DNA of 35,222 bases from Actinobacteria bacterium 21-64-8 (GTDB lineage Bacteria > Pseudomonadota > Alphaproteobacteria > Sphingomonadales > Sphingomonadaceae), in assembly GCA_903970225.1 (NCBI GenBank), contig CAJCHR010000280.1, positions 1-35,222 on the forward strand. Direction: 5' to 3'. Position numbers and translations under genes: made by a program. Under the pieces are notes generated by a model. The model had not been told where the DNA came from and did no database searches. It worked only from the letters and a program-made list of their open reading frames with translations. Shown here one piece after another: positions 1-35,222 of this stretch (position 1 is the stretch's first letter; each line of letters opens with the position of its first letter).

Positions 1-1
1 G

Positions 2-73
2 GCCCAGGCCGCCGATGCAGCGCGTGAAGCGGCCGATGATGCCAGGGCGGCGGAGGCCGAGCCCGCCACCTAA
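2..73 (+). CDS. 3' end of an unidentified Ala/Glu/Asp-rich protein (partial)
   Basis: An open frame enters from the left edge and ends at TAA (71-73). The visible 23 residues are almost all Ala, Asp, Glu and Arg (ends AEAEPAT), typical of a charged, low-complexity C-terminal tail. Nothing in it identifies a family. It is convergent with the pyroglutamyl peptidase gene, about 20 bp away. The start and most of the gene lie outside the window, so reality of the gene rests only on composition and position. Confidence 0.4.
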   Translation, partial: AQAADAAREAADDARAAEAEPAT

Positions 74-92
74 AACCGCCAGGAGAGCCGAT

Positions 93-689
93 TCAGAGTG
101 CGATCGCCTGCGCGATCGCCGCCATTGCGCGGATCAGATCGCCGAGGGGCAGCGCTGCTGCACTGTTCTGGGCAAGTTCAGTCCCCGCGATCGCGGGAAT
201 GTGGACGAATAGCGCAGGGATCGCGGGATCGGCACCGGCAAGGCGTGTCAGCGCCGTATAAAACGCGTGGTTACAAACATACTGGCCCGCATCCCTCGAC
301 ACTTCGGTCGGTATCCCGCAATCATTGAGCGCAGCGGCGAGTCCGGCGAAATCGACGTGCGGACACACTAGTCGTGTGGTTGCTGCGCTCGAAACCGCTG
401 GGACGAACCCAGCGGCGTCTGCCGAAAGCGCCCGGGCGTCGCTGGCAACAGACTCCAATTGCAGCGTGGCCGCGTTGCGGCTGAAACCGGTCATGACCAG
501 CGCTCGCGGGCCTTTCGCGAGCACCCGGTCGAGCACGGGCCCTACCGCCTCGTATTCCACGTCCAGCACATCGAAGCTGCAAGCCGCGAATGCCGGATCG
601 TCCGATGCGCACAATGCCTCGATCAGCGTGCTGGTCGGGTTGTCCGCGACACCGGGGAACGGCCCGAACCCGGTGAACGCCGCGCGCAT
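93..689 (-). CDS. pcp: Pyroglutamyl-peptidase I (peptidase family C15)
   Basis: Cytoplasmic cysteine peptidase that removes N-terminal pyroglutamate from peptides. The 198-residue protein starts with the family motif FTGFGPFPG and NPTS (residues 5-20). The catalytic triad can be placed: Glu79 in LQLESVAS, Cys139 in GQYVCNHAFY and His163 in FVHIPA, matching the Glu-Cys-His order of the family. It is slightly shorter than the usual ~215 residues. The start at 689 is chosen because the peptide motif begins directly there and because its ATG shares one base with the TGA of the upstream DUF427 gene (TGATG), indicating translational coupling. A longer frame to 833 exists but only overlaps DUF427. 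Role inferred: peptide salvage. Confidence 0.88.
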   Translation of the reverse strand: MRAAFTGFGPFPGVADNPTSTLIEALCASDDPAFAACSFDVLDVEYEAVGPVLDRVLAKGPRALVMTGFSRNAATLQLESVASDARALSADAAGFVPAVSSAATTRLVCPHVDFAGLAAALNDCGIPTEVSRDAGQYVCNHAFYTALTRLAGADPAIPALFVHIPAIAGTELAQNSAAALPLGDLIRAMAAIAQAIAL

Positions 690-970
690 CAGCCGACTTC
701 GACGCCCTTCCAGAACGCGACGCGATCCTTGACGTGCGAGGCTGCCTCCTTGGGATCGGGGTAATACCAAGCAGCATCGCGGTTCTCGGCATCGCCCGCG
801 GCCAGCGTGTAATAGTGCGCCGTGCCTTTCCACGGGCAGAAACTGGTGGTGGCGCTATCGCGCAGGAACTGCGGATCGACCGCCGCGATCGGAAAGTAGT
901 GATTGCCTTCGACCACGACCGTATCGTCGCTGCTTGCAATGATGTGTCCGTTCCAGCGGGCTTCGGTCAT
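689..970 (-). CDS. DUF427 domain protein
   Basis: A 93-residue single-domain protein of the DUF427 family. Diagnostic pieces are visible in order: VVVEGNHYFP (about 18-27), a CPWKGTAHYY motif (45-54), AAWYYPDP (66-73) and the closing VAFWKGVEV. The family is widespread, small and cytoplasmic; its biochemical function is not established. It lies first in a two-gene unit with pcp, which it overlaps by one base, and 54 bp downstream of the end of the GMC oxidoreductase gene on the same strand. No signal peptide or membrane segment is present. Confidence 0.85.
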   Translation of the reverse strand: MTEARWNGHIIASSDDTVVVEGNHYFPIAAVDPQFLRDSATTSFCPWKGTAHYYTLAAGDAENRDAAWYYPDPKEAASHVKDRVAFWKGVEVG

Positions 971-1024
971 GCGGAGTTCCTTTGCGATTGTGCAGGACGA
1001 GGTGGGAACCGGAGCCGCATTTTC

Positions 1025-2608
1025 CTACCTCGCCGCCGCCAACACCATTTCCGCACCCTTCTCGGCGATCATCATCGTCGGCGCGTTGGTGTTGCCCGAA
1101 GTGATCGTCGGCATCACCGATGCGTCGATCACACGCAAAGCCCGGATGCCCTTTACCCGCAGCTGCGCATCGACCACGCGGCCCATCGCCGCGGTGCCGG
1201 CGGGGTGGAAGATCGTCGTGCCGATCGCGGCGGCGGCGCGTTCGAGGTCTTCCTCGCTCTCGAACTCCGTCCCGGGCCGAACTTCGACTGGATGGTACTT
1301 CGCCAGCGCGGGCTGTCCCACGATCTCCCGCGTGATGCGGATCGCGCGAGCAGCCGTCCGACGGTCGCCTTGGGTGGCGAGGTAATTCGGGCGGATCGAT
1401 GGCGGCGCTTCCGGATCGGCGGCGGTGATGCGCGTCGTACCCCGGCTTTCGGGGCGCAGGTTGCAGACGCTGGCGGTGAACGCGGGCCACGGATCGAGCA
1501 GGCCGCCGAACGCTTCGAGGCTGAGCGGCTGGACGTGATATTCAAGATCGGCGCTGACAAGACGGGGATCGCTTCGGACGAACAAGCCGAGTTGGCTTGG
1601 CGCCATCGCCATCGGCCCGGTCCGCCGCGTGAGATATTCGAGGCCGATCAGCGCCTTGCCGAAGAGAGTCGCGGCGCGCTGGTTGAGCGTGGCGACGCCC
1701 GAGACACGCCACGCGCAGCGCAATTGCAGGTGGTCCTGCAGATTGCCGCCGACATCCGGCAGATCGGCCACCGGCGCGATGCCGAGATCGCGCAGCCGGA
1801 TCGCATCGCCGATCCCGGACCGTTCGAGGATCGCGGGTGAACCGATCGCGCCGGCGGCAAGGATCACCTCGCCTCGCGCCCGTGCAGTGCGCTGCTCAGT
1901 GCCGAGGCGATAGGCGATACCCACCGCACGGCCGTCCTCGATCAGCACCCGGTCGACGAGCGCGCCGGTGACGACCTCAAGGTTCGCACGCCCTCGCACC
2001 GGCTTCAGGAACGCGTCGGACGCACTCCAGCGCCAGCCCTTGCGCTGGGTGACCTGGAAGAAGCTCGATCCCTCGTTGTCGCCGGTGTTGAAGTCGGCGA
2101 TCCCGGGCACGCCGTATTCGGCCGCGGCCGCGCGGAACGCTTCGAGGATTTCCCAGCGCAGCCGCTGCTTCTCGATGCGGATCTCGCCGCCCGCGCCGTG
2201 AAAGTCGGATTCGCCCTCGTAATGGTCCTCGGCGCGCTTGAAGTAGGGCAGAACCTCGTCCCAGCCCCACCCCGGCAGCCCAGCCTGGCGCCAGCCGTCG
2301 TAGTCCGCGGCCTGCCCGCGCATGTAGATCATGCCATTGATCGACGAACTTCCGCCGAGCACTTTCCCGCGCGGATAGCGCAGCGTCCGGCCGTTCAGCC
2401 CCGCTTCCGCCTCGGTCGACAGACACCAGTCGGTGCGCGGATTGCCGATGCAATAGAGATAGCCCACCGGCACGCGGATCCAGATGTAGTTGTCGCGCCC
2501 GCCCGCCTCCAGCAGCAGCACCCGATTGCGCGGATCGGCGCTGAGCCGGTTGGCGAGCAAGCAGCCCGCGCTGCCGCCGCCGACCACGACGTATTCGAAT
2601 TCATCCAT
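1025..2608 (-). CDS. GMC-family FAD-dependent oxidoreductase (choline/alcohol dehydrogenase-like)
   Basis: A 527-residue flavoprotein of the glucose-methanol-choline family, which oxidises primary alcohols to aldehydes with FAD. The N-terminal dinucleotide motif GGGSAG is at residues 10-15. GMC signature 1 (around YPRGKVLGGSSSINGMIYMRG, about 78-98) and signature 2 (GAIGSPAILERSGIG, about 252-266) are both present. The catalytic pair appears as His468 in FHPAGTAAMG and Asn506 in TSGNTNAPT. Length is typical for bacterial choline dehydrogenase/AlkJ-like enzymes. No signal peptide is seen. It is divergent from the dipeptidase gene, with about 100 bp between starts. The substrate cannot be told: BetA-like choline oxidation lacks any bet neighbours here, so an aliphatic or polyether alcohol is equally likely. 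Confidence 0.9.
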   Translation of the reverse strand: MDEFEYVVVGGGSAGCLLANRLSADPRNRVLLLEAGGRDNYIWIRVPVGYLYCIGNPRTDWCLSTEAEAGLNGRTLRYPRGKVLGGSSSINGMIYMRGQAADYDGWRQAGLPGWGWDEVLPYFKRAEDHYEGESDFHGAGGEIRIEKQRLRWEILEAFRAAAAEYGVPGIADFNTGDNEGSSFFQVTQRKGWRWSASDAFLKPVRGRANLEVVTGALVDRVLIEDGRAVGIAYRLGTEQRTARARGEVILAAGAIGSPAILERSGIGDAIRLRDLGIAPVADLPDVGGNLQDHLQLRCAWRVSGVATLNQRAATLFGKALIGLEYLTRRTGPMAMAPSQLGLFVRSDPRLVSADLEYHVQPLSLEAFGGLLDPWPAFTASVCNLRPESRGTTRITAADPEAPPSIRPNYLATQGDRRTAARAIRITREIVGQPALAKYHPVEVRPGTEFESEEDLERAAAAIGTTIFHPAGTAAMGRVVDAQLRVKGIRALRVIDASVMPTITSGNTNAPTMMIAEKGAEMVLAAAR

Positions 2609-2712
2609 CGGCGATGCGCTTACTCGTTTGCCAATGCCGCCGCAAAGATGCTGGCTTGCCGCTCACCGCTTTCTCCCCATCATTGGGAGTCGGAAACAAA
2701 GGCGAGGCTGCA

Positions 2713-3972
2713 TTGCGAACTTATCTGGGATTGGGCCTGACGGCCGGGTTGCTGTTCACCGTTCCGGCCTCGGCTCAGACCCCCGAAGAGATCGCCGCCG
2801 CCGCGCTCAAGGCGGCGCCAGTGTGGGACGGACACAACGACCTTGCAGAACAGCTGCGCATCCGCCGCAAGGACGTGCTCGCGGGTTTCGACCTCGGCGA
2901 TACCCGTACCGAGGCTGATCCGACCGGCAAGATCGGCCCGATGCAGACCGACATCCGGCGTCTGCGTCAGGGCCATGTCGGCGCGCAGTTCTGGTCGGTC
3001 TACGTCTCGTCCGCGCTTCCCGGTGCGCAGGCGGTGCAAGCGACGCTCGAGCAGATCGACACGATCAAGCGCGTGGTCGCGAAGTATCCCGCCGATCTGC
3101 AGCTCGCGTTCAGCGCCGACGATGTGCTGCGCGCGCGCAAGGCCGGGAAGATAGCCTCGCTCATGGGCGCGGAAGGCGGTCACTCGATCAACGATTCGCT
3201 GGGCACACTGCGCCAGTTCTATGCGCTCGGCGTGCGCTACATGACGCTGACGCATTTCCAGGACAACGACTGGGCCGACAGCGCCACCGATGCGCCGCAG
3301 CACAACGGCCTCACCCCGTTCGGCAAAGACGTGGTTCGCGAGATGGAGCGGATCGGCATGCTCGTCGATCTGAGCCACGTCAGCGCCAAGACGATGCGCG
3401 ACACGCTGGAGATCGCGAAAGCCCCGGTGATCTTCAGCCACTCTGGCGCGTTCGGCGTCAGCCCGCACCCGCGCAACGTGCCGGACGACGTGCTCGATCT
3501 GGTCAAGGCGAACGGCGGCGTCGTGATGACCAACTTCTATCCGCTCTACGTCAGCCCGGCCGTGCGCGGATGGGCAGCGGCGCGTGCCGGCGAACAGGCG
3601 CGGCTGAAGTCGCTGTATCCCGACATTCCCGACAAGGCCGCCGCTGAGCTGACCGCCTGGGACCAGGCGCACGCCAAGCCGGTGGCGACACTGAGCCAAG
3701 TGGCCGATCACATCGATCATCTCGTCAAGCACGCGGGAGTCGAGCACGTGGGTCTGGGCAGCGATTTCGACGGCGGCGCGACAGGGCTTCAAGGCCTGCC
3801 GGATGTTTCGGCTTATCCTGCGCTGTTCGTCGAACTCGCGCGGCGTGGCTACACCCAGGCGCAGCTGGAAGGCATCGCCAGCGGCAATATCCTGCGCGTG
3901 CTGCGCGCCGCCGAAGTCTACGCCGCCGCGCACCGGGCCGATCCGCCGATCGAAAGCCCGACCACATTCTAG
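2713..3972 (+). CDS. Exported membrane dipeptidase (renal dipeptidase family, M19)
   Basis: A zinc metallopeptidase that cleaves dipeptides in the periplasm. I place the start at the TTG at 2713, because it follows an AAGGCGAGG ribosome-binding site and yields a clean Sec signal peptide (RTYLGLGLTAGLLFTVPASA, cleavage near residue 21); the in-frame ATG at 2614 adds 33 residues unlike a signal sequence. Metal and substrate residues of the family are all visible: WDGHND (His41, Asp43), Glu in MGAEGGHS, His in TLTHFQDN, His in LVDLSHVS, His in IFSHSGAF, Arg in HPRNVP and Asp in GLGSDFDGG. At 419 residues it is of normal length. It stands alone on its strand and is convergent with the SDR gene. 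Confidence 0.9.
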   Translation: MRTYLGLGLTAGLLFTVPASAQTPEEIAAAALKAAPVWDGHNDLAEQLRIRRKDVLAGFDLGDTRTEADPTGKIGPMQTDIRRLRQGHVGAQFWSVYVSSALPGAQAVQATLEQIDTIKRVVAKYPADLQLAFSADDVLRARKAGKIASLMGAEGGHSINDSLGTLRQFYALGVRYMTLTHFQDNDWADSATDAPQHNGLTPFGKDVVREMERIGMLVDLSHVSAKTMRDTLEIAKAPVIFSHSGAFGVSPHPRNVPDDVLDLVKANGGVVMTNFYPLYVSPAVRGWAAARAGEQARLKSLYPDIPDKAAAELTAWDQAHAKPVATLSQVADHIDHLVKHAGVEHVGLGSDFDGGATGLQGLPDVSAYPALFVELARRGYTQAQLEGIASGNILRVLRAAEVYAAAHRADPPIESPTTF

Positions 3973-3973
3973 C

Positions 3974-4003
3974 GGGACGGAACGTCCGCGGGAGAAACCC
4001 CGC
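3974..4003. terminator. Possible intrinsic terminator hairpins between convergent genes
   Basis: Two short stems follow the dipeptidase stop: GGACG-GAA-CGTCC (3975-3987) and GCGGG-AGAAAC-CCCGC (3988-4003). They sit exactly in the 43-bp gap between the convergent dipeptidase and SDR genes. No clear T-run follows on either strand, so termination is only a suggestion from position and structure. Confidence 0.3.
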
Positions 4004-4015
4004 CCCTGCTTCGGC

Positions 4016-4717
4016 TCAGAAGTTTTCGACCCAGGGGCGAAGTTCGACTTCCCACGTCCAGGCACTGCGATGCTGCGCCAGGACCGCGAGATAGCTTTGC
4101 GCAATCGCGTCGGGATCGAGCGTGCTGTCGGGTCGATCGACAGGATCGGGGCGAACGGCGCTGCGAACACCGCCATCGATCACGAAGTGCGCGACATGAA
4201 TGCCGGCCGGTGCGAGCTCGCGCGCCGCGCTCTGTGCCAGGCCGCGCAGGCCGAATTTGCCGATCGCGAAAGCCGATGACTGCGCGAAACCCTTTACGCT
4301 GGCGGTCGCGCCGGTGAGCAGGATCGCGCCCCTGCCCAGGGGAAGCAGCCGCCTGGCCGCTTGCTGGGTGACCAGGAAGCCGCCGAACGCCGAGACTTCG
4401 ATCGCGCGGCGAACCTCTTCGGGATCGAGATCGACGATCGGTCCGCGCGCGCGCCCGCTGGCGTTGTAGACCACCACTTCGGGCACGCCGATCACGGCTT
4501 CGGCCTGCTCGAAAAGCTGCTCCACCGATTTGGGATCGGTGGCATCCGCCGCGAACAGCGCCGCGCCGGTCTCCTGCCCGAGCGCCTCGAGCTTGCCGAT
4601 GCCGCGCGCCGAAGCCGCGACCTTCAGGCCTGCCGCGCTGAGCGCGCGGACCAGCGAGGAACTGATCCCCGGGCCGGTCCCGACGATCAGGGCACTGCGA
4701 TAGGGTATGTCCGTCAT
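4016..4717 (-). CDS. SDR-family oxidoreductase with Phe at the catalytic Tyr position
   Basis: A 233-residue short-chain dehydrogenase/reductase. The nucleotide-binding loop is VGTGPGISSSL (about 11-21) instead of the classical TGxxxGIG, followed by VVYNASG in place of NNAG. The active-site segment reads SSAFAIGKFGLRGL: the usual YxxxK is FxxxK, so the catalytic Tyr is Phe while the Lys remains. The end (ARELAPAGIHVAHFVIDGG) is well conserved with a sub-family common in alphaproteobacteria that I recall carries this Phe. The start at 4717 has an AGAGGAG ribosome-binding site; the frame extends further but lacks similarity. It is divergent from the RidA-like gene. Substrate is unknown; oxidoreductase activity may be altered or lost. 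Confidence 0.8.
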   Translation of the reverse strand: MTDIPYRSALIVGTGPGISSSLVRALSAAGLKVAASARGIGKLEALGQETGAALFAADATDPKSVEQLFEQAEAVIGVPEVVVYNASGRARGPIVDLDPEEVRRAIEVSAFGGFLVTQQAARRLLPLGRGAILLTGATASVKGFAQSSAFAIGKFGLRGLAQSAARELAPAGIHVAHFVIDGGVRSAVRPDPVDRPDSTLDPDAIAQSYLAVLAQHRSAWTWEVELRPWVENF

Positions 4718-4810
4718 GGTGCTTACTCCTCTGCTGCCTGGGCCGGGGCGGTCACGACCGCCGCCGTCTGCCCGAAGAAAATGCGCATGACACGACTCAC
4801 GAGGAATTCG

Positions 4811-5305
4811 ATGATGAAACAGACCATACTGTTTGCCGCCGCTACAGCTGCCGTTGCCCTGACCGCCCTTCCGGCGTCCGCGGAAGTCACCCGTCATCAG
4901 GGCGCAGCGACGTCGCCGATCCCGGCGGGGGTCACGATATCGCCGAATTCGACACTGGTGATCCTGAGCGGGCAGGTGCCCGCGCCGCTGACCACCAACG
5001 GCGCACCTGACGCTGTCGAGACGTATGGCGACACCAAGACGCAGGCCACCTCGGCGTTCAAGAAGATCGACGCCTTGCTCACGCAGCAGGGCCTGGGCCT
5101 CAAGGACGTCGTCAAGCTGACCGTATTCCTCGCGGGGGACGCGAAGCCGGGCGGCAAGCTCGACTTCAAGAGCTTCGGCGAAGCGTACGCGCAGTTCTTC
5201 GGCACCGCGCAGCAGCCCAACAAGGTCGCGCGCTCGGTGGTGCAGGTCGTCGCACTCGCCAATCCGGGATTCCTCGTGGAGATCGAGGCCATCGCCGCGA
5301 GGTAA
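4811..5305 (+). CDS. Exported RidA/YjgF-family protein
   Basis: A 164-residue protein with a Sec signal peptide (MKQTILFAAATAAVALTALPASA, cleavage near residue 25) followed by a RidA/YER057c domain. Family features include NSTLVILSGQVP, the TQATSAFKKIDALL helix, KDVVKLTVFLAG and the closing FLVEIEAIAAR. Cytoplasmic RidA deaminates reactive enamines/imines using an Arg (position 105 in E. coli, in EVARLPKD). The aligned stretch here is QVVALANPG, with Ala in place of that Arg, so imine deaminase activity is not expected. Start chosen at the first of two adjacent ATGs, 8 nt after GAGG. The stop abuts the convergent HupE-like gene with no spacer. Periplasmic ligand unknown. Confidence 0.82.
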   Translation: MMKQTILFAAATAAVALTALPASAEVTRHQGAATSPIPAGVTISPNSTLVILSGQVPAPLTTNGAPDAVETYGDTKTQATSAFKKIDALLTQQGLGLKDVVKLTVFLAGDAKPGGKLDFKSFGEAYAQFFGTAQQPNKVARSVVQVVALANPGFLVEIEAIAAR

Positions 5306-6529
5306 TCACACGAAACTGCGCGCCACGAACCAGAAGGTGCCCAGCCCGACCAGCCCTGCCGCAGCCACGTCAGTGACGATCGGCCGTGGCAGGGCGAGGC
5401 GGTAACGGACGAGCAGCGCCGTCAGCAGCGTGAGCGTGATGACCAGCGTGAGCTGTCCGATCTCGACCCCGACGTTGAAGCCCAGCAGCAGCTCCGCGAG
5501 CCGCCCGGCGGGCAAGCGGCTCTCCAACAAATCTGCCGCGAAGCCGAAGCCGTGGATCAGCCCGAACACGAGCGTGACGACCAGCCGCACGCGTCCGGCA
5601 TCGCGCAAGTGCCCGGAGACGAGCAGGTAGTTCGCCGAAAACAGCCCCGCGCCGAGCAGCAGAAGCGGCGGCAGGACGCCGATGCCGAGCAGCCGAAGTC
5701 CGGTCATCAACAGCAGCGCGCCGCCAGTCCACGCGGCAACAAGTCCCGGACGATGGGTCGAGGCCGCGACGTTCTCCACGCCGATCAGCGCGATCGTCAG
5801 CGCGACGAGCGCGTCGATGAATTCGGCATGTGGCCGGATGATCCCGGTTACCGCGAGCGCGAGCGTCAGGCTGTGGCCGATGGTGAAGCCGGTGACAACG
5901 AACACCAGATCGCGCAGCCGCCGCGAGATCAGCACGAGACCCACCAGGAACGACATGTGATCGACGCCGGTGAAGATGTGCATGATCCCCATGCCGACGA
6001 ACTGGAGGAAGCCCGCATCCTGCAGCCTATGCTGCGAGGCCGACCCGGTGACCGCGACCGATGGCGAACTGGCGGTGAGCAATTGCTCGAAGAACTCGCC
6101 CCGCGCCGTCTTAGTCGGTACCGTCTGAATCTGCGCGAAGTTCGTGTGGCTCGGCACCAGATCGACGAACGCTGCCGAGTGCAGCGTCATGTCGCGCGTG
6201 TCGGGGCAGAGGAACACAAACTCGGCGCGGCGAAAGCCCGGGGACGCGATGACAGCACGCGGCGGCTCGGTCAGCTTGCAGGCGTGTCCGCCCGTATCGA
6301 CGCCGACTTTTGCTGCAAGATACGCAACGAGCACGCCATCGCTCGGCGCGCGGCCGTCCGGTGTAAGGCGCGCGGCTTCGAGATCCGGAACGGTGAAGCC
6401 GAGATGCACCGACGGCCCATCGATCAGCCATGCGCTGTGCGACTGGCTCCGGGTGTGCGCCGCAGCCGGGCCGGCGGCAAACAGGATCGCCAGCAAGGCC
6501 AGCACGATCAGCCAGAGCCGCAACATCAC
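5306..6529 (-). CDS. HupE/UreJ_2-family membrane protein with N-terminal periplasmic domain
   Basis: A 407-residue protein with a signal sequence (about 1-24, cleaving at PAAA before HTRSQSHS), a periplasmic domain to about residue 170, and a C-terminal block of seven or so membrane segments. The membrane part holds the family motif GIMHIFTGVDHMSFL (His-rich, Asp), GFTIGHSLTLAL, ALIGVEN and LIHGFGFA. HupE/UreJ relatives are linked to nickel or cobalt uptake; members of this second branch have no proven substrate. The predicted mature protein begins with His. It is the last gene of a three-gene operon: its ATG overlaps the isomerase TGA by 4 bases (ATGA). It ends directly against the RidA-like gene. 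Metal transport is inferred only from the family. Confidence 0.82.
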   Translation of the reverse strand: MMLRLWLIVLALLAILFAAGPAAAHTRSQSHSAWLIDGPSVHLGFTVPDLEAARLTPDGRAPSDGVLVAYLAAKVGVDTGGHACKLTEPPRAVIASPGFRRAEFVFLCPDTRDMTLHSAAFVDLVPSHTNFAQIQTVPTKTARGEFFEQLLTASSPSVAVTGSASQHRLQDAGFLQFVGMGIMHIFTGVDHMSFLVGLVLISRRLRDLVFVVTGFTIGHSLTLALAVTGIIRPHAEFIDALVALTIALIGVENVAASTHRPGLVAAWTGGALLLMTGLRLLGIGVLPPLLLLGAGLFSANYLLVSGHLRDAGRVRLVVTLVFGLIHGFGFAADLLESRLPAGRLAELLLGFNVGVEIGQLTLVITLTLLTALLVRYRLALPRPIVTDVAAAGLVGLGTFWFVARSFV

Positions 6530-7449
6530 TGGAAGTCCGCCGCGACCAACACGTCCGCCCGGCTGCGCAGGAAGCGCGCGTTGGCCGCCTCCACCGCCGC
6601 CAGCCGGTCGCGCGCGGAATCCTCGCGCACGCGGTCAAGTGCGTCGGTGAAGCTTTGCGCGACCGGCGGCTGATTGTTCACGATCACCAGGATGCTGATC
6701 CCCTCGGGTCCCGGGAGCGGATCGGAGACTTTGCCGGTGGCGAGATTGCGTGCGGCGTCGAACAGGCGAGGCCCGAGATGCAACGCAGCGGCGAAATAGT
6801 ACTCCTCGCCGTCATCGACCTTGCCCGTCGAGCGCAAGCCGTATGTGCCGACGACCTGATCGAGTGGCGTTCCGCCGCGCAGTGCGGCGACCGCCGCGGC
6901 CGCCTTGGCCTGCGCATCCGCCGGCAGCACGTACCAGTGCAGCGTCATGCGGCCCTCGCTCGCGTACTGGGCCCGGTGCTTGTCGTAGTAGCGCTTCAGG
7001 TCCTGCGGCGTCGGCACCGTCGCCAGCACGTCGGTCGCAAGCTGGCCGCGCATCGCCGCGACGAGAGCGGTGCGGGTCTCTGTATCGTCGACCGGCATAC
7101 CGAGTTCGACCCCGCGCTGCACCGACAGTTCCTCGGCGACCATGTCGTCCAGGACCTTGCGCTTCTGCTCGGCCGTGGCCTGCGCCAACGACACGTCGCT
7201 CAGCGCGCTCAGCTGCGCGATGTAATCGACCCGCAGGATCGGCACGCCGTTGACCACCGCGACATCTTCTGGCGGCACAGACGCGGTGCGCGTGCCCTGC
7301 GCCGTAAACAGCCCGACGCCGGCGATGATCAATCCGATCAGCGCGCCCAGCGCCGCCAGGATCAGCGAGCGCGCGGTGTTGGGTCTGGCGAGGCTCCAGG
7401 TGCTCTCGCCCAGATCATTCGCTTCGGTCACGTCGTTTGTTTGGGTCAC
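6526..7449 (-). CDS. Membrane-anchored parvulin-type peptidyl-prolyl isomerase
   Basis: A 307-residue protein with a short cytoplasmic tail, one membrane anchor (about 27-48, SLILAALGALIGLIIAGVGLF) and a periplasmic SurA/PpiC-like region. The SurA-N-type helical part runs about 65-155 (VNGVPILRVDYIAQL, KRKVLDDMVAEEL, LKRYYDKHRAQYA). The following 160-275 segment has parvulin layout, ending GPEGISILVIVNN. The GTG start at 7449 is chosen because it overlaps the TGA of the cytochrome gene by 4 bases (GTGA). The stop overlaps the HupE-like start in the same way. Such isomerases next to HupE-type genes suggest a dedicated folding factor for the exported partner proteins, an inference from context. 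Confidence 0.8.
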   Translation of the reverse strand: MTQTNDVTEANDLGESTWSLARPNTARSLILAALGALIGLIIAGVGLFTAQGTRTASVPPEDVAVVNGVPILRVDYIAQLSALSDVSLAQATAEQKRKVLDDMVAEELSVQRGVELGMPVDDTETRTALVAAMRGQLATDVLATVPTPQDLKRYYDKHRAQYASEGRMTLHWYVLPADAQAKAAAAVAALRGGTPLDQVVGTYGLRSTGKVDDGEEYYFAAALHLGPRLFDAARNLATGKVSDPLPGPEGISILVIVNNQPPVAQSFTDALDRVREDSARDRLAAVEAANARFLRSRADVLVAADFQ

Positions 7450-8249
7450 GGGCCCTCCATCACGCCGTGCGACAGCGATTTCACGTAGACCGCAACCGCG
7501 CGGATCTCGGTCGAGGTGAGCGTCCCGGCAAACGATGGGCTCACGCCTCTGCGGCCATGCTCGACGCTTTGGCGCAGCGCCATGGCGGTGCCGCCGTACA
7601 AGGTGATCGCGTCGCGCAAATCGGGCGCGCCCACCGCACCCTCGCCGCGCGCGTCGTTGCCGTGGCAGTCCCAGCATCCGGCTTTGGCATAGACGGCGCG
7701 GCCGCGCTCTACCGCCTGCGCATCGGCGGCGCGCCCTTCGAACGACAACAACAGTTGCACCACGTCATCGACCTCGCCCGGCGCGAGCGAAGGCAGCGGC
7801 TCGGCCACATAAGGGCGGACGCTCGCGTAGACGGGCATGCTCGCAAGGTTCCAGCCTTTCGGATTGCCCGATCGGATGCCGTAGCGGACGATCGCCTCGA
7901 TCTCGGACACACGCCCCTCGCCGTAAATCCAGTCGGCATCGGTCAGGTCGGGCTCACCGGGGCTGCCGCGACCTTCCGTGCCGTGGCAGCCGGCGCAGTG
8001 CTGCTCGAACACCCCGTGACCGATATTGAGCGCGGCATCGCGCAGGCCCGGCTTGGCCAGGATCAGGTCGGGATCGGCCCGCAGCAGATCTGCCTCGCGG
8101 GAATGGCGCCTTGCGGTCAACCCCGCGTAGAGCAGGAGCCCTGCAACCACGATCAGCACGGCGACCCAGCGAACCGGCTTGCGCGACAGGATCGGAAGCA
8201 AGCGCCGCCTCACTCCCTCACCGTGCAACGAACCACCCCCGAATGCCAT
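7446..8249 (-). CDS. Membrane-anchored di-haem cytochrome c
   Basis: A 267-residue protein with an N-terminal membrane anchor (about 27-43) and two c-type haem sites facing the periplasm: CAGCH at 85-89 and CWDCH at 192-196. Likely Met ligands lie in NLASMPVY (Met139) and in the second domain near GGTAMALR. The layout resembles the di-haem CcoP-type module (cytochrome c oxidase cbb3 subunit III), but no oxidase subunits are nearby, so it is more likely an electron shuttle. It heads the operon with the isomerase and HupE-like protein, coupled by GTGA. The start at ATG 8249 lacks a strong ribosome-binding site; a GTG at 8213 is an alternative. It is divergent from the exported-protein/DUF6152 operon across about 195 bp. 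Confidence 0.85.
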   Translation of the reverse strand: MAFGGGSLHGEGVRRRLLPILSRKPVRWVAVLIVVAGLLLYAGLTARRHSREADLLRADPDLILAKPGLRDAALNIGHGVFEQHCAGCHGTEGRGSPGEPDLTDADWIYGEGRVSEIEAIVRYGIRSGNPKGWNLASMPVYASVRPYVAEPLPSLAPGEVDDVVQLLLSFEGRAADAQAVERGRAVYAKAGCWDCHGNDARGEGAVGAPDLRDAITLYGGTAMALRQSVEHGRRGVSPSFAGTLTSTEIRAVAVYVKSLSHGVMEGP

Positions 8250-8443
8250 GCCGCCAAGCCGGCCTCATCGAAGCTTGGCGCGCATCGCTCCAATGAGTTG
8301 TTCATGGGAGCATATTGGAAAAACTCGGCGCAAATGGCCGGCAAAACCTGCCAGATGGCGAGCGCGCCGGCTGCCGGAATTCCCGCTCGATCGCGGGACA
8401 AATTGACAGATGGTCCACAATCCTTGCCATTCGAATGGGTCCT

Positions 8444-9349
8444 ATGAGCAACCGCAATTCAATACTCGCCGGTGCGGCGCTCCTCGTGCTTGGTCTGGTC
8501 TTGTCCGCATCTGCGATTCACGCGCAGACCGCGGCCGCCGATCCGGCCACGATCACCACCCCGGCGCCGACTGCGCAGGACTGGGCAAGTATCGCGAAAC
8601 TGCCCGATCTGAGCGGCGTATGGTCGCCAGGGACGATCGACAAGTTCGAGCCGGGGACCACCACCGCGCCGCCGTGGAAGCCGGAATTCGCCAGACAGAT
8701 CGCCGCGCTCAAGGCGCTGGAGGAACAGGGCAGCCCGCAGAATATCTACGTCAACTGCCTTCCCGAGGGCCTCCCGAGTTCGGCCTCGCAGACGCTGAAT
8801 TCCACCGAGTTTCTGGTGACGCCGGGCCGGGTCACGATCCTGGGTGAGTTCGACGGCAACCGGCTACGCCGGATCTGGACCGACGGTCGGCCGCATCCCG
8901 CCGACCCCGACCCGACCTTCAGCGGCCATTCGATCGGCCACTGGGAGGGCAATACGCTGGTGGTCGATACGATCGGCTTCCTGCCCGAGGTGTTCATCCC
9001 GATGGGGCAAGGCGTGGGCATTCCCAACAATGGCGACATGCATGTCAGCGAGCGGATCACGCTGGTCGATGCCAATACGATCCGCCAGGAGCTCATCGTG
9101 ACCGCGCCCAAGGTGCTCACCGCACCGTGGAAGACCGCGCGCACCTACACCCGTCACCGCGAACGGAAGTACGACTTCGTCGAATCCTCCTGCCGACAGG
9201 GCGATTTCTACGAAGACAAGGACGAGCACGGAAACGCGGTGTTCAAGCCGATCCCCAAGGACGCAGGCGGCGCGCCGGTGCCGCCTGACGAGCCCGATGC
9301 CAAGTCGCCCAATTCTCAGCCGTCCAGTTCCAAACCGAAGAGCCAGTAG
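8444..9349 (+). CDS. Exported protein of unknown function, copy 1 of a tandem pair
   Basis: A 301-residue protein with a Sec signal peptide (about 1-27, ending SASAIHA) and no domain I can name. It shares a series of blocks with the gene at 9772: AKLPDLSGVWSP, NCLPEGLP, TPGRVTILGEFDGN, RLRRIWTDGR, SIGHWEGNTLVVDTIGFLP, GIPNNGDMHVSERI and CRQGDFYEDKD. The Trp/Asp/Gly-rich blocks suggest a beta-rich, possibly lipocalin- or propeller-like fold, which is a guess. The start at 8444 is chosen from the signal peptide; an in-frame ATG at 8435 is possible. A TTGACA at 8403-8408 could be a -35 box. It is followed after 3 bp by a DUF6152 gene; the pair is repeated next door. Confidence 0.8.
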   Translation: MSNRNSILAGAALLVLGLVLSASAIHAQTAAADPATITTPAPTAQDWASIAKLPDLSGVWSPGTIDKFEPGTTTAPPWKPEFARQIAALKALEEQGSPQNIYVNCLPEGLPSSASQTLNSTEFLVTPGRVTILGEFDGNRLRRIWTDGRPHPADPDPTFSGHSIGHWEGNTLVVDTIGFLPEVFIPMGQGVGIPNNGDMHVSERITLVDANTIRQELIVTAPKVLTAPWKTARTYTRHRERKYDFVESSCRQGDFYEDKDEHGNAVFKPIPKDAGGAPVPPDEPDAKSPNSQPSSSKPKSQ

Positions 9350-9352
9350 CCC

Positions 9353-9775
9353 ATGCGTCCCATCATCTTCGCCCGCCTGCTCGGCCCAGTCGCCCTGCTT
9401 GGTCTCGCAACGAGCGTGCCCGCGCTTGCACATCACAGTTTCGCGATGTTCGATCCCAGCAAGCCGATGAGCTTCGAAGGCACCGTGAAGAGCCTGCAAT
9501 GGACCGCGCCGCATGCGATCCTGTGGATCGAGGCCGGCAAAGTCGGTCAGTACGACGCGGGCCTGTGGTCGCTCGAGCTGCCCACCAGCCCCGGGAACCT
9601 CAACAAGATGGGCTGGTCACGCACCTCACTGGTTCCGGGTGACAAGGTCCGGGTCGATATCGACCCGATCCGCGACGGCCGGCGCGCCGGTCGGTTTAAG
9701 AAGGCCGTGATCCTGGCGAACGGCAAAGTCCTGACGGTCGGCAACATCCCCGGCGCGGGGGCGACCACCAAGTGA
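9353..9775 (+). CDS. DUF6152 family exported protein, copy 1
   Basis: A 140-residue periplasmic protein with a Sec signal peptide ending VPALA at residue 25, so the predicted mature chain begins HHSFAMFD. The family hallmarks follow: the HHSFAMFD start, a GTVK segment (about 43-46), then APHAILWIEAG, LWSLEL, SPGNLNKMGW and the GDKVRVDIDPIRDG block. The second copy (10623-11054) has the same HHSFAMFD start after ALA. DUF6152 has no established function. An exposed N-terminal His next to a second His is a known copper-binding arrangement in CopC and His-brace proteins; applying it here is inference. The stop overlaps the next gene's GTG by 4 bases. Confidence 0.85.
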   Translation: MRPIIFARLLGPVALLGLATSVPALAHHSFAMFDPSKPMSFEGTVKSLQWTAPHAILWIEAGKVGQYDAGLWSLELPTSPGNLNKMGWSRTSLVPGDKVRVDIDPIRDGRRAGRFKKAVILANGKVLTVGNIPGAGATTK

Positions 9776-10626
9776 GCCGGGCATTCACGCGCAAGCGCAG
9801 GGACCTGCTTGGCGCGATGGTTCTCAGCGCTGGCGTTCTGGCGAGCAGCACCAGCGCGCAGACCCCGCCGGTCAACGGGCCGATCAACCCGCCCCCCACC
9901 GCCGAGCAGTGGGCCGCGTTGGCCAAGCTGCCCGACTGGAGCGGAACCTGGTCGCCCGACATCACCGACCAGAACGCGCAGATCAAGACCAACCCGGTGC
10001 CCTGGAAGCCCGATATCCAGAAGCAGGTCGATTACTGGGTGTCCGAAGAACAGGCGGGGCGCCCCAACGGGTTGCTGCTCAACTGCCTGCCGCATGGCAT
10101 GCCCGGCCTGATCACGATCACGCACAACGCGATGGAGATCCTGTTCACGCCCGGTCGGGTCACGCTGCTCGGCGAATCCGACGGCAACCGGCTTCGCCGG
10201 ATCTGGACCGACGGCCGGGGCCATAGCGCCGATCCCGATCCAAGCTTCCACGGCGAATCGGTCGGCCACTGGGAGGGCGACACGCTCGCCGTCGATACGA
10301 TCGGCATCCTGCCGCAAGTGTTCCTGCCGGTGAGCGAATCGGTCGGTATTCCCAACAATGGCGATCTGCACATCACCGAGCGTATCCACCTGATCACGCC
10401 GGGCACGCTGGCGTTCGACCTGACGATCGACGCCCCGCATATCCTGACGCGGCCCTACGTCACGCGGCGCCTGTTCTATCGCCGCCGCCAGAAGAGCTTC
10501 GAGATCGGCGAAGGCGTCTGCCGCCAGGGCGACTTCCATGATGTCAAGGATAAATGGGATAACGACGTGTTCGAACCCGTCTACCAGCAGGATGGCAACG
10601 TCCTGCCTTCTCCCCCCAGCAAATGA
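9772..10626 (+). CDS. Exported protein of unknown function, copy 2 (Tat-like signal)
   Basis: A 284-residue paralogue of the 8444 gene. The GTG start at 9772 overlaps the preceding TGA (GTGA). The signal peptide (SRAFTRKRRDLLGAMVLSAG, cleavage near residue 30 at TSA-QTP) carries a twin Arg followed by hydrophobics (RRDLLG), resembling a Tat signal, whereas copy 1 has a plain Sec signal. Shared blocks are AKLPDWSGTWSP, NCLPHGMP, TPGRVTLLGESDGN, RLRRIWTDGR, SVGHWEGDTLAVDTIGILP, GIPNNGDLHITERI and CRQGDFHDVKD. Divergence outside these blocks shows the duplication is old. It is coupled to a DUF6152 gene by an ATGA overlap, as a functional pair would be. Function unknown. Confidence 0.8.
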   Translation: MSRAFTRKRRDLLGAMVLSAGVLASSTSAQTPPVNGPINPPPTAEQWAALAKLPDWSGTWSPDITDQNAQIKTNPVPWKPDIQKQVDYWVSEEQAGRPNGLLLNCLPHGMPGLITITHNAMEILFTPGRVTLLGESDGNRLRRIWTDGRGHSADPDPSFHGESVGHWEGDTLAVDTIGILPQVFLPVSESVGIPNNGDLHITERIHLITPGTLAFDLTIDAPHILTRPYVTRRLFYRRRQKSFEIGEGVCRQGDFHDVKDKWDNDVFEPVYQQDGNVLPSPPSK

Positions 10627-11054
10627 GAAAAGCGATGCGTCCGATCCCAGCCACTCCGATTGGCGCCGCCACGATCGCTGCCGTCACGTTCACCGTCGCC
10701 GCGCCCGCGCTCGCGCATCACAGCTTCGCGATGTTCGATCCGGGCAAGGTGGTGACGCTGAACGGCACGGTGAAGGAGTTCCGCTGGGTCAACCCGCACG
10801 TCTCGCTGTTCGTGCTCGCGGATCGTCCCGGTGCGACGCCCGAACTGTGGTCGGTGGAAATCACCAGCCCGGGCAACCTCGCCCGGCTGGGCTGGACCCG
10901 CAAGACGCTTAACGCGGGTGACAAGGTCGTGGTCGAGGTCAACCCGCTACGCGATGGGCAGAAGGGCGGCGGCTTCCGCAAGGCTACCCTGGTCGCGACC
11001 GGCCAGATCCTGCAGGCACGCCTGATAGACATCGAGAAGAACGGCGAGAAGTGA
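10623..11054 (+). CDS. DUF6152 family exported protein, copy 2
   Basis: A 143-residue protein; signal peptide to about residue 31 (ends AAPALA), mature start HHSFAMFDPGK. It aligns with copy 1 through LNGTVKEFRWVNPHVSLFV, LWSVEI, SPGNLARLGW and the GDKVVVEVNPLRDGQKGG block. It keeps the more typical NPH motif where copy 1 has APH. The ATG at 10623 overlaps the preceding TGA by 4 bases; an internal ATG at 10635 would also leave the signal peptide intact. It is the last gene of the four-gene plus-strand unit and converges, 3 bp apart, with a DUF6644 gene. Function unknown; see the metal-binding idea in the findings. Confidence 0.85.
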   Translation: MRKAMRPIPATPIGAATIAAVTFTVAAPALAHHSFAMFDPGKVVTLNGTVKEFRWVNPHVSLFVLADRPGATPELWSVEITSPGNLARLGWTRKTLNAGDKVVVEVNPLRDGQKGGGFRKATLVATGQILQARLIDIEKNGEK

Positions 11055-11057
11055 GCG

Positions 11058-11543
11058 TCATTGCGAGAGCGTGAAGCCGATCCAGCGGCCGAATGCCACG
11101 ATCGTGGTCCACAGGATCAGCGAGGCCGCGCCCGAAAGCTTGGGCAGGATCGCGCCCTCGCGCTCCAGATGCTGGTGCGCGAACACGTGGAACAGGACCA
11201 TGTTGAGCGCCGCGACCAGCAGCAGTACCATCTTGCCGAGAAAGAAGAAGTTGGCGGCGTAGCTGATCGGGTTCGCGACGAAGAGCAGTGAACCGGTGAT
11301 CGCCGCCAGCGCGAACGCGCTCCAGGTCACCGGCAGGATCGAGCGGATCAGTTCGCGCGCGTCGCGCCCGCGCGACGCAAGGCCGACCAGGCGCAGATCT
11401 ACGACTGCGATCGATCCGACCACCAGTGTGATCGCGATGACATGGACCGATTCGATCGCCGGAAACGCATACGTGGAATCCGTCAGTGCCTCGGAAAGGC
11501 GGGTTTCGGACAAGCGCTGGGCGAAGTCTTGCAGGAGGCTCAC
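11058..11543 (-). CDS. DUF6644-like four-helix membrane protein, copy 1
   Basis: A 161-residue integral membrane protein with about four hydrophobic segments (roughly 34-56, 76-94, 101-122 and 140-157). Conserved-looking polar residues are His in ESVHVIAI (about 34), Asp-Arg in VVDLRLVGLASR, Lys in FLGKMVLL, and the closing FGRWIGF. I assign it to DUF6644 by this pattern (SVH, DLRL, GRWI). The GTG start at 11543 follows AAGGA by 8 nt. It is the last gene of a minus-strand operon with a second DUF6644 gene and the GST-OYE fusion, and converges with the DUF6152 operon. Small four-helix proteins with conserved His recall the CopD domain, but that is analogy. Confidence 0.75.
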   Translation of the reverse strand: MSLLQDFAQRLSETRLSEALTDSTYAFPAIESVHVIAITLVVGSIAVVDLRLVGLASRGRDARELIRSILPVTWSAFALAAITGSLLFVANPISYAANFFFLGKMVLLLVAALNMVLFHVFAHQHLEREGAILPKLSGAASLILWTTIVAFGRWIGFTLSQ

Positions 11544-11597
11544 TCGGATATCCTTGGAATAAGCGTGGGGCTCAGGCCGTGAAGGTCAGGCCGAATG

Positions 11598-12110
11598 TCA
11601 CGAAGGCGCGCCCGCCCAGGGATCGGCGTAAGCGATCCAGCGTCCGGCCACGATCACCGCCAGCCACAGCGTCAACGTCACCAGCGCAACGAGCTTGCTC
11701 GCCGGTTTCGCAGTGACAACCTCGTCGCCGCGCTGCGCGAAAACCGGGCGCTGCGACCACGTCAGTCCCAGCGCCACGATCAGCAGGCCCATCTTGAGCC
11801 AGAAGATCGTGCGGAAGATCGCGCGGTTGGGTTCACCCGCTATCTGCAGCAGCCCGGTCGCCAGCAGCACGAGCACCGCGATCGTCACCGGCCACAGGAA
11901 GCGGTCGATCACCGCGGGCACGGGCTGTGAGCGCTCGGCCCAGCCGATGATCCGCAAGTTGATCAGCAGCACCCCCGCCAGCACCACCGCAACGCTGAGG
12001 ATATGTACGGTCTGCAGCGCGGGCACGACCCAGTCGTGGCTCGCGACCGCGAGATTGAGCCAGCTTCCGGTCAGCCAGTTGCTGATGCGGGTCAGGATTT
12101 GGGTGAACAT
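11598..12110 (-). CDS. DUF6644-like four-helix membrane protein, copy 2
   Basis: A 170-residue paralogue of the neighbouring gene. Hydrophobic segments lie at roughly 29-52, 70-88, 98-117 and 142-160. The matching motifs are ALQTVHILSVAVVLAG (His at about 36), LINLRIIGWAERS, FWLKMGLL and the closing AGRWIAYADPW. The pattern VH near the first helix, N/DLRL, LKM and GRWI is shared with the gene at 11058. It starts 8 nt after the stop of the GST-OYE fusion, so it is probably co-transcribed. The order of two membrane proteins facing two DUF6152 proteins suggests two matched exported/membrane pairs, which is inference. Confidence 0.75.
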   Translation of the reverse strand: MFTQILTRISNWLTGSWLNLAVASHDWVVPALQTVHILSVAVVLAGVLLINLRIIGWAERSQPVPAVIDRFLWPVTIAVLVLLATGLLQIAGEPNRAIFRTIFWLKMGLLIVALGLTWSQRPVFAQRGDEVVTAKPASKLVALVTLTLWLAVIVAGRWIAYADPWAGAPS

Positions 12111-12118
12111 CGGCTCGC

Positions 12119-13462
12119 TCAGTTTGCTGGCACGGGGACGGGTTCGAGGAAGGGATAATCGATATACCCCGCTTCCTCGCCATTCTGGAATGTCGCCACG
12201 TCGGGCGGGTTCAGCGGGACGTGGTCGAGCCGGAAGCGGTCGACCAGATCGGGATTGGCGATGTAGAGCCGGCCGAACGCGACGAAGTCCGCGCGCCCGC
12301 CCTCGATCGCGGCGAGCGCGGTGTCGCGGGTGAACTCGCCCGCGAGGATCAGCGGACCCGCGAAGATCTTGCGTATCCGTGCGGAAAGCCGCCGTTCGGC
12401 GGCGGTCGCATCGGGCTCGATCAGGTGAAGGTAGGCGATATCGCGATCGTGCAGTTCGCGCGCCACGTAAGCGTAAAGCGCCGCCGGATCGGAGTCGCCG
12501 CGCCCGTCGACGTCGAAGTGCGGCGAGATCCGCACGCCCACGCCCGCGGGGCCGAATACCTCGATCGCGGCATCGACGACCTCGAGCAGGAAGCGCGCGC
12601 GGTTCTCGATTGCGCCGCCGTAGGCATCGGTGCGCGTATTGGCATCGTCACGCAGAAATTGCTCGATCAGGAAGCCATTCGCCGCGTGCAATGCGATGCC
12701 GTCGAAGCCGGCGCGCTTGCTGTTGCTGGCGGCCTCGCGGAATTGATCGACGAGGTCGGGGATTTCATTCAACTCCGCCGCGCGCGGCACCGGGAACGGC
12801 TTGGTCCCGCTGACGATCGGCAGGGATCCGCTGGCCGCGACCGCGGAGGGGGCAACCGGCAGCACGTTGGCGGTCACCGCGCTCCAGGCTTCGACTTGCC
12901 CGTCCGAAAAGCGCCGCAGACGCGGGAAGGCGCTGCTCAGCGTATCGCCCGAGATGTCCTCGACGATCAGGTATCGCTGGAGGAACGGCGCGTAGCCCGA
13001 GTCGACCAGCGCATAGTCGGCGCCATTGAAGAACGGCCCCTCGCCGTGCCGCTCCAGCGCCTCCTCGAGCCGTGCGAATACGGCGAACAACGCCTCGCGC
13101 GCTTTCGCAAGTTCCTCTTCAGTCGCGGCACTTCCGACAGAGCCGGTCGCGGCGGAGAAGCTGGGGATGTAATCGGTCCAGGCGCGGTTCGAGGCGCGGG
13201 TGATCGGATCGGCCGGGTGAAGCCGTGGTTCGATCGTCTCGTCGAGGTATTCGGAGATGGCGTTGGACTTGAACAGGGCCACATTATCGTCGATCTGGAG
13301 CACGAGCACTTTGCCATGCGGCGAAATCGGCTTGAACCAGTCAGGACGGTTGCCGGGCTCAATGTGAACGAGTTCGAAGTCCACAGCCTTCTCGCGCAGC
13401 ACGATCGCCGCACGCTGGACCCATGGACAAGTCTTGAAACTGACGAGACGATATCGGGTCAA
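12119..13462 (-). CDS. Chimera: glutathione S-transferase fused to a truncated old yellow enzyme
   Basis: One uninterrupted 447-residue frame with two unrelated parts. Residues 1-~185 are a complete GST: thioredoxin-fold with CPWVQRAAIVL (Cys at about 12), PHGKVLVLQ, FKSNAISEYLDE, and the helical C domain ending FPRLRRFSD. From about residue 186 it is an NemA/XenB-type old yellow enzyme: QVEAWSAVTANV, then LPVAPSAV, PRAAELNEIPDLV, HAANGFLIEQFLRD, TDAYGGAIENRARF, FGRLYIANPDL. The first ~100 OYE residues (beta strands 1-2 of the TIM barrel) are absent, and a further ~27 residues (the LQLWHVGR region, which supplies the FMN-contacting Gln and substrate-site Trp) are skipped between TANV and LPVAP. 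The HxxN pair is kept but the proton-donor Tyr is Phe (HAANGF). Start is TTG. Flavin function is doubtful; GST activity may survive. Confidence 0.8.
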   Translation of the reverse strand: MTRYRLVSFKTCPWVQRAAIVLREKAVDFELVHIEPGNRPDWFKPISPHGKVLVLQIDDNVALFKSNAISEYLDETIEPRLHPADPITRASNRAWTDYIPSFSAATGSVGSAATEEELAKAREALFAVFARLEEALERHGEGPFFNGADYALVDSGYAPFLQRYLIVEDISGDTLSSAFPRLRRFSDGQVEAWSAVTANVLPVAPSAVAASGSLPIVSGTKPFPVPRAAELNEIPDLVDQFREAASNSKRAGFDGIALHAANGFLIEQFLRDDANTRTDAYGGAIENRARFLLEVVDAAIEVFGPAGVGVRISPHFDVDGRGDSDPAALYAYVARELHDRDIAYLHLIEPDATAAERRLSARIRKIFAGPLILAGEFTRDTALAAIEGGRADFVAFGRLYIANPDLVDRFRLDHVPLNPPDVATFQNGEEAGYIDYPFLEPVPVPAN

Positions 13463-13497
13463 GCGCTGCTCTACTGGAAAATGTGTCGTCGTTCAGC

Positions 13498-13540
13498 GCA
13501 AAACGGCGGCGGCAACCCTGCCTGGGGGTCACCGCCGCCT
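13498..13540 (-). terminator. Probable intrinsic terminator of the TauD gene
   Basis: Just beyond the TauD stop, GGCGGCGG (13505-13512) pairs perfectly with CCGCCGCC (13532-13539); the loop can pair further (ACCC with GGGT). Read on the minus strand the hairpin is followed by GTTTTGC, a short T-run. Position between two same-strand genes suggests TauD is transcribed separately from the GST-OYE operon. Confidence 0.55.
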
Positions 13541-13561
13541 GCTTTGCTTTCGGTTCAGGCC

Positions 13562-14440
13562 TTACAGGCTACGCCACAGATCTTCGTCGTCGATCAGCAC
13601 GCGCTCGAGTGCGCGCGGATAGTCGCCGTAATCGCGCACGGCGCGGTGCACGGCGGCGCGGTTGTCCCAGAACGCGATCGAGCCGGGCTTCCACGCAAAA
13701 CGAACCTGATATTCTGGCTTGCGATAGCGATCGAGGATCAGTTGGAGAACTTCGCGGTTTTCGTCCTTGTCGAGGCCGACGATCTCGGGATGCTTGCCGA
13801 AATCGACCCACAGGATCTTCTTGCCGGTCTCCCGGTGCGTTCGCACGATCGGATGTGCGACGAGCGGGTAGTCGCCGTGCCCGGCGCGCTTCAGAGAGCT
13901 GCGGAAATCGACAATCGAGTGCAGGCCTTCGAACCGATCCTTCACGTCCTGCGGAAGGTCGTTGTAGACCTGCTCGGCATCGACCCAGATCGTGTCGCCG
14001 CCCGTCGGCGGCAGATCCACCGCACGCAGCACCGAGCCCCAGCTCGGGACGATCCGCCAGTTTGTGTCGGTGTGATAGCCGTCGTAGATCTCGCCGGGAC
14101 GCTTCTCGCTCTCGAAGAATTCGCGCTGCTGCGGGTCGGCCGAAATCAGATGCACGCCGGATTCGCCATCGACATCGATCAGGCGATCGGCCGTGTAGGG
14201 CGGCGTGTAGATCGAACCGAAACGCTTGGCGAAATCGAGATGCTGGCGGCGATCGACAGTCTGGTCGCGGAAGAACAGCACCTTGTATTTCAGCAGTGCT
14301 GCCTTGATCTGGTCGCGCGCCTCATCCGACAGGGCTTTGCTCAGGTCGATCCCGCTGACTTCGGCGCCGATCGTGGGATGCGCGGGCGTGAACGTCAGCG
14401 TGGCGGTATCGGCTCTTTCAAGTTCCAGGACATCGCTCAT
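13562..14440 (-). CDS. TauD/TfdA-family Fe(II)/2-oxoglutarate dioxygenase
   Basis: A 292-residue mononuclear iron dioxygenase. Iron ligands are His123 and Asp125 in GYHTDTNW and His265 in NRAAVHRAV. The 2-oxoglutarate-binding Arg is at 276 or 280 (PRALER), with the same spacing from the distal His as in TauD. PTGGDTIWVD is also typical. These enzymes hydroxylate taurine, alkylsulfonates, sulfate esters or phenoxyacetates; the substrate residues here cannot be assigned with confidence. Length is normal. GGAGAG lies 9 nt before the ATG. It stands alone, between a probable terminator and an upstream palindrome. A sulfur-scavenging role would fit the organosulfur operon 15 kb away, but other substrates are possible. 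Confidence 0.87.
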   Translation of the reverse strand: MSDVLELERADTATLTFTPAHPTIGAEVSGIDLSKALSDEARDQIKAALLKYKVLFFRDQTVDRRQHLDFAKRFGSIYTPPYTADRLIDVDGESGVHLISADPQQREFFESEKRPGEIYDGYHTDTNWRIVPSWGSVLRAVDLPPTGGDTIWVDAEQVYNDLPQDVKDRFEGLHSIVDFRSSLKRAGHGDYPLVAHPIVRTHRETGKKILWVDFGKHPEIVGLDKDENREVLQLILDRYRKPEYQVRFAWKPGSIAFWDNRAAVHRAVRDYGDYPRALERVLIDDEDLWRSL

Positions 14441-14458
14441 ATTGCTCTCCGAAATGGC

Positions 14459-14477
14459 TCATCATCGAGAATGATGA
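14459..14477. promoter_or_regulatory. 19-bp palindrome upstream of the TauD gene (candidate operator)
   Basis: TCATCAT-CGAGA-ATGATGA is a perfect inverted repeat with 7-bp arms and a 5-bp spacer, 18 bp upstream of the TauD start codon. Its length and AT-rich ATGATG arms resemble a Fur-type box (19 bp, GATAATGAT-like halves) but the match is partial. It is the only such dyad in the 139-bp gap. Regulator unknown. Confidence 0.4.
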
Positions 14478-14579
14478 TTGCGTCTGCCTGGAGAATTTGC
14501 GCCCGCTTGGGTGCCGGAACAATCGAACTAATTCGATGATCCTATGAGTTAATCTGAACCCGGGTTCGTTCGCCTGGGC

Positions 14580-15422
14580 TCAGTGCCTGGGTTTTACGAA
14601 CCTCAGCGTCATCCGGTCGCTCTCGCCGATCGCGTCATACTTGGCGTGATCGAAACTCGGATCGGGCGCCACTCCGAAAGGTGACGAACGCCGCGCCGGC
14701 GGGAGCGTCCACACGCCGAACGGGTAGTCCTTGGTGTCTTTGGGATTGGCATTGATCTCCGAACGCGCCGCCAGTTTGAAGCCGGCGCGGGCCGCCTCGC
14801 CGATCACATACGCTTCCGAGACGTAGCCATCGCCCTTCGCGGGATCGGCACCATCGGGCGCGCGGTGATCCTCGATCGCGAGCACGCCGCCGGGTTTCAG
14901 CGCCGCGAAGAAGTCGGCGAAGGCCTTGCGGATGAAGCCGTTGGTCACCCAATTGTGAGTCTCACGCGACACCAGGACGAAGTCGATGCTGGCAGGCGCC
15001 GCCAATGCGCCAGACTTCGGGCCGAAGCCGACCACGCGAATCGAACCATAGAGTGCCGGGTTGCCCGCGTATTTGCCCTCGAACGCGGCGCGGCTCTTGC
15101 GCTCGGACTCGCTGGCAGCGGGATCGTCCAGATCGGCAGCCGCTGCGATATACCGCCCACCTGTCTGCGCCAGATAAGGCGCGAGGATGTTGGTCCACCA
15201 CCCGCCGCCCGGCTCAACCTCGATCACCGACGCGCCGGGCTTCAGACCCCAGAACCGCAGCGAAGCCTCGGGATGGCGATAGATGTCGCGCACGGTGTCC
15301 GCCGCGGGACGGCTGGCGCTCGTGACGGCCTTGTGGAGGATCGCGTCGGTGCGTGCGGTGGCCGGACCGGACACGGCGACAAGCGCCAGTCCTGCGAGCG
15401 CGAGATGACCGAGCTTGTTCAC
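14580..15422 (-). CDS. Exported class I SAM-methyltransferase-like protein (COG4798 type)
   Basis: A 280-residue protein with a Sec signal peptide (about 1-23, ending GPATA) followed by a Rossmann-like methyltransferase domain. Visible motifs are FWGLKPGASVIEVEPGGGWWTNILAPYL (motif I region, about 57-84, with EVEPGGG), FVLVSRETHNWV (motif IV region) and FFAALKPGGVLAIEDHRAP (post-motif). The pattern matches the predicted methyltransferase group COG4798, whose members are commonly exported. S-adenosylmethionine is not known to be available in the periplasm, so the true activity is unclear. The GTG start overlaps the stop of the dienelactone hydrolase gene by 4 bases (GTGA), implying a shared transcript. 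Confidence 0.8.
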   Translation of the reverse strand: MNKLGHLALAGLALVAVSGPATARTDAILHKAVTSASRPAADTVRDIYRHPEASLRFWGLKPGASVIEVEPGGGWWTNILAPYLAQTGGRYIAAAADLDDPAASESERKSRAAFEGKYAGNPALYGSIRVVGFGPKSGALAAPASIDFVLVSRETHNWVTNGFIRKAFADFFAALKPGGVLAIEDHRAPDGADPAKGDGYVSEAYVIGEAARAGFKLAARSEINANPKDTKDYPFGVWTLPPARRSSPFGVAPDPSFDHAKYDAIGESDRMTLRFVKPRH

Positions 15423-16162
15423 GTCAGGGTTTCCTCAAACAAGTTCAGCAGGCGCCGCAAGTGGCGCGCCGATGCGGCGGCATCATACGCGGCAGAGTCC
15501 GCGATCGCGAAGCCGTGACCTGCGCCCGCATAGAATTCTGTCGTGAAATCGACGCCGCTCTCCGCCAGCGCCCGGTCGAGTGTCGCAATCTGTTCGGGCG
15601 GCGCGGAGGCATCCTCATCGGCATGGCCGATATGCACCCTTGCGCGGATCTGCTTCACGAGCAGATGGGGGCTGTCGGCCTCACCCTCTTTCGCGAGGTT
15701 GCCGCCGTGGAACGAGGCAGCAGCGCGCACGCGATCGGGATATTGCGCAGCGAGGCGCAGCGCGAAGCTGCCGGTCAGGCAGTAGCCGACCACACCGACG
15801 CGGCTCGCGTCGATCCCGTCCAGGCGTTCGAGTTCGCCGACGTAAGCGGAAAAATCGCGAAACTGCGCGTCGACGGTCAGCAGTGCGCGGTAGCCCTGGA
15901 GCCGCGCGCGGGTGGCGTCATCGAAGTCGGCGCCCGGCTCGACCTGCGGCGCGGGGGTGCTGCGGTAATAGATATTGGGCAGCAGCACCGCATGGCCTGC
16001 AGCCGCGAACCGTGCCGCCAGATCCTCGTAGACCGGACGCGCGCCGCGAATGTCGGGCAGCAGAATCACTGCGCCGGCCTGCGCGGCGCCCGCATCAGGC
16101 CGAAACAGCCGCGCGTCGATCTTGCCGTCGGGGCCGGAGATCACGATCGACTCCGCGCTCAC
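15419..16162 (-). CDS. Dienelactone hydrolase family protein
   Basis: A 247-residue alpha/beta hydrolase, cytoplasmic by lack of a signal. The nucleophile is Cys128 in VVGYCLTGSFAL, the acid an Asp in GHADEDASAP (182 or 184), and the base His216 in GAGHGFAI, the Cys-Asp-His arrangement of the family. PDIRGARPVYEDLA (36-49) is another family stretch. Substrates range from dienelactones to esters; no aromatic-degradation genes are adjacent. The GTG start at 16162 is supported by where similarity begins and by the GTGA overlap with the 21-codon frame upstream; there is no strong ribosome-binding site, which fits translational coupling. It is coupled downstream to the exported methyltransferase gene. 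Confidence 0.82.
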   Translation of the reverse strand: MSAESIVISGPDGKIDARLFRPDAGAAQAGAVILLPDIRGARPVYEDLAARFAAAGHAVLLPNIYYRSTPAPQVEPGADFDDATRARLQGYRALLTVDAQFRDFSAYVGELERLDGIDASRVGVVGYCLTGSFALRLAAQYPDRVRAAASFHGGNLAKEGEADSPHLLVKQIRARVHIGHADEDASAPPEQIATLDRALAESGVDFTTEFYAGAGHGFAIADSAAYDAAASARHLRRLLNLFEETLT

Positions 16163-16224
16163 GCTGCGGGCTCGCGTAGGAAGGGAATGGCAACGTTGAG
16201 CATGATCGGTCTCGTCTTCATCAT
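16159..16224 (-). CDS. 21-codon frame bridging the pseudogene and the hydrolase (leader peptide or shifted N-terminus)
   Basis: A frame encoding MMKTRPIMLNVAIPFLREPAA starts on an ATG that overlaps the phosphodiesterase-remnant stop (ATGA) and ends on a TGA that overlaps the hydrolase GTG (GTGA). Both overlaps are the coupling pattern used elsewhere in the window. It may be a small coupled peptide, or the original hydrolase N-terminus separated by a frameshift. No similarity is recognised. Confidence 0.25.
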   Translation of the reverse strand: MMKTRPIMLNVAIPFLREPAA

Positions 16225-16774
16225 GGCGCGGAAAGTGGTATCGGCGGCAACTCGGCTTTTGGCAGCGACACGCCGAGTACCGCAGCGATCGTAGGCGCGA
16301 TCGCGCGGATGTCGATAACCCCAAGGTCTCGCTCACGCGCCACGCCTGGCCCATGGATCAGGAATGTCAGCGAAGCTCGGATGCGTAGCCGAGTGGCCAT
16401 GCGTGCCTTTTTTGCCTTGGCGGGGACAGCTCATCGATCCGGTTGAGCGCGGCGTTGGCCTCGGGAGAGCCTGGGCCCGACTTGTGCTCGGCATCCTCGA
16501 GATCGCCGAAATGCACGGTTATGAAGCCTGGGTAATAGAGCTGGATCAGCGTGACCGCGATCCGCGCATCCGCGGCCATCAGTCGCGAAAGATTGGGAGG
16601 CCTGATGCCGCGCTGATCCGCCTCGAGCAAATCTCCGGGCCGCAGCCCGTCGATCGAGACCATCAGCACCGGAGCGGCATGAGCGGCCGGGATGGAGAAG
16701 GTTGCGGCCGCACAGGCGGCGATCCAGCGCGGCCGTATCAGCCGCCTGCGTACGGATTGGAAGGGGACGGGCAT
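16221..16774 (-). pseudogene. Remnant of an exported type I phosphodiesterase/nucleotide pyrophosphatase
   Basis: The N-terminus is intact: signal peptide (AACAAATFSIPAAHA), then PVLMVSIDGLRPGDLLEADQ and PNLSRLMA, the metal-binding start of the alkaline-phosphatase-like family. The frame then jumps straight to RPDFMTAYFTGLD-like sequence (here YYPGFITVHFGDLEDAEH, then GPGSPEANAALNRIDE), skipping roughly 150-170 residues with the catalytic Thr segment. It ends soon after in a wrong frame at 16367. Further down, in another frame (about 16376-16221), the true C-terminus reappears: ASLTFLIHGPGVARERDLGV, IDIRAIAPTIAAVLGVSLP, ending TGA at 16221. So a ~420-residue enzyme has lost two internal pieces. 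Family recalled from typical sequences; the deletions are inferred by comparison. Confidence 0.72.
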
Positions 16775-17017
16775 GTGAACCTTACGCACGATGATCCAGA
16801 GACGGCTGCGCGCTATGCCGTGCCCGGACGGCGGACAAACGAGTTCCGCACCCGCCGCGATAAGAGATTGTCGTAGAAGCACGGGCAGCGCCGGCGCGTT
16901 ACCGGACACGCGATCGTCAAACGTCTTTCGCGACATCGCTCGCTGCGCGTTCATGGTCTCGGCGTCGGCCTGCACGGTCGGGCCCTATTTCAATGCAGGC
17001 TCCGAAAAGCGTCGCGT

Positions 17018-17404
17018 TTAATTGTCGCTCATCCTCTGGACCAAGTGCGCGCGTGAGGCGCCCGGTTCGAACCGGTCCGCGAAATATTGTGTTTCGTGCG
17101 CGACCAGCCCGCCTCGAAACTCCATGATGCTGACGACGTAGGAGGGCACGTCGTCATAAGTCAGCGTGAACTCGGTAACCCACAGATCGCCCGAGCCCGC
17201 GATCCTGCGCACGGCGAACCGCTTGGTGCTGGGCTGCACGGTCCGGCTTTCCCGGATGTTGCGCCGGCCGACGATCCGCTCACCCGATTGCGGATAATCG
17301 AGCACCGCGTCCTCGTGATAGATCACGTGCTCGGCTTCGAAATCGCCGGCATCCGAAGCGGCCCAGTGCCGATCGAGCGCCAATCGCAGGGTCGCCTCAT
17401 CCAT
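17018..17404 (-). CDS. SnoaL-like / NTF2-fold protein
   Basis: A 128-residue small alpha+beta protein of the SnoaL/nuclear-transport-factor-2 fold: LALDRHWAASDAGDFEAEHVIYHEDAVLDYPQSGE is the typical helix-helix start, followed by IVGRRNIRE, DLWVTEFTLTYD and VSIMEFRGGLVAHETQYFAD. The fold is used by isomerases, dehydratases and orphan binding proteins; no catalytic assignment can be made. The ATG at 17404 is chosen because similarity begins there and GGAG precedes it by 7 nt; a start at 17434 adds ten residues. It lies between the phosphodiesterase remnant and the MDR oxidoreductase on the same strand, with spacers of 120-240 bp that hold no other recognisable gene. Confidence 0.75.
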   Translation of the reverse strand: MDEATLRLALDRHWAASDAGDFEAEHVIYHEDAVLDYPQSGERIVGRRNIRESRTVQPSTKRFAVRRIAGSGDLWVTEFTLTYDDVPSYVVSIMEFRGGLVAHETQYFADRFEPGASRAHLVQRMSDN

Positions 17405-17555
17405 CCCGATCTCCGCACCATTCAAGAACGGCATCGCCCCTGCGTGCCGGACAGATCAAGTCGACCCATCGTCGAACACTGCATCGGCCGATCGCAATCG
17501 GCATCGGCCACAACCTTCCGCGCATTGCGCAGGCCGTCGTCGACGTCGCGGCGGG

Positions 17556-18491
17556 TCAGGCCCGAAGCACGATTTTGCCCGGCTTTGCAGGCAGCGCGCC
17601 TTCCAGCATGCGGTGCGCCCGCATCGCCTGATCGAGCGGAAGGATCTCACCGACGAAGGTCTGCAACAGATTCGCTTCGAACCTGCGGCCGAGCGCGACC
17701 AGCGTGTCGCTGCGCACTTCGACGAGCATGAATGACGCGCGGATCCCCGCCGCCGCCGCCAGCGCGGCGTCGGGCTCGGACACTGCCGAGATCAGCGCGC
17801 CGCCCGGCTTGACGTGATCGAACAGCAGGCGCTGGCTCTCTCCGCCAACCAGATCAAGTGCGGCATCGACAGGCTCCGCGCCGGCGAGATCGCGCCCGAC
17901 GATCAGGTCTGCGCCCAGCTCTCGCAGCGCGGCGGCATTTTGCGGGGAGGCCGCGGCAAGCACGCGGATTCCCGCATCGCGCGCAATCTGGACGGCGAAG
18001 CGGCCGACGTTGCCCGCCGCGCCGTGGATCAACACGCTCTGGCCGGCCTTGAGCTTCGCGTGATCGAACAGCATCTGCCAAGCGGTGACCGCAATCACCG
18101 GGACTGAGGCCGCCTCGACGAAGCCGAGCGCTGTGGGCTTGGGCGCGATCATCGCGGCCTTGCAGATCGCGAACTGCGCATAGCCGTCGGTGAAGCGCGG
18201 GTTCGTCGTGCCGTAGACCGCCAATCCGGCGGCGAATCCGTCAACGCCTGCGCCGGACGCGATCACGGTCCCCGCGATGTCCGAGCCGAGCGTGAGCGGC
18301 AGCGGCTGCGGCAGCACACTGGTCCCTCCCCGGATCCAGCCATCCCACGGCCCGACGCTGGCCGCGGCGACCTTGACCAGCACCTCGCCCACATCCGGAA
18401 CGGGCACCGGGATTTGGTCGGCCACGATTGCCTCGGGGCCGCCAAAGGCATGGACCCGCATCGCCAGCATGTCGGAAGGAGTATCGCTCAT
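17556..18491 (-). CDS. Zinc-independent MDR oxidoreductase (quinone oxidoreductase/zeta-crystallin-like)
   Basis: A 311-residue NADP-dependent medium-chain reductase. The GroES-like domain holds MRVHAFGGPEAIVADQIPVP and LTLGSDIAGTVIASG; the nucleotide-binding domain has VLIHGAAGNVGRFAVQIA (about 153-170), the zeta-crystallin form of the Rossmann loop (AAGxVG), then ALRELGADLIV. No structural-zinc cysteines or catalytic zinc ligands are present. The ending GKIVLRA is typical. Relatives reduce quinones, enals or enones. It stands alone, upstream of a frameshifted small gene. A start at residue 8 or 11 (ATG) is possible but the 18491 start is kept for lack of a better ribosome-binding site. Confidence 0.85.
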   Translation of the reverse strand: MSDTPSDMLAMRVHAFGGPEAIVADQIPVPVPDVGEVLVKVAAASVGPWDGWIRGGTSVLPQPLPLTLGSDIAGTVIASGAGVDGFAAGLAVYGTTNPRFTDGYAQFAICKAAMIAPKPTALGFVEAASVPVIAVTAWQMLFDHAKLKAGQSVLIHGAAGNVGRFAVQIARDAGIRVLAAASPQNAAALRELGADLIVGRDLAGAEPVDAALDLVGGESQRLLFDHVKPGGALISAVSEPDAALAAAAGIRASFMLVEVRSDTLVALGRRFEANLLQTFVGEILPLDQAMRAHRMLEGALPAKPGKIVLRA

Positions 18492-18566
18492 GGCCGCGAC
18501 AGTAATCCGGCTTTTGCTGAGCGCAATGCAGGCCGGCGCAGCAGCGGTTCACGTGCCGCACGACCG

Positions 18567-18826
18567 TCAGCCGGGCTTGGGCACTTCGGCGGGCTTGGCT
18601 GCGGCGATGCGCGTCTGCGCTGCCTGCAGGCAGTGATGCAGGATCCCGTAATAGCGCGCGGTCGCGTCCGCGCCGATCAGGAACGGATTGGCCTTCGCCG
18701 CGCCGCCGCGAACCGTGCGACCTCGGCGGCGACTGCTGGCAAATCCGCAGGCGGCCTTGCGGCGGGCGCTGCGGCCATGAGCAGAGCAGCGGCAGCGGAC
18801 AACCATGCGCCAACGCGTGCGTTCAT
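18567..18826 (-). pseudogene. Small exported protein broken by a frameshift
   Basis: From ATG at 18826 a signal peptide is read (NARVGAWLSAAAALLMAAAPA) followed by DLPAVAAEVARFAAA, then the frame hits a stop after 49 codons. In another frame directly after this point, sequence continues as KANPFLIGADATARYYGI, LHHCLQAAQTRIAAAKPAE and ends at TGA 18567. The two halves join if one base is added, or two removed, in the GCGGCGGCG run at about 18698-18709, giving an ~86-residue secreted protein. Whether this is a real mutation or a sequencing error in a GC repeat cannot be told. No family recognised. Confidence 0.5.
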
Positions 18827-19026
18827 GATCCTGCTCCCCGACACATGCCGAATGCCGGCTGCACGATCCGCGGGCGCGATGCCGACAGATCAGGACGCGG
18901 GCCATAAGTGGCGAACGGAAGCCTGAACAATCGCGTGTTCTCATACGCATATTCTCGCAGGCGATAGGGCGATCGACGCCACGATCGTCCGCGGCACGGT
19001 CCGCTGTGCGAAAAGCGGCGACAGTT

Positions 19027-19102
19027 TGGTGAGCCCTGCGCGGTTCGAACGCGCGACCTACTGATTAAAAGTCAGTTGCTCTACCGACTGAGCTAAGGGC
19101 CC
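19027..19102 (-). tRNA. tRNA-Lys (anticodon TTT)
   Basis: The minus strand reads GGGCCCTTAGCTCAG... with a 7-bp acceptor stem (GGGCCCT/AGGGCTC, one G-U pair), D-arm TAGCTCAGTCGGTAGAGC, anticodon arm ACTGA-CTTTTAA-TCAGT with anticodon TTT, T-arm with GTTCGAA, and an encoded CCA end. Length is 76 nt including CCA. It lies 12 bp after the folK stop on the same strand. Confidence 0.97.
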
Positions 19103-19114
19103 CCAGCGGTGCGC

Positions 19115-19612
19115 TCACCTAGGGGCGTGGCGGGGGCGGGTCAAGCGCGCGGCGAGGTGGCGGGAGGTGAGGCCGGTTATCGGGTCGCGCCAGCCGGGGG
19201 CGATGCGCGATGCGGGGCCCAGGACGAAGGCGCGCTCGCGGTATTCGAGATGGGGGATCGTGAGGCCCGGTCCGGACCAGGGGCCACCACTCCAGAGTAC
19301 GATATCGAGATCGAGCACCCGCGCGCTCCAGCGCTGCCCGCGGCGATGCCGACCGAACGCGTGCTCGATCCATTGCAGCGCCGATAGCACCGCGTCGGGA
19401 TCGAGCGCGGTGCGAATCGTCGCTGCGGTGTTGGCATAGCGGCGGCGCGAGGGTCCGAGCGGGGCGCTGCGGATGATGGCCGAGGCGTGTTCGATCGCCA
19501 GGCCAGCCTCCGCAAGCGCGATCAATGCCGCGCCTAACACCTGCTCGGGCCGGCCATGGCGATGATGCCGGACGTTCGAGCCGAGCGCGATCAGGTAGCG
19601 CTGCTCGCTCAC
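19115..19612 (-). CDS. folK: 2-amino-4-hydroxy-6-hydroxymethyldihydropteridine pyrophosphokinase
   Basis: HPPK transfers pyrophosphate from ATP to hydroxymethyl-dihydropterin in folate synthesis. The 165-residue protein has YLIALGSNV at the start (family ALGSN), an SAIIRSAPLGPS stretch, YANTAATIRT (NxA/V), LQWIEHAFGR and the signature RWSARVLDLDIVLW (about 93-106) with the two Mg-binding Asp residues. IPHLEYRERAFVLGP matches the conserved PHxxxxxRxFVLxP segment. It follows the amidase gene by 4 bp and precedes tRNA-Lys, so it is probably the distal gene of a two-gene unit. Confidence 0.93.
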   Translation of the reverse strand: MSEQRYLIALGSNVRHHRHGRPEQVLGAALIALAEAGLAIEHASAIIRSAPLGPSRRRYANTAATIRTALDPDAVLSALQWIEHAFGRHRRGQRWSARVLDLDIVLWSGGPWSGPGLTIPHLEYRERAFVLGPASRIAPGWRDPITGLTSRHLAARLTRPRHAPR

Positions 19613-19616
19613 CGGC

Positions 19617-20483
19617 TCAAACCTCGGCGCTGATCAGGCCGTAGAGCTGCGGGCGGCGATCGCGGAAGAAGCCCATGCCGGCGCGGTGCTTCGCGGCGCG
19701 GGCGAGATCGATCGTCGCCACCAGTGCGCCGGTGCCCTCGCCGCCGAACTCGGTGAGATAATCGCCCCATTCGTCGGTGATGAAGCTGTGGCCATAGAAG
19801 CACTGCGCCGCGCCGCCGTGCTCCTGTTCCGCGCCGATGCGGTTCGCGGCGATCACCGGCATGCAGTTCGAGACCGCATGCCCCAGCATTGCGCGGCGCC
19901 ACATGCGGCTGGTGTCGAGATCGCCGTCGTAAGGCTCGGAGCCGATCGCGGTGGGGTAGAACAACAGCTCCGCGCCCATCAGCGCCATGACGCGCGCGGT
20001 CTCGGGGTACCATTGGTCCCAGCAGATTCCGACGCCGATGCGCGTGCCGAACACATCCCAGACCTTGAAGCCGTCCGCGCCGGGGCGGAAATAATACTTC
20101 TCCTCGTAGCCCGGCCCGTCGGGGATATGGCTCTTGCGGTACGTCCCCATGATCTCGCCGTCGGGGCCGATCATCGCCATCGTGTTGAAATAGTGGTGCC
20201 CGTCCCGCTCGAAGAAGCTGGTCGGGATCGCGACCTTGAGCTTCGCCGCAAGGCTGCGCATCGCGATCACCGAGGGGTGCTCGGCCGTCGGCCGGGCAAG
20301 AGCAAACAGCTCTTCCTCTTCGGTCTTGCAGAAGTAGGGGCCGGAGAACAGCTCGGGCGGCAGGATGACTTGCGCGCCGCGCGCGGCCGCATCCTCGACC
20401 AGCGCGCAGACCGCGTCGATGTTGGTGCGCTCGTCGGTCGAGCCCAGCGCGAGCTGGAGGGCGGCTACGGTGATTTCGGCCAT
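19617..20483 (-). CDS. aguB: N-carbamoylputrescine amidase (nitrilase superfamily)
   Basis: A 288-residue carbon-nitrogen hydrolase that converts N-carbamoylputrescine to putrescine, ammonia and CO2 in the agmatine route. The catalytic Glu-Lys-Cys triad is Glu44 (PPELFSGPYFC), Lys117 (YRKSHIPDGPGYEEKYYF) and Cys154 (GVGICWDQWYPE). The PELFSGPYFC and YRKSHIPDGPGY stretches are characteristic of this sub-family over general nitrilases, and MWRRAMLGHAVSN supports it. No agmatine deiminase gene is visible in the window. It is divergent from msrA across about 100 bp and leads folK. Confidence 0.88.
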   Translation of the reverse strand: MAEITVAALQLALGSTDERTNIDAVCALVEDAAARGAQVILPPELFSGPYFCKTEEEELFALARPTAEHPSVIAMRSLAAKLKVAIPTSFFERDGHHYFNTMAMIGPDGEIMGTYRKSHIPDGPGYEEKYYFRPGADGFKVWDVFGTRIGVGICWDQWYPETARVMALMGAELLFYPTAIGSEPYDGDLDTSRMWRRAMLGHAVSNCMPVIAANRIGAEQEHGGAAQCFYGHSFITDEWGDYLTEFGGEGTGALVATIDLARAAKHRAGMGFFRDRRPQLYGLISAEV

Positions 20484-20584
20484 GAGCGCTCAGGTAGCAA
20501 TCGTAAGCGCCGCGGTGAAGGGCGCCCTGACAAGCGCGCCGCGAATTCCTATATTCCGCTCAACCCATCGAAAGGCGAAAAGAC

Positions 20585-21124
20585 ATGAGCGAGACTGAAA
20601 AGGCGATCGTCGCCGGCGGCTGTTTCTGGTGCACCGAGGCGGTGTTCCGCGACGTGATCGGCGTGACCAAGGTCGAGAGCGGCTACACCGGCGGCGCGAC
20701 CGCCAACCCGACGTACAAGCAGGTCTGCGGCGGCCAGACCGGCCATGCCGAGGCGATTGCGGTGACGTTCGATCCTGCAGTGATCACGCTGCCCGAGATC
20801 TTCGACGTGTTCCTGGGCACGCACGATCCCTCGCAGCTCAACCGCCAGGGCAACGACGTCGGCACGCAGTACCGCTCGGCGATCTTCCCGCTCGACGATG
20901 CGCAGCGCGCCGAGGCCGAAGCCGCGATCGCGCGCTGGAACGACGAGCACGCCGGGCAGAAGGCAGTGACCACGATCGAACCGCTGGGCGACTGGTATCC
21001 GGCCGAGGACTATCACCAGGAATACTGGGACGGCGAAGGCCAGCGCAATCCCTACTGCCTGGCGGTGATCCCGCCCAAGCTGCTGAAACTGCGCAAGAGC
21101 TTCGCGGCCAAAGTGAAGGCCTGA
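20585..21124 (+). CDS. msrA: Peptide-methionine (S)-S-oxide reductase MsrA
   Basis: Cytoplasmic repair enzyme that reduces the S-epimer of methionine sulfoxide. The catalytic motif GGCFWC is at 11-16 (nucleophile Cys13). ESGYTGG, GHAEAIAVTFDP and HDPSQLNRQGNDVGTQYRS are family signatures, and AEDYHQEYW near the end closes the active site. A single further Cys (in NPYCLAVI) may act as the resolving residue. The 179-residue length is normal. It stands alone between two minus-strand units and converges, 2 bp apart, with the rsmB-like gene. Confidence 0.95.
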   Translation: MSETEKAIVAGGCFWCTEAVFRDVIGVTKVESGYTGGATANPTYKQVCGGQTGHAEAIAVTFDPAVITLPEIFDVFLGTHDPSQLNRQGNDVGTQYRSAIFPLDDAQRAEAEAAIARWNDEHAGQKAVTTIEPLGDWYPAEDYHQEYWDGEGQRNPYCLAVIPPKLLKLRKSFAAKVKA

Positions 21125-21126
21125 GG

Positions 21127-22371
21127 CTAGGCGGCGCGCCAGCGGGCTATGGTGAAGCCGTCGAGCCCGCCCGCCTGGGGGAGCATGCCCGGATCGGTGC
21201 GCAAAGTGCCGTCGGGGGTCGGCATCAGGAAATCCGGCAATTCGCCGGACTCGATCGGGTCGCGCACGAGGCTGGGCGGGGGCACAATGCCGTCGCCCTC
21301 CTCAGGTTCGAGCGAACACACGGCATAGACCAGCCGGCCGCCAGGGCTCAGCCATCCGGCCGCGCGGGCAAGCATCCGCGTCTGGAGTTGCGCCATCTCG
21401 GCGATCTGGCGCGGGAAGATGCGGTGGAGCACGTCGGGATGGCGGCGGCAGGTGCCCGTCGCGGTGCACGGCGCATCGAGCAGGATCGCGTCGAAGGCCT
21501 CGGGCGGTTCCCACACCAGAGCATCGGCGGCGATCACGTCCGCGGACAGGTTCGTCCGCGCGAGGTTCTGGCGCACGCGTTCCAGCCGCTTGTCGCTGAT
21601 GTCGAGCGCGGTGACCTGCCAGCCGGCGGACGCCAGCTGCAGCGTCTTGCCCCCCGGCGCGGCGCAAAGATCGAGCACGCGGCGTCCGCCTTTTCCATTG
21701 GCGCCCGCACCAAGCAGCCGCGCCGGCAGGCTCGCGGCGAGGTCCTGCACCCACCATGCGCCTTCGCCGAAGCCGGCGAGATCCTCGATCGGCGTGCCGC
21801 GAGGGAGCCGGATGTGGCCGGGAAGCAGCGACACGCCGCCCAGGCGCTCGGCCCACAGCGCGGTCTCTGCAGGCTCGCGCAGGACAAGGTCGAGCGGCGG
21901 CGGTTCGGCAAGGCCCTGCGCGATGGTTCGGGCGTGTTCGCCCCAGCGTTCGGCGACGGCTTCGGGCAGCGTCGGGAACGCCGGGAGGGCGGCACCTTGC
22001 TTCGCCAGGGTCGAAAAGACCCCGTGCGCCAGCCGCTTCGGGCCGCCGACCAGCAACGGCAACGCGGTCGCGATCACCGCGTGCGGGGGTACGCCCAGCC
22101 GTAGCCATTGCACCAGCATCAGCCGCAGCACCGCGCGCGGCTTGGCGTCGTCGGGCAGGCGCTGGTTGGTGGCGCTATCGATCAGCGAGTCGAGATCGAC
22201 CAGCCAGCGCAGCGTTTCCGCCGCGATCGCCCGCGCAAGCGCGCGGTCGGCGGGGGCGGGCAGGCCGTTCGCCGCGCCGCCCGCGCGGTCGAGCGTCTCG
22301 CCGCGGCGCAGCACCGCATCGCACATCCTGAGCGCCGCGCGGCGCGCCTCGAAACCGGGGACGTCATCCAT
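21127..22371 (-). CDS. RsmB/NOP-family rRNA (cytosine-C5) methyltransferase
   Basis: A 414-residue RNA m5C methyltransferase. The first ~140 residues are a NusB-like RNA-binding domain (ARRAALRMCDAVLRRGE, LPDDAKPRAVLRLMLVQWLRLGVPPHAVI in part). The catalytic domain has the SAM loop LDLCAAPGGKTLQLAS, ALDISDKRLERV, the motif IV Cys in LDAPCTATGTCRRHPDV and the motif VI nucleophile Cys in LVYAVCSLEPEEG. This two-Cys layout is that of RsmB (16S C967). Some alphaproteobacteria have several paralogues, so the exact target is not certain. The ATG at 22371 is preferred to one at 22443 because family similarity begins there. Divergent from the DUF1674 gene. Confidence 0.9.
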   Translation of the reverse strand: MDDVPGFEARRAALRMCDAVLRRGETLDRAGGAANGLPAPADRALARAIAAETLRWLVDLDSLIDSATNQRLPDDAKPRAVLRLMLVQWLRLGVPPHAVIATALPLLVGGPKRLAHGVFSTLAKQGAALPAFPTLPEAVAERWGEHARTIAQGLAEPPPLDLVLREPAETALWAERLGGVSLLPGHIRLPRGTPIEDLAGFGEGAWWVQDLAASLPARLLGAGANGKGGRRVLDLCAAPGGKTLQLASAGWQVTALDISDKRLERVRQNLARTNLSADVIAADALVWEPPEAFDAILLDAPCTATGTCRRHPDVLHRIFPRQIAEMAQLQTRMLARAAGWLSPGGRLVYAVCSLEPEEGDGIVPPPSLVRDPIESGELPDFLMPTPDGTLRTDPGMLPQAGGLDGFTIARWRAA

Positions 22372-22472
22372 GGCGCCCGCGCCTAGGGTCTTTTCCCCTT
22401 GCGGGGAAGCGGCAGCGGCAAGCCGGTGCGTAGGCGATTGCATCGCCGCGCCGGCGCGCCCACATGCAGGTC

Positions 22473-22640
22473 ATGACGCAACGCGCGACCAAACGGCCCG
22501 AACGCTTCGAAAAGCCCGCCCACTGGGACACGGCCCCTGCGCCCAAGCCCGCCGAAGCCAAGGCCGAGGAAGACCCCGACGGCCTATCCCCCACACGCTA
22601 CGGGGACTGGGTGCACAACGGCATCGCCATCGATTTCTGA
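22473..22640 (+). CDS. DUF1674 / SDHAF4-like protein (succinate dehydrogenase assembly)
   Basis: A 55-residue protein with a charged, Pro/Ala-rich N-terminal part and the diagnostic C-terminus SPTRYGDWVHNGIAIDF. In the family (eukaryotic Sdh8/SDHAF4) this motif binds flavinylated succinate dehydrogenase subunit A during complex II assembly. Role in bacteria is inferred from homology. An in-frame ATG at 22464 would add three residues. It is divergent from the rsmB-like gene and followed by a long spacer, so it is probably monocistronic. No sdh genes are in the window. Confidence 0.85.
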   Translation: MTQRATKRPERFEKPAHWDTAPAPKPAEAKAEEDPDGLSPTRYGDWVHNGIAIDF

Positions 22641-22662
22641 TTCGCTCGGCGAAGGGACCGAC

Positions 22663-22860
22663 GCTCACGCCAAGACGCCAAGATCCCGCACCAAGCGGCG
22701 CGGCCGCGGGTTTCATGAGGAATGGTTCTTGTGGGAGAGGGGCAATGATGCCTTGGGCAAAGCATCCTGGCGTCTTTGTGCGAGCACAAAGACGCATAGC
22801 GATCTCTGGGTGCGGGTGGGCTTCGCGCAGAAGAATGGATTCACGCAGAGGCGCAGAGAA
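22663..22860. repeat. Intergenic repeat cluster in the long spacer after DUF1674
   Basis: The 22641-23135 spacer (about 495 bp) has no recognisable gene. Its first part holds three related motifs: GCTCACGCCAAGACGCCAAG (from 22663), a perfect inverted repeat GCGTCTTTGTGC-GA-GCACAAAGACGC (22770-22795) and CACGCAGAGGCGCAGAGA (22842-22859). Such CGCAGAGxCGCAGAG and GCGTCTTxGCG motifs recur between genes in many bacterial genomes. The remaining 22861-23135 is G+C-rich without dyads or frames I can support. Confidence 0.5.
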
Positions 22861-23135
22861 ATAGAGCCCGCGACTAAGCCGCCATTCGATCAAAGCCACC
22901 ACGGGGCGGCAACGTGGAGGGCTCGCACCCGGCACGCCGTCGGGGCACGCCCCGAATTCATGCTCGAGACCGCGGCGCGGCATCGTGCGAAGTGCGCCGG
23001 CTGCTGTGCGGGGTCATAGAGAAGGCCTTCGCATCCCGCACTTATCGGCCGGGAAGAATAACCTATTTGGTTGTTTATGTCGAGTCGGAAGGGACTGGAT
23101 ATGCTTCCTGTCCTCTCCTATACGCGGAAGGGCGC

Positions 23136-23312
23136 CTATCCAAACATCAGCAAGACAGCGATGAACACCAGCAATGCGATCAGGCTGGCGCCGCACAGCA
23201 CGCCAAACGTGCAGCGATGTATGTTCGAGTCGAACCTCTCCACAGGCCAGCGCTCCGCTGATTTTGTGAGGTTGATATAATCCTCGATTGCAGCAATCGC
23301 AAGCAAGAGCAC
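23136..23312 (-). CDS. Possible small membrane protein
   Basis: A 58-codon frame from GTG 23312 to TAG 23136 ends in a strong membrane segment (GVLCGASLIALLVFIAVLLMFG, about residues 37-58, quoted in part: LIALLVFIAVLLMF) preceded by a charged stretch with Lys/Arg/Glu (LTKSAERWPVERFDSN). This is the layout of a C-tail-anchored small protein. No ribosome-binding site is evident before the GTG, and a long competing frame on the same strand has poor composition. It is divergent from the efflux operon. Family unknown. Confidence 0.4.
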   Translation of the reverse strand: MLLLAIAAIEDYINLTKSAERWPVERFDSNIHRCTFGVLCGASLIALLVFIAVLLMFG

Positions 23313-23340
23313 AGTTTACGCAACGCAACCCGCCGAAGGC

Positions 23341-23385
23341 TTGCACGTTACCGGTTACCGGTGCACTTATTCTAAGCTAAGTTAG
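23341..23385. promoter_or_regulatory. Promoter/operator region of the efflux operon (candidate)
   Basis: Just upstream of emrA, TGCAC (23342-23346) and GTGCA (23361-23365) flank two ACCGGT palindromes in a 7-bp direct repeat (GTTACCG twice). Directly after, ACTTA (23365-23369) pairs with TAAGT (23378-23382), and CTAA pairs with TTAG (23372-23385). Local A+T rises sharply here. MarR-family repressors often control EmrAB pumps through such dyads, but no regulator gene is adjacent. Function inferred from position and symmetry only. Confidence 0.35.
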
Positions 23386-23430
23386 TATGTCATGGGCCAG
23401 ATCGGCCCGCGCGCAATTTCACGGGTTACG

Positions 23431-24597
23431 ATGACGAGCGAAGACGAGCGTTCCGACGATCCCGCCAGCGCGAATACGGCTCCCGAGGATGAGGATCAGA
23501 GGCCCGCGCTAAGCCCGCGCACCAAGCTCATCCTGATCGCGGTCGCGGTGATCGTGTTGGTGGCCGCCGCGATCTGGCTCGTGCGCTACAAGACGTACGG
23601 CCAGTATTTCCAGTCGACCAACGACGCAACGATCCAGGCCGACGCGGTGGCGATCTCGCCGCGAGTCAGTGGGTACGTCGAGCAGGTGCTGGTGGTGGAG
23701 AACCAGGACGTGGCACAGGGCCAGCCGCTCGCCCGCATCGACGTGCGTGATTATCAGGCGAAGGCCGCGCAGGCACAGGCGCAGATCGCCGAGGCCGAGG
23801 CCAGCGCCGACAACGCGCGGGCCTCGATCGAAGAGCAGGTCGCCGCGATCCGGCAGGCGGGCGCGCAGTTGTCCGCCGCACGGATCAAGGCCGCTCACGA
23901 TGCGAGCGAGGCCGCGCGCTACGCGCCGTTGGCGGCGAGCGGTGCCGAAACCCGCGAAAAGCTCGCCGATCTGCGCACCACCGCCGCGCAGTCCGCGCAG
24001 CAGGTGCACGAACAAGCGGCAGGGCTTGAAATGCAGAAGCGCCGCGTTGCCGGCATGCAGGCACAAGTCCGTCAGGCGCAGGCGCAAGGCGCGGGCGCCA
24101 AGGCGCAGCTGGCCTCGGCGGCTGTCGATCTGGGCGCGACGCTGCTCAAGGCGCCGTTCGCGGGGCGGATCGGCGACAAGACCGTACAGGTCGGGCAATA
24201 CGTGCAGGCCGGCACCCGGCTGATGTCGGTGGTGCCGCTGAGCCAGCTCTACATCACCGCCAACTTCAAGGAGACGCAGCTCGCGCTGATGCGTGCCGGA
24301 CAGCCGGTGAAGATCTCGGTCGATGCGCTCGGCGGGCTCGAGGTTGACGGGCGGGTCGAGAGCGTCTCGCCGGGCACCGGCGCGCAGTTCTCGATCCTGC
24401 CGCCGCAGAACGCGACGGGCAACTTCACCAAGATCGTGCAGCGCGTGCCGGTGCGGATCGCGGTTCGGGCGACGCCGTCGGCGCGCCGGCTGCTGGTGCC
24501 GGGGTTGTCGGTGACGGTGGTGGTCGATACGCGCGCCGCGAAGGACGATCTCGATCACATCCGCGACGAGCAAAAGCGCGCCGAGAAGCAGGACTGA
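23431..24597 (+). CDS. emrA: EmrA-type membrane fusion protein (periplasmic adaptor)
   Basis: A 388-residue adaptor linking an inner-membrane MFS pump to an outer-membrane channel. A charged N-terminal tail is followed by one membrane anchor (about 33-50), the first lipoyl half (AVAISPRVSGYVEQVLVVENQDV), a long alpha-hairpin coiled coil of Ala/Gln-rich heptads (about 100-225), the second lipoyl half (LLKAPFAGRIGDKTVQVGQYV) and the beta-barrel (YITANFKETQL; PVKISVDALGG). Ending matches the HlyD/EmrA family. The ATG at 23431 is chosen over 23392, which lies close to the likely promoter dyads. The next gene starts one base after the TGA. Substrates are probably hydrophobic drugs or uncouplers. 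Confidence 0.9.
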   Translation: MTSEDERSDDPASANTAPEDEDQRPALSPRTKLILIAVAVIVLVAAAIWLVRYKTYGQYFQSTNDATIQADAVAISPRVSGYVEQVLVVENQDVAQGQPLARIDVRDYQAKAAQAQAQIAEAEASADNARASIEEQVAAIRQAGAQLSAARIKAAHDASEAARYAPLAASGAETREKLADLRTTAAQSAQQVHEQAAGLEMQKRRVAGMQAQVRQAQAQGAGAKAQLASAAVDLGATLLKAPFAGRIGDKTVQVGQYVQAGTRLMSVVPLSQLYITANFKETQLALMRAGQPVKISVDALGGLEVDGRVESVSPGTGAQFSILPPQNATGNFTKIVQRVPVRIAVRATPSARRLLVPGLSVTVVVDTRAAKDDLDHIRDEQKRAEKQD

Positions 24598-24598
24598 C

Positions 24599-26164
24599 AT
24601 GGCCACCGCCGCGGCCGTACCCAGCAAGCAGGGCAGCCCGCCCGCGCGCGCCGATCTCGGCGCATGGCTTGCGGTCGCCGCCGGTACGCTGGGCGCGCTG
24701 ATGGCGACGCTCGACATTTCGATCGTCAACTCGGCGCTCCCCACGATCCAGGGGGAGATCGGTGCGAGCGGGACCGAGGGGACATGGGTGGCGACCGCCT
24801 ATCTGGTCGCCGAGATCATCATCATCCCGCTGTCGGCGTGGCTCGAACGCCTGCTGGGCCTGCGCAAGTTCCTGCTGATCGCGGTGACGCTGTTCACCGG
24901 CTTTTCGGTGCTGTGCGGGTTCTCGACATCGCTCGGCATGATGATCGCCGGCCGGGTCGGCCAGGGCTTCACCGGCGGGGCGATGATCCCGACCGCGCAG
25001 ACGATCATCGCGCAGCGCCTGCCGCCCAATCAGCAGTCGATCGGCACCGCGATGTTCGGGGTGGTCGCGATCCTCGGGCCGCTGATCGGGCCTCTCGTCG
25101 GAGGCTGGCTCGCCGAGAACGTCAGCTGGCATTACGCCTTCTTCCTCAACGTGCCGATCTCGGTCCTGCTGATCGTGCTGCTGCTCGTCGGCCTGCCGCA
25201 TCAGAAAGCCAAATTGAGCCTGCTGCGCGAAGCCGACTGGCTTGGCATCCTCGGCCTCGCGATGGGCATGGGCGGACTGACCGTGTTTCTGGAAGAGGGC
25301 ACGCGCGAGGAATGGTTCGCCTCGGGCCTGATCCAGCAGATGGCGCTGGTCAGCCTGATCGGCTTCATCCTGCTTATCTACGCGCAGTTCACCGCGCGCC
25401 GCCCGGTGATCAAGCTCGCGCTCCTGCTCGATCGCCAGTTCGGTTCGCTGGCGGTGATGGGCATCGCGCTCGGCGTGGTGCTCTACGGTACGTCCTATGC
25501 GATCCCGCAGTTCCTTTCCTCGGTGGCCGACTACAATGCGCTGCAATCGGGCAAGGTCGTACTGCTGTCGGGCATTCCCAGCATTCTGATGATGCCGCTG
25601 GTGCCGACGCTGATCCGGCGGGTGGATATCCGCGTCGCGGTGGCATTCGGGATGGCGGTGATGGCGCTTTCGGCCTGGTTCGACACAGGACTTACCTTGG
25701 TGTCGGACGGCGGCGACTTCACCCCCTCCCAGCTGCTGCGCGGGGTCGGACAGATCATGGCGATGCTGTTCCTGAGCCAGGGCGTGGTGCAATCGGTGGC
25801 GACCGAGGATGCGGGTGACGCATCGGGGCTGTTCAACGCGATGCGCAACCTCGGCGGCAGCTTCGCGCTCGCGGCAATTTCCATCCTGCAACAGAGCCGC
25901 AACTGGCTTCACACCCGGCGGATCGAGGAGACGATGAACGCCAACGCGCCCGCGGTGCAAAGCTACGTCAAAGGTGTCGGGCAGGCACTCGGATCGCCCG
26001 ATGCCGGCATCCCGCTGATCGGCCAGCAGATACAGGCGCAGGCGCTGGTGATGACGTACAACGACATCTTTTTCGTGATGGCGATCGTGACCGCGGCGGT
26101 GATCCCGCTGGTGCTGTTCCTGCATCCGCTGCCCAAGGACGCCGAAATGGCGGCGGCGCACTGA
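24599..26164 (+). CDS. emrB: EmrB-type MFS drug:H+ antiporter (DHA2, 14 TMS)
   Basis: A 521-residue inner-membrane transporter of the DHA2 family. The family motif in helix 1 is LDISIVNSALPTIQGEIGAS (Asp at about 40), motif A-like residues follow in LERLLGLRKFL, the helix 4 segment reads GRVGQGFTGGAMIPTAQ, and motif C is GPLIGPLVGGWL (antiporter motif). Hydrophobic segments extend to a fourteenth near the C-terminus (IFFVMAIVTAAVIPLVLFL). It sits between the EmrA-like adaptor and the outer-membrane factor; the ATG of the last shares one base with its TGA. Proton-driven export of hydrophobic compounds is the family role. Confidence 0.92.
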   Translation: MATAAAVPSKQGSPPARADLGAWLAVAAGTLGALMATLDISIVNSALPTIQGEIGASGTEGTWVATAYLVAEIIIIPLSAWLERLLGLRKFLLIAVTLFTGFSVLCGFSTSLGMMIAGRVGQGFTGGAMIPTAQTIIAQRLPPNQQSIGTAMFGVVAILGPLIGPLVGGWLAENVSWHYAFFLNVPISVLLIVLLLVGLPHQKAKLSLLREADWLGILGLAMGMGGLTVFLEEGTREEWFASGLIQQMALVSLIGFILLIYAQFTARRPVIKLALLLDRQFGSLAVMGIALGVVLYGTSYAIPQFLSSVADYNALQSGKVVLLSGIPSILMMPLVPTLIRRVDIRVAVAFGMAVMALSAWFDTGLTLVSDGGDFTPSQLLRGVGQIMAMLFLSQGVVQSVATEDAGDASGLFNAMRNLGGSFALAAISILQQSRNWLHTRRIEETMNANAPAVQSYVKGVGQALGSPDAGIPLIGQQIQAQALVMTYNDIFFVMAIVTAAVIPLVLFLHPLPKDAEMAAAH

Positions 26165-27651
26165 TGCGGCGCGCGGCTACCCTCATCGTGCTCGCGCTGC
26201 TTTCGGCGTGCAAGGTTGGCCCGAACTACAAGGGACCACCGCCCTCCGGTTCGGCCGCGGTCGCGCGCGGTACGTTCGTGCGCGCCGATGATCCGGCACT
26301 GAGCGCTGCGCCCGGTGTCGCGCGCTGGTGGGAGTCGCTGAATGATCCGACGCTCAACGCGCTTGTCGACGACGCACTGAAGAACAGCCCCACCGTCGAT
26401 GCCGCCGCCGCGAAGGTGCGCGAAGCGCGCGCGAAGCTGCTGCAGGGCCGCGCAGCGCTGTTCCCCAGCGCCTCGGCGAGCGTGCAATATGTCCATGCCG
26501 AGTTGCCGGGAACCGGGTTGGGGTCGCTGACCGGCGGATCGTCATCATCAGGTTCCGATTCCTCTTCGTCGTCATCGAGTTCGTCGTCGCTCAATTTCTA
26601 CAACGTCGGCGCGAACGTATCGTGGGAGCCCGACTTGTTCGGCGGCCAGCAGCGTAGCGTCGAAGCGGCGCGCGACACGCTCGACCAGCGCTATGCCGAC
26701 CTCGCCGACGCACAGGTCTCGCTGACCGCACAGGTCGTGCAGTCCTATGTCAACTTGCGAGACGTGCAGGCGCGCTCGCGGCTCAACGGCGAGTCCAGCA
26801 AGCTGCAGCATCAGGCGGTCAACCTGACCCGCCAGCGCTATGCCGCGGGCACCGCCTCGCAGCTCGATGTCGACCGGCTGCAGACGCAGGCGCAGGCGAC
26901 CGATGCGCAGAACGTGCCGCTCAGTGCGCAAGTCGCGATGTACCAGGATGCTCTGGCGGTGCTGACCGGCCGCGCGCCGGGCGAACTCGATGCGACGCTG
27001 ACACCCGAGCTGCCGGTGCCGTTACCGCCACCGTCGGTCCCGATCGGTGATCCGGCCGCGCTGATCGCGCATCGCCCCGACGTGCGCTCGGCGGAACGCG
27101 CGCTTGCCGGCAGCACCGCGAACATCGGCGTCAAGACGGCCGCGCGGTTCCCGGCGCTCAAGTTCAGCGGCATCCTGGGCCTGGGCGGAACCGCGCTGGG
27201 CGATGTGGTCGATCCGTCGAACTTCAGTCTGCTGCTGTTGCCGCAGCTGAGCTGGTCGATCCTGGACTTCGGCAAGAACCTGGGCGCGGTGCGCGAGGCA
27301 CGGGCGCAGCGCGACGAAGCAGGCGCCCAGTACCGCCAGAAAGTGCTCGCCGCGCTGCAGGATGCCGAAGACAGTCTCGCGCGCTTCGGTGCGACCCGGC
27401 GCCAGCTCGCGCAGCTGACCGGATCGGCCCAGACCGCCGCGCGTGCCGCCGCGCTCAACCGGGAGCGGTTCGAAGCGGGGACGAGCAGCCTGATCGACCA
27501 GCTCGATATCGAGCGCCAGCAGCTGGCCTCGGCGATCAACGAGGAACAGGGTCGCGCGCAGCTGACGATTGATTACATCGCGGTGCAGAAGGCGCTGGGG
27601 CTTGGGTGGCAGGACCCGGCGGTGGTGCTGGCGGGGCAGCCGGCGAAGTAA
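26164..27651 (+). CDS. NodT-family outer-membrane efflux lipoprotein with Ser-rich insertion
   Basis: A 495-residue TolC-like channel. The signal peptide ends in a lipobox (LLSAC, Cys16) followed by KVGPNYKGPP, the standard start of NodT-type factors. WWESLNDPTLNALVDDAL and the duplicated helical repeats (LTRQRYAAGTASQLDVD; LNRERFEAGTSSLIDQLDIE) confirm the family. At about residues 122-139 there is a run of almost only Ser (GSDSSSSSSSSSSL in part) not usual in the family, lying at a strand loop just before WEPDLFGG, likely extracellular. Codons in the run are mixed (TCG, TCA, TCT, AGT, TCC), so it is not simple codon slippage. Overlaps emrB by one base (TGATG); completes the tripartite pump. 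Confidence 0.92.
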   Translation: MRRAATLIVLALLSACKVGPNYKGPPPSGSAAVARGTFVRADDPALSAAPGVARWWESLNDPTLNALVDDALKNSPTVDAAAAKVREARAKLLQGRAALFPSASASVQYVHAELPGTGLGSLTGGSSSSGSDSSSSSSSSSSLNFYNVGANVSWEPDLFGGQQRSVEAARDTLDQRYADLADAQVSLTAQVVQSYVNLRDVQARSRLNGESSKLQHQAVNLTRQRYAAGTASQLDVDRLQTQAQATDAQNVPLSAQVAMYQDALAVLTGRAPGELDATLTPELPVPLPPPSVPIGDPAALIAHRPDVRSAERALAGSTANIGVKTAARFPALKFSGILGLGGTALGDVVDPSNFSLLLLPQLSWSILDFGKNLGAVREARAQRDEAGAQYRQKVLAALQDAEDSLARFGATRRQLAQLTGSAQTAARAAALNRERFEAGTSSLIDQLDIERQQLASAINEEQGRAQLTIDYIAVQKALGLGWQDPAVVLAGQPAK

Positions 27652-27670
27652 CAGGCGCGGCCGCCCGTCC

Positions 27671-27768
27671 CGTCCGTCCTGAACCTGTCGAAGGACTGTC
27701 CTTCTCCCTGGAATTCGGGGCAGAATCGCGAGAAAGAACAGTCCTTCGACAAGCTTCAAGACCGACGG
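27671..27768. repeat. REP-like imperfect inverted repeat
   Basis: Left arm GTCCGTCCTGAACCTGTCGAAGGAC (from about 27673) and right arm ending GTCCTTCGACAAGCTTCAAGACCGAC (27741-27766) are near-perfect reverse complements and form a long stem around a 45-bp loop. The core GTCCTTCGACA(A/G)GCT(T/C) is a palindromic intergenic element found in many high-GC genomes. Placed after the efflux operon, it may also stop transcription. Confidence 0.65.
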
Positions 27769-27805
27769 ATTGGAGAGAGCTGGAAGGCTCGGGGGAGTTC
27801 GGAAA

Positions 27806-28696
27806 ATGCGCATCGACAAGCTCGCTGTCTGGCTCAACACCATCGGCTACGCTTCCGCCGACCTCGTAGCCTTTGCGCAGCGACTGGAGGCGTGGGGCTA
27901 CGGCACGCTGTGGATCAACGACGGTATGGGCAGCGACCCGATGGTGCTCGCCGCGAAGATCCTCTCTGGAACCGAACGGCTGCAAGTCGCGCTGGGCGTG
28001 GCCAACATCTATTCGCGCGATCCCACGACGATGACCGGCGCACAACATGGGCTGAACGAACAATGGAGCGACCGCTTCCTGCTCGGGCTCGGCGCGAGCC
28101 ACGACTTCATCGTCGAGGGCATGCGCGGGCACAGTTACGGCAAGCCCGTGGCGACAATGCGCGGCTATCTGGAGGCGATGGCGGCGATCAAATATGCCGG
28201 CCCACCGCCTGCCGAAAAGCCACGCACCGTGATCGCCGCGCTCGGGCCAAAGATGCTCGAACTCGCGGCCAGTCATGCCGACGGCGCGCATCCGTTCGGG
28301 ACGACGCCGGGGCACACCGCGGAGGCGCGCGAGATCCTGGGGCCGGACAAGCTGCTGCTCGTCGAGCAGCGCGTCTTGCTCGAAACCGAAACGACAAAGG
28401 CTCGGGCGATCGGACGAGGGCTCGTCACGGGCTTTGCCAGCATGACCAATTACCGCCGCAGCATGCTGCGGATGGGCTATACCGAAACCGATTTCGCGGG
28501 CGGCGGATCGAACCGCGCCGCCGACATGATGCTCGCCTGGGGCGACATCGACGCGATCCGCGGGCGCATCCAGGAGCACTGGGACGCGGGCGCGGACCAA
28601 GTCGCGGTTCAGGTCATGCCGGCAGACGGCGGGCTCATGACGCCTGGGGACGAAGAGGTTCTCGCGCTGCTCGCGCCGGGGAATTGGTCCATTTGA
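27806..28696 (+). CDS. LLM-class oxidoreductase (TIGR03620-like, F420/FMN-type luciferase fold)
   Basis: A 296-residue protein of the bacterial-luciferase-like superfamily. Family motifs are FAQRLEAWGYGTLWIND, LQVALGVANIYSRDP, RFLLGLGASH and GKPVATMRGYLEAM, which match the group named for Mycobacterium MSMEG_4141, annotated as F420-dependent. Sphingomonads are not generally known to make F420, so FMN is possible. HPFGTTPGHTAEAREILGP is a typical C-terminal half. The ATG at 27806 is where similarity begins. It stands alone between the REP-like repeat and the thioredoxin gene. Substrate unknown. Confidence 0.82.
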   Translation: MRIDKLAVWLNTIGYASADLVAFAQRLEAWGYGTLWINDGMGSDPMVLAAKILSGTERLQVALGVANIYSRDPTTMTGAQHGLNEQWSDRFLLGLGASHDFIVEGMRGHSYGKPVATMRGYLEAMAAIKYAGPPPAEKPRTVIAALGPKMLELAASHADGAHPFGTTPGHTAEAREILGPDKLLLVEQRVLLETETTKARAIGRGLVTGFASMTNYRRSMLRMGYTETDFAGGGSNRAADMMLAWGDIDAIRGRIQEHWDAGADQVAVQVMPADGGLMTPGDEEVLALLAPGNWSI

Positions 28697-28801
28697 GGCG
28701 GAGGCGCCGAGCCGCGGGCCTGGAATGTGAGCTTCGACCTGAGCTAGGCCGGAGGGACGCCGCGCTTTAATTCGACCGCGCCCGAACCTAAATCTGCGTA
28801 C

Positions 28802-29254
28802 ATGGCCAGCAACACACTCGACGCCCTGATCGTCACTTGCCCCAATTGCGCGAAGCCCAACCGCGTGCCGCGTGAAAAGCTGGGCGCTGGCGGAACCTGC
28901 GGGCACTGCAAGCACCCGCTGTTCGCGGGCGCACCGATCACGCTTACCGCGGCCAACTTCGATGCACATTCCGCGCGCTCCGACATCCCGCTGCTGGTCG
29001 ATTTCTGGGCTTCATGGTGCGGCCCATGCCTGCAAATGGCGCCCGCGTTCACCGCAGCGGCCAAGACGCTCGAGCCGCACATCCGCCTTGGCAAGCTCGA
29101 TACCGAGGCCGAGCAGGCCATTGCCGGCCGCTTTGCGATCCGCTCGATCCCGACGATGATCCTGCTTCGCAAGGGCAAGGAGATCGCGCGCCAGTCGGGC
29201 GCGATACCCGAGCGGGCGATCGTCGACTGGGCCCGGCGCGCGGCGGCGGGATAA
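28802..29254 (+). CDS. trxC: Thioredoxin 2
   Basis: A 150-residue thioredoxin with the N-terminal zinc-binding module of TrxC: Cys13, Cys16, Cys33 and Cys36 in CPNC...CGHC. The thioredoxin fold follows, with WASWCGPCLQMAP (active-site Cys73 and Cys76) and the cis-Pro in SIPTMILL. It reduces disulfides and, in E. coli, is induced by oxidative stress. It converges with the SsuA-like gene with 9 bp between stops, without an obvious terminator. The about 105 bp upstream of it hold no gene. Confidence 0.95.
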   Translation: MASNTLDALIVTCPNCAKPNRVPREKLGAGGTCGHCKHPLFAGAPITLTAANFDAHSARSDIPLLVDFWASWCGPCLQMAPAFTAAAKTLEPHIRLGKLDTEAEQAIAGRFAIRSIPTMILLRKGKEIARQSGAIPERAIVDWARRAAAG

Positions 29255-29263
29255 GCCGCAGGT

Positions 29264-30214
29264 TTACCCGGCCGCCTTCACCAACCCCGGAACGAACGCC
29301 TGCGACAGCGGGCGCAGCGTGCCGAGTTCGCCCGCTCGTGCGAAAGTTTCGAGGACGGTCTGCTGCTCCTCGATCAGATGCTGGTCGATCGGCGAGAACG
29401 TGCGCCCGCTGCGATCGACGGTGATGCGCGCGATCGACAGCGGCAGCCCGGTCTCTTTGGACAGGACGTTGGCGTACTCGTCCTTGTGCGTGGCCGCCCA
29501 CGCCAGGGCCTTCGACTCGCGCGCGAGAAAATCCGACAGGATCGCGCGCTTGTTGTCGATCGCGGCGACATTGGCGACATCGAACCCGAAGCCCGAAGTG
29601 TAATCCCGGCCATCCACGACAATATGCGCTCCGTGGATCTGCGCGAGCGCGATGTACGAGCCCCAAGTAGACCATGCTGCGACCGAACCCGCCGAGAGCG
29701 CGGCAGCCGCATCGCTGGGAGAGAGGAACACGATCTTGACCGAGTCGCGCGCCCAGCCGGCGCGGTCGAGCACGCGCAGGATCAGGTAATGCCCGATGCT
29801 GCCGCGTCCGGTCGCGATCTGCTTGCCGAGAAGATCCTCAAGCGCGCGCACGGGCGAGCCGGCCGGGGCGACGATGGCGAGCGCGCCGGCGGGGCGCGTG
29901 CGGACGCTTTGTGCGCCCACCGCACGTATCGGGCTGCCGCCTTGGTAAGCGAATTGAAACGGCGCGTCGCCCGCAACGCCGGTGTCGATGGCGCCGCTGC
30001 CGATCGCCTCGAGCAGCGTTTGCGCTGCCGCGAATTCCGACCACTCGACCGCGTAATCGGTCCCGGCGAGCGCGTTCGCTGCGAGCATCAGCGACTTGGT
30101 GCCGCCCTTCTGACTGCCGACACGCAGCACACGGTCGCTTCCACTGCCGCGCCCGCAAGCGGCGAGCGCGATCGATGCGGCCGCGCTCGCGAGCAATGTA
30201 CGCCTGGTCATCAT
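29264..30214 (-). CDS. SsuA-like substrate-binding lipoprotein (sulfonate/nitrate/taurine class)
   Basis: A 316-residue ABC-transporter binding protein. The signal MTRRTLLASAAASIALAAC gives a lipobox LAAC (Cys20), and twin Arg at the start is compatible with Tat export. The body resembles the aliphatic sulfonate/taurine binding family: RVLRVGSQKGG, EAIGSGAIDTGVAGDAPFQFAYQGG, VRALEDLLGKQIATGRGS and AWSTWGSYIALAQ. It is the last gene of the operon, 23 bp after the monooxygenase gene. Two adjacent ATGs (30214, 30211) are both possible; GGA lies before the first. It delivers the organosulfur ligand to SsuB/SsuC. Ligand identity is open. Confidence 0.88.
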   Translation of the reverse strand: MMTRRTLLASAAASIALAACGRGSGSDRVLRVGSQKGGTKSLMLAANALAGTDYAVEWSEFAAAQTLLEAIGSGAIDTGVAGDAPFQFAYQGGSPIRAVGAQSVRTRPAGALAIVAPAGSPVRALEDLLGKQIATGRGSIGHYLILRVLDRAGWARDSVKIVFLSPSDAAAALSAGSVAAWSTWGSYIALAQIHGAHIVVDGRDYTSGFGFDVANVAAIDNKRAILSDFLARESKALAWAATHKDEYANVLSKETGLPLSIARITVDRSGRTFSPIDQHLIEEQQTVLETFARAGELGTLRPLSQAFVPGLVKAAG

Positions 30215-30237
30215 GACTTTTGTCCTGTCATGGCGCG

Positions 30238-31326
30238 TCAGCTGGCCAGTGCAACCGGCTGTCCGGTGCGCCCCGCGACCTTGGCGCGCACGACCGGAAG
30301 CAGCTCGCGGCCATATTCGATAGAGTCCTTGAGCGGCTCGAACCCGCGGATGAGGAAGTTGTCGATACCGATGTCGTAATATTCGAGCATCGCATCCGCG
30401 ACCTGCTCGGGCGTGCCGACGAGGCCGGTGCTGTTGCCCGCCGCGCCGGTAAGCTGGGCGACACCGGTCCACAGCCGGGTGTCGCGGCGCGCGCTCTGCG
30501 CAGTGTCGAGCAAACGCAGCGAACCCGCGTTGACTGGCCTGTGCCCGCTGGTCGGGAGACCCGCAGCTTCACGATTGGCGCGCACCTGCTCGACGATATC
30601 GTCGGCCTTCTTCCACGCGGCTTCCTCGGTATCGGCGATGACCGGGCGCAGCGAAAGCGAGAAGCCGGGATTGCGGCCGTAGCGCGCAGCCGAGCGGCGG
30701 ACCTGGCGGACGGTGTCGCTGACGCCTTCGAGCGTCTCGCCCCACAGCGCGTAGACGTCGGCGTGGCGCCCGGCGACCTCGATCGCCTCTTCCGAGGAGC
30801 CGCCGAAGAACACTGGCAGGTTGTTCGGCTTGATCGCGCTGAACGCGCCGCGCGCCTCGAAGAAGCGGCCCTTGTGATCGAACGGCTGGCTCGCGGTCCA
30901 CTCCTCGCGCACGATCGTCAGGTACTCGTCGGTCCGCGCATAGCGCTCGGCCTTGGTGGTGCCGACGTCGCCGTCACGCGCCATCTCGGCGTCCGCGCCG
31001 CCGGTAATGATGTGCACCGCGACGCGGCCGCCGGTGAGCTGGTCGAGCGTCGCGAGCTGGCGCGCTGCGAGGGTCGGCTGGGTAAAGCCCGGACGGTGCG
31101 CGACGAGGAAGCCGAGCTTCTCGGTCAGCGCTGCCGCATGCGCCGCGACGATCAGGCTCTCGGGCGAATTCGAGCCGAACGGGATCAGCACGCGGTCGAA
31201 CCCGCCCGCTTCCTGAGCGCGGGCCGCATCCTCGACATACTGCTTGTCGAGTACGCGGGCGCGCACACCGGCGTGGAGTTCCGAGGTATCGTTGAAACCG
31301 ATGTAGCCGATGAAATTGACGGACAT
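30238..31326 (-). CDS. SsuD-like FMN-dependent monooxygenase (LLM class)
   Basis: A 362-residue relative of alkanesulfonate monooxygenase: DRVLIPFGSNSPESLIVAA, LGFLVAHRPGFTQPTLAARQLATLD, GGRVAVHIITGG, AERYARTDEYL and LPVFFGGSSEEAIEVAG. The last pattern and the TGG match SsuD. In E. coli SsuD, Arg226 and His228 (IRLHVIV) and the Arg in the mobile loop (LVRGGAG) line the active site; here the aligned stretches are LSLRPVI and LTGAAGN, so these residues appear changed. An alkanesulfonate is therefore not the assured substrate. FMNH2 would come from a reductase; no SsuE is nearby. It follows the rhodanese gene by about 35 bp and precedes the SsuA-like gene. Confidence 0.87.
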   Translation of the reverse strand: MSVNFIGYIGFNDTSELHAGVRARVLDKQYVEDAARAQEAGGFDRVLIPFGSNSPESLIVAAHAAALTEKLGFLVAHRPGFTQPTLAARQLATLDQLTGGRVAVHIITGGADAEMARDGDVGTTKAERYARTDEYLTIVREEWTASQPFDHKGRFFEARGAFSAIKPNNLPVFFGGSSEEAIEVAGRHADVYALWGETLEGVSDTVRQVRRSAARYGRNPGFSLSLRPVIADTEEAAWKKADDIVEQVRANREAAGLPTSGHRPVNAGSLRLLDTAQSARRDTRLWTGVAQLTGAAGNSTGLVGTPEQVADAMLEYYDIGIDNFLIRGFEPLKDSIEYGRELLPVVRAKVAGRTGQPVALAS

Positions 31327-31360
31327 GGATGTCCTCCTTGGATAGCGAAAAGCGATAAAG

Positions 31361-32605
31361 TCAGATGACGAAGAAGCCGTGCGTGCCGTCGCGCTCGAGC
31401 TGGTCGACCAGGCCGTATTCCCATTCGAGATAGGCCTGCATCGCGGCCTGTGCGTTGTCGGTGCCTTCGTATGGGCGCTTGTAGCGGCCTTCGGGACCGC
31501 GCGGGGGTGGGCCGCCGTCGGGGCCGGTTTCGAGATCCCCCTCGAACGCGCCGTCCAGCACGAGCACTTCCCAGCCCAGCTGCGCGAGCCACGAGGCGGT
31601 CATGTCGGCGCGCGGGCCGAGGTCGTCGGCGAGCACGATCCGCCCGCCGCGCACGGGGGCGAACTGATCGGCTTCCTGCACGAGCTGACCGCCGGGGGCG
31701 TTGCGGAAGCCGGCGATATGCCCGGCGGCGAATTCGGCGGGCTGGCGCACGTCGAAGCGGTAGAGCGTGCGTGCGCTGTCGGCTTCGAGGTGCGCGAACT
31801 CAGCTGCGTCGATGTGCCGCACGCCGGCCCGATACGCGACTTCGCGGGCCCGCTGCCGGGCGATATCGACGCCCCCACCTGCATCGGCGCCTACATCGAT
31901 ATCGACGCTCTCCTGCTGCCCGTGAGCGAGCGTCTGGCCTGCCAGCGTCCAGCCGATCGTGCCGTTGCGCAGCGCGAAGATGCGGTTGGGCAGCCCCGCG
32001 TTGATCAGCGACTGCGTGCCGATGATCGAGCGCGTGCGCCCCGCGCAGTTGACGATGATCGTCGTTGCGGGATCGGGCGCGGCGATCGGCGCGCGCAGCA
32101 CCAGTTCGGCGCCGGGCACGCTGCGCCCGGTGGGAATGCTCATCGTCGCATATTCTTCGAAGCGGCGCGCATCGAGGATCACGACATCGGCCTCGTCGTC
32201 GATCAGCGCCTGCACTTCGGGCGCGGGCAACGAGGGCGTCTGGCGGCGGTGCTCGACCAGTTCGCCGAACGCTTTCGAGTACGAATTGACGTCCTCGAAC
32301 AGCTCGTAACCCGCCTCGCGCCAACCCGCGAGGCCTCCTTCGAGTTCGTCGACCTGCGTGAAGCCGAGGTCCTTCAGCTGCGCGATCGCGTGCCCGGTCA
32401 GCCCCTCGCCGTTGTCATAAACCACGATCCGCGTGTCGCGGCGCGGGATGCGCCACTGCGCCTCGACCGCGATCCGGCGCAGCGGAAGCTGCGCGGCGAA
32501 CAGCGGATGGCCGAGTGCGAACTCGGCTTCCTCGCGCAGGTCGAGCAATACGATCTCTTCGCGCGCGATCAACGCGCTGCGGACTTGTACCGAGGTAACA
32601 CTCAT
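31361..32605 (-). CDS. Three-domain rhodanese protein with one active cysteine
   Basis: A 414-residue sulfurtransferase of three rhodanese-like domains. Domain 1 (about 1-105) has the loop VVYDNGEGLTG, in which the active-site Cys position is Asp64. Domain 2 (about 125-230) has the intact loop VNCAGRTRSI with Cys187. Domain 3 (about 260-375) has VLADDLGPRADM, again with Asp (327-328) for Cys. So only the middle domain can form a persulfide; the outer ones may bind partners. The ATG overlaps the dioxygenase TGA by 4 bases, implying tight coupling. In the operon it could move sulfane sulfur to or from the thiol dioxygenase substrate, which is inference. Confidence 0.87.
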   Translation of the reverse strand: MSVTSVQVRSALIAREEIVLLDLREEAEFALGHPLFAAQLPLRRIAVEAQWRIPRRDTRIVVYDNGEGLTGHAIAQLKDLGFTQVDELEGGLAGWREAGYELFEDVNSYSKAFGELVEHRRQTPSLPAPEVQALIDDEADVVILDARRFEEYATMSIPTGRSVPGAELVLRAPIAAPDPATTIIVNCAGRTRSIIGTQSLINAGLPNRIFALRNGTIGWTLAGQTLAHGQQESVDIDVGADAGGGVDIARQRAREVAYRAGVRHIDAAEFAHLEADSARTLYRFDVRQPAEFAAGHIAGFRNAPGGQLVQEADQFAPVRGGRIVLADDLGPRADMTASWLAQLGWEVLVLDGAFEGDLETGPDGGPPPRGPEGRYKRPYEGTDNAQAAMQAYLEWEYGLVDQLERDGTHGFFVI

Positions 32606-33219
32606 GTGCGCGCAGACCGGTCCCAGAGATTCGGCAGGACCGCATTGGCGTAGCCGGAGATGAACGGCTTGGGCGTACCGTCCGAATCATACGTCGCGCG
32701 TTCTACCGCGCCGATGTTGCCGCCGTAGACGTGGATCGAGACCGACGGCGCATCGCTGTACGCGTTGAAAACGCGGTGAATGTCTCCGCTGCGCGGATCG
32801 ATCGCCTCGACTTCGGCTTCGCCCAGCGTCACCGTCGGCCCGACTTGTTCGAGGCTACCGTTGGCGCGGCGCTGGTACTGCTCGACTCGCTCGGCGCCGC
32901 GCAGCACGCCGACGAGGCCCCAGACGCGGTGGTCGTGGATCGGCGTGCCCTGCCCGCCATCCCAGACGAACGAGACCACGCTGAACCGCTCGCGGCTGTC
33001 GCAGTGAAGCAGGTATTGCTGGTAGCGTTCGGGACTGGGCTTGGCGAACTGGTCGGGGAGCCAGTCGTCGCGCGAGACCAGCCGCGCGAGCAATGCTCCG
33101 CCGCTTTCGAGGATTTCGCTTTCGTCGCGTGCCCCATCGATCAGATCGGCGAGGCTGGTCACGAAACTGCGCAGTCGCGCGATGTTGGGCGCGACGGTAA
33201 GCCCTGCGAAGAGTGTCAC
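32602..33219 (-). CDS. Thiol dioxygenase (cysteine dioxygenase family, Gln-type; 3-mercaptopropionate-like)
   Basis: A 205-residue cupin iron enzyme that adds O2 to a thiol to give a sulfinate. Iron ligands are His95 and His97 (TPIHDHRVWG) and His148 (GDIHRVFN). The outer Ser-His-Tyr triad is visible as S161-x-H163-x-Y165 (SIHVYG). The Cys that crosslinks to Tyr in mammalian enzyme is replaced by Gly (VWGLVG). The substrate-carboxylate position reads RYQQYLLH, with Gln, the mark of bacterial 3-mercaptopropionate dioxygenases over Arg-type cysteine dioxygenases. The GTG start overlaps the SsuB TGA (GTGA). Substrate assignment is by motif only. Confidence 0.88.
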   Translation of the reverse strand: MTLFAGLTVAPNIARLRSFVTSLADLIDGARDESEILESGGALLARLVSRDDWLPDQFAKPSPERYQQYLLHCDSRERFSVVSFVWDGGQGTPIHDHRVWGLVGVLRGAERVEQYQRRANGSLEQVGPTVTLGEAEVEAIDPRSGDIHRVFNAYSDAPSVSIHVYGGNIGAVERATYDSDGTPKPFISGYANAVLPNLWDRSART

Positions 33220-34040
33220 CCGCGCGCCTCGTGTGCGGCAGGGAACAGGATCACGCTGGCGTCGCCCGGATTGCCGCCATGCCCGCCGCCGAGCAGCGAC
33301 AGCAGGCGCGGACGCAGACTGCGGGCGGTGTCGTGACGCTCGCCACGCGGGGCATCGACACGCTCCTGCGCGACGATGCGGCCCTGATCGAGGACGAGGA
33401 TGCGATCGGCGAGCGCGATCGCCTCATCGACGTCGTGCGTGACCATCAGGACCGCCGGGCGATGCGCGGCCCACAGCGCGAGCACGAGATCGTGCATCTT
33501 GATCCGGGTCAGCGCATCGAGCGCGGCGAAAGGCTCGTCGAGCAGCAGCAGCTTGGGCTCACGCACCAGTGCGCGGGCAAGCGCAACGCGCTGGGCCTCT
33601 CCGCCAGAGAGTGTCAGCGGCCAGGCATCGAGCCGGTGATCGAGGCCGACTTCGCCCAGTGCCTTCTCGGCCTTGGCACGGACTCGGCCCGACAAGCCTT
33701 TCAGTCCGAGCGCGACGTTACGCCAGACTTTCTTCCAAGGCAGCAGACGTGCGTCCTGGAACACCACCGCCCGCGACCTGGGGATCTGGATCGCCTGCCC
33801 GTCGCTCGGATCGAGCCCGGCCAGCGTACGCAGCAGCGTGGTCTTGCCCGAGCCCGAGCGGCCCAGCAGCGCCACGAACTCGCCCTCGGCGATTTCGAGA
33901 TCCAGCCCATCGATGATCGTGTTTTCGCCGAAGCGGCGGGTAAAACCGGAGAGCTTCACCACCGGATTTGCGGCAGGCAGTGCGGCGCGATCGGGGTGAA
34001 AACCCGCATGATCGTGAATAAACGTGAGGCGCGCGTCCAT
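33216..34040 (-). CDS. SsuB-like ABC transporter ATP-binding protein
   Basis: A 274-residue ATPase of the nitrate/sulfonate/taurine class. Walker A is GRSGSGKTT (60-68), the Q-loop VVFQDARLLPW, the signature LSGGEAQR, Walker B LLLLDEPFAALD, and the switch His in MVTHDVDEA. The ATG at 34040 is chosen because AAAAGGA precedes it by 6-7 nt; a GTG at 34064 also stays in frame. It is coupled by GTGA to the thiol dioxygenase and follows SsuC by 33 bp. It energises uptake through SsuC. Ligand inferred from the operon to be an organosulfur compound. Confidence 0.9.
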   Translation of the reverse strand: MDARLTFIHDHAGFHPDRAALPAANPVVKLSGFTRRFGENTIIDGLDLEIAEGEFVALLGRSGSGKTTLLRTLAGLDPSDGQAIQIPRSRAVVFQDARLLPWKKVWRNVALGLKGLSGRVRAKAEKALGEVGLDHRLDAWPLTLSGGEAQRVALARALVREPKLLLLDEPFAALDALTRIKMHDLVLALWAAHRPAVLMVTHDVDEAIALADRILVLDQGRIVAQERVDAPRGERHDTARSLRPRLLSLLGGGHGGNPGDASVILFPAAHEARG

Positions 34041-34073
34041 GGAAAATCCTTTTGAGGGCGTCACTTCAAGAAC

Positions 34074-34856
34074 TTACTGGGCGACGTTGCTGGGGCGCCA
34101 GACAAGCGCCCGCTTCTCGATCGCGCGGACGAACCAGTCGGCGAACAGGCCGAGCGCGGCGTAGACGATCAGGCACACCACGATGATGTCGGTGCGCAGG
34201 AAGTCGCGCGCGTTGTTGATCAGGTAGCCGAGGCCCGCCGACGCATTGATCTGTTCGGCGACCACCAGCACAAGGATCGCGATCGACAGCGAATAGCGCA
34301 GGCCGACCAGCAGCGAGGGCAATGCGCCGGGCAGGATCACGTGCCAGATCAGTTCGGCCTGCGAAAGACCGAGCGTGCGTGCACCCTCGATCAGCCGCAC
34401 GTCGACGCTGCGGATGCCGCTGTAGAGATTGAGGTAGATCGGAAAGGTCGAAGCGAATGCGATCAGCCCGATCTTGGGCGTCTCACCGATGCCGAACCAG
34501 ACGATGAACAGCGGCGTCAGCGCCAGCGTGGGAATCGTACGCTTGATCTGCATCAGCGGGTCGACCGCCACTTCGCCCTGCCGCGAAAGCCCGGCGATAA
34601 GCGCGAGCACGGTGCCGACGGTGATGCCGATCGCCAGTCCGACACCGACGCGCATCGTCGAGACCAGAAGATTCTCGGGCAGCTCGCCCGAGCGGACCAT
34701 GCCATAGAGCGTAGTGAGCACCGCCGAGGGCGCGGCGAGCGTGTGCGCCGGAATGATCCCGGTGCGCGATCCGAGCTCCCACACCAGCAGAAACACCAGC
34801 GGCGACAGCCAGCGCGACCGCCCGGTCGTCCTCAGTATTTGCTTCAGAACACGCAT
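34074..34856 (-). CDS. SsuC-like ABC transporter permease
   Basis: A 260-residue inner-membrane permease with about six hydrophobic segments. The family EAA loop appears as RLIEGARTLGLSQAELIWHVILPGALPSLLVGLR (about 150-183), with the conserved G at the usual spacing. PLFIVWFGIGETPK and INASAGLGYLINNARDF are also typical of SsuC/TauC/NrtB. It is the first gene of the six-gene organosulfur operon. The ATG at 34856 has no strong ribosome-binding site. The 281 bp upstream hold a perfect palindrome and the start of a divergent LysR regulator. Confidence 0.9.
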   Translation of the reverse strand: MRVLKQILRTTGRSRWLSPLVFLLVWELGSRTGIIPAHTLAAPSAVLTTLYGMVRSGELPENLLVSTMRVGVGLAIGITVGTVLALIAGLSRQGEVAVDPLMQIKRTIPTLALTPLFIVWFGIGETPKIGLIAFASTFPIYLNLYSGIRSVDVRLIEGARTLGLSQAELIWHVILPGALPSLLVGLRYSLSIAILVLVVAEQINASAGLGYLINNARDFLRTDIIVVCLIVYAALGLFADWFVRAIEKRALVWRPSNVAQ

Positions 34857-34906
34857 GTTTCAGACTCACCCGATCAGGGCGACAAGCCAACACGCTCAAC
34901 TCTACC

Positions 34907-34920
34907 AACTCAATTGAGTT
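34907..34920. promoter_or_regulatory. Perfect 14-bp palindrome upstream of the organosulfur operon
   Basis: AACTCAATTGAGTT is self-complementary over all 14 bases and lies 51-64 bp upstream of the SsuC start, in the gap shared with the divergent LysR gene. T-rich sequence follows. LysR-family regulators usually bind such dyads (T-N11-A type); a terminator for something transcribed leftward is a weaker alternative. Candidate operator. Confidence 0.5.
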
Positions 34921-35137
34921 TTTCTATCGGCATAGCAGCGACGCTCATATCCGGCAGCGTTCCGGCTCATGGATTGATGAAGTATCTCAAAAACAAGGAA
35001 AAAATGTTCTTGGACCCCGTTCGATAGAAATGCTTGACCGTTGCTAATCTCTACTATTTTGATTGATTATATGTGGCATGGCACAGGGCAGGCAGGATCA
35101 CCCGCCCCTCCCGATTTTGCGCGAAAGTCATGGCGAA
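34921..35137. promoter_or_regulatory. A+T-rich divergent promoter region between SsuC and LysR genes
   Basis: With the palindrome just upstream, the 34857-35137 gap is 281 bp with no gene. Its part at 34980-35080 is much more A+T-rich than the rest of the window. TTGACC at 35034-35039 followed by TACTAT (35052-35057) or GATTAT (35065-35070) are promoter-like but have poor spacing (12 or 25 bp), so no promoter is claimed. No transcription start can be fixed by eye. Confidence 0.35.
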
Positions 35138-35222
35138 ATGCCCGTCAACCTGCCCACCAACCTGCTGCGAAGCTTCGTCGCGATCGTCGAGACCGGCTCG
35201 ATGCTCAACGCGTCCGAGCGCG
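35138..35222 (+). CDS. LysR-family transcriptional regulator (5' end, partial)
   Basis: The first 28 codons read NLPTNLLRSFVAIVETGSML, then NASER, the beginning of the winged-helix HTH of LysR-type regulators (usual start: NLxLLRxFVAVxETGSMxxAAERL). It runs off the window. An in-frame ATG at 35078 would add 20 residues; the 35138 start fits the family better. It is divergent from the organosulfur operon, the standard arrangement for its regulator. Effector unknown. Confidence 0.8.
   Translation, partial: MPVNLPTNLLRSFVAIVETGSMLNASER

Follow-up and report, generated by a model that had tools for sequence, protein, structure and literature searches.

The question raised by this locus is whether an open reading frame that joins a glutathione S-transferase (GST) to an old yellow enzyme (OYE) is a new domain combination or a deletion scar, as an earlier note on this DNA had put it. 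The frame lies on the minus strand at 12119-13462 of the window, which is the whole 35,222-nucleotide stretch of DNA that was analysed. It runs for 447 codons from a TTG start with no internal stop or frameshift. Residues 1-185 form the GST half (12908-13462, minus strand), with the SFKTCPW-bearing N-domain and most of the helical C-domain, and are followed by OYE sequence in two pieces, a sliver of 15 codons (residues 186-200, SDGQVEAWSAVTANV, 12863-12907, minus strand) and a C-terminal part (residues 201-447 and the stop, 12119-12862, minus strand). Pfam finds both domains and both joins keep the reading frame, as had been claimed. The matches are GST_N_3 at residues 6-77 (59.7 bits, cut-off 22, E 3.6e-16), GST_C_2 at 116-187 (29 bits, cut-off 24.9) and Oxidored_FMN at 217-410 (147.3 bits, cut-off 27, E 8.9e-43). 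The thioredoxin-like N-domain and the helical C-domain of a GST are thus both recognised, and the Oxidored_FMN profile is covered over positions 132-335 of 342 only. Both similarities are far above chance. The top NCBIfam model is N-ethylmaleimide reductase NemA (NF007899), which scores 214.2 bits over residues 193-439 against a cut-off of 403, and the best PDB sequence match is 3gka, an N-ethylmaleimide reductase, with 4ab4 (XenB) also found. The chimera is therefore like NemA and XenB in its best matches and unlike them in falling below the model's cut-off and missing the N-terminal part. Its codon-position GC (0.69/0.46/0.81) is still coding-like. The start codons of 42 of 84 GST matches align at residue 1, and 41 of these are ATG and one is GTG, compared to TTG in the chimera.

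The frame is quite probably an in-frame deletion chimera and a young pseudogene, because each half is without pieces that its family requires, a single assembly shows the join and a gene nearby has a deletion of its own. Of the two possibilities that had been left open, we favour the scar; the truncation of both halves, the loss of Pro53 and Glu65, the absence of barrel strands 1-3, the uniqueness of the join in our searches and the deleted neighbour all point that way, and the new combination is less supported. What can be seen directly in the chimera is that both halves are truncated, that the joins keep the frame and that the residues have changed.

The earlier note had called the GST complete, but its C-terminal tail is absent. 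The tails of 79 relatives' frames were compared, and in 78 of them the stop lies inside the locus (one, L069, is not readable to its end). All 78 run 37-49 residues, most commonly 45, past the equivalent of chimera residue 185. The GST_C_2 model is nearly filled (2-68 of 69) despite the lost tail because it ends before the tail. Residues 53 and 65 of the chimera, which had not been remarked on before, are Leu and Lys, where all 78 relatives have Pro and Glu. In an excerpt of a study of glutathione transferases (PMC4138524), the cis-proline is described as invariant and tied to maintaining the fold, and a Glu, Asp or Gln with an adjacent Ser is described as stabilising the γ-glutamate of glutathione. 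By our reading of the alignment, Leu53 and Lys65 would sit at those very positions (KVPVL and FESNAI in relatives), leaving Leu53 instead of the cis-proline and Lys65-Ser66 instead of the residue pair that holds the γ-glutamate. Only 3 of the 69 sites conserved in at least 95% of the other 78 sequences are altered in the GST half. Three or more such changes occur in 3 of the 78 relatives, including L037, whose nearest neighbour is the chimera. Judged by this alignment, the number of conserved-site changes is not unusual, and where two of them appear to fall is telling. The nearest GST relatives are 69-70% identical (for example, L037) and unfused. In the GST alignment, 15 of the 16 rows were 225-234 amino acids long, and the L053 row (191 amino acids, a different GST) was left out. 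The chimera resembles the CPW-segment glutathione transferases of alpha-, beta- and gammaproteobacteria, such as L037, in having SFKTCPW, a thioredoxin-like N-domain and most of the helical C-domain, but it differs in the missing tail, the Pro to Leu53 and Glu to Lys65 changes and the fused OYE.

The OYE half is truncated at its N-terminus and also internally. A loss of about 100 residues had been claimed for the N-terminus; the N-terminus is indeed absent, but the loss is 73, 76 or 79 residues when counted against three intact relatives. The further loss of about 27 residues proved exact, since the gap at the second join (residues 200/201, 12862/12863, minus strand) is 27 codons (81 nt) corresponding to H92-Q118 of the intact L119 enzyme, where barrel strand 3 lies. 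The segment lost with it, given before as LQLWHVGR, is FQQLFHLGR in the chimera's own subfamily (FQQIVHLGR in L039). Seven of the eight invariant columns listed between 91 and 107 in alignment A2 sit in the lost piece. In a structural model of L119 (mean pLDDT 87.5), strands 1, 2 and 3 are at 21-23, 54-56 and 98-103, inside the lost parts 1-76 and 92-118, and residue 201 onward of the chimera matches OYE from past strand 3. By our assignment of the strands on this model, the chimera would keep the equivalents of strands 4-8 of the eight; the residues of strands 1-3 are absent, so the barrel is not complete. The 15 codons that remain between the two joins are equivalent to L119 residues 77-91, the helix between strands 2 and 3. 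We considered these residues as a possible GST tail and rejected this, since they match the OYE pattern SDGQxxxWxxVTxxV and since TCG GAC GGC CAG stands at this point in the gene of Sphingobium chlorophenolicum.

The HAAN form of the His-x-x-Asn motif is retained in the C-terminal part. It is followed by Phe264 rather than the Tyr proton donor, as the earlier note had observed, but this is not damage, because the closest intact enzymes have Phe too. Among 32 aligned OYEs, the residue after HxxN is Tyr in 29 and Phe in 3, and Phe is found in the three nearest intact relatives and in the copy on Sphingobium yanoikuyae plasmid pKN1. The idea that the Tyr to Phe change is a sign of degeneration was therefore discarded. 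Changes are found at 3 of 41 near-invariant sites, and 4 of the 32 relatives have as many or more, so that the OYE half as a whole is no worse kept than its relatives. The alignment rows used were L038, L039, L040, L010, L012, L020 and L021, and L013, L016, L018, L019 and L002 were left out because their translations were in a wrong frame. The nearest OYE relatives are unfused genes, 56-66% identical depending on the stretch compared. Like the Phe-type OYEs of sphingomonads (Novosphingobium nitrogenifigens L038, Novosphingobium sp. FKTRR1 L040, S. chlorophenolicum L039 and S. yanoikuyae pKN1 L174), the chimera has HxANGFLIEQF, the equivalents of strands 4-8 and the C-terminal segments. It differs from them in being without the first ~75 and 27 internal residues (strands 1-3 and FQQLFHLGR), and in having a GST in place of the N-terminus.

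A stable GST-OYE architecture would be expected to recur, and no recurrence was seen. With the whole protein as the query, no second fused copy was found among the best 24 candidates in the chimera's own genome, and none was among the matches listed for 194 other genomes of the genus. Neither a family sample of 397 genomes (residues 1-308 as the query, E up to 1e-30) nor an order sample of 396 genomes (whole protein, E up to 1e-60) held one; in these three overlapping samples, the best 4-8 candidates per genome were considered. No record among 72,556 plasmids covers 80% of the query, a nucleotide search likewise gave none at 80%, and a scan of the viral_contigs set found no relative of the chimera. 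The suggestion that other genomes might share the join thus yielded zero further copies among the best candidates per genome and plasmid matches listed, and every match listed outside the window covers one half of the chimera only. A class sample of 385 was queried with residues 1-200, which amounts to the GST half; 11 loci were taken, with ~1.5 kb flanking the match in both directions, and no OYE sequence was present in them. Among the best 80 of 91 relative-encoding stretches in the genome_contigs set, 77 had GST and 4 had OYE-like sequence, and only L051 had both, with an OYE-like sequence 30% identical and ~5.3 kb from the GST. In no genome among those examined were gst and OYE side by side, an adjacency that was tested in part only, because flanks of 2 kb or more in both directions are available for just 54 of the 77 GST loci. 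Titles and abstract openings of the papers listed on OYE with GST, on fusions and on Phe-type enzymes mention no natural GST-OYE fusion, although one may exist in print.

In the surroundings of the chimera, a TauD/TfdA family dioxygenase gene (13562-14440, minus strand, Pfam) is the upstream neighbour, and two DUF6644 genes follow the chimera on the same strand. Farther along the window are genes for a luciferase-like monooxygenase, a rhodanese-domain protein, a cysteine-dioxygenase-like protein and ABC transporters. In genus relatives G108, G003 and G129, matches to this set accompany a match to TauD, which would point to organosulfur scavenging. The DUF6644 pair is present in genus relatives G108, G054 and G139, and the stretches taken from around it hold nothing that matches the TauD, GST or OYE of the window; in G108, a TauD match is ~20 kb off on the same contig. 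On plasmid pKN1, which carries the closest plasmid OYE (L174), the OYE adjoins a TauD gene, and an ABC substrate-binding protein, a sulfate exporter and an alkyl sulfatase are encoded close by. A TauD match was also found in 8 of 77 GST loci, at 27-36% identity. This shared TauD adjacency is suggestive, at most, of gst and OYE having once been neighbours. The plus strand at 8315-11054 holds a two-gene unit in two tandem copies (the 8315 and 9772 frames are 49% alike, and the 9353 and 10623 frames 46%), and in genus relatives L158, L160 and L164 this order is kept beside a pair of DUF6644 genes.

Another gene, at a distance of about 3 kb, has lost an internal part as the chimera has. The frame at 16370-16975 (minus strand) is a remnant of a type I phosphodiesterase with its middle missing, and matches the Pfam Phosphodiest profile over positions 158-193 of 342 only. 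Four of 20 other genomes match it (G013, G021, G101 and G108), and in these a frame of 470-565 codons contains both blocks of the remnant, with 337-343 bases between them. In the window the same two blocks are continuous. A PDB sequence search with the remnant gave no match. The remnant supports a reading of gene decay in this region, and would also fit a local assembly problem.

We propose that a deletion joined a gst gene to a Phe-type alkene reductase (OYE) gene, the two having probably lain next to each other in an organosulfur-scavenging island beside tauD. From gst it would have taken the stop and the ~40-45 codons before it, and from OYE the first ~75 codons. The first join would fall inside helix-coding sequence, near TTT/TCG GAC GGG. 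A deletion of 81 nt, which we place second, would then have removed barrel strand 3 of the OYE. The predicted product is a GST without its tail and with two key residues changed, followed by five-eighths of a barrel in which the normal FMN site would be unable to form. We expect this product to be inactive both as a GST and as an ene-reductase.

Deletion-derived chimeric pseudogenes are a known outcome of gene decay. The chimera is like them in consisting of two truncated genes in frame, with conserved residues lost and in one lineage, but it differs in being open over its whole length, so that it must be either young or constrained. Substitutions that create a stop make up 2.1-2.4% of those possible in the chimera, and one nonsense mutation would be expected per ~3-4% divergence if it were neutral. 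Therefore, a neutral lesion must be young. By about 9-11% divergence, 95% of neutral copies would be closed, a figure that ignores indels and assumes the substitution weights. The open frame is as compatible with a young remnant as with a constrained gene, and does not tell the two apart. The in-frame joins also carry little weight for function, because retention of the frame was a condition for the locus being noticed. We counted the 447 open codons, the in-frame joins, the coding-like GC, the unremarkable numbers of changes and the unseen gst-OYE adjacency against the pseudogene reading. If the chimera is a remnant, it is a clean case of in-frame deletions leaving domain-rich frames, which automatic annotation could call a new bifunctional enzyme.

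Another possible explanation is that the chimera is a new two-part protein under selection, in which the GST scaffold and the half-barrel have a non-catalytic role, such as binding a ligand or a flavin phosphate, or in which the fold is partly restored by dimerisation. We consider this unlikely. The 447 codons that stay open through two in-frame joins, the meeting of helix with helix at the join, the ordinary number of conserved-site changes in each half, and the retention of the HxxN pair and the C-terminal AFGRLYIANPD segment would all suit such a protein, but the join was not found among the best candidates and matches listed from the other genomes and plasmids searched, and the conserved GST Pro and Glu and OYE strands 1-3 are lost. 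The signals ahead of the frame were also counted against this reading. A hairpin at 13495-13555 (minus strand; MFE -39.2 kcal/mol, z -4.43, none of 200 shuffles as stable) parts the TauD stop from the chimera start and is terminator-like in its position, although a consensus terminator scan did not list it, and a scan of 11900-13750 for sigma-70-like promoters gave none (0.3 expected in shuffles), a test that is weak in this bacterial group. The AlphaFold2 model of the chimera likewise speaks against a selected protein, with a mean pLDDT of 57.4 and a pTM of 0.47; the ten-residue blocks over 231-390 (65-97) are better than most others. This is weak evidence because the underlying alignment (A4) is imperfect, with 12-28 residues of each OYE row placed on GST columns, and because the GST half is also poorly modelled though GST folds are common. 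Alignments A1 and A3 were left out since their OYE rows fell on GST columns. A more specific version, in which the thioredoxin-like domain replaces the first three strands as a structural partner and a pocket for a flavin phosphate or an aromatic ligand is kept without normal GST or OYE chemistry, is very doubtful. If the chimera did prove functional, nature would have combined a thioredoxin-like domain with a half barrel in one protein, which would be surprising.

It is also improbable that the organism has both parental genes in intact form and that segments were skipped by the assembler. The assembly, of which the window is one contig, is fragmented (525 contigs, 96.7% complete, 5.5% contamination), and the internal deletion of a second gene nearby is what a systematic assembly fault could give. 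However, neither parent was found elsewhere in the assembly, where the next best OYE and GST among the best 24 candidates are 51% and 38% identical, respectively. The three joins, two in the chimera and one in the phosphodiesterase remnant, are all in frame, even though an open frame is what made them noticeable, and a join error leaves the changes at residues 53 and 65 unexplained. A young deletion chimera remains the reading that we prefer over both alternatives.

Two further observations were made along the way. Another contig of the same assembly (L166, G000:C229) carries at 8649-9431 a 91.5% identical copy of the window's ABC permease (34074-34856), which may represent a paralogue or contamination; the contig also has a match to TauD and a distant one to GST. 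The comparison of OYEs also brought out an intact Phe-type subfamily in Novosphingobium and Sphingobium (L038, L039, L040, L118, L119 and L174) with HxANGFLIEQF, and with FQQLFH or FQQIVH compared to the usual LQLWH. These sphingomonad enzymes are naturally without the textbook Tyr, one member lies beside a TauD gene amid genes of sulfur metabolism, and the subfamily may be the more useful side finding.
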